Positions 1 through 64,000 of a stretch of DNA of 64,000 bases are shown one piece after another. Position 1 is the first letter of the stretch; every line of letters begins with the position of its first letter. The notes under the pieces were generated by a model that worked only from the letters and a program-made list of their open reading frames with translations, was not told the origin of the DNA and ran no database searches. The position numbers and the translations under genes are program-made. This stretch comes from Streptomyces diacarni (GTDB lineage: Bacteria > Actinomycetota > Actinomycetes > Streptomycetales > Streptomycetaceae), in the NCBI RefSeq assembly GCF_003323715.1, contig NZ_QOIN01000047.1:62001-126000 (forward strand). Reading direction: 5' to 3'.

Positions 1-1007
1 TCGGCGCGGACGAGGAACCACACCAGGAGGTGCAGCACGTGGGGGCGCACCGGGTGGTCGTCGTCGACCTGGTCGACGGCGTACTCGGCGGCCTCGATGG
101 CGTGGCTGATCTCCTCGCTCTCGTACAGGCCGCGGACCATGTTGACCTCGGGCAGGTGGTCGTAGGCCGCGAACAGCGGCAGGGCGGCCAGGAGGGAGCC
201 CTCGGCGGCGTGGGCGGCCGCCGCGCGGGCGAATCCGTCGGCCTGCTCTTTGGAGCCCATCGACTTCGCCGACCAGTACGGCAGCGCCGCCAGGTGGGCG
301 CCCATGTGGTCGGGGGCGAGGCGGCGCACGGTGTCCCACAGGGACGCGAAATCGGCCTCGCGGTAGTTGAGGCGGCGGGCGATGTGCAGTTCGGTGAGGT
401 GGGGTGTGGGGTCGGCGGGGGCGAGTTGGGCCGCGTCCTGGGCGACGTTGCGCGCCTCCTCCAGGATGATGCGGTGGTCGGCGGAGCCGGGCTCGGCCAG
501 CGCCTGGAAGACGAGGAACTGCGCGTACACCTGCGCACCGCCGTGGTCGTTCGGCTGCTGTGCGCGCCACTGCCGCAGCCACCTCGCGTCCTGCTGGACC
601 GCGGCCCGCTCCTTGCTGAAGGACACCACGTCGGCGGGTCCTTCCGCGCCGGCGTCCCGCGCCTGTTCCCGCGCGCGTGCCAGTTCCATGGCCGCCGCGC
701 CCGCGAGGGACTGCACCCGCTGCCAGCGCAGTTCGTACTCGTCGCCCGTCAGTGCCAGCATCCGCGCCACCGGCTCCCAGTCCTGCGTCCGCTGGGCCTC
801 TTCCAGCGCCTCGACGAGTTCCCTGTCGGGGCCCGGCAGCCGTACGTCCAGCTGCTCGGCGGGGACGAAGCCGTACCCGGCGCCCGGGTCGACGGCCTGG
901 ACCAGCCCCTGCCTGCCCTCCTGCCGCAGCCGTCGGCGGCGCATCGCGGGATAGGCCACCACACCGAAGAGGGCGGCGAGTGCGATCAGCAGGAACAGGG
1001 CTTCCAT
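1..1007 (-). CDS. Membrane-anchored protein of unknown function, C-terminus cut by window edge
   Basis: I do not recognise a named family. The visible 335 codons begin with a hydrophobic stretch (about residues 2-19) followed by a cluster of arginines, which suggests a single N-terminal anchor with a cytoplasmic body. The remainder is rich in Ala, Glu, Gln and Trp and looks helical and repeat-like (TPR-style), with no catalytic motif that I can see. The ATG was chosen because the hydrophobic anchor starts at once and a GGAGA lies about 13 nt upstream. It is divergent from metB, with only about 120 nt between the two starts. The stop codon lies outside the window. Confidence 0.75.
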   Translation of the reverse strand, partial: MEALFLLIALAALFGVVAYPAMRRRRLRQEGRQGLVQAVDPGAGYGFVPAEQLDVRLPGPDRELVEALEEAQRTQDWEPVARMLALTGDEYELRWQRVQSLAGAAAMELARAREQARDAGAEGPADVVSFSKERAAVQQDARWLRQWRAQQPNDHGGAQVYAQFLVFQALAEPGSADHRIILEEARNVAQDAAQLAPADPTPHLTELHIARRLNYREADFASLWDTVRRLAPDHMGAHLAALPYWSAKSMGSKEQADGFARAAAAHAAEGSLLAALPLFAAYDHLPEVNMVRGLYESEEISHAIEAAEYAVDQVDDDHPVRPHVLHLLVWFLVRA

Positions 1008-1126
1008 GGCGGCGGGTCTCCACGGGGTGACGGGGCGGCGGGTCGGCGGCGGGCTCGGCGGTGCTGGGGGATGAGCTCTTGTGAGCACGCCCCCACTCCA
1101 CCGTACGGCCCACTAGTCTCGCCCCC

Positions 1127-2323
1127 ATGAGTGAGCAGCGTGACAACCGCACCAGCGGCGGGGACCGGACGACCTCGGCGCCCCCTCCGCACGGCTTCGA
1201 GACCCTCGCCATCCATGCGGGCCAGACCGCCGATCCGGCCACGGGAGCCGTCGTCCCGCCCATCCACCAGGTCTCCACCTACAAGCAGGACGGTGTCGGC
1301 GGGCTGCGCGGCGGCTACGAGTACAGCCGGTCCGCCAACCCCACCCGCACCGCGCTGGAGGAGAACCTCGCCGCGCTGGAGGGCGGCAGGCGGGGCCTGG
1401 CCTTCGCCTCCGGGCTCGCGGCGGAGGACTGCCTGCTGCGCACCGTGCTCACGCCCGGTGACCACGTGGTGATTCCGAACGACGCGTACGGCGGCACCTT
1501 CCGGCTGTTCGCGCGGGTCGCCGAGCGCTGGGGCGTCCAGTGGTCGGTCGCCGAATCCTCCGACCCTGCCGCCGTACGGGCCGCGCTGCGCGAGCGCACC
1601 AAGGCCGTCTGGGTGGAGACGCCCTCGAATCCGCTGCTGGGTGTGACCGACATCGCGGCCGTCGCCCAGGTCGCCGGCGCCGCGGGCGCGCGGCTGGTGG
1701 TGGACAACACCTTCGCCAGCCCGTACCTGCAGCAGCCCCTCGCGCTCGGCGCCGACGTCGTCGTCCACTCGACGACCAAGTACATGGGCGGGCATTCCGA
1801 CGTGGTCGGCGGCGCCCTCGTCGTCTCCGACCCCGCGCTCGGTGACGAGCTGGCCTTCCACCAGAACGCGATGGGGGCGATCGCGGGGCCGTTCGACTCC
1901 TGGCTGGTGATGCGCGGTATCAAGACGCTGGGGGTGCGCATGGACCGGCACGGGGAGAACGCGGCCCGCCTCGTGCAGCTTCTGACGGCGCACCCGAAGG
2001 TGACCGAGGTCTTCTACCCGGGGCTGCCCTCGCACCCGGGGCACGAGATCGCGGCGAAGCAGATGCGGGGCTTCGGCGGCATGGTGTCCTTCCGTGTGGC
2101 GGGCGGCGAGGAGGCGGCTGTGCGGGTGTGCGACCGGGCTCGCCTGTTCACCCTGGGCGAGTCCCTCGGCGGTGTCGAGTCCCTGATCGAGCACCCGGGC
2201 CGGATGACCCACGCCTCGGCCGCGGGCTCGGCCCTGGAGGTGCCCGCCGACCTGGTGCGGCTGTCGGTCGGCATCGAGGCCGCCGACGATCTGCTGGCCG
2301 ACCTGACCCAGGCCCTGGGCTGA
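1127..2323 (+). CDS. metB: Cystathionine gamma-synthase / Cys-Met PLP enzyme
   Basis: A cytoplasmic PLP enzyme that makes cystathionine from an activated homoserine and cysteine in methionine biosynthesis. The 398-aa protein has the family length, the GGYEYSRSANPTR substrate/phosphate region near residue 61, and the PLP-binding STTKYMGGHSD motif with Lys about 218. The C-terminal SLGGVESLIEHP signature is intact. Actinobacterial members can also act as cystathionine gamma-lyases, so the direction of the reaction cannot be told from sequence. There is no ribosome-binding site; a TAGTCT hexamer ends 7 nt before the ATG, so the mRNA is probably leaderless. It converges on the sigma-like pair and ends before a tandem-repeat and hairpin region. 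Confidence 0.93.
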   Translation: MSEQRDNRTSGGDRTTSAPPPHGFETLAIHAGQTADPATGAVVPPIHQVSTYKQDGVGGLRGGYEYSRSANPTRTALEENLAALEGGRRGLAFASGLAAEDCLLRTVLTPGDHVVIPNDAYGGTFRLFARVAERWGVQWSVAESSDPAAVRAALRERTKAVWVETPSNPLLGVTDIAAVAQVAGAAGARLVVDNTFASPYLQQPLALGADVVVHSTTKYMGGHSDVVGGALVVSDPALGDELAFHQNAMGAIAGPFDSWLVMRGIKTLGVRMDRHGENAARLVQLLTAHPKVTEVFYPGLPSHPGHEIAAKQMRGFGGMVSFRVAGGEEAAVRVCDRARLFTLGESLGGVESLIEHPGRMTHASAAGSALEVPADLVRLSVGIEAADDLLADLTQALG

Positions 2324-2349
2324 GCGACCGGACACCTCGCCCTTCCCCC

Positions 2350-2460
2350 CTCCCGTGTGGAGAAACGGGGACCCGCCCTCCCGTGTGCAGAAACGGGGAC
2401 CCGCCCTCCCGAGTGGAGAGGCGGGTTTCCGCCCCCTCACGAGTGGAGAGACGGACCCCG
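2350..2460. repeat. Four imperfect tandem copies of a 28-30 nt unit
   Basis: Downstream of metB, a unit of the form CTCCCGTGTGGAGAAACGGG followed by GACCCGCC recurs. The first two copies are 28 nt each and differ by one base; the third and fourth are more diverged. Each unit can form a small hairpin from CCCGT and ACGGG. It is non-coding between convergent genes and sits directly before a long perfect inverted repeat. Confidence 0.85.
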
Positions 2461-2463
2461 CTT

Positions 2464-2516
2464 CTTCCCGTCCCTCCGTGCGGGCGCGGAGGGATCCCGC
2501 ACGGAGGGACGGGAAG
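2464..2516. terminator. Perfect 21-bp inverted repeat between convergent genes
   Basis: Two 21-nt arms (2464-2484 and 2496-2516) are exactly complementary around an 11-nt loop. It lies between the ends of metB and the small membrane-protein gene, so it probably acts as a bidirectional terminator or mRNA end barrier. It lacks a T-tract, as is usual in Streptomyces. Confidence 0.8.
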
Positions 2517-2520
2517 GGCG

Positions 2521-2775
2521 TCACCACCCCGCGGTGGGAGACGTCGTCTTCGGGGGCGTCGCCGTCCACGGGTCGAGGGCGAGGGCCCACACCAGCAGGG
2601 CGGCCAGCCCGGCCAGGGCCCCGGCCCACAGAGCCGTCCGCAGGGCCCGTCGCCGCCCCAGCAACCGCTCCCCCTCCTCGCGCGCCCGCTCGGCGAGGTC
2701 GGGGGGCACGGGTTCCGCGGCGCGCTGCTCCAGGAGCCGCCGCACCTCCGCCTCCCTGCGGTCGGGCAGGCTCAT
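2521..2775 (-). CDS. Small single-pass membrane protein coupled to sigma-like gene
   Basis: An 84-aa protein with a charged N-terminal half (residues 1-46, rich in Arg and Glu) and one hydrophobic segment (about 49-67, beginning WAGALAGLAALLVWALAL). Its start overlaps the stop of the sigma-like gene in an ATGA, so the two are translationally coupled. The layout, a soluble segment followed by a membrane anchor after a sigma-type gene, resembles small anti-sigma factors, but no zinc-binding anti-sigma motif is visible and the function is unknown. Confidence 0.7.
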   Translation of the reverse strand: MSLPDRREAEVRRLLEQRAAEPVPPDLAERAREEGERLLGRRRALRTALWAGALAGLAALLVWALALDPWTATPPKTTSPTAGW

Positions 2776-3230
2776 GCGCCGCTCCGGTGAGCCGGTGGCC
2801 GGCTGAGCACCGTCGCCAGGGCCCGCGTGTGCAGTGTGCGTATCCGCTCGACGGGGAGTCCGAGCCCGGCGGCGACCTGTTCCTCGGCGACCCCCTCGTA
2901 CAGCCGCAGTACCAGGACGAGCCGTTCGGAGGGGGCGAGCGCCCCCAACAGGCCGCCGCGGGAGCGGCGGTGGCGCAGGCCGGTGCGGGCGAAGTGCGCG
3001 GCCATCTCCTGGCGCGTGCGTTCGTAGGGGTCCTCGCCGCGCATCCGGTACCAGTCGGCGCGGGTGCGGGCCAGCGCCCGCACGAGCAGCCGCTCGGCAG
3101 CGGGCGCGCTGCCGGGGGGTTCGGCGGTCAGCAGGGTGGCGGCGTGCAGAAGCCTGCCGCCGGCCCCCGCGACGAACGCCTCGAATTCGCGCGCGCTCAG
3201 GCGCTCCGTCTGTGCCTGACGCTCTCGCAC
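2772..3230 (-). CDS. Degenerate ECF/SigE-type RNA polymerase sigma-like protein
   Basis: A 152-aa protein with the outline of SigE-family ECF sigma factors. Residues about 14-60 align by eye with region 2 (FVAGAGGRLLHAATLLT) but the core-binding acidic stretch is weak. Residues about 105-145 contain a recognisable region 4 helix-turn-helix (LAPSERLVLVLRLYEG, then LGLPVERIRTLHTRALA). It may be a true minor sigma factor or a diverged relative that no longer binds core polymerase. It is the first gene of a two-gene unit with the membrane protein that follows. The 227-nt stretch upstream holds its promoter and no other gene. Confidence 0.7.
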   Translation of the reverse strand: MRERQAQTERLSAREFEAFVAGAGGRLLHAATLLTAEPPGSAPAAERLLVRALARTRADWYRMRGEDPYERTRQEMAAHFARTGLRHRRSRGGLLGALAPSERLVLVLRLYEGVAEEQVAAGLGLPVERIRTLHTRALATVLSRPPAHRSGA

Positions 3231-3457
3231 GCCGCCTCCCGCGCGCGTTCCGCGCGACGCTCCCCCGGCCTCTTGTGCCGCTATAGGACGGCAGGCGGCC
3301 AGATCAAATCAAGAGGCGCGTCGTCAGCTTCGCCGGAGCGCGGCGCGCGGGTCCGCTCCGGTGCCCGTGCCACCGGGTGCAACCGGCGGGCCGGAGCGGG
3401 CCGGTGGCGTCCTCGCGGGCGCCCCTGTGGGCGTCACCATGGGCGTCCCGAGGGTGC

Positions 3458-4042
3458 TCAGGAGCCGGACCTGGGTGGCTGGCCGAGGCCGCCGGGGTGC
3501 AGGTCGAGCATCGCCCCGTTGAAGCGGGTGAGCAGCTCGCAGAAGGTGCCGCGTTCCTCTTCCGTCCACTCCTGCGTGATGAGCTGCATCAGGTTGCGCC
3601 GCGAGGAGCGGACCTCTTCGAGCCTGGCCTCACCGCGCGGGGAGAGCTGGAGCACGACCGCACGGCCGTCCTCCGGGTGGGAGGTCCGCTTGACCAGTCC
3701 GGACTCGACGAGGGGTGCGACCTGCCGGGTCACGGTGGAGGAGTCGATCCCCATGCCGGCGGCGAGCGCCTTGACGCCCATGGGGCCCTCCTGGTCGAGC
3801 CGGTTGAGCAGGAGGTAGGCGGCACGGTCCATGGAGTTGCGGGCCTGTCCGAGCCCGCCGAGCCGGGTCTGTTCCGCGCGGCGCGCGTACACCGCCAGCT
3901 GGTGCTGCATGGCGTCCAGCACGGCCGTGGAGGAGCGGGCACCGCTGTCGGCAGGCACCGCGGGATCGTCCTGGAGTGGTCCCGGGGTGTCTGAGGTGTC
4001 TGTCGTCATGTCCGGGTGCGTGGGCATGGCACGTGCGCTCAC
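3458..4042 (-). CDS. MarR-family transcriptional regulator
   Basis: A 194-aa winged-helix DNA-binding protein of the MarR family. The HTH lies at about residues 90-115 (GPMGVKALAAGMGIDSSTVTRQVAPLVESGLV) followed by the wing (KRTSHPEDGRAVVLQLSPRGEARL). The N-terminal 30 residues are probably disordered, and an ATG 11 codons further in is an alternative start. It is divergent from the threonine dehydratase gene with 193 nt between them, so it may autoregulate and affect that promoter. No ligand can be inferred. Confidence 0.88.
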   Translation of the reverse strand: MSARAMPTHPDMTTDTSDTPGPLQDDPAVPADSGARSSTAVLDAMQHQLAVYARRAEQTRLGGLGQARNSMDRAAYLLLNRLDQEGPMGVKALAAGMGIDSSTVTRQVAPLVESGLVKRTSHPEDGRAVVLQLSPRGEARLEEVRSSRRNLMQLITQEWTEEERGTFCELLTRFNGAMLDLHPGGLGQPPRSGS

Positions 4043-4235
4043 TTCGTCAGTCTGCGGGAGTTTTTGAGGAGATTTGACGGTTCAGGGGTGGTTTGTTGGC
4101 CAGGATGGCCTGAGCATGTGCCGACAGAGTACGCGGGAGTGGCCCTGGGCGTACCTCCACTGCACGAACCAGTGACGCGGACCACCCCCGGGCGACCGCA
4201 CTCCGGCCGTACCGGCGGACTGCCAGACTGGCGGC

Positions 4236-5480
4236 ATGGCCTCCAGTGCACCGCCCCGCGCCACCCCAGGATCCGAACTGCCCGTCTGTCTCGACGACGT
4301 GCGCCGCGCCCACAAGACGCTCTCCGGGATCGCCCGTACCACCGCCGTGGAGGGAAGCCGGCACCTCTCCTCGCTCGTCGGCGCACCGGTCCACCTCAAG
4401 TGCGAGAACCTCCAGCGCACCGGCTCCTTCAAGCTGCGCGGCGCCTATGTGCGCATCGCCGGGCTCTCCGCGCAGGAGCGGCGGCGCGGCGTCGTGGCGG
4501 CGAGCGCGGGCAACCACGCGCAGGGCGTCGCGCTCGCGGCCTCGCTGCTGGGTGTGGCCTCCACCGTCTTCATGCCGGTCGGCGCCCCGCTGCCGAAGGT
4601 GGCGGCCACCCGCGAGTACGGGGCACGGGTGCGCATGCACGGTCAGGTGGTGGACGAGACCCTGGAGGCGGCCAAGGAGTACGCGTACGCCACCGGCGCC
4701 GTCTTCATCCACCCCTTCGACCACCCGGACGTGGTGGCGGGTCAGGGCACGCTGGGCCTGGAACTGCTCGAACAGTGCCCCGAGGTGCGCACGGTCGTGG
4801 TGGGCGTCGGCGGAGGCGGACTGCTCGCCGGCATGGCGGTGGCCATCAAGGCGCTCCGCCCCGACGTGCGGCTCGTGGGCGTGCAGGCCGAGGGCGCGGC
4901 CGCCTACCCCCCGTCACTGGCGGCCGGGCGGCCGACGGCGCTGGAGTCGGCCTCGACCATGGCCGACGGCATCAAGGTCGGCAGGCCGGGAGACGTCCCG
5001 TTCCGCATCATCGACGCGCTGGTGGACGAGATCCGCACCGTCTCCGAAGACGCCCTCTCGCGCGCCCTGTTGCTCTGTCTCGAACGGGCGAAGCTGGTGG
5101 TCGAGCCCGCGGGAGCCAGCCCCCTCGCGGCGCTGCTGTCGGCCCCCGACAGCTTCGAGGGCCCCCTCGCCGCGGTGCTCTCGGGCGGCAACGTCGATCC
5201 CCTCGTCCTCCAGCGGACACTGCGGCACGGCATGGCGGCGGCCGGCCGCTACCTGTCGCTGCGGCTGCGCCTGTCCGACCGGCCCGGCGCCCTGGCCGCA
5301 CTGATGAGCGAGCTGTCCACGGCCGACGCCAACGTGCTCGACGTCAGCCACGTCCGCACCGATCCGCGGCTCGGGCTCGACGAGGTCGAGGTGGAGCTGC
5401 ACCTGGAGACCAAGGGCCCCGAACACTGCGTCGAGGTGGCGTCCGGGCTGCGCGCGGCGGGCTACACCGTCGTCAGCTGA
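4236..5480 (+). CDS. ilvA: Threonine ammonia-lyase (threonine dehydratase) with ACT domain
   Basis: A PLP enzyme that deaminates threonine to 2-oxobutyrate, feeding isoleucine synthesis and supplying propionyl units. The 414-aa protein has the PLP lysine in GSFKLRGAY (Lys about 66), the glycine-rich phosphate loop GVGGGGLLAG near residue 190, and one C-terminal ACT domain from about residue 330 (LRLRLSDRPGALAALMSEL). This is the short single-ACT form. There is no good ribosome-binding site; a CAGACT hexamer ends 6 nt before the ATG, consistent with a leaderless transcript. A GCTGAGCGCTCAGC palindrome spans the stop codon. It is divergent from the MarR gene. Confidence 0.92.
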   Translation: MASSAPPRATPGSELPVCLDDVRRAHKTLSGIARTTAVEGSRHLSSLVGAPVHLKCENLQRTGSFKLRGAYVRIAGLSAQERRRGVVAASAGNHAQGVALAASLLGVASTVFMPVGAPLPKVAATREYGARVRMHGQVVDETLEAAKEYAYATGAVFIHPFDHPDVVAGQGTLGLELLEQCPEVRTVVVGVGGGGLLAGMAVAIKALRPDVRLVGVQAEGAAAYPPSLAAGRPTALESASTMADGIKVGRPGDVPFRIIDALVDEIRTVSEDALSRALLLCLERAKLVVEPAGASPLAALLSAPDSFEGPLAAVLSGGNVDPLVLQRTLRHGMAAAGRYLSLRLRLSDRPGALAALMSELSTADANVLDVSHVRTDPRLGLDEVEVELHLETKGPEHCVEVASGLRAAGYTVVS

Positions 5481-5528
5481 GCGCTCAGCACAGGACACGG
5501 GTCACTCGCGAACTATCGTGAAAGGCGG

Positions 5529-5558
5529 TTGACGCGATACATCGCGTCGGCTCATACT
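5529..5558 (+). promoter_or_regulatory. Promoter of the ABC exporter with palindromic operator between -35 and -10
   Basis: TTGACG is followed 17-18 nt later by a TCATACT-type -10. The spacer carries GACGCGATACATCGCGTC, which has 8-nt perfectly complementary arms separated by 2 nt. A dyad in this position is a classic site for a TetR- or PadR-type repressor. No such regulator gene is adjacent. Confidence 0.65.
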
Positions 5559-5668
5559 GCTGTCGTCGGGCCGGAACCCGCCGCACGGCCGTGTATGCAC
5601 GCCCGATTTTTCGGACGGATCTAGCATTTTTCGTAGAGCCACGCGCTCCACACCCCGGGAGACCATCC

Positions 5669-6718
5669 ATGCCAGGTGCCATTTACGCCGAGGGGCTGGT
5701 GAAAGCCTTCGGCGACGTGAGGGCGTTGGACGGCGTCGACCTCGACGTCCCCGAATCCACCGTGCTCGGCCTGCTCGGACCCAACGGCGCGGGCAAGACC
5801 ACCGCGGTCCGCGTCCTGACGACCCTGCTGAGGCCCGACGCGGGCAAGGCCGTCGTCGCGGGCACCGACGTACTCAAGAACCCGACGGCGGTGCGCCGTT
5901 CGATCGGCCTGTCGGGGCAGTTCGCCGCTGTCGACGAATACCTGACAGGACGTGAGAACCTGCAGATGGTCGGGCAGCTCTACCAGATGTCCGGTCGCGA
6001 CGCGAAGAAGCGCGCGAAGGAGCTGCTGGAGCGGTTCCACCTCGCCGACGCGGCCGACCGCACCGCCAAGACCTACTCGGGCGGCATGCGCCGCCGGCTC
6101 GACCTCGCCGCCGCGCTGGTGGTCAGCCCTCCCGTGATGTTCATGGACGAGCCCACCACAGGGCTCGACCCCCGCAACAGGCAGCAGCTGTGGGAGGTCG
6201 TCGAGGAACTCGTCGCCGGCGGTACGACGGTGCTGCTGACCACGCAGTATCTCGACGAGGCCGACAGGCTCGCGCACGACATCGCCGTCGTCGACCACGG
6301 CAGGGTCATCGCGCGTGGCACCTCCGACCAGCTCAAGGCCCAGACCGGCGGCGAGCGGGTCGAAGTCGTCGTCCACGAGCGCGAGCACATCCCCACCGCG
6401 CGGGAGATCCTCGAAAGCCACGCGCTGCGCGGCGCCGGACGGGAGAGCTGCACCGTCGAGGAGCACACCCGCAAGCTGACCGTGCCCGTCACCGGCGGAG
6501 CCAAGCTCCTCGCCGAGGTCATCCGGGAGTTGGACACCCGCGGCGTCGAGATCGACGACATCGGCCTGCGCCGCCCCACCCTCGACGACGTCTTCATCTC
6601 CCTGACGGGCCACGCCGCCGAGGGCGAGACCGGGCAGGCGACGGACACCGACGACCAGCCGGGCACCGGCACCGACGCGTCCCGCGACGCGGCACAGCGC
6701 AAGGAGGCCACCAAGTGA
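5669..6718 (+). CDS. ABC transporter ATP-binding protein, DrrA (antibiotic efflux) family
   Basis: A 349-aa nucleotide-binding subunit of a DrrAB-type exporter. It has Walker A GPNGAGKTT near residue 40, the signature YSGGMRRRLD, Walker B VMFMDEPTTGLDP and the switch region TTQYLDEAD. The C-terminal extension after residue 220 and the TLDDVFISLTGH tail are typical of daunorubicin-resistance ATPases. The ATG was chosen because GGGAGA lies just upstream; an earlier in-frame ATG would place the start inside the promoter region. The gene overlaps the permease start by 4 nt. The substrate is unknown; members confer resistance to drugs or export lipids. Confidence 0.92.
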   Translation: MPGAIYAEGLVKAFGDVRALDGVDLDVPESTVLGLLGPNGAGKTTAVRVLTTLLRPDAGKAVVAGTDVLKNPTAVRRSIGLSGQFAAVDEYLTGRENLQMVGQLYQMSGRDAKKRAKELLERFHLADAADRTAKTYSGGMRRRLDLAAALVVSPPVMFMDEPTTGLDPRNRQQLWEVVEELVAGGTTVLLTTQYLDEADRLAHDIAVVDHGRVIARGTSDQLKAQTGGERVEVVVHEREHIPTAREILESHALRGAGRESCTVEEHTRKLTVPVTGGAKLLAEVIRELDTRGVEIDDIGLRRPTLDDVFISLTGHAAEGETGQATDTDDQPGTGTDASRDAAQRKEATK

Positions 6719-7578
6719 GTGCCACCGCCCAGGCGGCGCCCGCCGGGACCGCGCCGAAGGGGCGCGGCGGAATCGTCCAGTCCGTCACGGACTCCCTGGT
6801 GATCGCCAAGCGCAACCTCATCCGCATGGTGCGCATCCCCGAGGTCGTCATCTTCGGCCTGATCCAGCCGATCATGTTCGTGGTGCTCTTCAGCTACGTC
6901 TTCGGCGGCTCCATCAAGGTGCCCGGGTCGGGCACCGACGCCGCCTCCTACCGCGAGTTCCTGATGGCGGGCATCTTCGCGCAGACCGTCACCTTCGCGA
7001 CGGCGGGAGCGGGCGCCGGCATAGCGGAGGACATGCACAAGGGCCTCATCGACCGCTTCCGCTCCCTGCCCATGGCGCGCGGGGCCGTACTGACCGGGCG
7101 CACGCTGGCCGATCTCGTGCAGACCACGCTGACGCTCGTCGTCCTCGCCGTCGTCGCCGCCCTCGTGGGGTGGAGTGCCCACGACGGCATCCCCAAGGCA
7201 CTGGCAGGGTTCGGGCTGCTGTTGCTGCTGGGGTACGCGTTCACCTGGATCGGCGCGCTGATCGGTCTCTCGGTGCGGACACCGGAGGCCGCCACCTCGG
7301 GCGGGCTGGTGTGGCTGTTCCCGCTGACGTTCATCTCCGTCGCGTTCGTGCCCTCCCAGAACATGCCCGGCTTCCTCCAGCACCTCGCCGAGTGGAACCC
7401 GTTCAGCGCCACCGTCGTCGCCGCGCGGGAGCTGTTCGGCAACCTGCCGCCGGGCTACCCGGTACCGGACGCCTGGCCCATGCAGCACCCGGTCTGGGCT
7501 TCACTGATCTGGTCGGCCGCCATCATCGCCGTCTTCCGCACCCTGGCGGTCCGCAGATACCGCAACGCCACGGCCTGA
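6715..7578 (+). CDS. ABC-2 type permease, DrrB family
   Basis: A 287-aa integral membrane partner of the preceding ATPase. It has about six hydrophobic segments and the ABC-2 signature region GYAFTWIGALIGLSVRTPEAA near residue 180. The GTG start overlaps the previous stop in GTGA, and a strong AAGGAGG lies 8 nt upstream inside the ATPase gene. The gene ends before a 16-bp hairpin shared with the convergent greA. Together the two proteins form one exporter; substrate not deducible. Confidence 0.92.
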   Translation: MSATAQAAPAGTAPKGRGGIVQSVTDSLVIAKRNLIRMVRIPEVVIFGLIQPIMFVVLFSYVFGGSIKVPGSGTDAASYREFLMAGIFAQTVTFATAGAGAGIAEDMHKGLIDRFRSLPMARGAVLTGRTLADLVQTTLTLVVLAVVAALVGWSAHDGIPKALAGFGLLLLLGYAFTWIGALIGLSVRTPEAATSGGLVWLFPLTFISVAFVPSQNMPGFLQHLAEWNPFSATVVAARELFGNLPPGYPVPDAWPMQHPVWASLIWSAAIIAVFRTLAVRRYRNATA

Positions 7579-7681
7579 CGACGGCGAACGCCACCGCCGG
7601 CACGCCCTGGAGGCAGCCCGACAGCCGGCACGCCCGACGGTCGGCAGGCCCAACGGTCGGCAGGCCCAAGGGCCGGAAAAC

Positions 7682-7720
7682 GGCGGGCGGCCCGCGCACC
7701 TCACGCGCGGGCCGCCCGCC
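7682..7720. terminator. Perfect 16-bp hairpin between the permease and greA
   Basis: Arms GGCGGGCGGCCCGCGC and GCGCGGGCCGCCCGCC are exactly complementary with a 7-nt loop (ACCTCAC). Placed between two convergent genes, it should act in both directions. Just upstream the sequence GGTCGGCAGGCCCAA is directly repeated. Confidence 0.85.
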
Positions 7721-7751
7721 ATCAGCACCCGTGGGCCGGTTCGCCCGCCCC

Positions 7752-8249
7752 TCAGCCCTTGTAGGGCTTGGCCTCCAGAATGCGGACGGAGGCCATCTTG
7801 CCGTTCGGCAGCTCGTAGTCGGCGTCCTCGCCGACCTTCTTGCCGTTCACACCGGTGCCCAGCGGCGACTGCGGGGAGTACGTCTCGATGTCCGTGCTGG
7901 CGTACTCGCGGGACGCCAGCAGGAAGGTGATGGTGTCGTCCTCGTCGCCGTCGAAGGCGATCTTCACCACCATGCCGGGCTCGACGACACCGTCGTCCGC
8001 CGGAGCCTCACCGACCTTCGCGTTCTCCAGGAGTTGCTGGAGCTGGCGGATCCGCAGCTCCTGCTTGCCCTGCTCCTCCTTGGCCGCGTGGTACCCGCCG
8101 TTCTCGCGGAGGTCGCCCTCCTCGCGAGCCGCCTCGATCTTCTTCGAGATCTCGGTACGTGCAGGACCCGACAGGTACTCCAGCTCGGCCTTGAGCTGGG
8201 AGTACGCCTCCTGGGTCAGCCAGGTGACGTTGTCGCTGGTCTGGGTCAC
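7752..8249 (-). CDS. greA: Transcription elongation factor GreA
   Basis: A 165-aa GreA that binds the RNA polymerase secondary channel and stimulates transcript cleavage in backtracked complexes. The N-terminal coiled coil (residues about 8-80) carries the acidic tip motif AAREEGDLRENGGYHAAKEEQ, and the C-terminal FKBP-like domain contains the SPLGTGVNGKKVGD-type region. The GTG start is supported by GAGGAG 7-8 nt upstream. The open frame extends about 50 codons further upstream but without GreA similarity. Confidence 0.95.
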   Translation of the reverse strand: MTQTSDNVTWLTQEAYSQLKAELEYLSGPARTEISKKIEAAREEGDLRENGGYHAAKEEQGKQELRIRQLQQLLENAKVGEAPADDGVVEPGMVVKIAFDGDEDDTITFLLASREYASTDIETYSPQSPLGTGVNGKKVGEDADYELPNGKMASVRILEAKPYKG

Positions 8250-8467
8250 AGGTGCTCCTCGTCGGTACTGGGATGTCAGCTGATGCAGCAATCGCCCTAC
8301 CAGACAGGCTGCGCCTTCACTGGTGGGCGAAACCACGAGCTTAACAATTCCGGCGGAAAAGGGAAGAAGGCCATGGCTCCGTCGCAGGTCACAGCCGCAC
8401 GAGCACACCACACGCGCAGGCCGTGCGCGTCACCGGGGCCAGGGACACCCCGCGCCGCGCGGGGCGG

Positions 8468-9088
8468 TCACCGCGCGCGGGCCAGCGCGTCCAGCAGCGC
8501 GGCCACCCGCTGCCCGGCCGCCTGGGGGCCGCCCGAGGTGAGCGCGGAGCCCAGGCCGCAGGCCACGGCTCCCGCCGCGATCCACTCCGGTGCGGTCTCG
8601 ACGGTCACCCCGCCGGTGGGGAGGAGCGGCGCCTGGGGCAGCGCGGCCCGCACGTCCGTGACCCACGAGGGTGCGACGGCGGAGGCGGGGAAGAGCTTGA
8701 GCGCGTCCGCGCCGTCCTCCAGGGCGCGGACGATCTCCGTGGGAGAGCCGACACCCGGGAACACCGGCACCCCGTACCGGTGACCGGTGCGCAGCACCTC
8801 CCGGTGGAGGCTCGGCGAGACGAGGAAGCGCGCGCCCGCCTCGATCGCCGCGCGTGCCGCGGTCTCGTCGAGGACGGATCCGGCGCCGAGGAGAGCGGTC
8901 GGGCGCGCCGCCGTCAGCTCGTCGAGGGCGCGGAGGGCCTGCGGGGTGGTGAGGGCCACCTCGACCGCGTGGAGTCCCGCGTCGAGCAGGGTGCCCGCCG
9001 CTGTGACGGCTTCGCCCGGTGTGGCCGTGCGGACGATGCCGAACGCGCGCTGCGCTGTGATGGCCTGGGTGGCTTCGTGGCGGTACAT
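8468..9088 (-). CDS. KDPG/KHG-type aldolase
   Basis: A 206-aa class I aldolase of the Eda family, which cleaves 2-keto-3-deoxy-6-phosphogluconate or 4-hydroxy-2-oxoglutarate to pyruvate and a second carbonyl product. It shows the FGIVR start of the barrel, Glu in AVEVALTTP, FPGVGSPTE, and the Schiff-base Lys in DALKLFPAS. The ATG was chosen at MYRHEAT because similarity begins there; AGGAG lies 14 nt upstream. No KDPG dehydratase or sugar kinase is adjacent, so the physiological substrate is open. Confidence 0.85.
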   Translation of the reverse strand: MYRHEATQAITAQRAFGIVRTATPGEAVTAAGTLLDAGLHAVEVALTTPQALRALDELTAARPTALLGAGSVLDETAARAAIEAGARFLVSPSLHREVLRTGHRYGVPVFPGVGSPTEIVRALEDGADALKLFPASAVAPSWVTDVRAALPQAPLLPTGGVTVETAPEWIAAGAVACGLGSALTSGGPQAAGQRVAALLDALARAR

Positions 9089-9163
9089 GCGGGTCGCTCT
9101 GCTCCTGGTCGCGCTGGTGCTGCCGCCACGACCCCTGCCCCTGATCCGCGAACCGACTCCTCC

Positions 9164-9235
9164 TTTTCCTCGGGAGGAGGACGGGTCTTTTCCTCGGGAG
9201 GAGGACGGGTCTTTCCCTCGGGAGGAGGGCAGGTT
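9164..9235. repeat. Three tandem 24-nt repeats with internal palindrome
   Basis: Two identical 24-nt units and a third with a few changes follow each other without spacers. Each carries the palindrome CCTCGGGAGG. They lie upstream of the aldolase start, between it and the DUF4307 gene, in a GC-rich 263-nt non-coding region that otherwise shows no gene. Confidence 0.85.
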
Positions 9236-9351
9236 TCTCAGGAGAACGACCGATCCCCGGGAGACGGCGGGGGCCGGCGGGCACAGCCCGGGGCCGGCGG
9301 GCACGGCCGGGTGCGGCCGAGAACGGCCGGAAGTGACCGGCGCGCGGCCGG

Positions 9352-9783
9352 TTACCTCTTCTCGCAGCCCAGCAGCTCGGCGCTGGTGGCGCGGGAGGTG
9401 GTCCGCACGGTGACGACCCTGTCGACGCGCGCGGTACCCGCGTCGAACGCCGCGGACCTGCGTCCGACCTCGGACCCGTTCTCCGCACGGGAGCGCAGCG
9501 TGCACACGCCTTCGGCGCCCTCGTCCTTGCGCACCTCCAGGTGCACTTCCACCGCGCTGTCGGAGACGACCTTGAACTTGATCACTTCGCCGCTGACGTC
9601 CTGCCCGGAGACGTAGGAGGCGCCGATCCAGCCGATGAGCGCCAGAAACAGGACACCGAGCACACCGCCGGTGACCTTCAGCCGACGGTCCGTGCGCGCG
9701 TCCGTACGGCCCACGCCCGTGCCGGAGCGCCCTGCGGTACGCCCGTAGCGCCCTTCCGGGGCCTTCTGGCTCAGATCGGCCAT
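9352..9783 (-). CDS. DUF4307 single-pass membrane protein
   Basis: A 143-aa protein with a basic cytoplasmic N-terminus, one transmembrane segment at about residues 38-60, and an extracytoplasmic C-terminal domain with two cysteines that could form a disulfide (CTLRSR and LLGCEK). The pattern fits DUF4307, which from memory is regularly found next to mca in actinobacteria. It is divergent from mca here. Biochemical role unknown. Confidence 0.85.
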   Translation of the reverse strand: MADLSQKAPEGRYGRTAGRSGTGVGRTDARTDRRLKVTGGVLGVLFLALIGWIGASYVSGQDVSGEVIKFKVVSDSAVEVHLEVRKDEGAEGVCTLRSRAENGSEVGRRSAAFDAGTARVDRVVTVRTTSRATSAELLGCEKR

Positions 9784-9912
9784 GGCGGCGGTTCCTCTCG
9801 GCGGCGCGGGGGATCGTACCGGGAATACATCACGGTCCTCGTTCGGTCACTATAGAAGCCGCCCGCACTACCGCTGACAGCGGGCCGATGGCCGACTTAC
9901 GAGGATTGAGTT

Positions 9913-10791
9913 GTGACTGAGCAACTGCGACTGATGGCCGTGCACGCGCACCCCGACGACGAGTCGAGCAAGGGCGCGGCCACCATGGCGAAGTACGTCG
10001 ACGAGGGGGTGGACGTGCTGGTCGCGACGTGCACCGGGGGAGAGCGTGGCTCCATCCTCAACCCGAAACTCCAGGGCGACACCTACGTCGAGGCGAACAT
10101 CCACGAGGTGCGCAGGAAGGAGATGGACGAGGCCAGGGAGATCCTGGGGGTGAAGCAGGCGTGGCTCGGTTTCGTCGACTCGGGGCTGCCCGAGGGCGAC
10201 CCGCTGCCGCCGCTGCCGGAGGGCTGCTTCGCCCTGGTCGAGGTGGACGAGGCGGCCGGCGCGCTGGTGCGGCTGATCCGCGAGTTCCGCCCGCAGGTGA
10301 TCACCACCTACGACGAGAACGGCGGCTACCCGCACCCCGACCACATCATGACCCACAAGATCACGATGGTCGCGTTCGAGCACGCCGCGGACACGGAGAA
10401 GTATCCGGAGGCGGAGTTCGGCGCACCCTGGCAGCCGCTGAAGGTCTACTACAACCAGGGCTTCAACCGGCAGCGCACCCTGGCGATGCACACCGCGATG
10501 ATCGAGCGCGGTCTGGAGTCGCCGTACACGCAGTGGCTGGAGCGCTGGGAGAAGATGAAGGTCAAGGAGCGCGAGCTCACCACGTTCGTGCCCTGCGGCG
10601 ACTTCTTCGAGATCCGGGACAAGGCGCTCATCGCGCACGCCACGCAGATCGACCCGGACGGCGGCTGGTTCCGCGTCCCGATGGACATCCAGCGGGAGGT
10701 CTGGCCGACCGAGGAGTACGAGCTGGCGAAGTCCCTCGTGGAGACCTCCCTCCCCGAGGACGACCTCTTCGCGGGGATCCGCGAGAATTGA
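9913..10791 (+). CDS. mca: Mycothiol S-conjugate amidase
   Basis: A zinc amidase that cleaves mycothiol S-conjugates so that the mercapturic acid can be exported, part of electrophile and antibiotic detoxification. The 292-aa protein has the AHPDDE zinc motif at residues 11-16 and a second zinc ligand region GGYPHPDH near residue 138. The length fits Mca rather than MshB, and the TYDENGGYPHPDHIMTHK context is typical of Mca. It ends 4 nt before a conserved small membrane-protein gene, probably an operon. Confidence 0.93.
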   Translation: MTEQLRLMAVHAHPDDESSKGAATMAKYVDEGVDVLVATCTGGERGSILNPKLQGDTYVEANIHEVRRKEMDEAREILGVKQAWLGFVDSGLPEGDPLPPLPEGCFALVEVDEAAGALVRLIREFRPQVITTYDENGGYPHPDHIMTHKITMVAFEHAADTEKYPEAEFGAPWQPLKVYYNQGFNRQRTLAMHTAMIERGLESPYTQWLERWEKMKVKERELTTFVPCGDFFEIRDKALIAHATQIDPDGGWFRVPMDIQREVWPTEEYELAKSLVETSLPEDDLFAGIREN

Positions 10792-10795
10792 CGGT

Positions 10796-11257
10796 ATGAG
10801 CCCGACGCAGACAACGCTCGTCCAGGTCCTTCCGCTGGCCAAGGACCTGGACGAGAACAAGGTGACTCCCGGCGTGCTCGGTTTCGTCGTCTTCGCGGTC
10901 ATCGGCCTGGCCGTGTGGCTGCTGATGAAGTCGATGAACAAGCACATGAACCGGGTGGACTTCGAGGAGCAGCCGGCGGCCGGGGGCGGCAGCGCCCCCG
11001 TCGGCGGACCGGACGGAGCCGGGGACGGCGGCACGCCCGGGGGGACGTCCAAGGACGTCGCCGAGGCGACCGACGCGGACGAAGCGGACGAGGACGCCGG
11101 GTCGAGCGAGAGCACGAAGACCGCGGTGGAGGAGAAGAAGACCGAGGTCACGGCCAGTGCAGCCGCCGCATCCTCCGCCCCGGCGTCTTCGTCCGCAGCC
11201 TCCACGGCGTCCACGGCAGCCTCGGCGTCCTCCTCGTCCGCCAAGTCGAAGGGCTGA
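10796..11257 (+). CDS. Small membrane protein with low-complexity tail, mca partner
   Basis: A 153-aa protein. The first 25 residues are hydrophilic, one transmembrane segment follows (about 28-46, GVLGFVVFAVIGLAVWLLM), then MKSMNKHMNRVDF and a long acidic and Ala/Ser-rich tail (residues 60-153). The anchor part is conserved downstream of mca in streptomycetes from memory; the tail is low complexity and probably disordered. Function unknown. Confidence 0.8.
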   Translation: MSPTQTTLVQVLPLAKDLDENKVTPGVLGFVVFAVIGLAVWLLMKSMNKHMNRVDFEEQPAAGGGSAPVGGPDGAGDGGTPGGTSKDVAEATDADEADEDAGSSESTKTAVEEKKTEVTASAAAASSAPASSSAASTASTAASASSSSAKSKG

Positions 11258-11368
11258 CGACCGCACCGGCCACGCAACGGCCCCGCACCGGCCCCGTGCC
11301 GCCTCCGCCGCCCCGGACACGGCCCTCCGACTCCCCCACACCCCTCCGACTTCCGTCTGGAGAACGAC

Positions 11369-12025
11369 ATGCTGTTCGGCAGGTTCAAAAACCGCGTCCC
11401 CACCCCGGAGGAGGCCCTGCAGGGCCGTCCTGAGCCGGAGTTCGCCGTGCCCGAGCGGCACACCGTACTGGGCACGGCGTTGCAGGGCCCGTACCCGGAG
11501 GGCCTGGAGGTAGCCGACTTCGGCATGGGCTGCTTCTGGGGCGCCGAGCGGGTCTTCTGGACGACGGACGGCGTCTGGACGACCCTCGTCGGCTACCAGG
11601 GCGGGTCCACACCGCACCCCACGTACGAGGAGGTCTGCTCGGGCCTCACGGGACACGCCGAGGTCGTCCGCGTGGTCTTCGACCCGGCGAAGGTCTCCTA
11701 CGAGACGCTCCTCAAGCGCTTCTGGGAGGCGCACGACCCGACCCAGGGCTTCCGCCAGGGCAACGACTCGGGCACCCAGTACCGCTCGGCTGTCTACACC
11801 CACTCCGCCGCGCAGGCGAGCGCGGCGGAGGCGTCCAGGGGCGCGTACCAGCAGGTCCTCAGCGCCTCCGGGCACGGAGAGATCACCACGGAGATCCTCT
11901 CCGCCGAGGACCGCCCCTTCTACCCGGCCGAGGGCTACCACCAGCAGTATCTCGACAAGAATCCGGCCGGTTACTGCGGCATCGGCGGCACGGGCGTGAG
12001 CTGCCCGGTGGGGCTGGCCTCGTAG
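11369..12025 (+). CDS. msrA: Peptide-methionine (S)-S-oxide reductase
   Basis: Reduces methionine-S-sulfoxide in proteins and free form. The 218-aa protein has the catalytic GCFWG motif (Cys about 55), the [23 protein letters not shown] core and the [18 protein letters not shown] region. Two C-terminal cysteine contexts (GYCGIGG and VSCPVGL) are probably the resolving residues. GGAGA lies 8 nt before the ATG. A 110-nt gap separates it from the preceding gene, and a bulged hairpin follows the stop. Confidence 0.94.
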
Positions 12026-12066
12026 GAGGAGCCGCGCACGCCTGGCGAGGTCGTCGGCCTCGTGGC

Positions 12067-12101
12067 GAACCCGCCCCCGTTCGGTTGTGAGCGGGGGCGT
12101 T
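12067..12101 (+). terminator. Hairpin downstream of msrA
   Basis: GAAC-GCCCCC pairs with GGGGGC-GTTC across a small bulge, with a loop of about 14 nt. It lies 42 nt after the msrA stop and is followed by a T/C-containing stretch. Confidence 0.6.
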
Positions 12102-12120
12102 CGTCGTCCGCGCAAGACCC

Positions 12121-12273
12121 GTGGGGCGCTCGTGGGGCGCTCGTGGGGCGCTCGTGGGCGTGGACGAGGCCGAAAGTCGTCCACCAGGCCGCACGCGCCG
12201 CCGCCCACCTGAAGCACGCCCACCTGGAGCACGCCGATGAAGCACGCCGGCTGGAGCACGCCGGCTGGAGCGC
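12121..12273. repeat. Two short tandem-repeat tracts
   Basis: The first tract (12121-12159) holds three exact copies of GTGGGGCGCTC and a partial fourth. The second (12205-12273) holds five imperfect 12-15 nt copies built on CTGGAGCACGCC. Both are in the 292-nt non-coding stretch between msrA and the convergent membrane-protein gene. Confidence 0.75.
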
Positions 12274-12317
12274 CCCCGTCCCGGCCTCTTTCGCCCGTCC
12301 CGGGGCTCTCAGCCGTC

Positions 12318-13991
12318 TTACGGCCCGGCGGCCCGGGCCCTCGGCCGTGCGGGACTCGTCGGCCGCATAGGGCCGGCCGGCCGTGAGAGATCCGTCGGCC
12401 CGTGGGGAGTGTCGGCGCGGGGTGGGACGGCGACGCGCCAGCCGGGGTTGTAGGTGTGGGGCACCGGGTGGAGGTGCCAGTCGGCTGCCTCGGCCCAGGC
12501 GGGCAGCGGCGCTCTCCGGAGCACGAGCGCATGGGGCGTGCGCCCCTGGGCGGGGCGGCAGCCGGCGGTGTGGGCCACCGGGATGGTGGAGCTGTTGCCG
12601 CCGAGTACGCAGGGAGGGCGTACGCCGTGGGCGCGCAGCACTTCCCCGATGCGCTGCCAGTCGTGGCGGGCCGCCGCCTGGATGCCGGAGTGGAGGCCCA
12701 ACTGCTGGAGCTGGAGGGCGAGGTGGAGGGCGGCGAGGGCACCGCCGCCCAGCCGGACGAGTACCCGTGCGCGCCGTGCTCCGCGAGCGCGGGCCCACCG
12801 CACGGCGCGGAGGGCGCCGAGCGCGGCGACGGGGGCCAGCAGCCCGTAGGCGGGCAGCAGGAAGCGGGGTGCCGCGTACTCCATGAGGAAGAGGTACGGC
12901 AGGGCGACGGCGGCTGCGGCCGCCAGCGGAAGCACCGCCGAAGCGGTGCGCCCCTGCGCGCGTGCCGCACGGAGGCCGAGCACCAGCAGCGGGGGGATCA
13001 GCAGCCACCATCCGGCGTTCGCCCACTCGATCGCCGCACCGTCGCACGGGCGGCACAGCAGGGGCCCGTCCAGCGCGGCGGCGTGTGCCCTCAGGGTGTC
13101 GAGAGTGAGGCGCGGGCTCATGCCGCCCTGGATCTCGCTCGCGGCGCGCACGCGTCGCAGCACACCGCCGAAGCGGAGCGACGCCTCCACGGCCCAGGGC
13201 AGCAGCCCGGCAGCGAGGCCGCAGGCGAGGGCGAGCGCGGTCCGCGTCCGGACGCGCGGGGGCGGTCGGCGGCCGCCCAGCGCGGCGGTGAACAGCACGA
13301 GCGCGGGCCACACCGCGTCGTTGGGGCGCATCAGGGCGGCGAGGGCGAGCGCGGCGGCCGCACCCGCGCGGGTCCGTCCCGTGGCCGGGCGGCGGAGGAA
13401 ACAGCCGACGGCGGCCACCAGGCCCGTGGCCACGTAGTGGTTGGGCATCGCCGCGCCCGCGTAGAAGAGCGCGATCCACACGCTGCCGTAGAGCGCGGCG
13501 GCGAGCGGCACGGTCCCGCGCCCAGCGAACCTGCCCAGCCAGGGCAGGTAGCCGAGGAAGAGGGAGAGCGACGCGGTCAGCGTCAGGTAGCAGCGCAGCA
13601 GCACGACCGAGTCGCTGAACGCCGCGACGGGTGCGAGGAGCGCGGGGACGCCGCGGGTGCGGGGGGCGCTGAAGGGCGTCTCGGGCCCGTAGGGCGCGAA
13701 GCGGCTCGTGTAGACGAGTTCGTCCCAGCCGAGCGGCAGCCCTGGGTGGACGACGGTGAGCGAGAGCAGTCCGAAGGCGCCGCACACCCCGGCGAGCCAC
13801 CAGCGTTCGTCCCGCCACCACGGGCGCCGCTCGACGGTCCGCTGCGCGGGCCCGGCGGCGGGCGCGGGGTACCGGGCGGCCGGTGCGGGGCGTTCGGCGG
13901 CCGGTGCGGGAGGCCCGGCGGCCGGTGCCGCGTATCCGGACGTCCGTGCCGCCCGCCCCGCACTCCGTGCAGAAGATGACATACGCGGCAT
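12318..13991 (-). CDS. Polytopic membrane glycosyltransferase-like protein
   Basis: A 557-aa membrane protein with a Pro/Ala-rich N-terminal 55 residues, about nine to eleven hydrophobic segments between residues 65 and 430, and a soluble C-terminal part. An acidic loop after the first membrane segment (GLPLGWDELVYTSRF, near residue 85) is where GT-C enzymes such as the GT39/ArnT group keep their catalytic Asp/Glu. It may therefore use polyprenyl-phosphate sugars at the outer membrane face, but no acceptor can be named. The last 60 residues are low complexity. It is divergent from the restriction-enzyme gene. Confidence 0.75.
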   Translation of the reverse strand: MPRMSSSARSAGRAARTSGYAAPAAGPPAPAAERPAPAARYPAPAAGPAQRTVERRPWWRDERWWLAGVCGAFGLLSLTVVHPGLPLGWDELVYTSRFAPYGPETPFSAPRTRGVPALLAPVAAFSDSVVLLRCYLTLTASLSLFLGYLPWLGRFAGRGTVPLAAALYGSVWIALFYAGAAMPNHYVATGLVAAVGCFLRRPATGRTRAGAAAALALAALMRPNDAVWPALVLFTAALGGRRPPPRVRTRTALALACGLAAGLLPWAVEASLRFGGVLRRVRAASEIQGGMSPRLTLDTLRAHAAALDGPLLCRPCDGAAIEWANAGWWLLIPPLLVLGLRAARAQGRTASAVLPLAAAAAVALPYLFLMEYAAPRFLLPAYGLLAPVAALGALRAVRWARARGARRARVLVRLGGGALAALHLALQLQQLGLHSGIQAAARHDWQRIGEVLRAHGVRPPCVLGGNSSTIPVAHTAGCRPAQGRTPHALVLRRAPLPAWAEAADWHLHPVPHTYNPGWRVAVPPRADTPHGPTDLSRPAGPMRPTSPARPRARAAGP

Positions 13992-14223
13992 CCTGGCGCC
14001 GCGGGGCGGAAACCCCGTGGAGGCCGGCGCCTGCCGCGCGCCGGGCCGCGCAGCCGGACCCTGCGGTCGCGTTGGCGAACGGGCCTGGCTCGACGAGCGT
14101 CTCGAAGGAGAGAGTGGAGCCCATCCCTTCGTGTGCAGGTGCGATCAACAGGAGGCTATCGAGGGGGTGTCGGCCCGGACAATGGCCGTCGTGTCACAGC
14201 CGCACACGCCCTACAGTGCACGC

Positions 14224-15111
14224 ATGGACTGGGTGGCACGCGTCGGCAACCTCCGGCAGTGGACGCAGAAGGGCGAACGGGCGCCGCACAAACCGCTGTT
14301 GCTGCTGTACGCGCTCGGCCGCCAGCAGACCGACCCCGACGGCGGGCTCCGTTACACGGAGGTCGAGCGCGACGTGGCACGCCTGCTGCGGGAGTACGGC
14401 CCGCCGCGCGACACGTCGCCGGGCTACCCGTTCCACCACCTGGTGAGCGACGGCGTGTGGGAGGTCCGCACGGACACGGGAGGCGACAGCCCCGGATCGC
14501 AGGTCGGGCGGTTGCGGGCCAGCGGTGCGACGGGGCGGCTGGCGCCCGGCCTGCGCGCGGCCCTGGCCGAGGATCCCGGACTGCTGTCCACTCTCGCCCA
14601 CACCCTGCTCGACCTGCACTTTCCGCCCTCGCTGCACGAGGACGTCGCCGCGGACGCCGGGCTGGATCTGGACGTGGCGGACCTGGCGCGGGTCGCCGTG
14701 CGCCGCCTGGTCCGCGACCCGGTGCGCGCGGCCCGGCTCCGCGCCGAGGTCATGTCGGCGTACGGGAACCGCTGCGCGTTCTGCGGGTTCGACGGCGCGC
14801 TGGGGCCGCGCCCGCGTCCGGTGGGGCTGGAGGCGGCGCATGTGCGCTGGTGGGCCTTCGACGGGCCCGACGACCTCTCGAACGCCCTGTGCCTGTGCGC
14901 CCTCCACCACAAGCTGTTCGACCGTGGTGTCCTCGGCCTGGACGGCGGCCTGCGCATCACCGTCTCCCGCCACTTCACGGGCACCGGCACGGCGGCCCGT
15001 CTCCAGGTCCTCGACCTCGCCGACCGTCCGATGGCTCCTCCCGCCGGCGGCGCCCCTCCGGTCGCGGTCAGGCACACCGCCTGGCACACGGCCCAGGTCT
15101 TCCGCGGCTGA
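14224..15111 (+). CDS. Type IV HNH restriction endonuclease with phosphorothioate-DNA-binding (SBD) domain
   Basis: A 295-aa protein. The N-terminal part (MDWVARVGNLRQWTQKGERAPHKPLLLLYAL and GYPFHHLVSDGVWEVRTDTG) resembles the sulfur-binding domain of the ScoMcrA/SprMcrA group, which recognises phosphorothioated DNA. The C-terminal part is an HNH nuclease with a CAFCGFDG zinc knuckle, the EAAHVRWWAFDGPDDLSNAL stretch and the CALHHKLFDRG helix. The predicted role is to cut foreign DNA carrying Dnd-type modification. A TACAGT hexamer ends 6 nt before this ATG, suggesting a leaderless start; in-frame ATG and GTG codons 33-42 nt upstream are alternatives. No dnd genes are in the window. Confidence 0.87.
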   Translation: MDWVARVGNLRQWTQKGERAPHKPLLLLYALGRQQTDPDGGLRYTEVERDVARLLREYGPPRDTSPGYPFHHLVSDGVWEVRTDTGGDSPGSQVGRLRASGATGRLAPGLRAALAEDPGLLSTLAHTLLDLHFPPSLHEDVAADAGLDLDVADLARVAVRRLVRDPVRAARLRAEVMSAYGNRCAFCGFDGALGPRPRPVGLEAAHVRWWAFDGPDDLSNALCLCALHHKLFDRGVLGLDGGLRITVSRHFTGTGTAARLQVLDLADRPMAPPAGGAPPVAVRHTAWHTAQVFRG

Positions 15112-15163
15112 CCGGCAGGGAAGGGGGGCGAGACCGCCGTCGGTCGGGCCGCCCGCGCGGGCG

Positions 15164-15541
15164 TCAGTCCGCCGCGCCCCACTCCCACAGAGCTTGCAGC
15201 ACGGGCCCCAGCGCCTGCCCGCGGGCTGTGAGCCGGTAGCTGACGGTGGTGGGCCAGCCCGGTGCCCGGTCCCGGTGAACGACCCCCGTGGCGGCGAGCC
15301 GGTGGAGACGGTCGGTGAGGACCTTGTCCGACAGGTCTGGCAGCGCGGCGGCCAGCTCCCCGAACGTGTGCGTGCCGCGCAGCAGTTCGCGTATCACCAG
15401 CGTCGTCCAGCGGCCCCGCAGCGCGTCAAGGGCGACCTCGACGGGGCAGCCGGGCGTCGGGGCCGCGGCGCGGGCCAGCGGATCGTCGGGCAGGCCGGGC
15501 CGCGCGGGGCCCGGCCCGGCACTGACCGTTGGGTAAGCCAC
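15164..15541 (-). CDS. HxlR-family transcriptional regulator
   Basis: A 125-aa winged-helix protein of the HxlR family. It shows CPVEVALDALRGRWTTLVIREL at about residues 32-53, the HTH around TFGELAAALPDLSDKVLTDRL and the wing (VSYRLTARGQAL) near the C-terminus. It is divergent from the SnoaL-like gene and probably controls it. The single N-terminal Cys in the usual HxlR position could be redox-sensitive, but that is inference. Confidence 0.88.
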   Translation of the reverse strand: MAYPTVSAGPGPARPGLPDDPLARAAAPTPGCPVEVALDALRGRWTTLVIRELLRGTHTFGELAAALPDLSDKVLTDRLHRLAATGVVHRDRAPGWPTTVSYRLTARGQALGPVLQALWEWGAAD

Positions 15542-15618
15542 GTGCGGGGGTCCTAACGTCAGTTCTCGTCCTTACGCGCCGAGCCTACGGCGCCTCTCCG
15601 CCCTCTCGGAGGTCCCGC

Positions 15619-16101
15619 GTGAACAGCAGTTCCCTCCCCCTTGCCCGTGAAGCCGCGGACGTACCTGCGGTGTTCGCGACACGGTTCAACAGCGGAAGCG
15701 CCGAGGCGGTGGCCCAGATGTACGAGCCGGGCGCGGTGTTCGTCTCCCCCGACGGCACCGTGGCCGACACCCCGCGGGCTGTGGCCCGCGCGAACGCGGA
15801 CTTCCTCGCGCTCGGTCTGCCGCTGAGCGTGCGCCCCCGGCACACCTACGTCGCCGACGAGGTGGCCCTGCTGATCGTCGACTGGGAGATCGACGGCACC
15901 GGGCCTGACGGCGCCCGCGTCCACCTGAGGGGAACGGCCACCGACGTCGCCCGGCGCGGGGCCGACGGCCACTGGCGGTACGTGATCGACCGCCCGGCCG
16001 GCAACGACACCGTCCAGCGGACGCCCGACGAGCCCAGCGCGTCGCCGCCTGCCGGGGCCGGCAGTCCCCGAGCGGTGCCGTCGGGCCGCCGGATAGCGTG
16101 A
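15619..16101 (+). CDS. SnoaL-like / DUF4440 (NTF2-fold) protein
   Basis: A 160-aa protein whose first 120 residues fit the NTF2-like fold of SnoaL/YybH proteins (FATRFNSGSAEAVAQMYEPGAVFVSPDG, later ADEVALLIVDWEIDG and GHWRYVIDRPAG). Such proteins are ketosteroid-isomerase relatives with varied or unknown activity. The C-terminal 35 residues are Pro/Ser/Arg-rich and look disordered. GGAGG 6 nt upstream supports the GTG. Its stop is 95 nt before the thioesterase start, so the two are probably co-transcribed. Confidence 0.8.
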   Translation: MNSSSLPLAREAADVPAVFATRFNSGSAEAVAQMYEPGAVFVSPDGTVADTPRAVARANADFLALGLPLSVRPRHTYVADEVALLIVDWEIDGTGPDGARVHLRGTATDVARRGADGHWRYVIDRPAGNDTVQRTPDEPSASPPAGAGSPRAVPSGRRIA

Positions 16102-16196
16102 CCGGTGTTGCCGCGCCGCCCGCCGCGGGCGCGTGCCCGACGAGCAGGGCGGTGGCGAGTCCGCCCAGACGAGTCGCCCACGAGACGGAGAAGACC

Positions 16197-16640
16197 GTGT
16201 CACAAGACCAGCCCGCAGCCGATCCGTGCACCGTCCCGGTGACGGTACGGGGCTACGAGACCGACACCCAGGGACATGTGAACCAGGCCGTGTACCTCCA
16301 GTACGGCGAGCACGCGCGCTGGTCGGCGCTGAGAGCGGCCGGTATCGAACAGGCCGCCATGGTGGCCCGGGGTGTGGGGCCCGTCGTGCTGGAGCAGACG
16401 GTGCGGTACCTGCGGGAGCTGCACGCGGGTGACGAGGTGACGGTCAGCTGCGCCTTCGAGTGGGGCCCGGGCAAGACCTTCCGCATGCGCCAGCTCATCC
16501 GCAGGGCCGACGGCACACTCGCCGCGGAGCTGACCGGCGTCGGCGGGGTGATGGATCTGCGGGCGCGCCGCCTGGTGGCGGACCCCGGCGCGGCGCTGCG
16601 TGAGCTGGCGACCGACCCGAAGGTACTGGGCCTGGCGTAA
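16197..16640 (+). CDS. Acyl-CoA thioesterase, 4-hydroxybenzoyl-CoA thioesterase-like hotdog fold
   Basis: A 147-aa single-hotdog protein with the motif RGYETDTQGHVNQAVYLQYGEHAR, where the Asp/Gln and Asn after the GH dipeptide are the usual thioesterase site, and a central FEWGPGKTFRM strand. It hydrolyses acyl-CoA thioesters of unknown chain. The GTG start has GGAGA 7 nt upstream. It converges on the L,D-transpeptidase gene across a strong hairpin. Confidence 0.85.
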   Translation: MSQDQPAADPCTVPVTVRGYETDTQGHVNQAVYLQYGEHARWSALRAAGIEQAAMVARGVGPVVLEQTVRYLRELHAGDEVTVSCAFEWGPGKTFRMRQLIRRADGTLAAELTGVGGVMDLRARRLVADPGAALRELATDPKVLGLA

Positions 16641-16741
16641 CGACGCCCCTCCGCCTCCTGCCCTCTCGCCCCTTCTCTTCCCTCCTGGCCTTCTGGGCCT
16701 CTCCCGCCCGCGGCCCCGGAGGCAGGGGGCGCCATACGGCG

Positions 16742-16774
16742 ACGAGGGTGGCCCCTGCCCGGGGCCACCCTCGT
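16742..16774. terminator. Perfect 14-bp hairpin between thioesterase and L,D-transpeptidase genes
   Basis: ACGAGGGTGGCCCC pairs exactly with GGGGCCACCCTCGT around the loop TGCCC. It lies between convergent genes and should terminate both. Confidence 0.85.
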
Positions 16775-16821
16775 GGGTGCCGAAGCTCAGCCGGCGCGGT
16801 GCTCGCCGCCGGCCTGCGGCG

Positions 16822-18051
16822 TCACAGTGCGGAGCCGGCCTTCCACTCCGCCCAGTCCATGTTCCAGCCGTTGAGGCCGTTGTCCGGCTGGACGGTCTTG
16901 TCGGGCGAGCCCTTGACCTCGACGACGTCGCCGATCATCGAGTTCTCGTAGAACCAGGCACCGTCGGTGCCGGAGTTGTTCGCCCCCTGGGAGTCCTTCA
17001 GGCCGACGCAGCCGTGGCTGGTGTTGCCGGAGCCGAAGGGAGCGCCCCAGTAGTTGCCGTGGATGAAGGTGCCGGAGGTGGACAGGCGCATGGCGTGCGG
17101 CACGTCGGGGATGTCGTAGCCCTCGGCGCCCTTGCGGCCGAACCCGACGGTGTTCCCGTCCATGCGGGTCTCCTTGTGCTTCTCGGAGATCACCATCTTG
17201 CCGTTGTAGGTCGGGTTGCTGGCGCTGCCCGCGGAGATCGGGATGGTCTTGATCGTCTTGCCGTCCCTGACGACCTTCATCTGGTAGTTCTTCACGTCGA
17301 CCGTGCTGACCTGCTGGCGGCCGATGTTGAAGGTGACCTTCTTGTCCTGGACGCCGACGTTGCCGTTGCCCGCGTTCACGCCGTCGAGGTCGAGATCGAG
17401 GGTGACCTTGGAGTTGGGCTTCCAGTACTCCTCGGGGCGGAAGTCGAGCCGGTCGTTGCCGAACCAGTGGCCGACGACCTCCTGGCCGCTGGTCGAGTTG
17501 ACCTTGATCGCGGACTCGACGGCCTTCTTGTTCTGGATCTGCTTGTCGAAGGTGATGGAGACCGGCATGCCGACACCGACGGTGGCGCCGTCCTCACCCG
17601 CGTAGGTGCCGATGAAGCTGTTCTCGGGCGAGACGGTGGTGAACGTGGAGTTCTCCACGGCCTTGCGGCCCTCGCTGTCCTTGGCCGTCGCGGTGACCTC
17701 GTACTTCGTGGCCCGCTCCAGCTGGTTGCCGGGCTTCCAGGACGTACCGTCGGAGGAGAGGGAGCCTTCGACCTCGGTACCGCTCTGGGCGGCCTTCATG
17801 CTCACCTTGGTGAGCTTGCCGCCCTTGACCGAGACCTTGCCGCCGCTGTTGATGCTCGCGTTGGTGGCGCCGTCCTTGGAGGCGATCTTTATTCGGGCCT
17901 GCGAGGCGTCCTTCTCGGCGGATATGTCATTCTTCGCCGCGGACTTCTCGGTGTCACCCCCGTCGTCGCCACCGCATCCGCTCAGCGCGAGCACCCCACC
18001 GAGCAGCACGGCCGTGGCCGCGAGACCCCTGCGGTGCTTCCCACCCGTCAT
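16822..18051 (-). CDS. L,D-transpeptidase lipoprotein (Ig-like domains plus YkuD)
   Basis: A 409-aa exported lipoprotein that would make 3-3 cross-links in peptidoglycan. The signal peptide ends in the lipobox LSGC at about residue 25, followed by an acidic linker. Two Ig-like domains come next (about residues 50-250), then the YkuD catalytic domain with FIHGNYWG and SHGCVGL, catalytic Cys about 348. The ATG was chosen because GGAGAAG lies about 8 nt upstream; in-frame ATGs 5 and further codons upstream would lengthen the signal peptide. The Trp-rich C-terminal tail is usual for actinobacterial Ldt proteins. Confidence 0.92.
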   Translation of the reverse strand: MTGGKHRRGLAATAVLLGGVLALSGCGGDDGGDTEKSAAKNDISAEKDASQARIKIASKDGATNASINSGGKVSVKGGKLTKVSMKAAQSGTEVEGSLSSDGTSWKPGNQLERATKYEVTATAKDSEGRKAVENSTFTTVSPENSFIGTYAGEDGATVGVGMPVSITFDKQIQNKKAVESAIKVNSTSGQEVVGHWFGNDRLDFRPEEYWKPNSKVTLDLDLDGVNAGNGNVGVQDKKVTFNIGRQQVSTVDVKNYQMKVVRDGKTIKTIPISAGSASNPTYNGKMVISEKHKETRMDGNTVGFGRKGAEGYDIPDVPHAMRLSTSGTFIHGNYWGAPFGSGNTSHGCVGLKDSQGANNSGTDGAWFYENSMIGDVVEVKGSPDKTVQPDNGLNGWNMDWAEWKAGSAL

Positions 18052-18443
18052 CACTGGCTTCTCCATTTGCCTTCGGAACCCCATGTCTCCCCGGTAAAGC
18101 TGCTTGGCCCCCACAGCGCCCGATATCGGACATGTGCGCTCCAGCTCCTTGCATAAGAACGCACGGGGGACTATGACCGGTTCCACTTTCGGTAAAACTG
18201 TGGTCTAGGACACGTATCCGACCCGTTCGCGAGCCGTTCCGTCTCTTGTCCCGTTAGATGCGGACGGAGCCGTTGTGGTTCTGTCCCGTTCGAAAAGGAC
18301 GGAACCTTCCTGGTTCCCCGGAAGAGCGGAAGCATGCCTTCCCCATCGCCTCCACCACTCAGTAACATCAGCCCGCGTACGGTCAGTTCATCGCTGATCC
18401 CCCGAGCCGTACGCCGTTCCGACGCACACTGGAGGGCCTTTTC
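18052..18443. promoter_or_regulatory. Divergent promoter region, L,D-transpeptidase / secreted peptide
   Basis: About 390 nt without a supportable gene. It is less GC-rich than its surroundings. Related GTTCYGTC-type strings recur (GTTCCGTCTC, GTTCTGTCCC), and GTTCTGTCC with GGACGGAAC forms an imperfect dyad. No promoter consensus is clear enough to place. Confidence 0.4.
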
Positions 18444-18641
18444 GTGTCCGAGGCCGGACCCTCGAAGCTGTCAGTCCACCGCCGCTCTCTGGCGACCGCC
18501 GCGGCGGCCGGCGGAGTACTGTGCGCCCTCTGGTTCGTCCCCACAGCCAACGCTACCCCCGAAAAACCTGACCATCCCACTCGTCACAGCGACACTGTGA
18601 CGCGGTTGGGACACGAGCAGGACGCCGCCCGGACCGGCTAG
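18444..18641 (+). CDS. Small secreted protein of unknown function
   Basis: A 65-aa protein. A twin-charge region (HRR) is followed by a hydrophobic core (SLATAAAAGGVLCALWFV) and a likely signal-peptidase site at TANA-TP near residue 37, leaving a mature peptide of only about 28 residues, hydrophilic and rich in His, Asp and Thr. A GGAGGG lies 7 nt before the GTG. No known family is recognised and no modification enzyme is adjacent. Confidence 0.65.
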   Translation: MSEAGPSKLSVHRRSLATAAAAGGVLCALWFVPTANATPEKPDHPTRHSDTVTRLGHEQDAARTG

Positions 18642-18655
18642 GCCGGACCGGAGGT

Positions 18656-18685
18656 CGGCCAGGGCGGAGCCGTCCGCCCTGGCCG
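18656..18685. terminator. Perfect 13-bp hairpin before hutH
   Basis: CGGCCAGGGCGGA pairs exactly with TCCGCCCTGGCCG around a 4-nt loop, between the convergent secreted-peptide gene and hutH. Confidence 0.8.
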
Positions 18686-18769
18686 GCCCGGGCGGACGGA
18701 GCACCGCCGCCGGCCCCGCCGACCCGCGACCGGCCACCGCCGTCAGGTGGGGCCGACCGACCGCCGGAA

Positions 18770-20317
18770 TCAGGCCAGCGGCCCCGTGACGGACTCGGCC
18801 GCCGCCACCAGGGCGCCGGACCTGACGAACGCCTCGGCAGCCGCCAGGTCGGGCGCCAGGAACCGGTCCTCCCCCGGGCCCTCGGCCCCCGCCTCGCGCA
18901 GCGCCGCGACCACCGCGCGCGCCGCCTCACCGGGCGCCGCGCCCGCCGTACGGGAGCGCAGCTCGACGGCCCTCGCGGCCGCGTACAGCTCGACGCCGAT
19001 CACCCGCGAGAGCCCGTCCACCGCTGTCCGCAGCTTCCGCGCCGCGGACCAGCCCATGGAGACGTGGTCCTCCTGCATCGCGGAGGAGGGGATCGAGTCC
19101 ACCGAGGCCGGTGCGGCCAGCCGCTTCAGCTCGCTGACCAGGGCCGCCTGCGTGTACTGGGCGATCATCAGCCCGGAGTCCACCCCGGCGTCGTGCGCGA
19201 GGAACGGCGGCAGGCCATGCGAGCGGTTCTTGTCGAGCAGCCGGTCGGTGCGGCGCTCGGCGACGGAGGCGAGGTCGGCCGCGGCCACGGCCAGGAAGTC
19301 GAGGACATAGGCGACGGGCGCCCCGTGGAAGTTCCCGTTCGACTCCACCCGCCCGTCCGGCAACACGACCGGGTTGTCGACGGCGGCCGCCAGCTCCCGC
19401 TCGGCCACCGTGCGGGCGTGCGTGAGGGTGTCCCGGCCCGCGCCCGCGACCTGCGGGGCGCACCGCACCGAGTAGGCGTCCTGCACGCGGGGGGCGTCGT
19501 CCTGGTGGTGCCCGGTCAGCCCGGAGCCCGCCAGCATCTTGAGCATGTTCGCGGCGCTGGCCGCCTGCCCCGGGTGCGGGCGGATGGCGTGCAGCTCGGG
19601 GGCCAGCACCCGGTCGGTGCCCAGCAGCGCCTCCAGGGAGAGCGCCGCGGCGATGTCGGCGCTGGTGAACAGGCGGGCGAGGTCGGCGCAGGCCATCAGC
19701 AGCATGCCGAGCATGCCGTCGGTGCCGTTGAGGAGGGCCAGCCCCTCCTTCTCGCGGAGCTCGACGGGGGCGATGCCCGCCTCGGCGAGCAGGTCGCCTG
19801 CCGGGCGGACCACGCCGTCGCGGTCCTCCGCCTCGCCTTCACCCATCAGGGTGAGCGCGCAGTGCGAGAGCGGGGCGAGGTCTCCGGAACAGCCGAGGGA
19901 GCCGTACTCGTGTACGACGGGGGTGATGCCGGCGTTGAGGACGTCGGCCATCGCCTGGGCGACCTCGGGCCGCACGCCGGTGCGGCCGGAGGCCAGCGTC
20001 TTGAGCCGCAGGAACATCAGCGCGCGGACGACCTCGCGCTCGACCCGGGGGCCCATGCCCGCCGCGTGCGAGCGGACGATGTTGCGCTGCAGCTGGGCGC
20101 GGAGCTCGGGGCCGATGTGGCGGACGGCCAGGGCGCCGAAGCCGGTGGAGACGCCGTAGACGGGGTCGGGCTTGGCGGCCAGGTCGTCGATGAAGCGGCG
20201 GGCGGTGCGCAGCGCCTCGACCGCCTCCGGGTGCAGCTCGATCCGGGCGCCGTCCCGGGCGACGGCGATGACCTCCTCCGGGGTGGTCCCCGAGCTCCCC
20301 ACGACCACAGTGTGCAT
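18770..20317 (-). CDS. hutH: Histidine ammonia-lyase
   Basis: Converts histidine to urocanate, the first step of histidine use. The 515-aa protein has the lyase core GVSTGFG and the cofactor-forming motif GSLGCSGDLAPLSH, where the MIO group comes from Cys143-Ser144-Gly145; many other bacteria have Ala in the first position. Further conserved blocks are LLNGTDGM, the QDAYSVRC region and ESNGNFHG. The MHTVVV start was chosen because family similarity begins there; ATGs 2 and 12 codons upstream exist and none has a good ribosome-binding site. It stands alone, as hut genes are scattered in streptomycetes. Confidence 0.94.
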   Translation of the reverse strand: MHTVVVGSSGTTPEEVIAVARDGARIELHPEAVEALRTARRFIDDLAAKPDPVYGVSTGFGALAVRHIGPELRAQLQRNIVRSHAAGMGPRVEREVVRALMFLRLKTLASGRTGVRPEVAQAMADVLNAGITPVVHEYGSLGCSGDLAPLSHCALTLMGEGEAEDRDGVVRPAGDLLAEAGIAPVELREKEGLALLNGTDGMLGMLLMACADLARLFTSADIAAALSLEALLGTDRVLAPELHAIRPHPGQAASAANMLKMLAGSGLTGHHQDDAPRVQDAYSVRCAPQVAGAGRDTLTHARTVAERELAAAVDNPVVLPDGRVESNGNFHGAPVAYVLDFLAVAAADLASVAERRTDRLLDKNRSHGLPPFLAHDAGVDSGLMIAQYTQAALVSELKRLAAPASVDSIPSSAMQEDHVSMGWSAARKLRTAVDGLSRVIGVELYAAARAVELRSRTAGAAPGEAARAVVAALREAGAEGPGEDRFLAPDLAAAEAFVRSGALVAAAESVTGPLA

Positions 20318-20352
20318 ATTCATATTCAGAAACACTAATGAGTGAATTGCCA
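20312..20352 (-). promoter_or_regulatory. AT-rich possible operator at the hutH start
   Basis: An unusually AT-rich island for this genome. It contains a GAATATGAATATG direct repeat and, just upstream, the dyad CACTAATGAGTG. Both lie at or just before the hutH start codon, where a repressor could block the promoter. The following 280 nt up to the alpha/beta hydrolase hold no supportable gene. Confidence 0.4.
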
Positions 20353-20633
20353 TCTGTCACGGTCGGCCGCCTCCGACCGCCCCGGGCAAATCAGGTGCTC
20401 TCCTCCAGCCCCTGGCCTTAGGCTCGCGGCGGCCGGAGAAGGCGGCACGAGACGGGGCAGGGCCGGCGAGGGGAAGCGGGGGCTCATGGTGCGGGCGGGG
20501 CCGACGGTGGAGCGTGTCGTCGGGGCGGCCGGCGAGGTGGGCCTGGACCAGCCGCACGAAGAGACCCCGGGCGCCGGCACCGAGCAGCACCGGTACCAGC
20601 ACCAGCACCGCACGAACAAGGAGATCGCGTCCC

Positions 20634-21497
20634 ATGAGTGACCTGCCCGCCGACGCCACCGCACCGCGCGTCGGCGTCCTGCCCGTCCCCGGCGCCACCC
20701 TGCGCTACGAAGTGCGCGGCACCGGGCCGCTCCTGCTGCTCATACCGGGCGGCGCCGGAAACGCGGACGTCTTCCACGGCGTCGCGCCGGCGCTCGCCGA
20801 CCGCTTCACCGTCGCCAGCTACGCGCCGCGCGGCATCAGCGGCAGCCCGCTGGACTCCCCGGGCGAGGAACAGGCGGTCGAGGTGCACGCGGCCGACGCG
20901 CGGCGCCTGCTCGACCTGCTCTCCCCCGACGAGCCCGCCACCGTCCTCGGCACCAGTTCCGGCGCTGTCGCCGCCGTCGAACTCCTGACGCGGCATCCGG
21001 AGCGCCTGCGGCTCGTCGTCGCCCACGAGCCGCCGCTGATCCGCGTGCTGCCCGACCCGCCTCCCGTCCTGGCCGCCTTCGCCGGCATCCAGGAGACCGC
21101 CGTGCGCGAGGGTGTCGGCGCCGCCTACGCCCGCATGGGTGCCGTCCTCGGCGCACCGGAGCCCGTCGACGACCCGGCCGTGGGCGATCCCGCGCCCGTG
21201 CCCGACGGGCTGCGGGCCGCGATCGAGGCGAGCAGCGCGCACTTCCTCCGCGACGTGCTGCGGCCCTTCAGCCACCACACCCCTGACCTGACGGAGCTGA
21301 AGGGGGTGGCGGACCGGCTGGTCGTCGCCGTCGGCCGGGCCTCACGCGGACAGCTCCAGCACACGATGGCCACCGCTCTGGCCGAGGCGGTGGGCGCGGA
21401 GTGCCGGGAGTTCCCCGGCGGGCACGTGGGCTGCGTCGAACACCCGGCCGCCTTCGCCCAGGCGCTGGCCGACACGCTGCCGCCGACGGGCCGCTAG
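20634..21497 (+). CDS. Alpha/beta-fold hydrolase
   Basis: A 287-aa hydrolase with oxyanion region LLLIPGGAGNADVF, the strand-turn ASYAPRGISGS, a nucleophile elbow GTSSGAVAAV (Ser about 105), and a late His in GGHVGCVEHP. The fold and triad placement fit small-molecule esterases or lactonases, but the substrate is unknown. AAGGAG lies 9 nt before the ATG. It converges on the GGDEF gene across a 118-nt GC-rich gap. Confidence 0.85.
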   Translation: MSDLPADATAPRVGVLPVPGATLRYEVRGTGPLLLLIPGGAGNADVFHGVAPALADRFTVASYAPRGISGSPLDSPGEEQAVEVHAADARRLLDLLSPDEPATVLGTSSGAVAAVELLTRHPERLRLVVAHEPPLIRVLPDPPPVLAAFAGIQETAVREGVGAAYARMGAVLGAPEPVDDPAVGDPAPVPDGLRAAIEASSAHFLRDVLRPFSHHTPDLTELKGVADRLVVAVGRASRGQLQHTMATALAEAVGAECREFPGGHVGCVEHPAAFAQALADTLPPTGR

Positions 21498-21615
21498 GTC
21501 TCGCGCCGCCCGCTTCGGGGCCCTCTGCCGCTGGGGCCTGGAGCCGAGCCCTCCGCCGTCGGGACACCGGAGCCGGGCCCCCGGAACCGGGCCGGGCCCC
21601 TGGAGCCGCCGGGGC

Positions 21616-22857
21616 TCATCCGCGGCGGAAGCGGCGGCGCTCCGGGGCGGGTGGCAGCGGTGCGGGGTCGGCGGCCAGCCGCACTGTGGGGTCGTCGGGT
21701 CCGCCCTCGCGGCCCGCCACCACCGGCTTGCCCGAACGCAGCGCCTTGGCCCGGTACTGGGCCGCGTCCGCGAGCCGGAAGATCCGGTGGGCCGTGCGCA
21801 CGTCACCGACCGGGTCGCCGGTGGAGGCGACGCCGCAGGCCACGCCCTCCCCCAGCTCCAGTGCCGCCGCGCCGTGGCAGAGGTCGTCGGCGGCACGCAC
21901 CACCTCGTCGGCGGTCGGCCCGACGGTCAGCAGACAGAACTCGTCGCCGCCGAGCCGCCCCGCCAGGGCGCCGGGCAGCGTCGCCGCGCAGTCGGCCAGG
22001 ACCTCGGCGAAACGTTCCAGCAGCCGGTCGCCCGCCTCGTGGCCCTGCTGGTCGTTGACGGCCTTGAGCCCGTTGATGTCGCAGACCGCGAGGCTGACGA
22101 CCGTGCCGAGATCCCGGTGCAGCTCGACGGCCTCGTCGAGCCGGGACTCCACGGCGCGGCGGTTGGCCAGGCCGGTCAGCGGATCGGTGTAGGCCAGGCG
22201 GCGGACCTCCTCCAGCCGTTCGTTCTGCGCGATGCCGGAGGCGATGAGCGCGGCCAGCACAGCGGCGAAGTCGGCGTCGTTCCTGGTGAAGGCGGGTGCG
22301 TCGGCGGCCCTGGCGACGTACAGCTCGCCCCAGGCGCGCCCGTGCAGCACGATCGGGGCGATCACGCCCGAGCCGCGGCCCCTGCGCCGCCACACCGCCA
22401 CCCGCCGGTAGCCGGGCGCCGCCTCGTCACCGCCCCACAGCGGGCCCTCCTCGCCCTCCACCCAGGCCTGGGCACGGGCGCCGCCCGCCCAGCGTTCGTG
22501 CAGGGACTCGGCGATCTGCGGGAAGTCGTGCGCGGGGTAGGACTCGTCGTCGGGGAACTCGGCCTCCCCCGGCGCCCGGTCCCCGACGTTGACCAGGACG
22601 CGCAGCCGCCCGCGCGGCCGCTCCCAGACGGAGATGGCCGCGAACGTGCCGCCCATCGCCTCACACGCGCCGCGCGCGGCCGCGTGGGCGATGTCCCGGT
22701 GGGAGAGGGCGGCGACGGCCTCGGGGTCGTGTGCGGCACCGGAGGTGGTCGGGGCCGGTGCGGGGGCGGAGGTCTGCGCCGCCGCCATGGCCTGCGACAG
22801 CCCCACGACGGCGCTCAGGCGCGCGTCCGCGTCCCCGTCCTGACGTATTCGGCCCAT
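21616..22857 (-). CDS. GAF-GGDEF diguanylate cyclase
   Basis: A 413-aa cytoplasmic protein. The first 65 residues are low complexity, a GAF-like sensor domain spans about residues 65-220, and a GGDEF domain runs from DPLTGLANRRAVE to the end with an intact LGGDEF signature. The RxxD inhibitory site five residues before GGDEF is missing, so product inhibition is not expected. It should make c-di-GMP, which in Streptomyces controls BldD and sporulation timing. No EAL domain is fused. The basic tail (RRRFRRG) is unusual. Confidence 0.88.
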   Translation of the reverse strand: MGRIRQDGDADARLSAVVGLSQAMAAAQTSAPAPAPTTSGAAHDPEAVAALSHRDIAHAAARGACEAMGGTFAAISVWERPRGRLRVLVNVGDRAPGEAEFPDDESYPAHDFPQIAESLHERWAGGARAQAWVEGEEGPLWGGDEAAPGYRRVAVWRRRGRGSGVIAPIVLHGRAWGELYVARAADAPAFTRNDADFAAVLAALIASGIAQNERLEEVRRLAYTDPLTGLANRRAVESRLDEAVELHRDLGTVVSLAVCDINGLKAVNDQQGHEAGDRLLERFAEVLADCAATLPGALAGRLGGDEFCLLTVGPTADEVVRAADDLCHGAAALELGEGVACGVASTGDPVGDVRTAHRIFRLADAAQYRAKALRSGKPVVAGREGGPDDPTVRLAADPAPLPPAPERRRFRRG

Positions 22858-22992
22858 ACGGCCAAGATTAGGAGGCTTCGTGCCGTTCTGCCGCGCGGCC
22901 CCCTACGGAGGGCCTCACTCTACGTACGACACGTGCGCGGTGGGGCGCTCTTGACACATCTCGTGCCGGGGAACCTGGCGGAGGCAGGCCGC

Positions 22993-23814
22993 TCAGGCTC
23001 CCGGCCAGTCGGGCTTCCGCTTCTCGTTGAAGGCCGCGACACCCTCGGCGCGGTCCCCGGAGAAGGCGACGGTTCGCCAGGCGGCCTCCTCCACCTCGAG
23101 ACCGGCCCGCAGGTCCATGCCCCATCCGGTGCGCAGCGCGCGCTTGGCGGCCCGCAGCCCCACGGGCGAGTGCGCGGCGATCCGCCCGGCGAGGGCCAGC
23201 GCCTCCGCGCGGTCCTCGCCCGCCTCGGCGAGCTGGTCGACGAGACCGAGCGCGTGCGCCTCCTCGGCCGCCACCCGGCGCGCGGAGAAGATCAGCTCGG
23301 CGGCGCGGGCCGCGCCCACCCGGCGCGGCAGCAGCTGGGTGCCGCCGCCGCCGGGCACCACGCCGACGGACACCTCGGGCAGCCCGACCACGGCCGAGGG
23401 GTCGGCGACGATCAGGTCGCAGGAGAGCGCCAGCTCGTAGCCGCCGCCGAGCGCGTAGCCGTGCACGGCGGCGATCGTCGGCATCGGCAGCTCCAGCACG
23501 CCCCGGTAGGCCGCACTGGTGTACGGACGTTGGGCGCCCAGTTCCGCGTCACTGAGCGCGTTGCGCTCCTTGAGGTCGGCGCCGACGCAGAACGCGCGCT
23601 CATGCGTGGAGGTCAGCACCGTCGCCCGCACGTCGCCGTCCGCGGCGAGGGCCGCGCACGCGTCGGCGAGCGCACCCGCGAACGCCGTCGAGACGGCGTT
23701 CATGGCCGCCTTCCGATCCATCACCAACTCGGCGACGTGCCCGTCCTTGCGGACCCGCACCCACTCCCCGAACACCTGCTCGCCATGGTCCATGGCCGTC
23801 ACGATAACGCTCAC
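22993..23814 (-). CDS. Enoyl-CoA hydratase/isomerase family protein
   Basis: A 273-aa crotonase-fold protein with ERAFCVGADLKE forming the first oxyanion loop, the GGGYELALSCDLIVA stretch, and PEVSVGVVPGGGGTQLLPRRVG containing the usual catalytic Glu region. It is likely to act in acyl-CoA beta-oxidation. GTG is supported by GGGGGAAAG about 6 nt upstream; an ATG 7 codons later is an alternative. It sits between two second-messenger genes, and from memory this order is conserved in streptomycetes. Confidence 0.9.
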   Translation of the reverse strand: MSVIVTAMDHGEQVFGEWVRVRKDGHVAELVMDRKAAMNAVSTAFAGALADACAALAADGDVRATVLTSTHERAFCVGADLKERNALSDAELGAQRPYTSAAYRGVLELPMPTIAAVHGYALGGGYELALSCDLIVADPSAVVGLPEVSVGVVPGGGGTQLLPRRVGAARAAELIFSARRVAAEEAHALGLVDQLAEAGEDRAEALALAGRIAAHSPVGLRAAKRALRTGWGMDLRAGLEVEEAAWRTVAFSGDRAEGVAAFNEKRKPDWPGA

Positions 23815-23859
23815 GCTGCTTTCCCCCGGGGGACAACCCCCTCTGCCCCCGGCCCCGGA

Positions 23860-23881
23860 GGCCGCCCCGACACGGGCGGCC
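23860..23881 (-). terminator. Hairpin downstream of the adenylate cyclase gene
   Basis: GGCCGCCC pairs with GGGCGGCC around a 6-nt loop, about 20 nt past the cyclase stop and before the enoyl-CoA hydratase start. Confidence 0.6.
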
Positions 23882-23900
23882 GCCCGCGCGAAGCAGGCCG

Positions 23901-25148
23901 TCAGGGCCCCGGCGGGGTACGCCGCCTCAGCAGCCAGGGTTCCACCACACCGAGACCCCGCACGGGGCGCTGGTAGAGCGGCTGGAGCGCGAACCGGAAA
24001 CCCGACAGGTCCTCGCTCTCCTTCTCCGACTCGGGAGCGGCCCCCGAAGCCGTCAGTTCGGCACGGAAGGCGCCGTCGACCAGCACGGTGTCCTTGGGCG
24101 CTATCGACGTCAGCCGGCTGGCGAGGTTGACCGTGTTGCCGAAGACGTCACCCATCCGGGTCGTCATCGTGCCGAAGGCGATGCCGACGCGCAGCTCCGG
24201 CATCGTCTCGTCGTTCGCCATCGTCTCGATCAGCCGCACGCCGATCTCGGCGGCCGTGCCCGCGTCCTCCGCGACGTAGAGGACCTCGTCGCCCAGGGCC
24301 TTGATGAGCCGCCCGCCGTGCGCGGCCACCAGGTCGGCAGCGGTCGTCTCGAACGCCTCTACCAGCTCGCCCAGTTCCTCGTCCTCCAGGCGCCGGGTCA
24401 GCCGGGTGAAACCGACCAGGTCGGCGAAGCCGATGGCCTGGCGGCGGTTGACCATCTCGTCGTCGTCCTTGACCTGCACGACCCGCCCGGTCGCCGCCGC
24501 GAGCTGGCGGCGCCAGACGTAGACCAGGAACTCCTCCAGCTCCGGCAGCAACAACTGCACCAGCGGAAACGTGACCTCGTTACGCGTCATCCCCGGCTCG
24601 GGCGGCTCCGTCAGCCCCATCAGGAACGAGTCGATCTGCCAGTCCGCGAGCCGCGCCGTGGTCTGCCCCGTGGACCGGGCCACCTGCACCGCCATCGGCT
24701 CGCTCAGCAGCCCCGCCTCGACCAGCCCGGACAGCCGCCGCAGCGCCAGCACGTCCGCCTCGGTCAGCGCGCGCGCCTGGCCGACGTCGGCGAAGCCCAT
24801 CGCCCGCCAGAAACGGGACGCCAGCTCCATCGAGACGCCCGCCGCACGCGCCGCCTGGAACGGGGTGTACTGCCGCGCGGAGCCCAGGATCAGCTCCTCG
24901 ATACGCAGCGCGCTGGGATCGGTGTCGTCCTCGACGATCTCCGCCTCGCCGACGTCCTCGGCGAACGAGTTGGCCTGGACCGGGTCCTGCGAGGCGGCGC
25001 GCGCGGAACCGGCGCGCTCGCCGGCGGGCTCGGGATCGGCACGCTCGCCAGCGCGCTCGGGGTCGGCGTCACCGCCGCTCGCCGGGTCGTCCTCCCGGGA
25101 GCCGGCCGGCTGCCCCTGCTGGGGCACACCCGGATCGTCCGCGGTCAC
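23901..25148 (-). CDS. cya: Class III adenylate cyclase with N-terminal regulatory domain
   Basis: A 415-aa cytoplasmic cyclase that makes cAMP, which in Streptomyces acts with Crp in germination and metabolism. After an 80-residue acidic low-complexity stretch comes an all-helical regulatory domain (about residues 95-240) like the pH-sensing module of M. tuberculosis Rv1264. The catalytic domain follows, with metal Asp in AIGFADLVGFT, second metal Asp in ALGDEVLYV, adenine-selecting Lys before ALGDE, and Asn/Arg in GNTVNLASRL. The GTG was chosen because similarity to known cyclases begins near it and GGGGAG precedes it; the open frame continues 36 codons upstream. Confidence 0.92.
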   Translation of the reverse strand: MTADDPGVPQQGQPAGSREDDPASGGDADPERAGERADPEPAGERAGSARAASQDPVQANSFAEDVGEAEIVEDDTDPSALRIEELILGSARQYTPFQAARAAGVSMELASRFWRAMGFADVGQARALTEADVLALRRLSGLVEAGLLSEPMAVQVARSTGQTTARLADWQIDSFLMGLTEPPEPGMTRNEVTFPLVQLLLPELEEFLVYVWRRQLAAATGRVVQVKDDDEMVNRRQAIGFADLVGFTRLTRRLEDEELGELVEAFETTAADLVAAHGGRLIKALGDEVLYVAEDAGTAAEIGVRLIETMANDETMPELRVGIAFGTMTTRMGDVFGNTVNLASRLTSIAPKDTVLVDGAFRAELTASGAAPESEKESEDLSGFRFALQPLYQRPVRGLGVVEPWLLRRRTPPGP

Positions 25149-25336
25149 CGGGGGCTCCCCGCACCCTCCGCGACGTGGCGTCGCGCCCTCGCGTCGTCCC
25201 TGCGCACAGCCCTTCCGTTCCTCTTGCCGCTCCTGCTCGCGGCGGCACACCGGCACCGCCCGTGAGCCGGACCCCGGCGCCCGATGACACCCGATGTCAC
25301 CGCCGATTGCCCACCATACGGCAGTTGTGCGCTACC

Positions 25337-26188
25337 TCACTTACCGGTCGCCGGACGCAGATGGACGATGTCACCGGCCGCGACCGGACGCTGCACGCCC
25401 TGTTCCGAAGCGATGACCAGCCGACCGTCCCCGTCCACCGCCACGGCCTCCCCCAGCAGCTCTTCCCCGCCCGGCAGCATCGCCCGCACCGACCTGCCCA
25501 GCGTCACGCACCCCGCCGCGTACGCCTCCAGAACGTCGGAGGACGCCGGATCGCCGTCCGCGGCCGACCAGCGGCCGTACCAGTCCTCGAACGCGCGCAG
25601 CACGGCGCGCAGGATCGGGTCACGGTCCGTGCCCTGGGCGCCCGCCAGAGCCAGCGAGCCCGCCGTGGGAACCGGCAGCTCGTCCTCGCGCAGAGTGACG
25701 TTCAGCCCGATGCCGAGCACCACGTGCTCGTCGTCCACCCGCTCCGCGAGGATGCCGCCGATCTTCCGCTCCTCGTCCGCCCCCGTGGCCAGGATGTCGT
25801 TCGGCCACTTCAGCCCCGTGTCGACACCCGCGGTACGGGCGAGCGCGCCCGCCGCGGCGACGCCCGCGAGGAGCGGGATCCAGCCCCAGCGCTCGGCTGC
25901 CGCGTGGGGACGCAGCAGCACGGAGAAGAACAGGCCCGATCTGGCCGGTGCGCTCCACGCGCGGTCCAGCCGGCCCCGGCCCGCGGTCTGCTCCTCCGCC
26001 ACGAGGACGGTGCCGGGGCGGGCTTCGCCCGCGCGGGTGCGGGAGACCAGCTCCGTGTTGGTCGAGGTGACGGAGTCCAGCACCTCCAGGTGCGTCCAGA
26101 GCGGGTGCTTCTCGTGGAGGAGGGCGCGGCGGAGGGCTGTTTGGTTGAGCGGGGGGCGGGACAGGTCCGACCAGCGGTTGGGCGTCAT
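25337..26188 (-). CDS. birA: Biotin--[acetyl-CoA-carboxylase] ligase
   Basis: Activates biotin with ATP and attaches it to carboxylase carrier domains such as the one in AccA2 encoded nearby. The 283-aa protein lacks the N-terminal DNA-binding domain of the E. coli enzyme. It has the biotin/ATP loop EEQTAGRGRLDRAW near residue 66 and the catalytic LKWPNDI motif near residue 125, with an SH3-like C-terminal domain. Its place next to pccB fits its role. A long repeat-rich gap separates it from the divergent pccB. Confidence 0.93.
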   Translation of the reverse strand: MTPNRWSDLSRPPLNQTALRRALLHEKHPLWTHLEVLDSVTSTNTELVSRTRAGEARPGTVLVAEEQTAGRGRLDRAWSAPARSGLFFSVLLRPHAAAERWGWIPLLAGVAAAGALARTAGVDTGLKWPNDILATGADEERKIGGILAERVDDEHVVLGIGLNVTLREDELPVPTAGSLALAGAQGTDRDPILRAVLRAFEDWYGRWSAADGDPASSDVLEAYAAGCVTLGRSVRAMLPGGEELLGEAVAVDGDGRLVIASEQGVQRPVAAGDIVHLRPATGK

Positions 26189-26261
26189 GCCGCCACACTA
26201 TGTGCCGCCCTCGGCTGTTCCCCCCTCCCATGGGCCCCCGGCCCCTGGACCCGTTCTTTGT

Positions 26262-26492
26262 GGGGGCTTCGCCCCTCGCCCCTTCCTTGTAGGGCGGGCC
26301 CCCCTTGGCCTCCGTCCTTCTGTGGGCCGCCCACCCCCGAGGGGCACCCTCTGTTTGGGGGCTCCGCCCCCAAGCCCCGGGGTCTCGCCGATCAGGCTTT
26401 GGGGCGGCTCCTCCCCCAGACTCCGTCCGGGGGGACCCCCACCCCAACTGCCCCCCCCGCCACGGGGGCTCCGCCCCCCTAGGAGCCCCCGT
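26262..26492. repeat. Array of GGGGCTCCGCCCC palindromes (inverted relative to the array near 34.9 kb)
   Basis: This 474-nt gap between birA and pccB has no gene but several GC hairpins: GGGGGCTTCGCCCC, TTGGGGGCTCCGCCCCCAA, GGGGGCTCCGCCCCC, and a nested pair ACGGGGGCTCC with GGAGCCCCCGT. Between them, 26346-26425 read on the minus strand is closely similar to 34885-34960 on the plus strand, including GAGCCGCCCCAAAGCCT and CGGCGAG. The two are inverted copies of one composite repeat. Confidence 0.8.
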
Positions 26493-26662
26493 AGGTACGA
26501 AGGAGTTACCTCTTGGGTGAGGGTGCTCGGAGAAGGGGAGAAAGGGCGCGGCGACAGCGGAAAGGGTGCTGGCGGTGTGGCCAATGACGCACTCCGTAAC
26601 GGGCGTGCCGCAGATAGCCTACGGATCGGTAGCCACCCCGTGACGGTTAGGAGCCCTCCGAG

Positions 26663-28249
26663 ATGTCCGACGACCTCGACATCCACACCACCGCGGGCAA
26701 ACTCGCGGATTTCGAGCACCGCACGAAGGAAGCCGTGCACGCGGGCTCGGAGCGCGCGGTGGAGAAGCAGCACGCGAAGGGCAAGCTGACCGCGCGCGAG
26801 CGCGTGGAACTCCTGTTGGACGAGGGGTCTTTCACGGAGCTGGACGAGTTCGCCCGCCACCGTTCGACGAATTTCGGCCTGGAGGCGAACCGTCCGTACG
26901 GCGACGGTGTCGTCACGGGCTACGGCACGATCGACGGCCGCCCCGTCTGCGTGTTCTCGCAGGATTTCACGATCTTCGGCGGCGCCCTGGGCGAGGTCTA
27001 CGGCGAGAAGATCGTCAAGGTGATGGACTTCGCGCTGAAGACGGGCTGTCCGATCATCGGCATCAACGACGGCGGCGGCGCCCGTATCCAGGAGGGCGTG
27101 GCGGCGCTCGGCCTGTTCGCGGAGATCTTCCGCCGCAACACGCACGCCTCCGGCGTGATTCCGCAGATTTCCCTCGTTCTCGGGCCCTGTGCGGGCGGAG
27201 CCGTCTATTCGCCCGCCATCACGGACTTCACGGTGATGGTGGACCAGACCTCGCACATGTTCATCACGGGGCCCGACGTCATCAAGACGGTCACCGGTGA
27301 GGACGTCGGGTTCGAGGAGTTGGGCGGGGCGCGGACGCACAACGCCACGTCCGGCGTCGCGCATCACTTGGCGGGTGACGAGAAGGACGCCATCGAGTAC
27401 GTGAAGGCGCTGCTCTCCTACCTTCCGTCCAACAACCTCTCGGAGCCGCCGGTCTTCGCCGAAGAGGCGGATCTGGAGACCTCGGACGAGGACCGGGAGC
27501 TGGACACCCTCATCCCGGACTCGGCGAACCAGCCGTACGACATGCACGGCGTCATCGAACATGTGCTGGACGACGGGGAGTTTCTGGAGACGCAGGCGCT
27601 GTTCGCGCCGAACATGGTCACCGGGTTCGGCCGGGTCGAGGGCCAGCCGGTCGGTGTGGTGGCCAACCAGCCGTTGCAGTTCGCGGGGTGTCTGAACATC
27701 GACGCGAGCGAGAAGGCGGCGCGGTTCGTGCGTACCTGCGACGCGTTCAACGTGCCGGTCCTCACGTTCGTGGACGTGCCGGGGTTCCTGCCGGGGACCG
27801 ATCAGGAGTACGACGGGATCATCCGGCGCGGCGCGAAGCTGATCTACGCGTACGCGGAGGCGACGGTGCCGCTGGTCACGGTGATCACGCGGAAGGCGTT
27901 CGGCGGCGCGTACGACGTGATGGGCTCCAAGCACCTGGGCGCGGACCTCAACTTCGCCTGGCCGACGGCGCAGATCGCCGTCATGGGCGCGCAGGGCGCG
28001 GTCAACATCCTGCACCGCAAGAAGCTGGCCGCCGCCGGCTCCCCGCAGGAGACCGAGGAGCTGCGCGCCCAGCTCACGCAGGAGTACGAGGACGCGCTGC
28101 TCAACCCTTACGTGGCGGCCGAGCGCGGCTATGTGGACGCGGTGATCCGTCCCGCCGAGACCCGCCGTCACATCACCCGCGGTCTGCGTACGCTGCGCAC
28201 CAAGCGCGAGCAGCTGCCGCCGAAGAAGCACGGCAACATCCCGCTGTGA
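26663..28249 (+). CDS. pccB: Acyl-CoA (propionyl-CoA) carboxylase beta subunit, carboxyltransferase
   Basis: A 528-aa carboxyltransferase that moves CO2 from biotin to propionyl- and/or acetyl-CoA, giving methylmalonyl- and malonyl-CoA. Both crotonase-like halves are present: an acyl-CoA-binding N-terminal half with [14 protein letters not shown] and [12 protein letters not shown] oxyanion regions, and a C-terminal half with [14 protein letters not shown] and [17 protein letters not shown]. It works with AccA2 and the epsilon subunit encoded 10 nt downstream. From memory it corresponds to S. coelicolor PccB, where an Asp in the second oxyanion region sets substrate choice. Confidence 0.95.
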
Positions 28250-28259
28250 GGAGGCCGCG

Positions 28260-28505
28260 ATGACGGATTCCCGAGAGACGTCCCCCCGGACCCCCGAGCC
28301 GCCCATCCGGGTCGTGCGGGGCAATCCGACGCCCGAGGAGCTGGCCGCCGCGCTGGCGGTGGTGCGGGCCCGCGCGTCGGCCGTTGCGCCGGGTGAGCCG
28401 GGCCGCGGGGTGCCGGGCGCGTGGTCGTCGCCGGCCCGTACGGTGCCGCGCCGGCTGCCGCAGCCGGGCCCGGGTGCCTGGCGCCGTACGTACTGGCCGG
28501 GGTGA
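28260..28505 (+). CDS. pccE: Acyl-CoA carboxylase epsilon subunit
   Basis: An 81-aa protein with the short conserved core IRVVRGNPTPEELAAALAVV (residues about 16-35) that defines actinobacterial acyl-CoA carboxylase epsilon subunits, and the terminal WRRTYWPG. The rest is Pro/Arg-rich. These subunits bind the alpha-beta complex and raise its activity. It starts 10 nt after pccB and is clearly in the same operon. Confidence 0.92.
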   Translation: MTDSRETSPRTPEPPIRVVRGNPTPEELAAALAVVRARASAVAPGEPGRGVPGAWSSPARTVPRRLPQPGPGAWRRTYWPG

Positions 28506-28556
28506 GGGCCGGGCCCGTGCCCTCCGGGGCATCCGGTGCCCGCGGGGCGTCCGCAT

Positions 28557-28574
28557 CTGAGTACGCGTACTCAG
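28557..28574. promoter_or_regulatory. Perfect 18-bp palindrome upstream of the small membrane-protein gene
   Basis: CTGAGTACGCGTACTCAG is a perfect dyad in the gap after pccE, 34 nt before the next start codon. A one-mismatch relative (TGAGTGCGCGTACTCA) is found upstream of the ketosynthase gene of the 39-45 kb operon, at nearly the same distance from its start. Likely a transcription-factor site. Confidence 0.65.
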
Positions 28575-28608
28575 GCGGGGGCGCCCGCCCGGTCCCACCA
28601 TGGGGCGC

Positions 28609-28746
28609 ATGCTGTGGTCGGACCCCCGCGACGAGCCGCCGCCGGAACTGCGCAGGGCCCAGGAGAAGGTGCACCGTCTCGGCTGGGTGCTGCTGGTGGT
28701 GGTGGCGGTCGTGATGCTGCTGCTGTTGTCGGTGGCGTACTCGTGA
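28609..28746 (+). CDS. Small single-pass membrane protein, MmpB-like
   Basis: A 45-aa protein. A hydrophilic N-terminus ([20 protein letters not shown]) leads into one transmembrane helix ([21 protein letters not shown]). The MLWSDP..EPP.ELR pattern recalls, from memory, the small morphogenic membrane protein MmpB of Streptomyces; I am not certain of that match. An ATG three codons upstream is an alternative start. Codon usage shows normal third-position GC bias. It lies between pccE and maf, downstream of the 18-bp palindrome. Confidence 0.7.
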
Positions 28747-28801
28747 GCCGCCCGGGTCCGCTGTGCGCGTGCGCGGGGTGCGGGTCCTTACGATGGCCCG
28801 C

Positions 28802-29410
28802 ATGAACTCTCCGCGTCTCGTCCTCGCCTCCGCTTCCCCTGCCCGTCTCGCGCTGCTGCGGCAGGCGGGGATGGCGCCGGAGGTCGTCGTCAGCGGCGTG
28901 GACGAGGACGCGATCGACGCGTCGACCCCTTCGGAGCTGGCCCGGGTGCTGGCGGAGGCGAAGGCGGCGGCGGTGGCGGGCCGCGCCGAGGCGGCGGGGG
29001 CGCTGGTCGTGGGCTGCGACTCGGTGCTGGAGCTGGACGGGCGGGCGCTGGGCAAGCCGGCGGACGCCGAGGAGGCGGCGGCCCGCTGGAAGGACATGCG
29101 GGGCCGCTCGGGTGTGCTGCACACCGGGCACTGCGTGGTCGACACCCGGACGGCTCAGGCGCGCTGTTCGGTGACGGCTTCGACGACGGTGCACTTCGGT
29201 GAACCGTCCGATGAGGAGGTCGCCGCCTATGTCGCGAGCGGCGAACCGCTGCACGTGGCGGGCGCTTTCACCCTGGACGGCCGCTCGGGCCCGTTCGTCG
29301 AGGGCATCGAGGGCGACCACGGCAACGTGCTGGGGCTCTCGCTGCCGACGTTGCGCAGGCTGCTGGCCGATCTGGGTGTCGCCGTCACCGACCTGTGGGT
29401 GGCGCGCTGA
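28802..29410 (+). CDS. maf: Maf nucleoside triphosphate pyrophosphatase
   Basis: A 202-aa Maf/HAM1-type house-cleaning enzyme that hydrolyses modified or canonical nucleotides (dTTP/UTP type), linked to septum control in some bacteria. It has the signature [18 protein letters not shown] at the N-terminus, [16 protein letters not shown] near residue 75 and [26 protein letters not shown] near the C-terminus. A TACGAT hexamer ends 7 nt before this ATG; there is no ribosome-binding site, so the start is probably leaderless. It converges on the next gene and the two overlap by 26 nt at their 3' ends. Confidence 0.92.
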
Positions 29411-29897
29411 CCTCGCCCTGCGCGGAGGCGGCCGCATCCCGGCTTGCGGGTGCCCGCTCGACGTGCTCGTCGTCGCCTGCGCCGTACCAGGTCAGCGACC
29501 ACACGAGGAGACCGAGGACGGCCATCAGCACCACGAAGGCCGTCCACCCCACCAGGCCGACGCAGAAGGCGCCGAGCACGCCGTGGACGACGGCGCAGCT
29601 GATCAGCACGATGCGCCAGAACCCGCGCGGCGGCAGGTCGCGGATCGCCGTGCGCGCGAGGATCAGCGCGCAGGTGAGCACGTAGCCGCCGACCAGCACG
29701 GCGCCGATCACCGCGGAGATCGTCATGGCGCGCGGCTCGATGCCCGCCAGCGACATCTGCTGGACGTCGGCGACCTTGCCGAGGAAGAGATTGAGTCCTA
29801 CGAGTACGACGGCCTCCAGTGTCAGCACCAACGCCGTCACCGCGGCCACCGCTCGTCTGCGCCCTGACACCGCGCCCACCCCTTCTGTGGCCTGCAT
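29385..29897 (-). CDS. Four-TM integral membrane protein of unknown function
   Basis: A 170-aa protein with four hydrophobic segments (about residues 14-38, 57-80, 90-112 and 115-138) and a polar C-terminal tail. No catalytic motif is visible. GTG at codon 10 (VSGRRRAV) is an alternative start. From memory a membrane protein in this position, divergent from accA2, is common in streptomycetes. The 3' end overlaps maf. Confidence 0.8.
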
Positions 29898-30280
29898 CTG
29901 CCCTCGGCGGAACGCCTGTTGCGGCCCGCCCGCTCGACGCGCCCGGGTTACTCCGGGTACGTGTACGCGCCAGAGCGAACGCTACTGGCGGGTACATGCC
30001 GGGGCAAGGGAAACGGCGCACAGCAAAATTTCGCTTCTCCTCTCGTAGGGAGTCCACAAAGACCCCCGGTTCCACCGAGCCACCGGGACAGAGAGTTAGC
30101 CCACACCCCTGAGTCGGACAACCCGTGCCCGAAAGCGGCGTACCGTGGGATGACGAGGGGAGATCCGGTTCCGCGCGAGACGCGCATGACACTCCGTGTG
30201 GGCAAGCTCACCCCCCTGGGCGGCTCGGCGTCAGGTGTCGCCAGTACCTAAACTCAGCTTGTTTCAAGGAGGGAGCCATC
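29898..30280. promoter_or_regulatory. Divergent intergenic region upstream of accA2
   Basis: 383 nt with no supportable gene. It contains a dyad CGCCAG (29968-29973) with CTGGCG (29985-29990) inside a larger partly symmetrical TACGCGCCAG/CTGGCGGGTA stretch, and an AT-richer segment (AGCAAAATTTCGCTTCTC) unlike the coding flanks. It should hold the promoters of accA2 and of the divergent membrane-protein gene. Confidence 0.45.
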
Positions 30281-32062
30281 GTGCGCAAGGTGCTCATCGC
30301 CAACCGCGGCGAAATCGCCGTCCGCGTCGCCCGCGCGTGCCGGGATGCGGGTATCGCGAGTGTCGCCGTCTATGCCGACCCGGACCGGGACGCACTCCAC
30401 GTCCGGGTGGCCGACGAGGCCTACGCGTTGGGCGGTGACACCCCCGCAGCCAGCTACCTGGACATGACCAAGGTCCTCAAGGCCGCCGCCGACTCGGGCG
30501 CTGACGCCGTCCACCCCGGTTACGGATTCCTGTCGGAGAACGCCGAGTTCGCGCAGGCGGTCCTGGACGCGGGGCTCAACTGGATCGGCCCGCCCCCGCA
30601 CGCCATCCGCGACCTGGGCGACAAGGTCGCGGCGAGGCACATCGCGCAGCGCGCCGGGGCCCCGCTCGTCGCCGGCACCAAGGACCCGGTCTCCGGCGCT
30701 GACGAGGTCGTCGCCTTCGCCGAGGAACACGGCCTGCCCATCGCCATCAAGGCGGCCTTCGGCGGCGGCGGCCGCGGCCTGAAGGTCGCCCGCACGCTGG
30801 AGGAAGTACCCGAGCTCTACGACTCGGCCGTGCGCGAGGCGGTGGCCGCCTTCGGCCGCGGCGAGTGCTTCGTCGAGCGCTACCTCGACCGCCCCCGGCA
30901 CGTGGAGACCCAGTGCCTGGCCGACAAGCACGGCAACGTCGTCGTCGTCTCCACCCGCGACTGCTCCCTCCAGCGCCGCCACCAGAAGCTGGTCGAGGAG
31001 GCCCCGGCCCCCTACCTGAGCGACGAGCAGAACGCCGAGCTGTACCGCGCCTCCAAGGCCATCCTGAGCGAGGCCGGCTACGAGGGCGCGGGCACCTGCG
31101 AGTTCCTCGTCGGGCAGGACGGCACGATCTCCTTCCTGGAGGTCAACACCCGCCTCCAGGTCGAGCACCCGGTCACCGAAGAGGTCACGGGCCTCGACCT
31201 GGTCCGCGAGATGTTCCGCATCGCCGACGGCGAGGAGCTGGGCTACGACGACCCGCCGCTGCGCGGTCACTCCTTCGAGTTCCGCATCAACGGCGAGGAC
31301 CCGGGCCGCAACTTCCTCCCGGCCCCGGGCACGGTCACCACGTTCGCGCCGCCCTCGGGCCCGGGTGTGCGGCTGGACGCGGGCGTCGAGTCGGGGTCGG
31401 TCATCGGCCCCGCGTGGGACTCGCTGCTGGCGAAGCTGATCGTCACCGGCGCGAGCCGCGGCCAGGCCCTGGAGCGGGCGGCGCGCGCGCTGGACGAGTT
31501 CGAGGTGTCGGGGATGGCCACCGCGCTGACCTTCCACCGCACCGTGGTGCGCGACGCCGCGTTCGCCCCCGAGGTGAGCGGCCGCGCCGGTGAGCCCTTC
31601 GACGTCCACACCCGGTGGATCGAGACGGAGTTCGTCAACGAGATCAAGCCGTTCGCGCCGTCGGCGGCCGAGGACGAGGACGCCGGGGAAGCGACCCGCG
31701 AGACGGTCGTCGTCGAGGTCGGCGGCAAGCGCCTGGAGGTCTCCCTCCCCTCGTCGCTGGGCATGCCGCTGGCGCGGGCCGCCGTCGAGGGCGGCGCACG
31801 CAAGCCCCGCAGGAAGGCCGCCAAGAAGTCCGGCTCCGCGGCCTCCGGTGACGCGCTCGCCTCCCCCATGCAGGGCACCATCGTGAAGGTCGCCGTGGAG
31901 GAGGGTCAGGTCGTCGAGGAGGGCGAACTGGTCATCGTCCTGGAGGCGATGAAGATGGAGCAGCCGCTCAACGCCCACCGGGCCGGCACCGTGAAGGACC
32001 TCAAGGCGGAGATCGGCGCCTCGGTCTCCTCCGGCGCCGTCATCTGCGAGATCAAGGACTGA
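30281..32062 (+). CDS. accA2: Acyl-CoA carboxylase alpha subunit (biotin carboxylase plus BCCP)
   Basis: A 593-aa protein with an N-terminal biotin carboxylase domain ([29 protein letters not shown]-grasp loop near residue 165, [14 protein letters not shown] active site near residue 290) and a C-terminal biotin carrier domain with the acceptor Lys in [11 protein letters not shown]. It carboxylates biotin and hands CO2 to beta subunits such as PccB. The linker contains a Lys/Arg-rich stretch. AAGGAGGG lies 7 nt before the GTG. BirA, encoded 4 kb away, should biotinylate it. Confidence 0.95.
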
Positions 32063-32099
32063 GCCGCGGCGATCGCCGCCCACCTCTCCTGACGCCGTC

Positions 32100-32139
32100 G
32101 GCGGTGCCGGACCCCCTCGTACGGGGGCCCGGCATCGCC
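32100..32139. terminator. Long imperfect hairpin between accA2 and the DeoR gene
   Basis: GGCGGTGCCGGACCCCC pairs with GGGGGCCCGGCATCGCC around a short loop, with one A-C mismatch and one wobble. It lies between convergent genes. Confidence 0.7.
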
Positions 32140-32155
32140 GGCGGCGCGTTGTGCG

Positions 32156-33091
32156 TCAGCGGCGGCGCGGTGCCAGGTCGGCCACCCGGGGTCCCGGTGC
32201 GGCCGTGGGCCGCAGGTGGGTGGGGGGCGGACTCCCGCCCTGCGCGGCGGCCCGCCGCGGGGTGGGCATCGGCACGTCCTGGCGGCCGCGCCCGGCGGAG
32301 GCGGAGGTGGCGGAGCCCGCGACGGCGACCTGCACCCCGCGGTCGGCGAGCGCCTGCAATTCCGTCTCGGCACGGTCGTCGTGCGGCGGTGGCTCGTCCG
32401 TCACCAGTCGGGTGATCACATCGGTGGGTACCGTCTGGAACATGGTGTCGGTCCCCAGCTTGGTGTGGTCGGCCAGCACGACGACCTCCCCGGCCGCCTG
32501 CACCAGCGCCCGGTCCACGCTCGCGGAGAGCATGTTGGACGTGGACAGGCCCCGCTCGGCGGTCAGCCCGCTCCCCGACAGGAACGCCCGGGAGACGCGC
32601 AGCCCGTGCAGTGACTGTTCGGCGCCGCTGCCGACGAGCGCGTAGTTGCTCCCGCGCAGGGTGCCGCCGGTCATCACCACCTCCACCCGGTTGGCGTGGG
32701 CCAGTGCCTGCGCCACCAGCAGCGAGTTGGTGACCACGGTCAGCCCGGGCACCCGCGCGAGCCGCCGCGCGAGCTCCTGAGTCGTCGTACCGGCTCCGAC
32801 GACGACGGCCTCGCCCTCCGAGACCAGGCCGGCGGCGAGGTCGGCGATGGCCGTCTTCTCGGCGGTGGCCAGATGGGATTTCTGGGGGAAGCCGGACTCA
32901 CGGGTGAAACCGCCGGGTAGCACGGCACCGCCGTGCCGGCGGTCGAGCAGTCCTTCTGCCTCCAGCGCCCGTACGTCCCTGCGCACGGTCACTTCGGAGG
33001 TCTGGACGACGCGGGCGAGCTCCCGGAGCGAGACCGCTCCGTTGGCGCGCACCATTTCAAGGATCAATTGACGACGTTCCGCAGCGAACAC
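32156..33091 (-). CDS. DeoR-family transcriptional regulator
   Basis: A 311-aa regulator. An N-terminal DeoR winged helix (residues about 5-57: RRQLILEMVRANGAVSLRELA and TSEVTVRRDVRALEAEGLLDRRHGGAV) is followed by a sugar-phosphate-binding DeoRC domain (GAGTTTQELAR, TNSLLVAQAL, TGGTLR). The last 50 residues are Pro/Arg-rich. Ligands of this family are phosphosugars. Because PNP and deoC are both near and share a palindrome, it is one candidate regulator of deoxyribose or nucleoside use; that is inference. Confidence 0.9.
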   Translation of the reverse strand: MFAAERRQLILEMVRANGAVSLRELARVVQTSEVTVRRDVRALEAEGLLDRRHGGAVLPGGFTRESGFPQKSHLATAEKTAIADLAAGLVSEGEAVVVGAGTTTQELARRLARVPGLTVVTNSLLVAQALAHANRVEVVMTGGTLRGSNYALVGSGAEQSLHGLRVSRAFLSGSGLTAERGLSTSNMLSASVDRALVQAAGEVVVLADHTKLGTDTMFQTVPTDVITRLVTDEPPPHDDRAETELQALADRGVQVAVAGSATSASAGRGRQDVPMPTPRRAAAQGGSPPPTHLRPTAAPGPRVADLAPRRR

Positions 33092-33214
33092 GAAACTGAC
33101 AGTAACGCCAACGACCGTCTGCTTTCAGCGGTATCCGCCGATTAACAGAAGTTGTTCGTAGGAGGGCACCCAACGTGGTATAGGGGCCCTTTCGGACAGC
33201 GCCCCCTCGGCCCC

Positions 33215-34657
33215 TCAGTGCAGTTCGGCCAGCTTGCGCGTGTGCAACTGCCGCGCCACCTCGGCGATCGACCCCGTCAGCGACGGATACACCGTGAACG
33301 TGTTGGCGATCTGCTCCACGGTCAGATTGTTGTCAACCGCGATCGCGATCGGATGAATCAGCTCACTCGCCCGGGGCGCCACGACGACACCGCCGACGAT
33401 GATCCCCGTCCCCGGACGGCAGAACAGCTTCACGAAACCGTCCCTGATGCCCTGCATCTTCGCGCGCGGATTACGCAGCAGCGGCAGCTTGACGACGCGC
33501 GCCTCGATGGCGCCCTTGTCCACGTCCGCCTGCGAGTAGCCGACCGTCGCGATCTCCGGATCGGTGAAGATGTTCGCGGCGACCGTCTTGAGGTCCAGCG
33601 GGTTCACCGTGTCACCGAGGAAGTGGTACATCGCGATCCGGCCCTGCATCGCCGCCACCGAGGCCAGCGCCAGGACGCCCGTGCAGTCGCCCGCGGCGTA
33701 GACGCCCGGAGCCGAGGTACGCGACACCTTGTCCGTCCAGATGTGCCCCGACTCCTTGAGCCGGACCCCCGCCTCCTCGAGACCCATGTCCGCCGTGTTC
33801 GGGATCGCGCCCACCGCCACCAGACAGTGCGTCCCCGAGATCGTGCGGCCGTCCTGCAGCGTGACCTCCACCCGGTCGTCGTCCGTCCGCTGCGCGGACG
33901 CCGCACGGGAACGGCTCATCACGTTCATGCCCCGACGGCGGAAGACGTCCTCCAAGACCGCGGCGGCGTCCGGGTCCTCCCCCGGCAGCACCCGGTCCCG
34001 GGACGAGACGAGCGTCACCTGGGAGCCCAGCGCCTGGTAGGCGCCCGCGAACTCGGCACCGGTCACACCCGAGCCGATCACGATCAGCTCCTCGGGCTGC
34101 TCCTCCAGGTCGTAGAGCTGCGTCCAGTTCAGAATGCGCTCGCCGTCCGGACGGGCGTCCGGGATCTCACGCGGATGACCACCCGTGGCGACCAGCACCG
34201 CGTCCGCCGTCAGCTCCTCCTGGCTGCCGTCCGCCACCGTGACCGTGACCGTACGGGAACCGTCCACCGCCTGCCCCGGCTCCAGCCTCCCCCGGCCCCG
34301 CATGACGCGGCCCCCCGCACGGGTGACCGACGCGGTGATGTCGTGCGACTGGGCGAGAGCCAGCCGCTTGACACGGCGGTTCACCTTGCCGAGATCGACG
34401 CCCACGACCCTCGCCGGGTCGTCCGGGTCATGGGTCTTGTCCTCCACCCGGATACCGAGCTCCTCGTACGAGGAGTCGAAGTTCGTCATCACCTCGGCGG
34501 TGGCGATCAGCGTCTTCGACGGCACGCAGTCGGTGAGGACCGAGGCGCCGCCGAGGCCGTCGCAGTCGACGACGGTCACCTCCGCGCCGAGTTGGGCGGC
34601 TACCAGAGCCGCTTCGTATCCGCCGGGGCCGCCGCCAATGATCACGATCCGAGTCAC
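33215..34657 (-). CDS. lpdA: LpdA-like NAD(P)H-quinone/flavoprotein dehydrogenase lacking the redox disulfide
   Basis: A 480-aa FAD flavoprotein of the pyridine nucleotide-disulfide oxidoreductase family, with IVIIGGGPGGYEAA, a central NAD-binding GSGVTGAEFA, GVYAAGDCTG and a dimerisation domain. Where dihydrolipoamide dehydrogenases have CLNVGC, this has SVLTDC, so the first redox Cys is Ser. The usual C-terminal His-Glu pair is replaced by TVYPSLTGS. Both changes match M. tuberculosis LpdA (Rv3303c), a quinone reductase, from memory. The GTG start was chosen at VTRIVIIGG; a G-run lies just upstream. Confidence 0.88.
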   Translation of the reverse strand: MTRIVIIGGGPGGYEAALVAAQLGAEVTVVDCDGLGGASVLTDCVPSKTLIATAEVMTNFDSSYEELGIRVEDKTHDPDDPARVVGVDLGKVNRRVKRLALAQSHDITASVTRAGGRVMRGRGRLEPGQAVDGSRTVTVTVADGSQEELTADAVLVATGGHPREIPDARPDGERILNWTQLYDLEEQPEELIVIGSGVTGAEFAGAYQALGSQVTLVSSRDRVLPGEDPDAAAVLEDVFRRRGMNVMSRSRAASAQRTDDDRVEVTLQDGRTISGTHCLVAVGAIPNTADMGLEEAGVRLKESGHIWTDKVSRTSAPGVYAAGDCTGVLALASVAAMQGRIAMYHFLGDTVNPLDLKTVAANIFTDPEIATVGYSQADVDKGAIEARVVKLPLLRNPRAKMQGIRDGFVKLFCRPGTGIIVGGVVVAPRASELIHPIAIAVDNNLTVEQIANTFTVYPSLTGSIAEVARQLHTRKLAELH

Positions 34658-34723
34658 CCCCCCATTGTCCCGCACCCACCCCGCCCCCACCCCGCTGGGT
34701 CCTCCACCCCCACATACCCCCCT

Positions 34724-34752
34724 CCCCGAGGGGGCTCCGAGCCCCCTCGGGG
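34724..34752. repeat. Perfect 13-bp hairpin
   Basis: CCCCGAGGGGGCT pairs exactly with AGCCCCCTCGGGG around a 3-nt loop, in the non-coding region between the divergent lpdA and the gamma-glutamylcyclotransferase-like gene. Confidence 0.75.
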
Positions 34753-34823
34753 AGAGCCGGCTCCCTATCGCGCACGAGTCGACCCAGCACTGAGGTTCTG
34801 TGGTCCTCTCATGTGGGGGTCCA

Positions 34824-35045
34824 GGGGGCGGAGCCCCTTGGCGGGGGTTCCTAGGGGGGCGGAGCCCCCGTAGCGGGGGGCCTTTGGGGGGCGGAGCCGC
34901 CCCAAAGCCTCCCCGGCGAGGGGCCGGGGGTCTGGGGGGCGGAGCCCCCCAGACAGAGATCAGCAACATCGGGGGTGGGCTGGCCCCACTGGTAAAGGGG
35001 GAGGTATGGGGGGCCCACCCCAGGGGGGCGATGGGGCGGAGCCCC
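34824..35045. repeat. Array of GGGGCGGAGCCCC palindromes (inverted copy of the array near 26.4 kb)
   Basis: In a 415-nt gap with no supportable gene, five hairpins share the core GGGGCGGAGCCCC: at 34824, 34854, 34882 (CTTTGGGG...CCCCAAAG flanks), 34931 (TCTGGGGGGC-GGA-GCCCCCCAGA) and 35033. The 34885-34960 block matches the reverse complement of 26346-26425. Such GC-rich dispersed palindromes look like a REP-type family. Confidence 0.8.
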
Positions 35046-35072
35046 GAGGGGTGTGGCGGCTACCCTCGTGGG

Positions 35073-35510
35073 ATGTCGCTCTACGCCGCCTACGCCGGCA
35101 ACCTCGACGCCCGCCTGATGTCCCGCCGCGCCCCCCACTCCCCCCTCCGCAGCACCGGATGGATGACCGACTGGCGGCTGACGTTCGGCGGGGAGCACAT
35201 GGGGTGGGAGGGCGCGCTGGCCACCCTCGTGGAGGCGCCGCGGTCGCAGCTGTTCGTCGCGTTGTACGACATCGCTCCGATGGACGAGGACTCGATGGAC
35301 CGCTGGGAGGGCGTCGGGCTCGACATATACCGGCGGATGCGGGTGCGGGTGCACACACTGGACGGTGAGGAGCCGGCGTGGTGCTACGTGCTCAACGGGT
35401 ACGAGGGGGGTCTGCCCTCGGCTCGCTATCTGGGCGACATCGCGGATGCGGCGGAGTCCGCGGGTGCGCCGCACGACTATGTGATGGAGCTGCGTAAGCG
35501 CCCCTGCTAA
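35073..35510 (+). CDS. Gamma-glutamylcyclotransferase-like protein
   Basis: A 145-aa protein with the N-terminal YAAYAGNLDARLM motif that stands in place of the YAYGSN substrate loop of gamma-glutamylcyclotransferases, a catalytic-type Glu in DRWEGVGLD near residue 80, and the YVLNGYEGGLPSARYLGDI C-terminal part. The fold is BtrG/GGCT-like; the substrate is unknown. A TACCCT hexamer ends 6 nt before the ATG and there is no ribosome-binding site, so it is probably leaderless. Confidence 0.82.
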   Translation: MSLYAAYAGNLDARLMSRRAPHSPLRSTGWMTDWRLTFGGEHMGWEGALATLVEAPRSQLFVALYDIAPMDEDSMDRWEGVGLDIYRRMRVRVHTLDGEEPAWCYVLNGYEGGLPSARYLGDIADAAESAGAPHDYVMELRKRPC

Positions 35511-35650
35511 GGACCGGGCGCATGGGATCCCTGCTAGGGACCGGGCGCACGGGCCAGGTGGGGGCTGGGCTCGCAGGGCACGGAACGTACACACGAGAGG
35601 CGGCTCGGCACGGACTCGTCCGTGTGTTCGTCCGGAGTTGCGTCCCACGT

Positions 35651-35662
35651 CTACGCGCGTAG
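35651..35662. promoter_or_regulatory. 12-bp palindrome upstream of the PNP gene
   Basis: CTACGCGCGTAG, a perfect dyad, lies just upstream of a TACCCT -10-like hexamer (35675-35680). The identical 12-mer precedes deoC at 48778. Position and sharing suggest an operator for nucleoside catabolism. Confidence 0.7.
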
Positions 35663-35686
35663 GCGAGAAGGGGCTACCCTCGTCGC

Positions 35687-36508
35687 GTGAACGCTTCAGC
35701 CACTACGCACATCCCCGACGACCCCTACCGCACCGCCGACGAGGCCGCGGCCAAGCTGCGGGCCCTGACCGGCGAGGAGAGCCACGACGTGGCCCTCGTC
35801 ATGGGCTCGGGCTGGGTGCCCGCGGCCGACGCGCTCGGGGTCCCCGACCACGAACTGGCCGTCACCGAGCTGCCCGGCTTCCCGCCGCCGACCGCCGCGG
35901 GGCACGCGGGCAAGATCCGCTCCCACACGGTGGGCGGCAAGCGCGCGCTCGTCTTCCTCGGCCGTACGCACGCGTACGAGGGCCGCGGTGTCGCGGCCGT
36001 CGCGCACGGGGTGCGCACGGCCGTGGCGGCGGGCTGCAAGACCATCATCCTGACCAACGGATGCGGCGGCCTGCGCGAGGGCATGCGCCCCGGCCAGCCG
36101 GTGCTCATCAGCGACCACATCAACCTGACCGCCGCCTCCCCCATCGTCGGCGCCAACTTCGTCGACCTCACCGACCTGTACTCGCCGCGGCTGCGCGCGC
36201 TGTGCCAGGAGATCGACCCGACGCTGGAAGAGGGCGTCTACGTCCAGTTCCCCGGGCCGCACTACGAGACGCCCGCGGAGATCGGTTTCGTCCGCACCAT
36301 CGGCGGTGACCTGGTGGGCATGTCCACCGTCCTGGAGGCCATCGCGGCGCGGGAGGCGGGCGCCGAGGTGCTCGGTGTCTCCCTCGTCACCAACCTCGCG
36401 GCGGGCATGACCGGCGAGCCCCTCAACCACGAGGAGGTCCTGCAGGCGGGCCGCGACTCGGCCTCCCGGATGGGCACGCTGCTGGCCCAGGTGCTCCAGC
36501 GGCTCTGA
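35687..36508 (+). CDS. deoD: Purine-nucleoside phosphorylase (trimeric type)
   Basis: Splits purine (deoxy)nucleosides with phosphate into base and (deoxy)ribose 1-phosphate. The 273-aa protein has the phosphate loop [11 protein letters not shown] near residue 40, [11 protein letters not shown] near residue 125, the purine-site [13 protein letters not shown] near residue 190 and [11 protein letters not shown]. This is the mammalian-like trimeric class. The GTG follows a TACCCT hexamer by 6 nt, so the transcript is probably leaderless. The phosphosugar mutase encoded next could convert the pentose 1-phosphate, and DeoC would then split deoxyribose 5-phosphate. Confidence 0.93.
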
Positions 36509-36605
36509 CACCGCGCCCGCGGTCTCCGGCTCTCCGCCGTGAGAGCTTCCCACCTCGGGACCCCCACCACGGGGACTCCCCTTCCCGAAAGGCAGGACGG
36601 ACACG

Positions 36606-38330
36606 ATGAGCGACGCCCGGCGGGATGACGCACGGGCCCGGGACTCCGACGAGGCGCTGCTCGCCCGGGCCCGCGACTGGCTGGCCGAGGACCCCGACCC
36701 GCAGACGCGGCAGGTGCTGGCCGGGCTCGTCGAAGCGCGGGCGGTGGAGGAACTGCGGGAGAGGTTCTCGGGCACTCTCCAGTTCGGCACGGCGGGCCTG
36801 CGCGGTGAGCTGGGCGCGGGACCGATGCGGATGAACCGCTCCGTCGTGATCCGCGCGGCCGCCGGAATCGCCGCCCACCTGCGGGAGCGGCAGGGCGAGG
36901 GGGGCGGTCAGCCGCTGGTGGTCGTCGGCTACGACGCGCGCTACAAGAGCGCCGACTTCGCCCGCGACACGGCCGCCGTGATGGTCGGCGCGGGGCTGCG
37001 CGCGGCGGTGCTGCCGTCGCCGCTGCCCACGCCGGTGCTGGCCTTCGCGGTGCGGCACCTGGGCGCGGCCGCCGGGATCATGGTCACGGCCAGCCACAAT
37101 CCGCCCCGCGACAACGGCTACAAGGTCTACCTGGGCGACGGGTTGCAGATCGTGCCGCCCGCCGACGGGCAGATCGCGGACGAGATCGCCGCCGTCGGCC
37201 CGCTCGCCGGTGTGCCCCGCGCGGAATCCGGCTGGCAGGTGCTGGGCGGCGAGGTGCTCGACGCCTACCTGGCGCGTTCGGGTGCCGTCTTGACCGAGGG
37301 GTCGCCGCGCGAGGTGCGGGTGGTGCACACGGCGATGCACGGTGTGGGGCACGAGACGGCGCGGCTGGCGTTCGAGCGGGCGGGTTTCCCCTCGCCGGTG
37401 CCGGTCGCCGAGCAAGCCGAGCCCGACCCGGACTTCTCCACGGTCGCGTTCCCCAATCCGGAGGAACCCGGCGCGATGGAGCGCGCGTACGCGACCGCGC
37501 GTGCCTGGGAGGCCGAGCACGGCGAGCGCCCCGACGTGATCATCGCCAACGATCCGGACGCCGACCGCTGCGGCGTCGCCGTGCCCGACGCGGCGGCCGA
37601 GGACGGCTGGCGGATGCTGCGCGGCGACCAGGTGGGCGCACTGCTGGCCACCCATCTGATCCACAAGCACGCCAAGGGCACGTTCGCGACGACGATCGTC
37701 TCCTCCTCGCTGTTGGAGCGCATCGCCGAGTCCGCAGGGCTGCCGTACGCCCAGACGCTGACCGGGTTCAAGTGGCTGGCCCGCGTCGACGGGCTGCGCT
37801 ACGGCTACGAGGAGGCGCTGGGCTACTGCGTCGATCCGGAGGGCGTCCGCGACAAGGACGGGATCACGGCGGCGCTGCTGGTCGCCGAGCTGGCCGCCGA
37901 GCTGAGGCAGGCGGGGCGCACGCTGGGCGAGCTGCTGGACGACCTCGACGTCGAGTACGGCGTCCACGCCACCGACCAGCTCTCCGTGCGGGTGTCCGAC
38001 CTGTCGCTGATCGGCGCGGCGATGGAGCGGCTGCGCGCCGAGCCGCCGACGGCGCTGGGCGGGCTCGGGGTCGCCCGTACGGACGACCTCACCCAGGGCA
38101 CCGCGTCGCTGCCGCCGACGGACGGGCTGCGCTATTCGCTGGCAGGCGCCGACGGGGTCGGCGGCGGCCGCGTGGTGGTGCGGCCGAGCGGCACCGAGCC
38201 CAAGCTCAAGTGCTATCTGGAGGTCGTCGTCCCGGTGGGTGACGCCGCCGATCTGGCCTCGGCGCGTGAGCGTGGCGCGGCGGTGCTGGCCCGCTTCAAG
38301 GACGACCTGAGGCGGGCGACGGGGCTGTAG
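36606..38330 (+). CDS. Phosphohexomutase / phosphopentomutase-like phosphosugar mutase
   Basis: A 574-aa alpha-D-phosphohexomutase superfamily enzyme with four domains: the FGTAGLRGELGAGPMRMN sugar loop near residue 58, the phosphoserine loop ITASHNP equivalent (VTASHNPPRDNGYKVY, Ser about 161), the metal loop ANDPDADRCGV near residue 317, the sugar loop GYEEALGYCV, and the RPSGTEPKLKCYLE phosphate site at the C-terminus. The length fits the PGM2/phosphopentomutase group, which acts on ribose- and deoxyribose 1-phosphate as well as hexoses. Located after PNP, it may link nucleoside breakdown to central metabolism. Confidence 0.92.
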   Translation: MSDARRDDARARDSDEALLARARDWLAEDPDPQTRQVLAGLVEARAVEELRERFSGTLQFGTAGLRGELGAGPMRMNRSVVIRAAAGIAAHLRERQGEGGGQPLVVVGYDARYKSADFARDTAAVMVGAGLRAAVLPSPLPTPVLAFAVRHLGAAAGIMVTASHNPPRDNGYKVYLGDGLQIVPPADGQIADEIAAVGPLAGVPRAESGWQVLGGEVLDAYLARSGAVLTEGSPREVRVVHTAMHGVGHETARLAFERAGFPSPVPVAEQAEPDPDFSTVAFPNPEEPGAMERAYATARAWEAEHGERPDVIIANDPDADRCGVAVPDAAAEDGWRMLRGDQVGALLATHLIHKHAKGTFATTIVSSSLLERIAESAGLPYAQTLTGFKWLARVDGLRYGYEEALGYCVDPEGVRDKDGITAALLVAELAAELRQAGRTLGELLDDLDVEYGVHATDQLSVRVSDLSLIGAAMERLRAEPPTALGGLGVARTDDLTQGTASLPPTDGLRYSLAGADGVGGGRVVVRPSGTEPKLKCYLEVVVPVGDAADLASARERGAAVLARFKDDLRRATGL

Positions 38331-38361
38331 CGGCGTAGCCGGGCAGGGGTGTCGGCGGCTG

Positions 38362-38397
38362 TTCCGGTGTGGCGCGTACCTCCGCACCACACCGGAA
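38362..38397. terminator. 11-bp hairpin after the phosphosugar mutase gene
   Basis: TTCCGGTGTGG pairs exactly with CCACACCGGAA around a 14-nt loop and is followed by TAGTCGCCTTCTTG. It is 32 nt after the mutase stop and is either its terminator or an operator of the following acetyltransferase gene. Confidence 0.6.
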
Positions 38398-38474
38398 TAG
38401 TCGCCTTCTTGTTCGAGTTCGGGTGGAAGGGACGCGTCGTCCCCACGACCACCACGAACGGAGGAGCCCGGCCG

Positions 38475-39362
38475 ATGTGGCACGGCGATCAGCTGGACCT
38501 CGACGCCTACCTGGCGCGGCTGGGGTACGCGGGGCGGCGCACCCCCACCCTGGGCACGCTGCGCGCGCTGCACCGGGCCCATGTGCTGACGGTGCGCTGG
38601 GGCAACCTGGACTGCCTGCTGCACGGCGATGTCCCGCTCGACCTGGGCACCGTCCAGGACAAGCTGGTGCGCCGCGGCCAGGGCGGCTACTGCTTCGAGC
38701 ACACCGTGCTCTACGCGGCGGCACTGGAGCGGCTCGGGTTCACCTTCACCGCCGTCTCGGGCCGCCCCCGCATGGGCGCGGACAGGATCCGCCCCGCGAC
38801 GCACGCGATGGTGCTGGTCACCGTCGAGGGGCGCCGCTGGCTGAGCGACATCGGTTTCGGCACCAGCCCACTGGATGTCATCGAACTGGTGGACGGCAAC
38901 GAGCCGGCCATCGAGGGGCGCAGGTTCTGGCTGCGGCACACCGAGGTCACCCCGGGAGCCGAGGGCTGGATGCTGCACCAACAAGACGCCGACGGCGGCT
39001 GGATGGCGCGCCACACCTTCACCGAGAACCCGCAGTACCCGGCCGACTTCGCGCTCGGCAACCACTTCATCGCCACCAGCTCCCACTCCCCCTTCAACCG
39101 CCGCCCCTTCCTCCAGCGGGTACGCCCCGACCGCACCGACCAGCTCGACGGCCTCACCTGGACGACCACCGCCGCCACCGGCCTGGCCCCCGAAGAGGAA
39201 CGCACCGTCGAACCCTCCGAGCTGCCCGAGCTGTTCGCCGGCCCCTTCGGCATCGACCTGTCCGAGGAGGACGCCCGGCTGCTGGTCGACCACGTCGAAC
39301 GGGGCACACACGGCGCACACGGCCGACGGCCCGCGGGCCCCGGACGAGGGCGCGTCCGCTAG
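38475..39362 (+). CDS. nat: Arylamine N-acetyltransferase
   Basis: A 295-aa acetyl-CoA-dependent N-acetyltransferase with the Cys-His-Asp triad in RGQGGYCFEHT (Cys about 76), ATHAMVLV (His about 114) and WLSDIGFG (Asp about 129). It acetylates arylamines or acts like amide synthases in secondary metabolism. GGAGGAG lies about 10 nt before the ATG; an open frame continues upstream without similarity. The last 40 residues after the conserved domain are low complexity. Its stop overlaps the stop of the convergent epimerase gene by 4 nt. Confidence 0.92.
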   Translation: MWHGDQLDLDAYLARLGYAGRRTPTLGTLRALHRAHVLTVRWGNLDCLLHGDVPLDLGTVQDKLVRRGQGGYCFEHTVLYAAALERLGFTFTAVSGRPRMGADRIRPATHAMVLVTVEGRRWLSDIGFGTSPLDVIELVDGNEPAIEGRRFWLRHTEVTPGAEGWMLHQQDADGGWMARHTFTENPQYPADFALGNHFIATSSHSPFNRRPFLQRVRPDRTDQLDGLTWTTTAATGLAPEEERTVEPSELPELFAGPFGIDLSEEDARLLVDHVERGTHGAHGRRPAGPGRGRVR

Positions 39363-40288
39363 CCGGCCCGAGGACGGTCCTGGCCGAGATCTTGGGCGTA
39401 GTCGGTCAGGGTGCGCTGGGCCGTCCAGCCCTGGCGGCGGGCCCTGGTGACGTCCAGGACGACGCCGCGCGCCAACTGTGCGACGGCGTAGCGGGTCAGC
39501 GGCGGCTCGGCGAGGGGACGCCGCCGCGCCAGCCGCTCGGCGGCCGTCGCCGCCGCGCGGGCGAACGCCGCCGGAAGGTGCCCCACACGGGCGTGCACCC
39601 CGTGGGCGGCCAGGACCGTGCGGACCGCCTCGTCCCTGCTGTAGGGGACCGGGTCCGCGATGTTGTAGGCGCCCGCCGGCCAACCGGCGGCGGCCAGGCA
39701 GGCGTCGGCCAGGTTCTCCACAGCCGTCAGGCTCAGCTGCACGTCGCGGCCGGGCAGCAGCAACAGGCCGCGCCGCACGCGCCCCAGCAGCCGCGGCACC
39801 AGGTGCGGGTCCCCCACGCCGTACACCGCGCGGGGCCGCAGCACCACCGCACCGGCGGACAGCGCCAGCGCCTCGCCTTCCGCCTTCGTGCGCCCGTAGG
39901 CGTTCAGCTGGGCGCCCACCGGGTGCTCTTCCCGCAGCCGCGCCCGCTCAGGTCCCGGAGCGTAGACGCTGGCGCTGCTCACCCACACCAGGGGCCGGTC
40001 TGCCGCGGCCCGGAGCAGGGCCGCCGTCCCCGCGACGTTGACGGCGCGCATCGCCGCCTCGCGCGGCGAGCCCGGCACGGGGTCGCCCACGGCGGCCGCG
40101 CAGTGCACCACCGTGTCGGCCCCGCCCAGGTCCGGGGGGCGGCCCAGCGCCGCGTCCCAGTGGACGTGACGGCCGACGGGCCCGGGGCGCCGGCCCACGC
40201 ACACCACCTCGGCGCCCTGTGCGGCCGCGGCCCTGGCGACGTGGCTGCCGCAGAAGCCGCTCGCTCCGGTGACGGCGATCGTGGTCAC
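39359..40288 (-). CDS. NAD-dependent epimerase/3beta-HSD-family dehydrogenase, OleD-like
   Basis: A 309-aa extended short-chain dehydrogenase with Rossmann motif VTGASGFCGSHVA at the N-terminus, VVHCAAAVGD, VSSASVYAPG (Ser about 114) and the catalytic YGRTK motif (Tyr about 132, Lys about 136). This 3beta-HSD/epimerase class includes OleD and NltD, which reduce a 2-alkyl-3-ketoacid to the beta-hydroxy acid in olefin and beta-lactone synthesis. It is the last gene of a five-gene coupled operon; its start overlaps the P450 stop in ATGA. A sugar epimerase role remains possible because a glycosyltransferase is in the operon. Confidence 0.82.
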   Translation of the reverse strand: MTTIAVTGASGFCGSHVARAAAAQGAEVVCVGRRPGPVGRHVHWDAALGRPPDLGGADTVVHCAAAVGDPVPGSPREAAMRAVNVAGTAALLRAAADRPLVWVSSASVYAPGPERARLREEHPVGAQLNAYGRTKAEGEALALSAGAVVLRPRAVYGVGDPHLVPRLLGRVRRGLLLLPGRDVQLSLTAVENLADACLAAAGWPAGAYNIADPVPYSRDEAVRTVLAAHGVHARVGHLPAAFARAAATAAERLARRRPLAEPPLTRYAVAQLARGVVLDVTRARRQGWTAQRTLTDYAQDLGQDRPRAG

Positions 40289-41694
40289 GGTTCCTCCCCT
40301 GTCAGGCGGGTGGTGCGGTGCTCAGACGGCGGCCCCCAGCCGTGCCCCGGCGGCCCCGGGGCGTACTGCGACGCCGTGCCGCGCCTCCCCTCGGGCACCG
40401 TGCCGCGTCTCCCTCCGGGCGTGGTGCCGGTGCGCGGGTCCGCGCGGACGGTGAGCGTGCGCCAGGCGGGGAGGGCCGCTCGGCGGTCGGTGCGGGCGCG
40501 GACGACGGCGGGGCGGTACGGGGCCAGTGCGGCCAGCAGGTCGGCGAGCTGTGCCCGCGCCAGCCGCGCCCCCGGGCACGCGTGCGGGCCCGCCCCGAAG
40601 ACGAGGTGCGCCACGGCGGCCGGGGCCGGAGCGGCGCCGCACGGCGCGTCGCGGTGGGCGCGGACCGCGTGCCGCGCCACCAGGACCAGCCGGTCGCCGC
40701 CCCGTACCGGGCGGCCCCCCAGCGTCCCCGGCGCTGCCGCCACCCGCGGCAGCAGCGGCGAGGGCGCCGTCACCCGCAGCAGTTCGCCGACGAGCGCGTC
40801 CCGCGTGCGCCGGTCACCGGCCTGCTCCCACAGCCCGGCGTCCGCGCACCAGGCGGCGGCCCTGGGCAGCGCGGCGACCGTCGTGGTGACGGCGGCGACC
40901 GCCACCATGGCGCGCAGCCCGTCGCCGGTGCGCCCGTGCGGCTCGGAAGGGTCCGCCGCGCACCGGCCGGACCCCGCGGTGCCCGGCGGACCGGGCAGTG
41001 CGCGGTCCTGTGCCAGCAGGGTCTCCAGCCGTGCGGTGGCGCGGGCGGCGGCCCGTGCCGCGCCGGGGCGGCGGGGACCCGGCAGGTGGTCGCGGACGGT
41101 GGCTGCCGCCGCTTCGGCCGCGGCCCGCGCGAGCGCCCCCGGCGCGGCGGCGACGCCCAGCAGCGCGCACACCGTGGCTCCCGCCAGCTCGTGGGCCAAC
41201 GTGGCGAGGTCGGTCTCGCCGCCGGTCGCGAGCGGGGCGAGGTGGCGGGCGATGACCCGCTGCCACACCGGGCGCAGCCGTTCCACGCCCGCGGAGCCGA
41301 GGTCGTCGGCGAGGGTGCGCCGGGTGCCTCTGTGCCCGTTGCCCTCCTGGTCGAAGAGTGCGCCTTCGCCCGCGTGTGCGCGTACGGCGCCGCCCGTCGT
41401 CCCGGCAGCCGTGCGGTCCAGCGGCAGCCGGGTGAGGGCGTGGCGGTAGGCGTCCGCGTCGTGCACCAGCACGGTGCGGCCCAGCCGGACGACGGGGCGG
41501 CGGCGGGCGGCGGCGAGCAGGGCGAACAGCAGCGGGTGCGCGTGGCTGTAGACCCGCCGGTCCCGGCGCCGCGCTGCCCGCACGCCGGATGGCCGGGCGG
41601 CCCTGGCCGGTGTGCCGGGGCGGGGCCTGGTGCGCCGCGAGGGGGCGGGGGTGGTCGCGTGTGTGCCTGGCACCGTGGTCTGCCGCCGCCTCAT
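40285..41694 (-). CDS. Cytochrome P450
   Basis: A 469-aa P450. The heme-binding FGAGPHACPGARLARAQL (Cys about 373) and the ExxR motif (GELLRVT) are present. The I-helix region reads VAVAAVTTTVAALP, so the usual AG-acid-T oxygen-activation motif is altered and lacks the acidic residue, an oddity that could mean unusual chemistry. About 45 basic low-complexity residues precede the domain and about 50 follow it. No ferredoxin gene is adjacent. The start and stop overlap its neighbours by 4 nt each, so it is translated with the operon. Confidence 0.87.
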   Translation of the reverse strand: MRRRQTTVPGTHATTPAPSRRTRPRPGTPARAARPSGVRAARRRDRRVYSHAHPLLFALLAAARRRPVVRLGRTVLVHDADAYRHALTRLPLDRTAAGTTGGAVRAHAGEGALFDQEGNGHRGTRRTLADDLGSAGVERLRPVWQRVIARHLAPLATGGETDLATLAHELAGATVCALLGVAAAPGALARAAAEAAAATVRDHLPGPRRPGAARAAARATARLETLLAQDRALPGPPGTAGSGRCAADPSEPHGRTGDGLRAMVAVAAVTTTVAALPRAAAWCADAGLWEQAGDRRTRDALVGELLRVTAPSPLLPRVAAAPGTLGGRPVRGGDRLVLVARHAVRAHRDAPCGAAPAPAAVAHLVFGAGPHACPGARLARAQLADLLAALAPYRPAVVRARTDRRAALPAWRTLTVRADPRTGTTPGGRRGTVPEGRRGTASQYAPGPPGHGWGPPSEHRTTRLTGEEP

Positions 41695-43184
41695 CGGGTG
41701 GCCGGCCGGCGGTGGCGCCCCGCGGCCAGCAGCGCGGTCGCCGCACGGTCGGGTTTGCGTGACCGTCCGCTCAGGGGGATGTCGGCGAGCAGCACGCCGT
41801 CGGGGCGGGCCGCGCCCATGCGCCGCAGGGGCTCCCGCAGCGCGGCACGCAGCAGCCGGCGGTCGGCGCCGGGGCTGGGCTGGATGACGGCGACGAGCTG
41901 TTCGTCCCCGTTCCCCACCGGAACCCCCACGAGCAGCGCGAGATCGACACCGGGCACGTGGAGCGCGGGCTCGTACAGCCCCGGGTAGATGTTCTCCGCG
42001 CGCCGCAACACCATGTCCTTCACGCGTCCTTCGAGGACGAGTCGGCCCCGGCCGTCCAGGTGGGCGCGGTCGCCGGTGGCCACCCACGGGTCGGGATCCT
42101 CGCCGAGGTAGCGGTGGCGGGCGCCGGGCCCGGACAGGAAGAGTTCGCCCGTCGGTCCCGTCTCGGCCGTGACGCCGGGCAGCGGAGCGCCCAGCAGGTC
42201 GCCGTCCCCCTCGTACGCCGCCTTGTCGGCCGCTTCGACGGCGGCCGCGGGGAAGAGTTCGGTGAGCGCGTACACGCCCCAGGCCTCGGATGCTCCGGCC
42301 TCCTTCACGCGGCCGAGCAGCGCGGCGCCCGCCGGCGCCGAGCCGGTCCACACCCGCCCGGTGAAGCGGGCGTCCGCCGCGAGGGCGGCCCGCAGCTGCG
42401 GCGGCGTCAGGTAGGTGGCCTGCGGGCGCAGCCGGCGCAACTGCCGGGCCAGCAGGCGGGGCCGGCGGGCCGGCAGGGCGACGGGGGCGCCCGCGGCCAG
42501 GGACGGTACGAGCACGAAGAACGTTCCGCCGAGTACGGGGCTGCCCGCCGACGGGCGCACCAGGTCGGTGACCGTCGCCATCCCGGCGGCCAGGGACGCG
42601 CGGGAGTGGACGACGGCGCGGGGCCGGGAGGTGGTGCCCGAGGTGAAGACGATGACCGCGTCCGCGTCCGCGTCGACGGCGTGGTCCACCGCACGGCGCG
42701 GCGCGGCGAGTGAGCCGGTCTCCAGCGCGGGCGCGCACCGGGGCAGCCGGGGCCCGATCGTGGCGAGCGGGCCGCCCAGCCCGGCGAGGTCGGGCAGGGC
42801 GAGGTGGGCGCGGCGGGCCAGCGGGCCGGCCCATCCTGCGACGGCCTGCGCGGTGGCGTCCGCGAGCACGAGGTCGGGGCGGGCGAGGGCGAGGCGGGCG
42901 CGGAGCACGTCGGGTCCGGCACCGGGGTCGAGCACGGCGGCGCGCAGCCCCAGCCGCCAGGCGGCCAGCAGCACGGCGAGGGCGCGCGGTCCCGGCCGGA
43001 TGGCGACCCCGAGGGTGGCGCCGGGGCCCAGGCCCCTGCGGTGGAGGGCGGCGGCGTAGCGGTCGGCCAGGCCGGTCAGGTCGCCGCGGGTGGCGCGGAC
43101 GCGGACGCCGCCCGCGAGGGTGGTGCCCAGCAGCGCAGGCAGGTGCGGGTCGCGGCGCAGCGCGGTGGCAAGGGTGTCCAGCAT
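41691..43184 (-). CDS. AMP-forming acyl ligase, OleC-like
   Basis: A 497-aa ANL-superfamily enzyme with the ATP loop IVFTSGTTSRPRAVVHSR near residue 180, WGVYALTELFP, ATGDRAHLDGRGRLVLEGRVKDMV and the late Lys in LSGRSRKPDRAA. Such enzymes adenylate carboxylates; the OleC subgroup instead activates a beta-hydroxy acid and closes a beta-lactone. The combination with an OleA-type ketosynthase and an OleD-type dehydrogenase favours that role, but sequence alone cannot exclude an acyl-CoA ligase. Its ATG overlaps the glycosyltransferase stop by one base (TGATG). Confidence 0.82.
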   Translation of the reverse strand: MLDTLATALRRDPHLPALLGTTLAGGVRVRATRGDLTGLADRYAAALHRRGLGPGATLGVAIRPGPRALAVLLAAWRLGLRAAVLDPGAGPDVLRARLALARPDLVLADATAQAVAGWAGPLARRAHLALPDLAGLGGPLATIGPRLPRCAPALETGSLAAPRRAVDHAVDADADAVIVFTSGTTSRPRAVVHSRASLAAGMATVTDLVRPSAGSPVLGGTFFVLVPSLAAGAPVALPARRPRLLARQLRRLRPQATYLTPPQLRAALAADARFTGRVWTGSAPAGAALLGRVKEAGASEAWGVYALTELFPAAAVEAADKAAYEGDGDLLGAPLPGVTAETGPTGELFLSGPGARHRYLGEDPDPWVATGDRAHLDGRGRLVLEGRVKDMVLRRAENIYPGLYEPALHVPGVDLALLVGVPVGNGDEQLVAVIQPSPGADRRLLRAALREPLRRMGAARPDGVLLADIPLSGRSRKPDRAATALLAAGRHRRPATR

Positions 43185-43984
43185 CAGCGCGGGTCCTCTC
43201 CGTGTCGCCCGGGGCCTTTGCCGAGGTACCAGCGGGCGGTGCCGAGCAGTCCGTAGGCGCGCAGCCGCCGGGTCGAGTTGCCGACGACCATGCGGCGCTC
43301 GCGGGTGATGGCGGTGGTGTGGCGGCGCACCCGGTTGAGGAAGAGCCGGTCGGTGGGCGAGGGGCGCCGCGGCGCGCCGCCGACCTGCTGGTAGAGGTGC
43401 GCGGTGATCGCCATGTTGTTGCCCGCGTGCATCCGGTAGGGCGCCAGGTAGCCGTGGCGGCGCCGGTGCGCGGGCCTGATCCTGCCGAAGAGCGCGGCGA
43501 GGCCCACCAGGAGGCGGAAGGCGGCGCGGCCGAGGGGCCCGTGTTCGTCGGCGCGTGCGACGACGCGTCCGCACACCAGACCCGCGCCGCCGCCGAGCGC
43601 GGCGCGGGCGGCGGCCGCCCAGCCCGGGTGCGGGAGGCAGTCGGCGTCGGTGCGGGCCAGCGCGGCGGCACCGTGTGCGAGGGCGTACCGGAAGCCGGTG
43701 TCCACGGCGCTTCCAACGCCCTTCTCCGGTTCGGTGACGACGTGCACGGGGAACGGCGCCCGCTTCGCGAACCCGCGGGCGAGGCAGGCCGTGTCGTCGG
43801 TGGAGGCGTTGTCGACGACGACGAGGGTGAAGTCCGTGTCGGTCTGTGCGGCGAGCGCGTCGAGGGTGCCCGGCAGTCGTGCGGCTTCCTGGTGGGCCGG
43901 GACCACGACCCACAGAGGGTGGGCCGCCGGGGCCGGCGCGGTGCCCTGTGCCGCGGCTGCGGGCGCGGCTGCTGTCCGTGTCAC
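43184..43984 (-). CDS. Family-2 glycosyltransferase
   Basis: A 266-aa GT-A fold enzyme without clear transmembrane segments. It has the N-terminal WVVVPAHQEAARLPGTLDAL, the VVDNASTDDT nucleotide-sugar site near residue 56, EKGVGSAVDTGF, and the metal-binding ARTDADCLPHPGW (DAD) near residue 112. The acceptor base region is less clear. It may attach a sugar to the product of the ketosynthase pathway. The GTG start overlaps the ketosynthase stop in GTGA, giving strict coupling. Confidence 0.85.
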   Translation of the reverse strand: MTRTAAAPAAAAQGTAPAPAAHPLWVVVPAHQEAARLPGTLDALAAQTDTDFTLVVVDNASTDDTACLARGFAKRAPFPVHVVTEPEKGVGSAVDTGFRYALAHGAAALARTDADCLPHPGWAAAARAALGGGAGLVCGRVVARADEHGPLGRAAFRLLVGLAALFGRIRPAHRRRHGYLAPYRMHAGNNMAITAHLYQQVGGAPRRPSPTDRLFLNRVRRHTTAITRERRMVVGNSTRRLRAYGLLGTARWYLGKGPGRHGEDPR

Positions 43985-45018
43985 GACTTCTCCCAGACCA
44001 TCGTCATGAGGCTGACGCCGCCGCCGAGCCCGACGAGCAGCACCCGGTCGCCGGGGTCGAGTTGGTCGTGCACCCGGTCGAGCTGGATGCCGAGGGTGGC
44101 GCTCGCGACGTTGCCGAGTTCGGGCACGGTCACCACCAGCCGGTCCCACGGCACGCCGGTCAGTTCGGCGAACCGCTCCAGGTAGGGGACCGTCACCTGG
44201 TGGACGAGGACGTGCCGGAAGTCGTGCCAGCCGAGGCCGGTGCGGTGGCGCACCCGGTCCAGCACGCAGGTGCCGACCTTCTCGAACACCTCCCGCAGCG
44301 CGGCGCCGTCGCCGTGGAAGTAGGTGTGCGCGTCACCGCGCGGATGCCGCGATCCGCCGCCGGCTATGCCACCGACCGCCCAGTGCTCCGAGTGGGTCTC
44401 GGTGTCGACGTCGAGGATGCCGCCGGCCGCGACGGGCTCCAGCACCACGGCCGCGCCCGCGTCGCCGAAGGTGTAGCCGGCGAACGCGTCGCGGAACTGG
44501 CCGAGGTCGGCCGGGTCGTGGCGCACCGCCCGGCTCGGGGTCTCCCCCGTGACGACCAGCGCCCGGTGGGCCCGTCCCGCCAGCAGCATGGCGCGGGCCA
44601 GGTCGATGCCGCCGACGAAGCTGTTGCAGGCGTTGGTCACGTCCAGCGCGTGCGCCCGGGAGCCGAGCGCGTCCTGCACGATGTGCGCGGTGGCGGGTTC
44701 GGCCACGTCCCGGGTGGCGGAGGCGAACAGGAGCAGGTCGATGTCGAGCGGGTCGAGTCCGGCCCGGTCGAGCGCGGTGCGTGCGGCCCGGGTGGCGAGT
44801 GTGGAGGCGTACTCGTCCTCGGCGGCGATACGCCGGGTCTCGATGCCGGTGACCCGCTCGAACATCCGCTCGGGAAGCGCGAGCCCGCTGTGCGCGGCGA
44901 CGGTGCGCCGCAGCTGTCCGGAGTCCACGACCCGCTCCGGCAGCGCGGCGGCGACCCCGGTGATCCCCGCCCGCGGCAGGCCGGGCGCCGCGTCCTCGCC
45001 GGTGCTGTGTATGCCCAT
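43981..45018 (-). CDS. Ketoacyl synthase III-type thiolase, OleA-like
   Basis: A 345-aa FabH/OleA-fold condensing enzyme with catalytic Cys131 (DVTNACNSFVGGIDLA), His273 (VLVHQVT) and Asn303 (PELGNVAS). The stretch TRDVAEPATAHIV places Glu107 where OleA, as I remember it, has its signature Glu (LEPSTASIV). OleA joins two fatty acyl-CoAs head to head. There is no ribosome-binding site; a TAGCCT hexamer ends 7 nt before the ATG, so the operon mRNA is probably leaderless. A TGAGTGCGCGTACTCA dyad lies 36 nt upstream. First gene of the operon. Confidence 0.85.
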   Translation of the reverse strand: MGIHSTGEDAAPGLPRAGITGVAAALPERVVDSGQLRRTVAAHSGLALPERMFERVTGIETRRIAAEDEYASTLATRAARTALDRAGLDPLDIDLLLFASATRDVAEPATAHIVQDALGSRAHALDVTNACNSFVGGIDLARAMLLAGRAHRALVVTGETPSRAVRHDPADLGQFRDAFAGYTFGDAGAAVVLEPVAAGGILDVDTETHSEHWAVGGIAGGGSRHPRGDAHTYFHGDGAALREVFEKVGTCVLDRVRHRTGLGWHDFRHVLVHQVTVPYLERFAELTGVPWDRLVVTVPELGNVASATLGIQLDRVHDQLDPGDRVLLVGLGGGVSLMTMVWEKS

Positions 45019-45054
45019 GACACGGAGGCTAGGGAGACCTGACGGCCGCGGACA

Positions 45055-45070
45055 TGAGTGCGCGTACTCA
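45055..45070. promoter_or_regulatory. Near-perfect 16-bp palindrome upstream of the ketosynthase operon
   Basis: TGAGTGCGCGTACTCA has one mismatched pair. It is related to the perfect dyad upstream of the 45-aa membrane-protein gene and is placed about the same distance from the start codon. If the operon is leaderless, it lies just upstream of the -35 position. The remaining 299-nt gap to the EACC1-like gene shows no gene. Confidence 0.6.
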
Positions 45071-45317
45071 AACCTCTTACGGGGAACGCCTGGTGCGGTG
45101 ACCACACTCTTGCCCACGAGGCCGACCGGGCACCTGCCCGGGCGCCCCCGGACGCACGCACGGAGCGCACCGGAGGGCCGGGGCCGTGCCAGCGGCTTCG
45201 GCCCCGTGCAGCGTCGGGGGCGTGCCGAGCTCCGCAGCGGCGGCATGTCCGGTTTGCAGTACGGAAGGGTGTCACACCAATAGGCTGCCTTGTGAAGGCA
45301 TGTGGGGGGAGAAGGCC

Positions 45318-45707
45318 ATGACCGCTGGGTTGGAACTGGCGTTTGAGCCGGGTAGTGACACCTTCGCTCTGCACGATCAGCCGTGGCGCGACCAGGTTGC
45401 GGACCTTCATGCGACCCTGCGCGAGGAGGTGGGGGCGGTCGTCCGGCGCGGTGTGCCCGCGCCGGGGCAGAAGGGCGCTGTCGACACGACGGTGCTCGCG
45501 TTGGGTTCTTCGGGAGCGGTGACGGCCGCAGTGGCGTGCTTCCGAGCCTGGCTGAACCGGGACAAGACCAGAACGCTGACCGTGGCCTGGACCGATGACT
45601 CGGGAGCCGAGCAACGCCTGCGGGTCACCGGCGACAATATCGACCAAGCGTCCTTCCAGGCTCTCACCGAGGCTCTTGGCAGCCGGTGCGGGGGCGACGG
45701 CCGATGA
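45318..45707 (+). CDS. EACC1-like (effector-associated constant component) protein
   Basis: A 129-aa protein with the pattern of Effector-Associated Constant Component 1: a beta-strand start, the ADLHATLREEVGAVVRRGVPAPGQKGA region, VLALGSSGAVTAAVACFRAWL and RTLTVAWTDDSGAEQRLRVTGDN. These small proteins accompany variable effector genes in actinobacterial NTPase/caspase conflict systems, from memory of comparative-genomics work; their biochemical job is unknown. GGGGGGAGAAGG precedes the ATG. The stop overlaps the caspase start (ATGA), so the pair is translationally coupled. Confidence 0.8.
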   Translation: MTAGLELAFEPGSDTFALHDQPWRDQVADLHATLREEVGAVVRRGVPAPGQKGAVDTTVLALGSSGAVTAAVACFRAWLNRDKTRTLTVAWTDDSGAEQRLRVTGDNIDQASFQALTEALGSRCGGDGR

Positions 45708-47743
45708 CGGAGAGCCGGCGCTACCGGGGGTTGCTGATCGGCAATGCCGACTACCCTCGCGACCCCCACGCTCTGCCTGCCCTCGAAGGCCCGCTGACCG
45801 ACATCGTGGAACTGCGCAACGCGCTCGCGGATGAGCAGGCCGGGCTGTTCGACTCCGCCGACCTCGAGGTGTTGCCCGACTACGGCATCCACGACCTGAG
45901 GGAGCGGGTCGACGAGCTTTTCACCACCGCGACCCGTGGGGACGTGCTGCTGCTGTACTACAGCGGCCACGGCCAACTCGACGAACGCGGCACCCTCTAC
46001 CTGTGCGCCAGGGACACCAGAACGGCCGCACTGCGCGCCACCGCACTGAGCGCGATCGAGATCAACAACATCCTCGACGGCTCACCGGCGACCAGCATCC
46101 TCATCGTCCTCGACTGCTGCTACAGCGGCGCCTTCAAGGGAGCCACCCCCACGACCCCGGTCGCGGGGAGAGGCCGCTACGTCCTCACCAGCAGCAGATC
46201 CACCCAACTCGCCCAGGCGGCCACCCGCCCGGGCCAACCCAGCCCGTTCACCCGGCAACTCGTCCGGGCCCTGCGCAGCGCACCGTCCAGTGCGGGTGCC
46301 GAACACCTGACCGTCGTCGAGATCTACCGGCAAGTGCACCACTGGATGACCGCCGACGCCGTCATCGCTCCGCAGTTGCGGTTCGCGGGCGAGGGCGACG
46401 TGGCCCTCGCCCGCCGCCCAGCCCCGCCTCCAGCCGCACCACCGCAGAGTGCCGAACCGCCCAGCGCACCGCTCACCCGCGCTCCCCCGCCCGAGAAGTC
46501 GCGCCCGTCGAGCGAACCGCTCGCCCGTACCGACACCCTGGTCGTGACCTTTCCCCCGGGCACCCGGCACTCGGGCACGCGGCAGCAGTCGGCCTCCGCG
46601 CAGAAGCCGGCCTCTCCTCGCGGTTCCGCCTCTCCGTCACGGTCGGCCGAGCGCAGGACCACCGGGGGCCGCGAGGGCCGAGACGCCCCGCCAGACGCAC
46701 AGGAGCCGGCCCGGAAACCGGTACCCCGGCGGGCAATCCTCGCCCTCGGGGGCGTTCTCGTGGTGGGCGGCGCGACCGCGGTAGCGCTGCTGCCGGGCAA
46801 CGACGGAGGGGAGTCCGGAGACGGAGCCACCAAGGAAACAGCGAGCCCTACCGCGAAGAAGGTCACCGTAAAAGCCGCGGGCACCCTCCACTGCCCGGAT
46901 AATGTCACCTCGGTGGCCTTCAGTCCGGACGGACCGACCGTGGCCACCAACGGCGGTTACGGAAACGCACGCCTGTGGAACATGGAGACGGAGAAGAACA
47001 CCCGTACCCTCACCAACCTCGGCAACGTCTTTTCCGTGGCGTTCAGTCCGGATGGCGAAATCCTGGCCACCGGCGGCGACAACCACAAAGCAGAGCTGTG
47101 GAACGCGAAAACGGGGAAACGCCTGCACACCCTCACAGGGCACAGCGATGCCGTCGCTTCCGTGGCGTTCAGCCCGCAGGGAAAAACCCTGGCCACCGGC
47201 GGTCATGACGGGGAGGTGCGGTTGTGGAACGTAGCGACGGGAAAGTCCGCCCACACCTTCCAGGGCCTGAGCAAGGGGGCTGTCTCGGTGGCCTTCAGCC
47301 CGGACGGCGGAACCCTGGCCATCGGCATCTGGGACGGCAGAGTGCTGCTGGCGAACCTGAAGGACAAACATTCCGTTGTTACTCTCAAAGGCCACACCGA
47401 CGCCGTCACCGCGGTGGACTTCAGCCCGGACGGTAAGACCCTGGCCACCGGCAGCTACGACAGCAGCGCGCGGCTATGGAACCTGGAAACGAGAAAGACC
47501 CTCCACACCTTCACCAACCGCGCCGATGCCGTCAGTTCGGTGGCCTTCAGTCCGGACAGCAAGCTCTTGGCCGCCGACGGCCATGGTGCTACCGCGCGGC
47601 TGTGGAACGTGGAAACAGGGAAGCCCGTCCAGGCCTTCACCAAGCACACCGCTCCCGTCAGGGCGGTGGCATTCCACCCGGACAGGAGAATCCTGGCCAC
47701 CGGCAGCGACGACAAGACGGTGCGGCTTTGGCGCGTGAGCTGA
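45704..47743 (+). CDS. Caspase-like protease with transmembrane segment and seven WD40 repeats
   Basis: A 679-aa protein. Residues 1-235 are a C14 caspase-like domain with His89 in YYSGHG and Cys139 in DCCYSG. A Pro/Ser-rich linker (about 236-343) leads to one transmembrane helix (about 344-363, AILALGGVLVVGGATAVALL). Residues 391-679 hold seven WD40 repeats with VAFSPDG and ATG.D..VRLWN signatures, enough to close a propeller. Topology therefore puts the protease and propeller on opposite sides of the membrane. With the EACC1-like gene it forms a two-gene unit that looks like a sensor-effector defence or cell-death module. Codon choice is slightly less GC-extreme than neighbours, consistent with transfer. 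Confidence 0.9.
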   Translation: MTESRRYRGLLIGNADYPRDPHALPALEGPLTDIVELRNALADEQAGLFDSADLEVLPDYGIHDLRERVDELFTTATRGDVLLLYYSGHGQLDERGTLYLCARDTRTAALRATALSAIEINNILDGSPATSILIVLDCCYSGAFKGATPTTPVAGRGRYVLTSSRSTQLAQAATRPGQPSPFTRQLVRALRSAPSSAGAEHLTVVEIYRQVHHWMTADAVIAPQLRFAGEGDVALARRPAPPPAAPPQSAEPPSAPLTRAPPPEKSRPSSEPLARTDTLVVTFPPGTRHSGTRQQSASAQKPASPRGSASPSRSAERRTTGGREGRDAPPDAQEPARKPVPRRAILALGGVLVVGGATAVALLPGNDGGESGDGATKETASPTAKKVTVKAAGTLHCPDNVTSVAFSPDGPTVATNGGYGNARLWNMETEKNTRTLTNLGNVFSVAFSPDGEILATGGDNHKAELWNAKTGKRLHTLTGHSDAVASVAFSPQGKTLATGGHDGEVRLWNVATGKSAHTFQGLSKGAVSVAFSPDGGTLAIGIWDGRVLLANLKDKHSVVTLKGHTDAVTAVDFSPDGKTLATGSYDSSARLWNLETRKTLHTFTNRADAVSSVAFSPDSKLLAADGHGATARLWNVETGKPVQAFTKHTAPVRAVAFHPDRRILATGSDDKTVRLWRVS

Positions 47744-47838
47744 CGTCGCTCTCTCGCGAGCCCGCACCCCGGGTCCGGGCTTCCCCGCGAGCCCGCACCC
47801 CGGTCCGGGCACCAGGGGCGGCCGGGGCGCCGCGCGGG

Positions 47839-48540
47839 TCACTGCGTCGCCAGCAGTACCGCCAGCAGCACGGCGCCCGCCAGCGCGGGGGCGAGGACCT
47901 CAAAGGACCAGCGGACGGTGACCTCGCCCTGGGACTTCTCCTTGGCGCCGTGGTCCTCCACCAGCGCCCGCAACTCGTCGATCGCCTGGTCGGAGGGGGC
48001 GCGCTTGTCGCTCGCGTCGGCCGCGTCGGCAAGGTCGGGCATCCCGCGTCCGCCGAAGAGCCCGCCGCGCGAGACGGGCGGCCTTCCGGTGGCCACGCGC
48101 TCGTTGTGCCGGGTCGCCTTCTTACGGGCCCGCAGCGAGACGGGGATCGACCACAGCTGGTACTTGGTGCCGCCGGCGACGACCTCGCTGGAGTAGCCGG
48201 CGCGGATCGTCTCGACCGTGCCCCAGGGAACCTCGACGGTGCGGAAGGGGTTGCGCACCTTCATCCGCCACTCCCCCGCGAAGACGGCGGGCCGCAGCGT
48301 GAAGGCGACGACGAGGGGGACGGCGAACAGCAGCCCGGCGAGCGCGAGCCACGGGGTGCGGCCCTCGCCGCCGAAGACGGCGTCACCGGCCAGCCACAGG
48401 CCGACGGCGAGCAGCACGATGCCGCCCGCCATTCCGGCGGGCGACCGGTAGACCCGGTCGGGGAATCCCTCTCCCGCGGCTCGGCCCCCGTCGCCCTGGC
48501 CCTCGGGGCCGTCGTCCTGGCGCTTGTCCTCGCTCGTCAT
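47839..48540 (-). CDS. PH-domain membrane protein
   Basis: A 233-aa protein with a hydrophilic N-terminus, two hydrophobic segments (about residues 38-55 and 62-82), a bacterial PH-like domain (about 84-135: RPAVFAGEWRMKVRNPFRTVEVPWGTVETIRAGYSSEV), a charged stretch and a third C-terminal hydrophobic segment (213-232). Such proteins are common in actinobacteria; function unknown. It is divergent from deoC. Confidence 0.82.
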   Translation of the reverse strand: MTSEDKRQDDGPEGQGDGGRAAGEGFPDRVYRSPAGMAGGIVLLAVGLWLAGDAVFGGEGRTPWLALAGLLFAVPLVVAFTLRPAVFAGEWRMKVRNPFRTVEVPWGTVETIRAGYSSEVVAGGTKYQLWSIPVSLRARKKATRHNERVATGRPPVSRGGLFGGRGMPDLADAADASDKRAPSDQAIDELRALVEDHGAKEKSQGEVTVRWSFEVLAPALAGAVLLAVLLATQ

Positions 48541-48777
48541 GCGATCGATTGTGCCCGACCGTCCGCATGGCGGACATTGCGGTACGGCATCGAAACACGC
48601 GGCGGAACCGCCCCCGCCGGCTCTGCTGCGCGGCCGCGTCTGGGGACGGCTCCGCGCGCGAGCTGGTCCCGCGGGTCCACGGCTCGTCCTCCCGCCGGCA
48701 CCGGCCGTTCTCCCGTTGGCGCAGGGCCCTTTCCGTCGGCGTACGGCCCCAGTCCGATTCCGAGGGGTGACACGCGG

Positions 48778-48789
48778 CTACGCGCGTAG
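48778..48789. promoter_or_regulatory. 12-bp palindrome upstream of deoC
   Basis: CTACGCGCGTAG is identical to the dyad upstream of the PNP gene. It overlaps a TAGATA -10-like hexamer (48787-48792), so a bound protein would block RNA polymerase directly. Confidence 0.7.
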
Positions 48790-48808
48790 ATATGGTGCTG
48801 TGGTGAGC

Positions 48809-49786
48809 ATGCCTACCGATGCGGCCCCTCGCGACGCCGGGAGGGGCACCCTTCCCGACGTGACGAGCTCTAACGCCGCTCTCCGCCGCTTCCTGCACGG
48901 ACTCCCCGGTGTCGACGCGGTCGGGCTGGAAGCCCGGGCAGCGGCACTGGGAACCCGATCCATCAAGACCTCAGCGAAGGCGTACGCGCTCGACCTGGCG
49001 ATCTCCATGATCGACCTGACGACCCTGGAGGGCGCCGACACCCCGGGCAAGGTCCGCTCCCTGTGCGCCAAGGGCGCGAGCCCCGATCCGAGCGACCGCA
49101 CGGCGCCGCGCGTCGCGGCCATCTGCGTCTACCCGGACATGGCGGCCACCGCTCGGCGGGCGCTGGACGACGCCGGCGCGGGCGAGATCCACGTGGCGTC
49201 CGTCGCCACGGCGTTTCCCGCGGGGCGCGCCGCGCTCTCCGTCAAGCTCGCCGACACCCGCGAGGCGGTGGCGGCCGGAGCGGACGAGATCGACATGGTG
49301 ATCGACCGCGGCGCCTTCCTCGCGGGCCGCTACCTGCGGGTCTTCGAGGAGATCCGCGAGGTGCGGCAGGCCTGCGGCGACGCGCACCTCAAGGTGATCT
49401 TCGAGAACGGCGAGCTGGCCACCTACGACAACATCCGCCGCGCCTCGTGGCTGGCCATGCTCGCGGGCGCCGACTTCATCAAGACCTCCACGGGCAAGGT
49501 CGCCGTCAACGCGACGCCGCCGAACACGCTGCTCATGCTGGAGGCGGTCCGCGACTTCCGGGCGGCCACCGGACGGCAGGTGGGCGTGAAGCCGGCGGGC
49601 GGCGTCCGGACGGCCAAGGACGCCGTCAAGTACCTGGTGCTGGTCAACGAGACGGCGGGCGGCGACTGGCTCAGCCCCGACTGGTTCCGCTTCGGCGCCT
49701 CCAGCCTGCTCAACGACCTGCTGATGCAGCGCCAGAAGCTGACCACGGGCCACTACTCCGGCCCCGACTACGTGACGGTGGACTGA
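48809..49786 (+). CDS. deoC: Deoxyribose-phosphate aldolase
   Basis: Cleaves deoxyribose 5-phosphate to acetaldehyde and glyceraldehyde 3-phosphate. The 325-aa protein has the class I barrel with the Schiff-base Lys in GADFIKTSTGK and the proton-relay Lys in VGVKPAGGVRT, and a longer N-terminus than the E. coli enzyme, as in other actinobacteria. In-frame GTG codons 6 and 9 nt upstream are possible starts; the outer one would be leaderless relative to TAGATA. The two aldehyde dehydrogenase genes that follow could oxidise the acetaldehyde. Confidence 0.93.
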   Translation: MPTDAAPRDAGRGTLPDVTSSNAALRRFLHGLPGVDAVGLEARAAALGTRSIKTSAKAYALDLAISMIDLTTLEGADTPGKVRSLCAKGASPDPSDRTAPRVAAICVYPDMAATARRALDDAGAGEIHVASVATAFPAGRAALSVKLADTREAVAAGADEIDMVIDRGAFLAGRYLRVFEEIREVRQACGDAHLKVIFENGELATYDNIRRASWLAMLAGADFIKTSTGKVAVNATPPNTLLMLEAVRDFRAATGRQVGVKPAGGVRTAKDAVKYLVLVNETAGGDWLSPDWFRFGASSLLNDLLMQRQKLTTGHYSGPDYVTVD

Positions 49787-49788
49787 GC

Positions 49789-51273
49789 ATGACCGACAAC
49801 ACCACCCCGCCGAACCCGTCGGCGAGCGCCGCGGCGTCGCAGCTGTTCGCGTACGCGCCCGCGCCCGAGTCCCGTGCCGTCGTCGACCTCGCGCCCTCCT
49901 ACGGGCTGTTCGTCGACGGCGAGTTCCGCGAGGCCGCAGGGGGCAAGGTCTTCAAGACGCTCTCCCCGGCCACCGAGGAGGTGCTGGCCGAGGTCGCGCA
50001 CGCCGGTGAGGAGGACGTGGAGGCGGCGGTGCGGGCGGCGCGCGCCGCGTTCGGCCCGTGGTCGGCGCTGCCGGGCACCGAGCGCGCCAAGTACCTGTTC
50101 CGGATCGCCCGCGTCATCCAGGAGCGCTCCCGCGAGCTGGCGGTGCTGGAGACGCTGGACAACGGCAAGCCGATCCGCGAGTCGCGCGACGCCGACCTTC
50201 CCCTCGTCGCCGCGCACTTCTTCTACTACGCGGGCTGGGCCGACAAGCTCTCCTACGCGGGGCTGGGCCCCGATCCGCGCCCGCTGGGTGTCGCCGCGCA
50301 GGTCATCCCCTGGAACTTCCCGCTGCTGATGCTGGCCTGGAAGATCGCTCCGGCGCTGGCCGCGGGCAACACGGTCGTCCTCAAGCCGGCCGAGACGACG
50401 CCGCTGTCGGCGCTGTTCTTCGCCGACATCTGCCGCCAGGCCGGGCTGCCCAAGGGTGTCGTCAACATCGTCACGGGTGACGGGGCGACGGGCGCGGCGC
50501 TGGTGGCGCACCCCGACGTGAACAAGGTCGCCTTCACGGGATCGACCGCCGTCGGCAGGCAGATCGCCCGCACCGTCGCGGGCACGGACAAGCGCCTCAC
50601 GCTCGAACTCGGCGGCAAGGGCGCCAACATCGTCTTCGAGGACGCCCCGCTCGACCAGGCGGTCGAGGGCATCGTGAGCGGCATCTTCTTCAACCAGGGC
50701 CAGGTCTGCTGCGCGGGCTCCCGGCTGCTGGTCCAGGAGTCGGTGCACGACGAGGTGCTCGACGCGCTCAAGCGCCGGCTGGCGACCCTCCGCGTGGGCG
50801 ACCCGCTCGACAAGAACACCGACGTCGGCGCGATCAACTCCGCCGAGCAGCTGGCCCGCATCACCGAGCTGGCCGAGGCGGGCGAGGCCGAGGGCGCGGA
50901 GCGCTGGTCGGCACCGTGTGAACTGCCCGGCGAGGGCTACTGGTTCGCTCCGACCGTCTTCACCCACGTCAGCCAGGCGCACCGCATCGCGCGCGAGGAG
51001 ATCTTCGGCCCCGTGCTGTCCGTGCTGACCTTCCGCACGCCGGACGAGGCGGTGGCCAAGGCGAACAACACCCCCTACGGCCTCTCGGCCGGCATCTGGA
51101 CCGAGAAGGGCTCGCGCATCCTGCAGACGGCCAACCAGCTGCGGGCCGGGGTGGTGTGGGCCAACACCTTCAACAAGTTCGATCCGACCTCGCCGTTCGG
51201 CGGCTACAAGGAGTCGGGTTACGGCCGCGAGGGCGGCAGGCACGGTCTGGAGGCCTACCTTGAGCACGCCTGA
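49789..51273 (+). CDS. Aldehyde dehydrogenase
   Basis: A 494-aa NAD(P)-dependent aldehyde dehydrogenase with PWNFPLLM, the cofactor region FTGSTAVGR, the general-base Glu in LELGGKGANIVF (about residue 284) and catalytic Cys in FFNQGQVCCAGSR (about 318). It starts 2 nt after the deoC stop and so is in the same operon. It probably oxidises acetaldehyde formed by DeoC, by context. Its end overlaps the next gene by 14 nt. Confidence 0.93.
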   Translation: MTDNTTPPNPSASAAASQLFAYAPAPESRAVVDLAPSYGLFVDGEFREAAGGKVFKTLSPATEEVLAEVAHAGEEDVEAAVRAARAAFGPWSALPGTERAKYLFRIARVIQERSRELAVLETLDNGKPIRESRDADLPLVAAHFFYYAGWADKLSYAGLGPDPRPLGVAAQVIPWNFPLLMLAWKIAPALAAGNTVVLKPAETTPLSALFFADICRQAGLPKGVVNIVTGDGATGAALVAHPDVNKVAFTGSTAVGRQIARTVAGTDKRLTLELGGKGANIVFEDAPLDQAVEGIVSGIFFNQGQVCCAGSRLLVQESVHDEVLDALKRRLATLRVGDPLDKNTDVGAINSAEQLARITELAEAGEAEGAERWSAPCELPGEGYWFAPTVFTHVSQAHRIAREEIFGPVLSVLTFRTPDEAVAKANNTPYGLSAGIWTEKGSRILQTANQLRAGVVWANTFNKFDPTSPFGGYKESGYGREGGRHGLEAYLEHA

Positions 51274-52168
51274 GACGTCACGGGGGCGGCTGGCCGTCCT
51301 GAAGACCTACAAGCTGTACGTCGGGGGGAAGTTCCCCCGCTCCGAGAGCGGCAGGGTGTACGAGGTGACCGCAGCGACATCAGCCGCCGGCGCGGCGGGG
51401 AAGGGCCAGTGGCTGGCCAACGCGCCGCTCGCCTCGCGCAAGGACGCGCGGGACGCCGTCGTCGCCGCCCGCAAGGCGTTCGGCGGCTGGTCGGGTGCGA
51501 CGGCCTACAACCGGGGGCAGGTCCTCTACCGCGTCGCGGAGATGCTCGAGGGCCGCAGGCAGCAGTTCGCCGCCGAGGTGACCGCGGCCGAAGGCCTTTC
51601 GAAGGCGAAGGCCCAGGCGGCGGTGGACGCGGCGATCGACCGCTGGGTCTGGTACGCGGGCTGGTCGGACAAGCTCGCCCAGGTGGTCGGCGGCGCCAAT
51701 CCGGTCGCGGGCCCCTTCTTCAACCTCTCCACCCCGGAGCCGACGGGCGTGGTGGCCGTGCTGGCGCCGCAGCGCTCCTCGCTGCTGGGGCTCGTCTCCG
51801 TCCTCGCGCCCGTGCTCGTCAGCGGCAACACGGCGGTGGTCGTCACCTCGCGGAACGCCCCGCTGCCCGCGCTGTCCCTGGCCGAGGTGCTGGCCACCTC
51901 CGACCTGCCCGGGGGCGTCGTCAACGTCCTCTCCGGCGACACCGCCGAGCTGGCGCGCCCGCTGGCGGCGCACGCGGACGTCCAAGCCGTAGACCTGGCG
52001 GGCGCGGAGGGCGGGTTGGCGGCCGAGCTGGAGGCCGCCGCCGCGGAGAACCTCAAGCGCGTGCTGCGGCCCGCCGCGCAGGATCCGGACTGGTCGGCGC
52101 AGCCGGGTCTCGAACGGATGACGGCCTTCCTGGAGACCAAGACCGTCTGGCACCCGGTCGGCGCCTGA
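51260..52168 (+). CDS. Truncated aldehyde-dehydrogenase-family protein without catalytic residues
   Basis: A 302-aa protein that matches the N-terminal, cofactor-binding half of aldehyde dehydrogenases (YKLYVGGKFPRSESGR, APLASRKDARDAVVAARKAF, APQRSSLLGLVSVLAPVLVSGN) but ends before the catalytic Glu and Cys. The frame is open and well biased, so this is not a recent frameshift. The start is a TTG 14 nt inside the preceding gene, supported by GGAGG 7 nt upstream. From memory, paired full and half-length genes next to deoC are conserved in streptomycetes, so the protein may be a structural or regulatory partner. Confidence 0.85.
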   Translation: MSTPETSRGRLAVLKTYKLYVGGKFPRSESGRVYEVTAATSAAGAAGKGQWLANAPLASRKDARDAVVAARKAFGGWSGATAYNRGQVLYRVAEMLEGRRQQFAAEVTAAEGLSKAKAQAAVDAAIDRWVWYAGWSDKLAQVVGGANPVAGPFFNLSTPEPTGVVAVLAPQRSSLLGLVSVLAPVLVSGNTAVVVTSRNAPLPALSLAEVLATSDLPGGVVNVLSGDTAELARPLAAHADVQAVDLAGAEGGLAAELEAAAAENLKRVLRPAAQDPDWSAQPGLERMTAFLETKTVWHPVGA

Positions 52169-52316
52169 CGTCCGACGGAGGAGAGGCCCGGAGGAGAAGA
52201 ACGGAGAAGAGGGGCCGGAGGGCCGTGGCGGCCTCCCCCGGTCCCTCTTTCGTCGCCGCGGCGGCCCAGGCCGGTACGGGAGCGCACGCCCGCGTTTCCG
52301 TACCGCGGCGGTGCCG

Positions 52317-52988
52317 TCACTCGCCCCGCAGCTTCCGGGCCCACGAACCGCTCCCGGCCGCGCGGACCGTTCCCGCGGCCACCGCGTCCGCCAGTGCCAG
52401 CGAACCGTCGGCGAGAGCGGCGCACGCGTCGGCGTCCAGTTCGAGCCGCGCCCCGGCCTCTTCGGGCGCGGGGCCTTCCGCGTACGCCGGTCCGCCCCGG
52501 GGCTCGTCGTCGAGCCGCAGGTGGAAGGTGCCCTCGGGCAGGGCGACGTCGACGGCGCCCGGCACATCGCCGCCGCAGGACCGCCGCACGGCCTCCCGCA
52601 GCGGGAGGGCCCACCAGTGGGCGCGTACCGCGTCGGTGGGGCGTGGCTTGCCCAGCGCGGGGGCTCCCCAGGCGGCGAGCGCGGTCAGCGCCGGCAGCAG
52701 GGCGCGGCCGCGTGCGGTGAGTTCGTAGACGTGCCCGGTGGCCGGGCGCGGCGGGCGGCGCCGTTCGGCCAGCCCTTCGGCCTCCATGTGCTTGAGCCGG
52801 GTGGCCAGCATGTCGGTGCTGACGCCCGGCAGGTCGGCGTGGAGGTCGGTGTAGCGGCGAGGTCCTGCCAGCAGTTCGCGGACGATGAGCAGTGTCCAGC
52901 GGTCCCCGACGGAGTCGAGGGCGCGTGCGAGGGCGCAGAACTGGTCGTAGCTGCGGCGTGATCGGCTGGGGCCGGCGTGGCTCTGCAT
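52317..52988 (-). CDS. HxlR-family regulator with C-terminal SCP2-like domain
   Basis: A 223-aa protein. An HxlR winged helix (FCALARALDSVGDRWTLLIVREL, then YTDLHADLPGVSTDMLATRLKHMEAEGL) is followed by a C-terminal half resembling the SCP2/alkyl-sulfatase dimerisation fold (VALPEGTFHLRLDDEPRGG). The ATG was chosen because TAGACT ends 7 nt before it, suggesting a leaderless start; an ATG 6 codons upstream is the alternative. It is divergent from the aminotransferase gene across a compact operator-like region. Confidence 0.87.
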   Translation of the reverse strand: MQSHAGPSRSRRSYDQFCALARALDSVGDRWTLLIVRELLAGPRRYTDLHADLPGVSTDMLATRLKHMEAEGLAERRRPPRPATGHVYELTARGRALLPALTALAAWGAPALGKPRPTDAVRAHWWALPLREAVRRSCGGDVPGAVDVALPEGTFHLRLDDEPRGGPAYAEGPAPEEAGARLELDADACAALADGSLALADAVAAGTVRAAGSGSWARKLRGE

Positions 52989-53012
52989 GTCCGTCAGTCT
53001 AGACATGTGGTT

Positions 53013-53053
53013 GGACTTTCCAAGTCCGGGCTTGGTAGAACCAAGTAACCAAG
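53013..53053. promoter_or_regulatory. Operator-like dyads between HxlR gene and aminotransferase gene
   Basis: Two adjacent inverted repeats, GGACTT-TCC-AAGTCC and CTTGGT-AGA-ACCAAG, are followed by a third ACCAAG half-site. The first covers the place where the -35 of the HxlR gene would be (CTTGGA on the minus strand, 17 nt from TAGACT). This is probably the regulator's own binding region. Confidence 0.65.
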
Positions 53054-53077
53054 TGAGGCGCAGGAGGGCGGGCGAGC

Positions 53078-54289
53078 ATGGAGTTCCGGCAGTCGAACAA
53101 GCTCAGCGAGGTCTGTTACGAGATCCGGGGCCCGGTCATCGAACAGGCGGACGCGCTGGAGGAGGCCGGGCACAGCGTGCTGCGGCTGAACACCGGCAAC
53201 CCGGCGCTCTTCGGGTTCGAGGCGCCCGACGAGATCATCCAGGACATGGTGCGGATGCTCCCCCATGCGCACGGCTACACCGAGTCGCGCGGCATCCTGC
53301 CCGCGCGCCGCGCCGTCGCCCAGCACTACCAGCAGCGCGGCTTCCCCGAGGCGGACGTGGACGACGTCTACCTCGGCAACGGCGTCTCCGAGCTGGTGTC
53401 GATGGCCGTACAGGCGCTGGTCGAGGACGGCGACGAGATCCTCATCCCCTCGCCCGACTTCCCCCTGTGGACGGCCGTGACGACGATGGCGGGCGGCAAG
53501 GCGGTGCACTACGTGTGCGACGAGCAGTCCGAGTGGCTGCCCGACCTCGACGACATGGCCGCCAAGATCACCTCACGCACCAAGGCCGTCGTCATCATCA
53601 GCCCCAACAACCCCACCGGCGCCGTCTACCCGCGCGAGGTGCTGGAGGGCATCCTCGACCTGGCACGGCGCAACGGTCTGATGGTCTTCTCCGACGAGAT
53701 CTACGACAAGATCCTCTACGACGGCACCGCCCACCACCACGTCGGCACCCTCGCCCCCGACCTGGTCTGCCTCACCTTCAGCGGGCTGTCCAAGGCCTAC
53801 CGGGTGGCCGGCTTCCGCTCCGGCTGGCTCCTGGTCTCAGGGCCCAAGCAGCACGCCCGCGACTACCTGGAGGGCCTGTCCATGCTGGCCTCGATGCGGC
53901 TGTGCCCCAACGCCCCGGCCCAGCACGCCATCCAGGCGGCGCTCGGCGGCCGCCAGTCCATCGAGGAACTCGTGCTGCCCGGCGGCCGGCTCCACGAGCA
54001 GCGCGACGTGGCCTGGCGCAAGCTCAACGAGATCCCCGGCGTCAGCTGCGTCAAACCCAAGGGCGCGCTGTACGCGTTCCCGCGACTCGACCCCGAGATC
54101 CACAAGATCCACGACGACGAGCGCTTCGTCCTCGACCTGCTGCTCCGCGAGAAGATCCAGGTCGTCCAGGGAACGGGCTTCAATTGGGCCCACCCCGACC
54201 ACTTCCGCGTCCTCACGCTGCCGCGCGCCGACGACCTCGACGCGGCGATCTCGCGCATCGGCCGCTTCCTGGAGGGCTACCGGCAGTAG
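53078..54289 (+). CDS. Alanine-type PLP aminotransferase (class I/II)
   Basis: A 403-aa fold-type I aminotransferase like AlaA, which interconverts pyruvate and alanine with glutamate. It has RLNTGNPALFGFEAP, the YLGNGVSELV cofactor region, ISPNNPTGAVYP, DEIYDKILYDG (PLP Asp) and the Schiff-base Lys in FSGLSKAYRVAGFRSGW. The start ATG lies in the promoter-proximal region after the dyads. Control by the divergent HxlR protein is likely from context. Confidence 0.92.
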   Translation: MEFRQSNKLSEVCYEIRGPVIEQADALEEAGHSVLRLNTGNPALFGFEAPDEIIQDMVRMLPHAHGYTESRGILPARRAVAQHYQQRGFPEADVDDVYLGNGVSELVSMAVQALVEDGDEILIPSPDFPLWTAVTTMAGGKAVHYVCDEQSEWLPDLDDMAAKITSRTKAVVIISPNNPTGAVYPREVLEGILDLARRNGLMVFSDEIYDKILYDGTAHHHVGTLAPDLVCLTFSGLSKAYRVAGFRSGWLLVSGPKQHARDYLEGLSMLASMRLCPNAPAQHAIQAALGGRQSIEELVLPGGRLHEQRDVAWRKLNEIPGVSCVKPKGALYAFPRLDPEIHKIHDDERFVLDLLLREKIQVVQGTGFNWAHPDHFRVLTLPRADDLDAAISRIGRFLEGYRQ

Positions 54290-54309
54290 CCCTCCAGGCC
54301 TCCACCGCG

Positions 54310-54918
54310 TCACACGTGCGCGGTCTCCTCGCCCACCGTCGTGCTGTCCCCGTGCCCGGTGCGCACCACCGTCTCCAGCGGCAGCGTCAGCAGGCGCTCC
54401 TTGATCGAGCGGACGATCGTCGGGTGGTCGGAGAAGGAGCGTCCCGTCGCGCCGGGGCCGCCCTGGAAGAGGGTGTCGCCGGTGAAGACGGTGCCCAGGC
54501 TCGGCGCGAACAGGCAGACGGCTCCCGGCGCGTGACCGGGGGTGTGCAGGACGGTCAGGTCGACCCCCGCGACCGAGACCACGTCGCCGTCGGCGAGTTC
54601 CCCGTCGGGGTCGCGGTCCGGGTGGGTCATCTTCCACAGCGGCATGTCGTCCGGGTGCAGCCGGATCGGCGCGCCCGTGCGGTCGGCCAACTCGGGGGCC
54701 GCGTCGACGTGGTCGTTGTGCGCGTGCGTGCACACGATCGCCCGCAGCGTACGCCCGCCCAGCGCCTCGGCGATGGCGTCGGCGTCGTGCGCGGCGTCGA
54801 TGACCACGGCCTCGGTGTCGTCGCCGACGATCCACACGTTGTTGTCGACCTGGTGCGTCTCCCCGTCCAGGCGGAACTCGCCGCTGGTGACGAGGTGATC
54901 GATACGGGCCGCCATCAC
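54310..54918 (-). CDS. MBL-fold metallo-hydrolase (glyoxalase II-like)
   Basis: A 202-aa metallo-beta-lactamase-fold hydrolase with metal motif [16 protein letters not shown], a third His in [12 protein letters not shown] and Asp in [12 protein letters not shown]. Its start overlaps the stop of the mycothiol-dependent dehydrogenase gene in ATGA. The context suggests it hydrolyses the S-formylmycothiol made by that enzyme, completing formaldehyde removal; from memory the pair is conserved in actinobacteria. Confidence 0.9.
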
Positions 54919-56003
54919 AGCATCACCACCGAACGCAGCACGTCGCCCGCGTGCATCCGCTCGAACGCCTTCTCCACCTCGTCCAGGTTGATCGTCTCGG
55001 TGACGAACGCGCCCAGATCCAGGCGGCCCTGCGTGTGCAGGTCGATCAGCATGGGGAAGTCCCGCGAGGGCAGGCAGTCCCCGTACCAGGAGGACTTGAG
55101 GGAGCCGCCCCGGCCGAACACGTCCAGCAGCGGCAGCTCCAGCGTCATCTCAGGCGTGGGCACGCCGACGAGGACGACGGTTCCGGCCAGGTCGCGGGCG
55201 TAGAACGCCTGCTTGTACGTCTCCGGGCGGCCGACCGCCTCGATGACCACGTCGGCGCCGAAGCCGCCGGTCAGCTCGCGGATCGCCTCGATGGGGTCGG
55301 CGGTGGAGGAGTTGACCGTGTGGGTGGCGCCGATCTTCTCCGCCGTGGCGAGCTTCCTCGTGTCGATGTCGACGGCGATGATCCGCGCGGCGCCCGCGAG
55401 CCGCGCGCCCGCGATCGCGGCGTCGCCCACACCGCCGCACCCGATGACGGCCACGGAGTCACCGCGGGTCACCTGACCCGTGTTGATCGCGGCGCCGATC
55501 CCGGCCATCACCCCGCAGCCGAGCAGCCCGGCGACGGCGGGCGAGACCGACGGGTCCACCTTCGTGCACTGCCCGGCCGCGACCAGCGTCTTCTCGGCGA
55601 AGGCGCCGATGCCCAACGCCGGCTCCAGCTCACGCCCGTCACTCGCCAGCGTCATCTTCTGCTCGGCGTTGTGGGTGTCGAAGCAGTACCAGGGCCGGCC
55701 CCGCTTGCAGGCCCGGCACTGGCCGCACACCGCGCGCCAGTTGAGCACCACGAAATCGCCGGGCGCCACATCCGTGACGCCCGCGCCCACGGCCTCCACG
55801 ACACCCGCCGCCTCGTGCCCGAGGAGGAAGGGATAGTCGTCGCTGATCCCACCCTGCTTGTAGTGCAGGTCGGTGTGGCAGACACCGCACGCCTGCACCT
55901 GGACGACGGCCTCGCCGGGGCCCGGGTCCGGCACGACGATCGTCTCGACCCGCACGGGCTCGTTCTTGCCGGGTGCGACGACCCCGCGTACTTCCTGTGC
56001 CAT
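54915..56003 (-). CDS. S-(hydroxymethyl)mycothiol dehydrogenase
   Basis: A 362-aa zinc alcohol dehydrogenase that oxidises the formaldehyde adduct of mycothiol with NAD. It has the catalytic zinc Cys in [28 protein letters not shown], the structural-zinc cysteines [15 protein letters not shown], and the Rossmann motif [12 protein letters not shown]. The family name fits the mycothiol-specific class (MscR). GGGAGG lies about 9 nt before the ATG. It is translationally coupled to the downstream MBL hydrolase. Confidence 0.93.
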
Positions 56004-56233
56004 ACGGAAGGGCCTCCCTTCTCCATCGGATGTCCTGGAGGCCATTCTCCCTGTCCAGGGACGGTTTCCGGGAGGGGCGGTACGCGGGTCGCGGCGGCCA
56101 GTTTCCCCGCGAGGCGGCAGGGGGCCCGCTCTGCCCCGGTCCGCCCCGTCCGCGGGTCGGTAACAGGAGCCGCGTATCCCACTTTCGTACGGGTCTTCGA
56201 GCGCGCCGGGGGCATGACGGACAATCGTTGCCC

Positions 56234-57070
56234 GTGACCGACTCCAGCGACACCTGTGACGCCCCCACACGGACCGCGTCCGCAGCGGACGTACCCGCGC
56301 AGGCCGAGAGCCCCGCACCGACCGCCACCTTCGCACCGGACGCACCCTCCACGACGCCCCGCGCCGCCACCGCCACCGCGGGCCGGGCACCCGCCCCGGA
56401 CCACGAGGCCGCCGCGCACCGCGCGGCTGTCCCGCACCGCGAGGCCGCCGCGCCCGCGCTCGCCCGGGTCGTCCTCGTCACCGGCCCCTCCGGCTCCGGC
56501 AAGACCCGGCTCGCCGCCCGCAGCGGACTGCCCGTCCTGCGCCTCGACGACTTCTACAAGGAGGGCGACGACCCCACCCTCCCCCTGGTGGGAGACACCG
56601 TCGACTGGGACTCGCCCCGCTCCTGGGACGCCGGCGCCGCCGTCCGCGCCATCGCCCAACTCTGCCGCGAGGGCGCCACCACGGCCCCCCGCTACGACCT
56701 CTCCCGCAGCGCCCGCACCGGCACGGACCGCCTCGCCCTCGACGGCTCGCCCCTCTTCCTCGCGGAGGGCATCTTCGCCGCCGACATCGCCGCACGCTGC
56801 GCGGCCCTCGGGCTGCTGGCCGACGCCATCTGCCTGCGGGGCCGCCCCTCCACCACGTTCCGCCGCCGCCTCCTGCGCGACATCCGCGAGGCGCGCAAGC
56901 CGCTGCCCGTCCTGCTGCGCAGGGGCTGGCGCCTCATGCGCGCCGAACCCGCCCTCGTCGCCCGCCACCGCGCCCTGGGCGCCACCCCCTGCGCCCACAC
57001 GGAGGCCCACGCCCGCATCACCCGCCTGCGCACGGCCACGGACCTCACCGCGGCAGCCACGGGGAGGTGA
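56234..57070 (+). CDS. Uridine kinase-like P-loop NTPase
   Basis: A 278-aa protein. An 80-residue Ala/Pro/Thr-rich N-terminal stretch precedes a P-loop kinase domain with Walker [16 protein letters not shown] near residue 82, the [15 protein letters not shown] motif typical of uridine/phosphoribulokinase-type enzymes, and [13 protein letters not shown]-dependent phosphorylation of a nucleoside or sugar is likely; the substrate is uncertain. The GTG was chosen because the frame has no earlier similarity and no ribosome-binding site is seen. From memory a homologue lies next to sigQ in S. coelicolor. Confidence 0.85.
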
Positions 57071-57140
57071 GAGGGGGCCGCTGCCCCGGGGGCCGGCTCT
57101 TGTCCGCACGCCGACCGGGGGTCTCGGTACAACGCAAGAA

Positions 57141-57179
57141 AGCGGTTCCGTCTGGACCCCCTGTCCAGGCGGAACCGCT
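57141..57179. terminator. 17-bp hairpin between the NTPase gene and sigQ
   Basis: AGCGGTTCCGTCTGGAC pairs with GTCCAGGCGGAACCGCT (one G-U wobble) around a 5-nt loop, flanked by AAGA and a TCTCTCCCTTT run. This is a good bidirectional terminator between convergent genes. Confidence 0.88.
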
Positions 57180-57293
57180 CTCTCCCTTTCCCCGTTGCTC
57201 CCCCGTGTCCCCCGTATCCCCGTTGTTTCCCCCGTAGCCCCCTGTGCCCCATGTCCCCGCGGGGTCAGGTGGACGTGCGTGTGGCCGCTTCGG

Positions 57294-58226
57294 TCAGGCG
57301 ACCAGTTCGTCGAAGCTCTCTTCCTGGTCACGGCCGAAGCTGAGGACCTCGTCGTCGCGCAGGCGGCGGAGGGAGCGCCAGATGCTGCTCTTCACCGTGC
57401 CGACGCTGATGTCGAGTATGTCCGCGATCTCCGGGTCGGTGCGGCCCTCGTAGTAGCGCAGGACCAGCATGGTGCGCTGGAGTTCGGGCAGCCGGGCGAG
57501 GGCCTGCCACAGGACGGTGCGCAGTTCGGTGCCGCGCATCGCGTCCTGCTCCCCCACGGTCTCGGGCAACTCCTCCGTCGGGTACTCGTTGAGCTTCCGG
57601 CGGCGCCAGGCGCTGATGTGCAGGTTCGTCATGGTGCGGCGCAGGTAGCCGCCGACCGCCGCCTTGTCGGTGATGCGGCCCCAGGCGCGGTAGGTGGAGA
57701 AGAGCGCGCTCTGCAGCAGGTCTTCCGCCTCGAACCGGTCGCCGGTCAGGTGGTAGGCGGTGGCGTACAGGGAGGCACGGCGCTCGCGCACGTAGGCGGT
57801 GAACGCCGCCTCGGCGTCCGCGTCCGCGTCCGGAGTCCCCCCGGGCTCCTCGACGGTGCCGAGAGCCGTCGCCTTCCTGTACTCACCACTGCCCCGGGAG
57901 CCCCCCTCGCTCCCGTTCTCCCCCGTGTCGCCGGTATGACCCGACGTGTCGCCGGTGTGACCCGGCTCCCCCCGGTCCCCCGTCTTCCCCCCCGGGGCGT
58001 CTCCCCTCAGCCCCTCGACCGCGGGCCCGAAGACCGTTCGCGTACGCATCCGTCCGGTGCCGCGCGGACACCCCCGTGTCCCCCCGAGTTCCCGGCCGTG
58101 GTCGAGCAGCGCTGTGCCCGTCTCGGCGCCGGAGATCTCCGACCGGTTCTGTGTGGCGGGAACCGCGGGGACGTGCAGACGCGTGTGAAGGACTGCGCTG
58201 GTGTTGGTGCTGTGCAGTGTGTTCAT
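57294..58226 (-). CDS. sigQ: ECF RNA polymerase sigma factor SigQ
   Basis: A 310-aa sigma factor, long for an ECF protein. The first 150 residues are disordered and include GHTGDT repeats. Region 2 follows (ASLYATAYHLTGDRFEAEDLLQSALFSTYRAW) and region 4 (LPELQRTMLVLRYYEGRTDPEIADILDISVGTVKSSIWRSLRRL). Location, divergent from afsQ1, matches S. coelicolor sigQ, which is under AfsQ1 control and affects antibiotic production. The ATG has GAGGGGG about 6 nt upstream; the open frame extends 29 codons further. Confidence 0.92.
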   Translation of the reverse strand: MNTLHSTNTSAVLHTRLHVPAVPATQNRSEISGAETGTALLDHGRELGGTRGCPRGTGRMRTRTVFGPAVEGLRGDAPGGKTGDRGEPGHTGDTSGHTGDTGENGSEGGSRGSGEYRKATALGTVEEPGGTPDADADAEAAFTAYVRERRASLYATAYHLTGDRFEAEDLLQSALFSTYRAWGRITDKAAVGGYLRRTMTNLHISAWRRRKLNEYPTEELPETVGEQDAMRGTELRTVLWQALARLPELQRTMLVLRYYEGRTDPEIADILDISVGTVKSSIWRSLRRLRDDEVLSFGRDQEESFDELVA

Positions 58227-58308
58227 CTCGCGCCCCCTCGGAGCCAACCGGTCGCTTGCTTGTGGGATAAACCTTGCCGCCCCGATTTCATGGCGAGGTC
58301 CCCCGTCT

Positions 58309-58324
58309 GTCACAGCGGTGTCAC
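58309..58324. promoter_or_regulatory. AfsQ1-binding box
   Basis: GTCACAGCGGTGTCAC fits exactly the AfsQ1 consensus known from S. coelicolor, GTnAC-n6-GTnAC, and lies in the sigQ-afsQ1 divergent promoter region where the regulator is known to bind in that species. Confidence 0.82.
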
Positions 58325-58426
58325 AAGGGGCGGCGGGTCACACACAGCGCAGGTCGCGGGGCGTGTCGCTGCCGGGGGCCGACCGCCGGTCGAAGTATGG
58401 GGCCGCCATGGGCCAGAATGGCGCGC

Positions 58427-59104
58427 GTGCCTTTCCTGTTGCTGATCGAGGACGATGACGCTGTCCGTACCGCCCTGGAGATGGGTCTGACCCGCCAGGG
58501 GCACCGCGTGGCGACCGCCGCGTCCGGTGAGGACGGCCTCAAGCTGCTGCGCGAACAGCGCCCGGATCTGATCGTGCTGGACGTGATGCTGCCCGGCATC
58601 GACGGTTTCGAGGTGTGCCGCCGCATCCGCCGCACCGACCAGCTGCCGATCATCCTGCTGACGGCCCGCAGCGACGACATCGACGTCGTCGTGGGCCTGG
58701 AGTCCGGTGCGGACGACTACGTCGTCAAACCGGTGCAGGGCCGGGTGCTGGACGCGCGGATCCGCGCGGTCATGCGGCGCGGCGAGCGGGAGTCCAACGA
58801 TGCGGCGACCTTCGGTTCGCTGGTGATCGACCGCGCGGCGATGACGGTCACCAAGAACGGCGAGGACCTGCAACTGACGCCGACCGAGCTGCGCTTGCTG
58901 CTGGAGCTGAGCAGACGCCCCGGGCAGGCCCTCTCCCGGCAGCAGTTGCTGCGTCTGGTGTGGGAGCACGACTACCTGGGCGACTCGCGTCTCGTGGACG
59001 CCTGCGTGCAGCGGCTGCGCGCCAAGGTCGAGGACGTGCCCTCCTCCCCCACCCTGATCCGCACGGTGCGCGGCGTCGGCTACCGGCTGGACCCGCCGCA
59101 GTGA
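58427..59104 (+). CDS. afsQ1: Response regulator AfsQ1
   Basis: A 225-aa OmpR-family response regulator with acidic pocket IEDDDAV, phospho-acceptor Asp52 (LIVLDVMLPG), the ILLTARSDD Thr and the VVKPV Lys, then a winged-helix DNA-binding domain (LTPTELRLLLELSRRPGQALSRQQLL). It matches S. coelicolor AfsQ1, which activates antibiotic genes under nitrogen-related stress. No ribosome-binding site is present; a CAGAAT hexamer ends 7 nt before the GTG, suggesting a leaderless mRNA. Confidence 0.95.
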   Translation: MPFLLLIEDDDAVRTALEMGLTRQGHRVATAASGEDGLKLLREQRPDLIVLDVMLPGIDGFEVCRRIRRTDQLPIILLTARSDDIDVVVGLESGADDYVVKPVQGRVLDARIRAVMRRGERESNDAATFGSLVIDRAAMTVTKNGEDLQLTPTELRLLLELSRRPGQALSRQQLLRLVWEHDYLGDSRLVDACVQRLRAKVEDVPSSPTLIRTVRGVGYRLDPPQ

Positions 59105-59120
59105 CGGACCGCACCAGCAG

Positions 59121-59173
59121 GAACCGTACGAGCACGCGGAACCATAGGGGCGCACAGAACCGTACGAGCACGC
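59121..59173 (+). repeat. 17-nt direct repeat in the afsQ1-afsQ2 spacer
   Basis: GAACCGTACGAGCACGC occurs twice, at 59121 and 59157, in the 85-nt gap between the two genes, with extra GGAACC fragments around it. It is non-coding and unusual for an operon that is normally compact. Confidence 0.75.
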
Positions 59174-59189
59174 AGAACGGAACCGCGCA

Positions 59190-60803
59190 GTGACCGATGC
59201 CCCTTCCTTCGGGGCGCGCCTGCGCTCCCGGCTCGCCGGTCTGCTGCCGTCGCTGCGGCTCCGCCTCGTCGTCGTCTTCGCGCTGGTGGCACTGACGGCG
59301 GCGGTCTCCGCCTCGGGCATCGCCTACTGGCTCAACCGCGACGCCGTTCTCACCCGCGCCCAGAACGCGGCGCTCAACGACTTCCGCAAGGCGATGGAGG
59401 ACAACGCGGGCAACCTGCCCCGCAAGGTCGACTGCGGGCAGTTGCGCGAGGCGGCCGCGAAGATGGCGCGCAGCTCGCAGAACTACCAGGTGCTGCTCGT
59501 CGACGAGACGGAGAGCGGCAAGCGGTGCGCCGCGGCCTCCAACCTGGACGACTTCGCCCTGGGGGACGTGCCGGACCGGCTGCGCCACGCGGTCGAGGAG
59601 AAGCGCCCCGTCACCAAGCAGAACAAGCACCCCTACCACCTGTACTGGCAGCGCATCACGCTGGACGGCGACCCGTACCTGGTCGGCGGCGCGAAGGTGA
59701 TCGGCGAAGACCCCACACCGACTGGATACCTGCTCAAGTCGCTGGCCCCGGAGCGGGACGATCTCAGCTCGCTGGGCTGGTCGCTGGGGATCGCCACAGG
59801 TCTCGCGCTGATCGGCGCGATGCTGCTGGCGCAGGCCGCGGCGACGACGGTGCTGCGCCCGGTGCGGCGGCTCGGCGACGCGGCGCGCAGGCTCGGCGAG
59901 GGGAAGCTGGAGACGCGGCTGCGGGTCTCGGGTACGGACGAGCTGGCCGAGCTGTCGCGCACGTTCAACGACGCGGCGGCCTCGCTGGAGCAGCGGGTGG
60001 CCGAGCTGAGCGCGCGGGAGGCGTCCAGCAGGCGGTTCGTCGCCGACATGTCGCACGAGCTGCGGACCCCGATGACGGCGATCTCGGCGGTCACCGAGGT
60101 GCTGGAGGAGGAGCAGGACAATCTCGACCCGATGATCGCGCCCGCCGTACAGCTGGTGGTCAGCGAGACGCGGCGGCTCAACGACCTGGTCGAGAACCTG
60201 ATGGAGGTCACCCGCTTCGACGCGGGCACGGCCAGGCTGGTGCTGGACGACGTGGACGTGGCCGACCAGGTGACCGCCTGCATCGACGCCAGGGCCTGGC
60301 TGGACGCGGTGGAGCTGGACGCGGACCGGGGCATCATGGCCCGGCTCGACCCGCGCCGGCTGGACGTCATCCTCGCCAACCTGATCGGCAACGCCCTCAA
60401 GCACGGCGGCTCCCCGGTGCGGGTGTCGGTGCACACCCGCGAGCGGCCCGACGGCGGGGACGGTGACGAACTGGCCATCGAGGTCGCCGACCAGGGCCCC
60501 GGCATCCCCGAGGACGTCCTGCCGCACGTCTTCGACCGCTTCTACAAGGCGAGCGCCTCCCGCCCCCGCTCCGAGGGCAGCGGACTCGGCCTCTCCATCG
60601 CGCTGGAGAACGCCCACATCCACGGCGGGGAGATCACCGCGCACAACGCCCCCAGCGGCGAGGGCGGCGCGGTCTTCACCCTCCACCTGCCCAGGGACGC
60701 CCGCCGCGTCGCCGAGGAGTGGGAGCGCGAGAACGGCGAAGGCACCGGCGAGCACCCGCGCCACGGCGGCGACCGCGCTCAGGACGAGGGAGAAGACCGA
60801 TGA
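59190..60803 (+). CDS. afsQ2: Sensor histidine kinase AfsQ2
   Basis: A 537-aa membrane sensor kinase. Transmembrane helices at about residues 26-46 and 196-219 enclose an extracytoplasmic sensor domain of about 150 residues. A HAMP domain (about 217-270), the H-box MSHELRTPM with phospho-His289, N-box ANLIGNALKHGG, and G-boxes DQGPGIPEDV and GSGLGLSIA follow. It phosphorylates AfsQ1. The last 35 residues are acidic and low complexity. Its stop overlaps the lipoprotein start (ATGA). Confidence 0.95.
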   Translation: MTDAPSFGARLRSRLAGLLPSLRLRLVVVFALVALTAAVSASGIAYWLNRDAVLTRAQNAALNDFRKAMEDNAGNLPRKVDCGQLREAAAKMARSSQNYQVLLVDETESGKRCAAASNLDDFALGDVPDRLRHAVEEKRPVTKQNKHPYHLYWQRITLDGDPYLVGGAKVIGEDPTPTGYLLKSLAPERDDLSSLGWSLGIATGLALIGAMLLAQAAATTVLRPVRRLGDAARRLGEGKLETRLRVSGTDELAELSRTFNDAAASLEQRVAELSAREASSRRFVADMSHELRTPMTAISAVTEVLEEEQDNLDPMIAPAVQLVVSETRRLNDLVENLMEVTRFDAGTARLVLDDVDVADQVTACIDARAWLDAVELDADRGIMARLDPRRLDVILANLIGNALKHGGSPVRVSVHTRERPDGGDGDELAIEVADQGPGIPEDVLPHVFDRFYKASASRPRSEGSGLGLSIALENAHIHGGEITAHNAPSGEGGAVFTLHLPRDARRVAEEWERENGEGTGEHPRHGGDRAQDEGEDR

Positions 60804-61522
60804 GCCGCTCCGCACGGCGGAAGCAGTCACCGCCGGGGCCGCTCGCCCGGACACCTGCCGGGGCCCGGCGCGGGCGCCCGGCGCCGCTCATACTCCTGTG
60901 CGTCCTCGCCGCGATGGCGACCGGCTGCGGCATCCGCGCCACCTCCGTCCCCGTGGACGCCGGCGCGGCCCCCTCCCGGGTGGGCTGCGTGCTGCCCGAC
61001 GACCACGAGAGCCCGCAAGCGGGCGGCGCGCGGTCACTCGTCCGCGTCTACCTGGTGTGCGGCTCCCGCGTCTCGCCCGTCGAACGGGAGGTGCGGATGC
61101 CGCAGGGGCGCTCGTCCGCGCAGCGGCTGCCGGTGGCGCGGAAGCTGCTGGAGGAGCTCAAGCGGCAGCCGCGCACCACGGAGGGTGCGGCGGGATTCAC
61201 CACGGCCGTGCCCGACGACCTGACGGTCGAGCCGGCCGCCGACGGCGACCCGGACGAGGCGCTGCGGCTCAACCGGCCACCGGACGAGCTGCCGTCGTTC
61301 GCGCTGGCACAGCTGGTGTGCACGTACGCGGACACCGCGGCGGCCGACGCCGACGACGGAGTGGTCCTCGGCGGCCCGGCCGGCTCCCCGTCGGACGACA
61401 GCGACGGCGACGGCGACGAGAAGGCGGCCGGGAAGACGAAGGCGCCGCTGAAGCGCTACGAGTGCGGTGCCGCACTGCGGACTCGGCCGGAGGCGGCCGA
61501 GACGTCGGGCACGGAGGTGTGA
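60800..61522 (+). CDS. AfsQ-operon lipoprotein
   Basis: A 240-aa predicted lipoprotein with a long basic N-terminus, a hydrophobic core and the lipobox MATGC at about residue 43. The mature domain contains several Cys (VGCVLP, YLVCGS, LVCTYAD, YECGAAL) and an Asp/Gly-rich insert. Coupled to afsQ2 by a 4-nt overlap, it is a good candidate to act with the AfsQ2 sensor domain outside the membrane. From memory the S. coelicolor locus also has a lipoprotein here. Confidence 0.87.
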   Translation: MSRSARRKQSPPGPLARTPAGARRGRPAPLILLCVLAAMATGCGIRATSVPVDAGAAPSRVGCVLPDDHESPQAGGARSLVRVYLVCGSRVSPVEREVRMPQGRSSAQRLPVARKLLEELKRQPRTTEGAAGFTTAVPDDLTVEPAADGDPDEALRLNRPPDELPSFALAQLVCTYADTAAADADDGVVLGGPAGSPSDDSDGDGDEKAAGKTKAPLKRYECGAALRTRPEAAETSGTEV

Positions 61523-61695
61523 GCGGCACCCGTGGCGGGGCGTACGGCGGCGGCAGCCGGGACACGCGCGGGCGGAGTGCATGAGGCGGTGGGACGCGTG
61601 CGGCGGCCCGGGCCGGGACACGCGTGTGACACAGTCCTGACCCGCTCAGGACACCGCAAGGAACCGCGGCGGAACGCGCTGGCGTCCTTGATGGC

Positions 61696-62304
61696 GTGCA
61701 GCGCCTTGGCTCCGGCGGCCTGACCTCCGCCTCCCGTATCCGCGCCGTGGGACTCCTCCTGCTGGCGGTACACCTGTGTCTCGTCGGCTGGCTGACGCTG
61801 CGCCCCCTCTCGGTTCCCTGGATGGCGCCCGCCAACCTGCAACCGCTGGCCACCATCCGCGCCGAACTCGCCGACGGGCCGCGGGCCGCGCTGGAGGCGC
61901 TGGGCCCCGCCTTGCTGCTGCCGGCACCGTTCGGGGTGCTGCTGCCGCTGGCCACAGGACGCCTGCACCGCAGGCTCCCCGGCACCGTGGCGCGCACCAC
62001 CTTCGCCGGGGCGATGCTCTCAGTGGGGCTCACGCTGGCGCAGACAGGGGTGTCGGGGCAGCTCCTCGACGTCGACACGGTGCTGCTGAACACCGCGGGA
62101 GTGGCGCTGGCGGCCGGGCTCGTCTTCCCGTTGGTGCGGCGCGGCCTGCGCTCTTGGGGCGACCGCAGCGGAGGAGGCCGCCTGCCGGACGGCGGGCAGC
62201 GGTCCGGGACGGCCGAGCGTCGGACCGGCACCGGTGTACGCCTGCGGGAGGAGACCTCCCAGGGGTCGCCCCCGAGAGCCACCAGGGTCGGAATGGCACC
62301 GTAG
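61696..62304 (+). CDS. VanZ-like membrane protein
   Basis: A 202-aa protein with four to five hydrophobic segments and the layout of VanZ/teicoplanin-resistance family proteins (WLTLRPL near the N-terminus; LLLPAPFGVLLPLATGRL; FAGAMLSVGLTLAQ; LLDVDTVLLNTAGVALAAGL). The DVDTVLLNTAG motif is the family hallmark. The last 50 residues are polar and disordered. Function is not proven for chromosomal members. The upstream 173 nt show no gene. Confidence 0.82.
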   Translation: MQRLGSGGLTSASRIRAVGLLLLAVHLCLVGWLTLRPLSVPWMAPANLQPLATIRAELADGPRAALEALGPALLLPAPFGVLLPLATGRLHRRLPGTVARTTFAGAMLSVGLTLAQTGVSGQLLDVDTVLLNTAGVALAAGLVFPLVRRGLRSWGDRSGGGRLPDGGQRSGTAERRTGTGVRLREETSQGSPPRATRVGMAP

Positions 62305-62377
62305 TGCGATGTTCATCCCGTTGGTCCGTTCTATCGTCGGAAGACAGAGAGAGAACGACCGACGAAGGAGCAGCCTC

Positions 62378-62581
62378 ATGCCCGCACTGGCCCGCCCCGA
62401 ACAGGGACGCATGATCGGCGGCGTCTGCGCCGCCCTCGCACGGCGCTTCGGCACCACGCCCACCACGGTGCGCGTCCTCTTCCTCGTCTCGTGCCTCCTG
62501 CCGGGACCGCAGTGCCTGCTCTACCTGGCACTGTGGGTGCTGCTCCCCAGCGAGCGACAGCACCACAGGTCCGCGTGGTGA
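62378..62581 (+). CDS. PspC-domain small membrane protein
   Basis: A 67-aa protein made of one PspC domain: RPEQGRMIGGVCAALARRFGTTPTTVRVLFLVSCLLPGPQCLLYLALWVLLPSE, with two hydrophobic helices. PspC-type proteins respond to envelope stress, though single-domain actinobacterial versions are uncharacterised. GAAGGAG lies about 8 nt before the ATG. Confidence 0.88.
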   Translation: MPALARPEQGRMIGGVCAALARRFGTTPTTVRVLFLVSCLLPGPQCLLYLALWVLLPSERQHHRSAW

Positions 62582-62723
62582 CCCTGCCGCGTCGCACGGC
62601 AGCCTCCGACGGATCCGAGGACAGCCCCCCGCACGCACGGTGACGACGCGGGTGACGACGCGGGTGACGATGTGGCCTGGCGCGCGGGTGTCCGGCACCA
62701 GGCCAGTCGACCACCGGTCGCCG

Positions 62724-62749
62724 CAGGGGTGTACCTGGATACACCCCTG
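62724..62749. promoter_or_regulatory. 10-bp inverted repeat upstream of the CPBP protease gene
   Basis: CAGGGGTGTA pairs exactly with TACACCCCTG across a 6-nt spacer (CCTGGA). It lies 53 nt before the protease ATG and about 140 nt after the PspC gene, so an operator is more likely than a terminator. Confidence 0.55.
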
Positions 62750-62802
62750 TTCGGCAATCAACTGCAGTGGCGTCCACCGGACGCGGCGGCATCGTCGGTG
62801 CC

Positions 62803-63609
62803 ATGCGAAAAAGATCCCTCGACCTCACAGCGATGGCCGTGTACGTGGCCGTCGCGTTTTCGGCGGCCGGCGTGCTGGGGGCCGTGCAGCCCCTGACGCG
62901 GATACCCGGCGAAGTCGTTCAGCTGACGCAGTTCGGCCCCGCTCTCGGTGTGGGTGTCGTCGCGCTGCTGTGGCCCGGGCGGCTGCGGGAGGTGCTCGCG
63001 GGGACCGGGCCGGCTCGGGCCCGCGGGGCGCTGCTGCTCGCCACCGCGCCGGTGATCATCGTCGTGAGCGCTGCGCTCCACGCGGCGCTGACCGGTGAGG
63101 CCGGACTCGCGCGGCCCGAAGCGCCGTTCGCACTGATCGCCGCGGCGCAGTTGCTCGGGGCGTGCGGTGAGGAGATCGGATGGCGCTGTCTGCTGCAGCC
63201 GTTGCTGCGCACCCGGTTCGGCCCCCTGGGCGCCTCGGTGACGGTAGGCATCGTGTGGGGCGTCTGGCACGTGCAGATCTTCGCGCGGCACCCGGTGTAC
63301 GCGGTGTCCTTCCTGGTGGCGGCGGTTTCCATGTCGGTGGTGCTGGGCCTGGCCCTCGATCTGGCGGGAAGCTCGCGGCTGCTGCTCGCCGGAGGTTTTC
63401 ACGCGCTGATCAACCTCGGCATGCTGCTGTGTATGGACGAGGAGTCCGGCGCGGTGCTCCCCATGGTGGTCTTCGGCTCTTCGTGTCTGCTGGCCGCGGC
63501 CGTGTGGGCGTGGACAACCGCTCGTGCGGCGCGGTCGGCTGCTTCTGGGGCGCAGTCGGCCGCGTCCGTACGGGCTAGGCTGCCGGTGATCATGAGAGAT
63601 GTTCGATAA
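62803..63609 (+). CDS. CPBP-family intramembrane glutamic protease
   Basis: A 268-aa protein with about seven hydrophobic segments and the CPBP/Abi motifs: GACGEEIGWRCLL (motif 1, Glu-Glu and Arg), VWGVWHVQIF (motif 2, His) and GGFHALINLGML (motif 3, His/Asn). These are membrane-embedded proteases, some used in bacteriocin immunity or maturation. An in-frame GTG 36 nt upstream is an alternative start; neither has a clear ribosome-binding site. Its 3' end overlaps the next gene by 11 nt. Confidence 0.88.
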   Translation: MRKRSLDLTAMAVYVAVAFSAAGVLGAVQPLTRIPGEVVQLTQFGPALGVGVVALLWPGRLREVLAGTGPARARGALLLATAPVIIVVSAALHAALTGEAGLARPEAPFALIAAAQLLGACGEEIGWRCLLQPLLRTRFGPLGASVTVGIVWGVWHVQIFARHPVYAVSFLVAAVSMSVVLGLALDLAGSSRLLLAGGFHALINLGMLLCMDEESGAVLPMVVFGSSCLLAAAVWAWTTARAARSAASGAQSAASVRARLPVIMRDVR

Positions 63610-64000
63610 GCCGCGCGCGCTCGTCTCCCGCGCCGGTACGGCCCTCGGCCGGTGCCAGGTGGCCGGGCTGCACGCCGTCGCGGTGTGGGTGACCGGCGCG
63701 CTGGTGGTGTCCGCCCTCCTGCTGCTGCCCGTGGGGGCCGGTCTGTGGCTCCTGCCGCCGACCGCACGCCGGCTGCGGGCACTGTCCGACCGCTCCAGGA
63801 CCCGTGCCGCCAAGTGGACGGGCCTCCACGTCAGCGGCCCCGAGCCCCCGCACGGCGACGTCCCGGCCCGCGACGCCCGCGCGCGAGCGAGGGCGGTGCT
63901 CGCCGACGAGGGGTTCTGGCGCGACCTGGCGTGGGCCTGGGTGGAGCCGCTCGTCGGCGGGTTGCTGGTCGCGGTGCCGCTCGCCCTGGTCGAGTACGGC
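63599..64000 (+). CDS. N-terminal part of a probable sensor-domain histidine kinase, cut by window edge
   Basis: 134 codons are visible. One transmembrane segment (about residues 28-52, VAVWVTGALVVSALLLLPVGAGLWL) is followed by a basic, arginine-rich loop, then a likely second segment at the edge (WVEPLVGGLLVAVPLALVEYG). The paired-helix layout with LGRxxxAGLHAV at the start resembles the N-terminal sensor domain of actinobacterial two-component kinases, but the kinase domain is outside the window. The ATG lies inside the end of the protease gene, so the two are probably co-transcribed. Confidence 0.6.
   Translation, partial: MFDKPRALVSRAGTALGRCQVAGLHAVAVWVTGALVVSALLLLPVGAGLWLLPPTARRLRALSDRSRTRAAKWTGLHVSGPEPPHGDVPARDARARARAVLADEGFWRDLAWAWVEPLVGGLLVAVPLALVEYG

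What the first reader, a model, noticed from the sequence alone, without database searches (positions are those of the whole stretch)
39359..45018. Five-gene coupled operon: OleA-like ketosynthase, glycosyltransferase, OleC-like ligase, P450 and OleD-like dehydrogenase
Seen: the five minus-strand genes overlap by 4, 1, 4 and 4 nt, so they are translated as one unit. The ketosynthase has a Cys-His-Asn triad and a Glu in an AEPATAHIV context like the OleA signature. Known: OleA, OleC and OleD (also NltA/C/D for nocardiolactone) make beta-lactones from two fatty acyl chains, and OleB, an alpha/beta hydrolase, decarboxylates them to olefins. No OleB is present here, while a P450 and a GT2 glycosyltransferase are inserted. 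Inference: the product may be a hydroxylated and glycosylated beta-lactone or long-chain lipid not described before.
Basis: partly seen in the sequence, partly recalled or inferred. Interest (0 to 1): 0.88.

Follow-up and report, generated by a model that had tools for sequence, protein, structure and literature searches.

The report
OleA-type lipid operon with MacR box
A five-gene bacterial operon that probably joins two fatty acids head to head and adds a sugar is real and widespread; the same gene order was published in 2020, but its ligase is not the expected beta-lactone enzyme, and its promoter carries a conserved site that looks like the binding site of a developmental regulator.

Summary
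Observation confirmed. Five minus-strand genes (45018-39359) overlap by 4, 1, 4 and 4 nt and occur in the same order in at least 67 other actinobacterial loci. The ketosynthase belongs to the OleA clade (100/100 split from FabH types) and carries the Glu-Pro signature; the dehydrogenase is OleD-like.

Three points change the reading. (1) This gene order, with the same predicted product (hydroxylated, glycosylated beta-lactone), was published for Actinoplanes atraurantiacus (PMC7064751), so the idea is not new. (2) The ligase is not an OleC: it forms its own clade, lacks the RHN(A/S)KI motif of the 16 OleC/NltC/LstC references, keeps a CoA-ligase-like A8 motif, and scores no better on an OleC profile than ordinary ligases. 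The P450 lacks the I-helix acid in all 59 orthologs. A beta-lactone end product is therefore unproven. (3) New: a palindrome, TGAGTAC-N2-GTACTCA, lies 50-52 nt before most ketosynthase starts. The genome has only three such sites; the other two precede mmpB and an SCO4225-family membrane gene. I read it as the MacR box of the MacRS developmental system.

A quarter of the loci carry a second GT2; a sister cluster adds FAAL, ACP and a PurF copy. Product unknown.

The parts
45055..45070 (.). Promoter palindrome TGAGTACGCGCACTCA (read on the minus strand), putative MacR box, about 52 nt before the KS start
   Evidence: 67 of 80 orthologous promoters have it with at most 2 mismatches against 1 of 1518 control windows; three sites in the whole genome
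45026..45031 (-). TAGCCT, -10-like hexamer 7 nt before the KS ATG (would give a leaderless transcript)
   Evidence: TANNNT 6-7 nt before ATG in 31 of 72 promoters; consensus match only, not shown experimentally
43981..45018 (-). OleA-type ketosynthase (thiolase superfamily), 345 aa, Glu-Pro signature and Cys-His-Asn
43184..43984 (-). Soluble GT2 glycosyltransferase, 266 aa, DAD motif and invariant TDR
41691..43184 (-). Adenylate-forming ligase of its own clade, 497 aa; not an OleC by motifs
40285..41694 (-). Cytochrome P450, 469 aa; heme Cys and ExxR present, I-helix acid absent (AVTTT; AVNTT in most orthologs)
39359..40288 (-). OleD-like extended short-chain dehydrogenase, 309 aa, TGASGFCG and YGRTK
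28558..28573 (.). Perfect copy of the same palindrome before mmpB (second site of the putative regulon, outside the operon)
28600..28746 (+). mmpB, 48-aa morphogenic membrane protein, reference target of the palindrome
   Evidence: NF047320 67.7 bits, cut-off 34

Best explanation
The operon makes a glycosylated, branched (2-alkyl-3-hydroxy) acyl product by an OleA-type route and is switched by a developmental regulator. Shown by sequence: an OleA-clade ketosynthase, an OleD-like reductase, a distinct adenylate-forming ligase, a P450 and a GT2, translationally coupled and kept together in several families; a conserved palindrome at fixed distance before the first gene. Inferred: KS joins two acyl thioesters without decarboxylation to a beta-keto acid; the dehydrogenase reduces it to a beta-hydroxy acid; the ligase adenylates the carboxylate, and either closes a beta-lactone or passes the acyl group to a thiol or other acceptor; the P450 oxidises a chain; GT2 adds a sugar (a second GT2 adds another in some strains). 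Transcription is controlled by MacR bound just upstream of the -35 region.
For: KS in the OleA clade (100/100 split from E. coli FabH and four own-genome KSIII) with Glu-Pro in every OleA type and in none of the five FabH types; profile match to X. campestris OleA structures. Dehydrogenase: best NCBIfam models are the two OleD models, and 161 bits on an OleD profile, second of the genome's dehydrogenases tested. Five-gene order in 67 named loci of Streptomycetaceae, Micromonosporaceae and Pseudonocardiaceae. The OleA of the same-order A. atraurantiacus cluster was expressed and active on p-nitrophenyl hexanoate (PMC7064751). Palindrome; neighbour genes mmpB and SCO4225 family; 12 of the sampled sites in other Streptomyces genomes lie before mmpB-like genes. 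MacRS is known to control morphogenic membrane protein genes through a defined consensus (PMC10345050, PMC9739842).
Against: No product is known. The ligase lacks OleC motifs, so the last step is open. The P450 lacks the I-helix acid, so plain hydroxylation is not assured. GT2 acceptor and donor are unknown, and GT2 enzymes usually act on sugars or polyprenyl phosphates. That the palindrome is the MacR box rests on target genes and my recollection of the published consensus; the primary paper is not held.
Confidence: 0.6

Rival explanations
1. The product is a hydroxylated, glycosylated beta-lactone: the ligase closes the beta-lactone as OleC does.
For: OleA-type KS and OleD-like reductase give the 2-alkyl-3-hydroxy acid that OleC uses; no OleB; the ligase clade is sister to the OleC clade at 99/96 or 80/96; the same prediction is published.
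Against: The 16 OleC/NltC/LstC references share a P.D.RH(N/A)(A/S)KI motif; the ligase has PLSGRSRKPDR and keeps the CoA-ligase-like GRVKDM..RAENIYP motif that OleC has lost. Its OleC-profile score of 114 bits lies within the range of ordinary ligases, 73-193.
Confidence: 0.35
2. The ligase is an acyl thioester ligase: it activates a dedicated acid for the KS or for release, and the product is a glycosylated beta-hydroxy or beta-keto lipid without a lactone.
For: CoA-ligase-type A8 and A3 features; best solved relatives are CoA ligases; the sister cluster carries a FAAL and an ACP, that is, thioester chemistry.
Against: The A10 region (SRKPDR) lacks the usual (S/T)GK motif; the sister cluster has the FAAL in addition to this ligase, so the ligase may do something else there; sisterhood with OleC.
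Confidence: 0.35
3. The ligase is an amide- or ester-bond synthetase joining the acyl adenylate to an amine or hydroxyl, for instance of the sugar.
For: The closest folds are the amide bond synthetases McbA (6sq8, 6h1b) and that of S. hindustanus (8pyy, 8ppp).
Against: Model of moderate confidence (pLDDT 73) and weak in the A8 region; all ANL enzymes look alike; identity only about 22%.
Confidence: 0.15
4. The KS is a FabH/KASIII priming enzyme and the operon feeds ordinary fatty acid or polyketide starter synthesis.
For: The best NCBIfam hit of the KS is beta-ketoacyl-ACP synthase 3 (168 bits), with PRK09258 second (158), both below cut-off.
Against: Tree and Glu-Pro signature place it with OleA.
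Confidence: 0.05

Closest known systems
Actinoplanes (Paractinoplanes) atraurantiacus oleA-GT-oleC-P450-oleD cluster (Smith et al. 2020, PMC7064751)
   Same: Same five gene types in the same order, no OleB; same predicted product; its OleA is active on p-nitrophenyl hexanoate
   Different: Product never identified; no note on ligase motifs, P450 I-helix, second GT2 or promoter in the sections read. Direct orthology not tested (genome not retrieved), but Paractinoplanes/Actinoplanes loci L100, L104, L105 and L108 carry orthologs of all five genes, and L110 of the first three before its contig ends
Lipstatin (lst) and nocardiolactone (nlt) clusters
   Same: OleA-type ketosynthase, adenylating ligase, OleD-type dehydrogenase, no OleB
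   Different: Those have a two-subunit OleA and true OleC-type ligases (LstC/NltC-like proteins inside the OleC clade); no P450-GT2 pair in this order
Olefin oleABCD / oleA-oleBC-oleD clusters
   Same: KS and dehydrogenase families, non-decarboxylative Claisen logic
   Different: No OleB here; ligase outside the OleC clade; added GT2 and P450
MacRS regulon of Streptomyces (mmp genes)
   Same: Palindrome at 42-52 nt before the start codon, as at mmpB in this genome
   Different: A biosynthetic operon of this kind as target is not reported in the papers read

Membership tests
OleA | Glu117 followed by Pro (PMC7064751) | tested here: met
   EP invariant in 81 orthologs; absent in E. coli FabH and four own-genome KSIII
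OleA | Cys-His-Asn triad | tested here: met
OleA | Groups with OleA from ole clusters rather than FabH | tested here: met
   100/100 split, though long branches are present; OleA profile 150 bits against 83-103 for FabH types
OleA | Non-decarboxylative condensation of two acyl-CoA | not testable with these tools
   Needs enzyme assay
OleC (beta-lactone synthetase) | Falls inside the OleC/NltC/LstC clade | tested here: not met
   Own clade 100/100 outside the OleC clade 100/99-100
OleC (beta-lactone synthetase) | A10 motif RHN(A/S)KI and the OleC-type A8 region | tested here: not met
   SRKPDR and GRVKDM..ENIYP, nearly invariant in 70 orthologs
OleC (beta-lactone synthetase) | Curated model score (PRK09274 cut-off 478; OlefBLtnSynXan 900) | tested here: not met
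   82 and 43 bits; other ligases of the genome reach 178 on PRK09274
OleC (beta-lactone synthetase) | Forms beta-lactone from 2-alkyl-3-hydroxy acid | not testable with these tools
   Needs enzyme assay
OleD | Best match to OleD among dehydrogenase families | tested here: met
   Top two NCBIfam hits are OleD models, though far under their cut-off of 580; 161 bits on an OleD profile
OleB | Alpha/beta hydrolase or OleBC fusion in the cluster | tested here: not met
   None in the operon or conserved beside it in 80 loci
Catalytic P450 monooxygenase | Heme Cys, ExxR and I-helix acid-alcohol pair | tested here: inconclusive
   Cys and ExxR invariant; Thr invariant; acid replaced by N, T, A or S in 59 of 59 orthologs; the sister cluster P450s have the acid
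MacR regulon | Palindrome TGAGTAC-N2-GTACTCA before the gene | tested here: met
   One mismatch at 45055-45070; conserved at fixed spacing. That this palindrome is the published MacR consensus is from memory
MacR regulon | MacR binds and controls the promoter | not testable with these tools
   Needs EMSA, ChIP or mutant

The most novel reading that the evidence does not exclude
A widespread actinobacterial operon makes a sugar-bearing head-to-head lipid that is not a beta-lactone, using a new ligase family and a P450 without the usual proton-relay acid, and does so under the MacRS developmental system, so that the lipid serves aerial growth or the cell envelope rather than being an ordinary antibiotic.
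Probability: 0.22. Interest if true: 0.75.

Novelty: new variant of a known kind. Interest (0 to 1): 0.5.

Why it matters
It corrects a published guess: the predicted beta-lactone rests on an OleC that is not there by its defining motifs. It also gives a handle on an orphan pathway found in many actinomycetes: a conserved promoter site that names a likely regulator, so the operon could be switched on by MacR and its product found. If MacR control holds, it would tie a lipid glycoside to Streptomyces development.

Tried and rejected
FabH assignment of the KS: rejected by tree and signature. P450-derived glycosyltransferase activator (TIGR04515, 37 bits, cut-off 343): rejected, since the heme Cys is invariant in the P450 and the partner is a GT2, not a GT1. 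A conserved transporter, regulator or resistance gene next to the operon: none found; no flanking family occurs in more than 9 loci. Literature for a product of this gene set: only Smith et al. 2020. Literature search for the palindrome itself found no paper stating it; the MacRS primary paper is not held. The -35 as part of the palindrome: rejected, spacing to the -10-like hexamer is too long. GT2 remnant in the window between ligase and P450: none found. Alignment failed on a row with a stop codon.
Full report
Check of the observation. The five genes are at the stated place and strand and overlap by 4, 1, 4 and 4 nt: ketosynthase (KS) 45018-43981, GT2 43984-43184, ligase 43184-41691, P450 41694-40285, dehydrogenase 40288-39359. 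The dehydrogenase ends in a 4-nt convergent overlap with an arylamine N-acetyltransferase gene on the plus strand that ends at 39362 (PF00797). The genome is a 7.66 Mb assembly whose relatives are Streptomyces.

Distribution. In 199 genomes of the genus (the own genome included), 18 carry a close ortholog of the ligase (73% identity or more) and 4 a diverged one at 41-44%. A scan of named genomes with the KS gave 80 loci in Streptomyces, Kitasatospora, Yinghuangia, Actinacidiphila, Micromonospora, Actinoplanes, Paractinoplanes, Winogradskya, Pseudosporangium and Saccharothrix. By tblastn, 67 of the 80 have all five genes in the same order; 12 others are cut by contig ends and L077 has a deletion (gene maps). 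One copy lies on a linear plasmid, pKVP2 of S. viridifaciens, with a KS identical to that of a Kitasatospora aureofaciens contig. No other gene is conserved beside the operon. So it is a patchy accessory operon, kept as a unit.

Prior description. Smith et al. 2020 (PMC7064751) report in Actinoplanes atraurantiacus the domains OleA, glycosyltransferase, OleC, P450, OleD, no OleB in the genome, and propose a hydroxylated, glycosylated beta-lactone. They found that OleA active on p-nitrophenyl hexanoate, 29% identical to X. campestris OleA, and give Glu117-Pro as the OleA signature. The species is now Paractinoplanes atraurantiacus. I could not retrieve its genome; orthologs of all five genes are in Paractinoplanes/Actinoplanes loci L100, L104, L105 and L108, and of the first three in L110, whose contig ends there.

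Ketosynthase. In a tree with OleA proteins from oleABCD and oleA-oleBC clusters, lipstatin-type and nocardiolactone-type proteins, E. coli FabH and four KSIII proteins of the same genome, the window KS sits with the OleA types on a 100/100 branch. Long branches are present, so the exact place among OleA types is less sure. All OleA types have Glu-Pro at the key place and none of the five FabH types do. Across 81 orthologs the Glu, Pro, Cys, His and Asn are invariant. A profile of the family aligns its EP with the EP of X. campestris OleA structures. It scores 150 bits on a profile of classical OleA against 83-103 for FabH types.

Dehydrogenase. The best NCBIfam models are the two OleD models, far under their cut-off. 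On a profile from 15 OleD references it scores 161 bits; one other dehydrogenase of the genome (L227) scores 210, the rest 18-120. OleD-like, not a strict member by the curated cut-off.

Ligase. In two trees it forms with its orthologs and the sister-cluster ligases a 100/100 clade outside the OleC/NltC/LstC clade, which is itself 100/99-100. It is sister to that clade with 99/96 support, or 80/96 with fifteen more ligases of the own genome. The 16 references have an A10 motif with RHN(A/S)KI (one RHASKI) and have lost the KD...N.YP part of A8; the window ligase has SRKPDR and GRVKDMVLRRAENIYPGLYEP, kept in 70 orthologs. On an OleC profile it scores 114 bits, ordinary ligases 73-193, true OleC 625-786; on PRK09274 it has 82 bits while other ligases of the genome reach 178. 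The closest solved sequences are CoA ligases, the closest folds amide bond synthetases (model pLDDT 73). Failing membership lowers 'it is an OleC', not 'it could act like one'.

P450. Heme cysteine and ExxR are invariant, but the I-helix acid is N in 49 of 59 orthologs and otherwise T, A or S, with the following Thr invariant. The sister-cluster P450s have the acid (TGTET). A changed proton relay is inferred; hydroxylation is possible but not assured.

Glycosyltransferases. The window GT2 has an invariant DAD and TDR and a confident GT-A fold (pLDDT 84); closest folds are WrtF fucosyltransferase and other sugar or lipid-phosphate transferases at 16-22% identity, which does not name donor or acceptor. 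Twenty loci hold a second GT2 between ligase and P450, about 52% identical to the first, with an ED base. It occurs in Streptomyces and Micromonosporaceae and is decayed in L035, L037, L039 and L052; L032 looks degenerate. So sugar decoration may vary between strains.

Promoter. Upstream of the KS most loci share a 16-bp palindrome, TGAGTAC-N2-GTACTCA. With at most 2 mismatches it is found in 67 of 80 promoters against 1 of 1518 control windows of the same loci. Its start is 50-52 nt before the ATG in 57 of 72 promoters and 43 nt in 9 more. In the window it is at 45055-45070 with one mismatch; shuffled windows give 0.34 matches on average for up to 3 mismatches. In the whole genome there are three sites with at most one mismatch and none for the reversed control. 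The other two precede mmpB at 28600 (NF047320, 67.7 bits against cut-off 34) and an SCO4225-family membrane gene on another contig. Perfect copies occur in 28 of 31 Streptomyces genomes, one to five each, and 12 of the sampled sites in other genomes (L176-L202) lie before mmpB-like genes. MacRS is known to control several morphogenic membrane protein genes through a validated consensus, to favour antibiotic production and to restrain differentiation (PMC10345050, PMC9739842). From memory the published consensus is this palindrome; the primary paper is not held. I therefore infer that the operon is a MacR target. Its place, centred about 44 nt before the ATG with a -10-like TAGCCT 7 nt before the ATG, would suit an activator on a leaderless transcript; this is inference.

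Sister cluster. Four Streptomyces genomes carry a larger cluster (L112-L115) with P450-KS-GT2-P450-ligase-dehydrogenase at about 45, 52, 40 and 43% identity to the window KS, GT2, ligase and dehydrogenase, preceded by FAAL, ACP and DUF6506, a second PurF (373-383 bits; the housekeeping PurF elsewhere has 513-520) and a 177-aa protein without a Pfam match. FAAL plus ACP suggests acyl-ACP feeding of the KS there. The PurF copy may be a resistant target copy or a pathway enzyme; not tested.

Verdict. The operon is real, widespread and OleA-type; the same order and the same product idea are published; the beta-lactone step is not supported by the ligase; the putative MacR site is the new element. 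Product unknown.

Noticed in passing
L112-L115 (Streptomyces genomes G191, G048, G157, G194): Sister cluster: KS-GT2-P450-ligase-dehydrogenase module inside a larger cluster with FAAL, ACP, DUF6506, a second P450 and a second PurF copy besides the housekeeping PurF. PurF is an Ntn amidotransferase, so the copy might be a self-resistance gene or a pathway enzyme.
   Followed up: partly
window 28558-28573 and 28600-28746: Perfect palindrome TGAGTACGCGTACTCA before mmpB, between an acyl-CoA carboxylase beta gene and maf; only three such sites in the genome.
   Followed up: yes
L033:11247-12023, L058:12541-13299, L095:11160-11894, L104:5333-6130 and 16 more loci: Second GT2 between ligase and P450, decayed in L035, L037, L039 and L052.
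   Followed up: partly
L111 (CP090842.1, pKVP2): The operon lies on a linear plasmid of S. viridifaciens with a KS identical to that of a Kitasatospora aureofaciens contig (L088), which points to movement between replicons or strains.
   Followed up: no
window 45318-47743: Next to the operon, on the plus strand, an EACC1 (effector-associated constant component) gene and a caspase-like protein with WD40 repeats, a candidate conflict system.
   Followed up: partly
L157, L158, L160, L164: OleA-OleC-OleD genes with an OleB-like hydrolase beside large modular polyketide synthase genes, a possible separate type of ole cluster.
   Followed up: no
L227 (G000:C33:224468): Another dehydrogenase of this genome scores higher on the OleD profile (210 bits) than the window one and lies near a KSIII and a very large open frame.
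   Followed up: no
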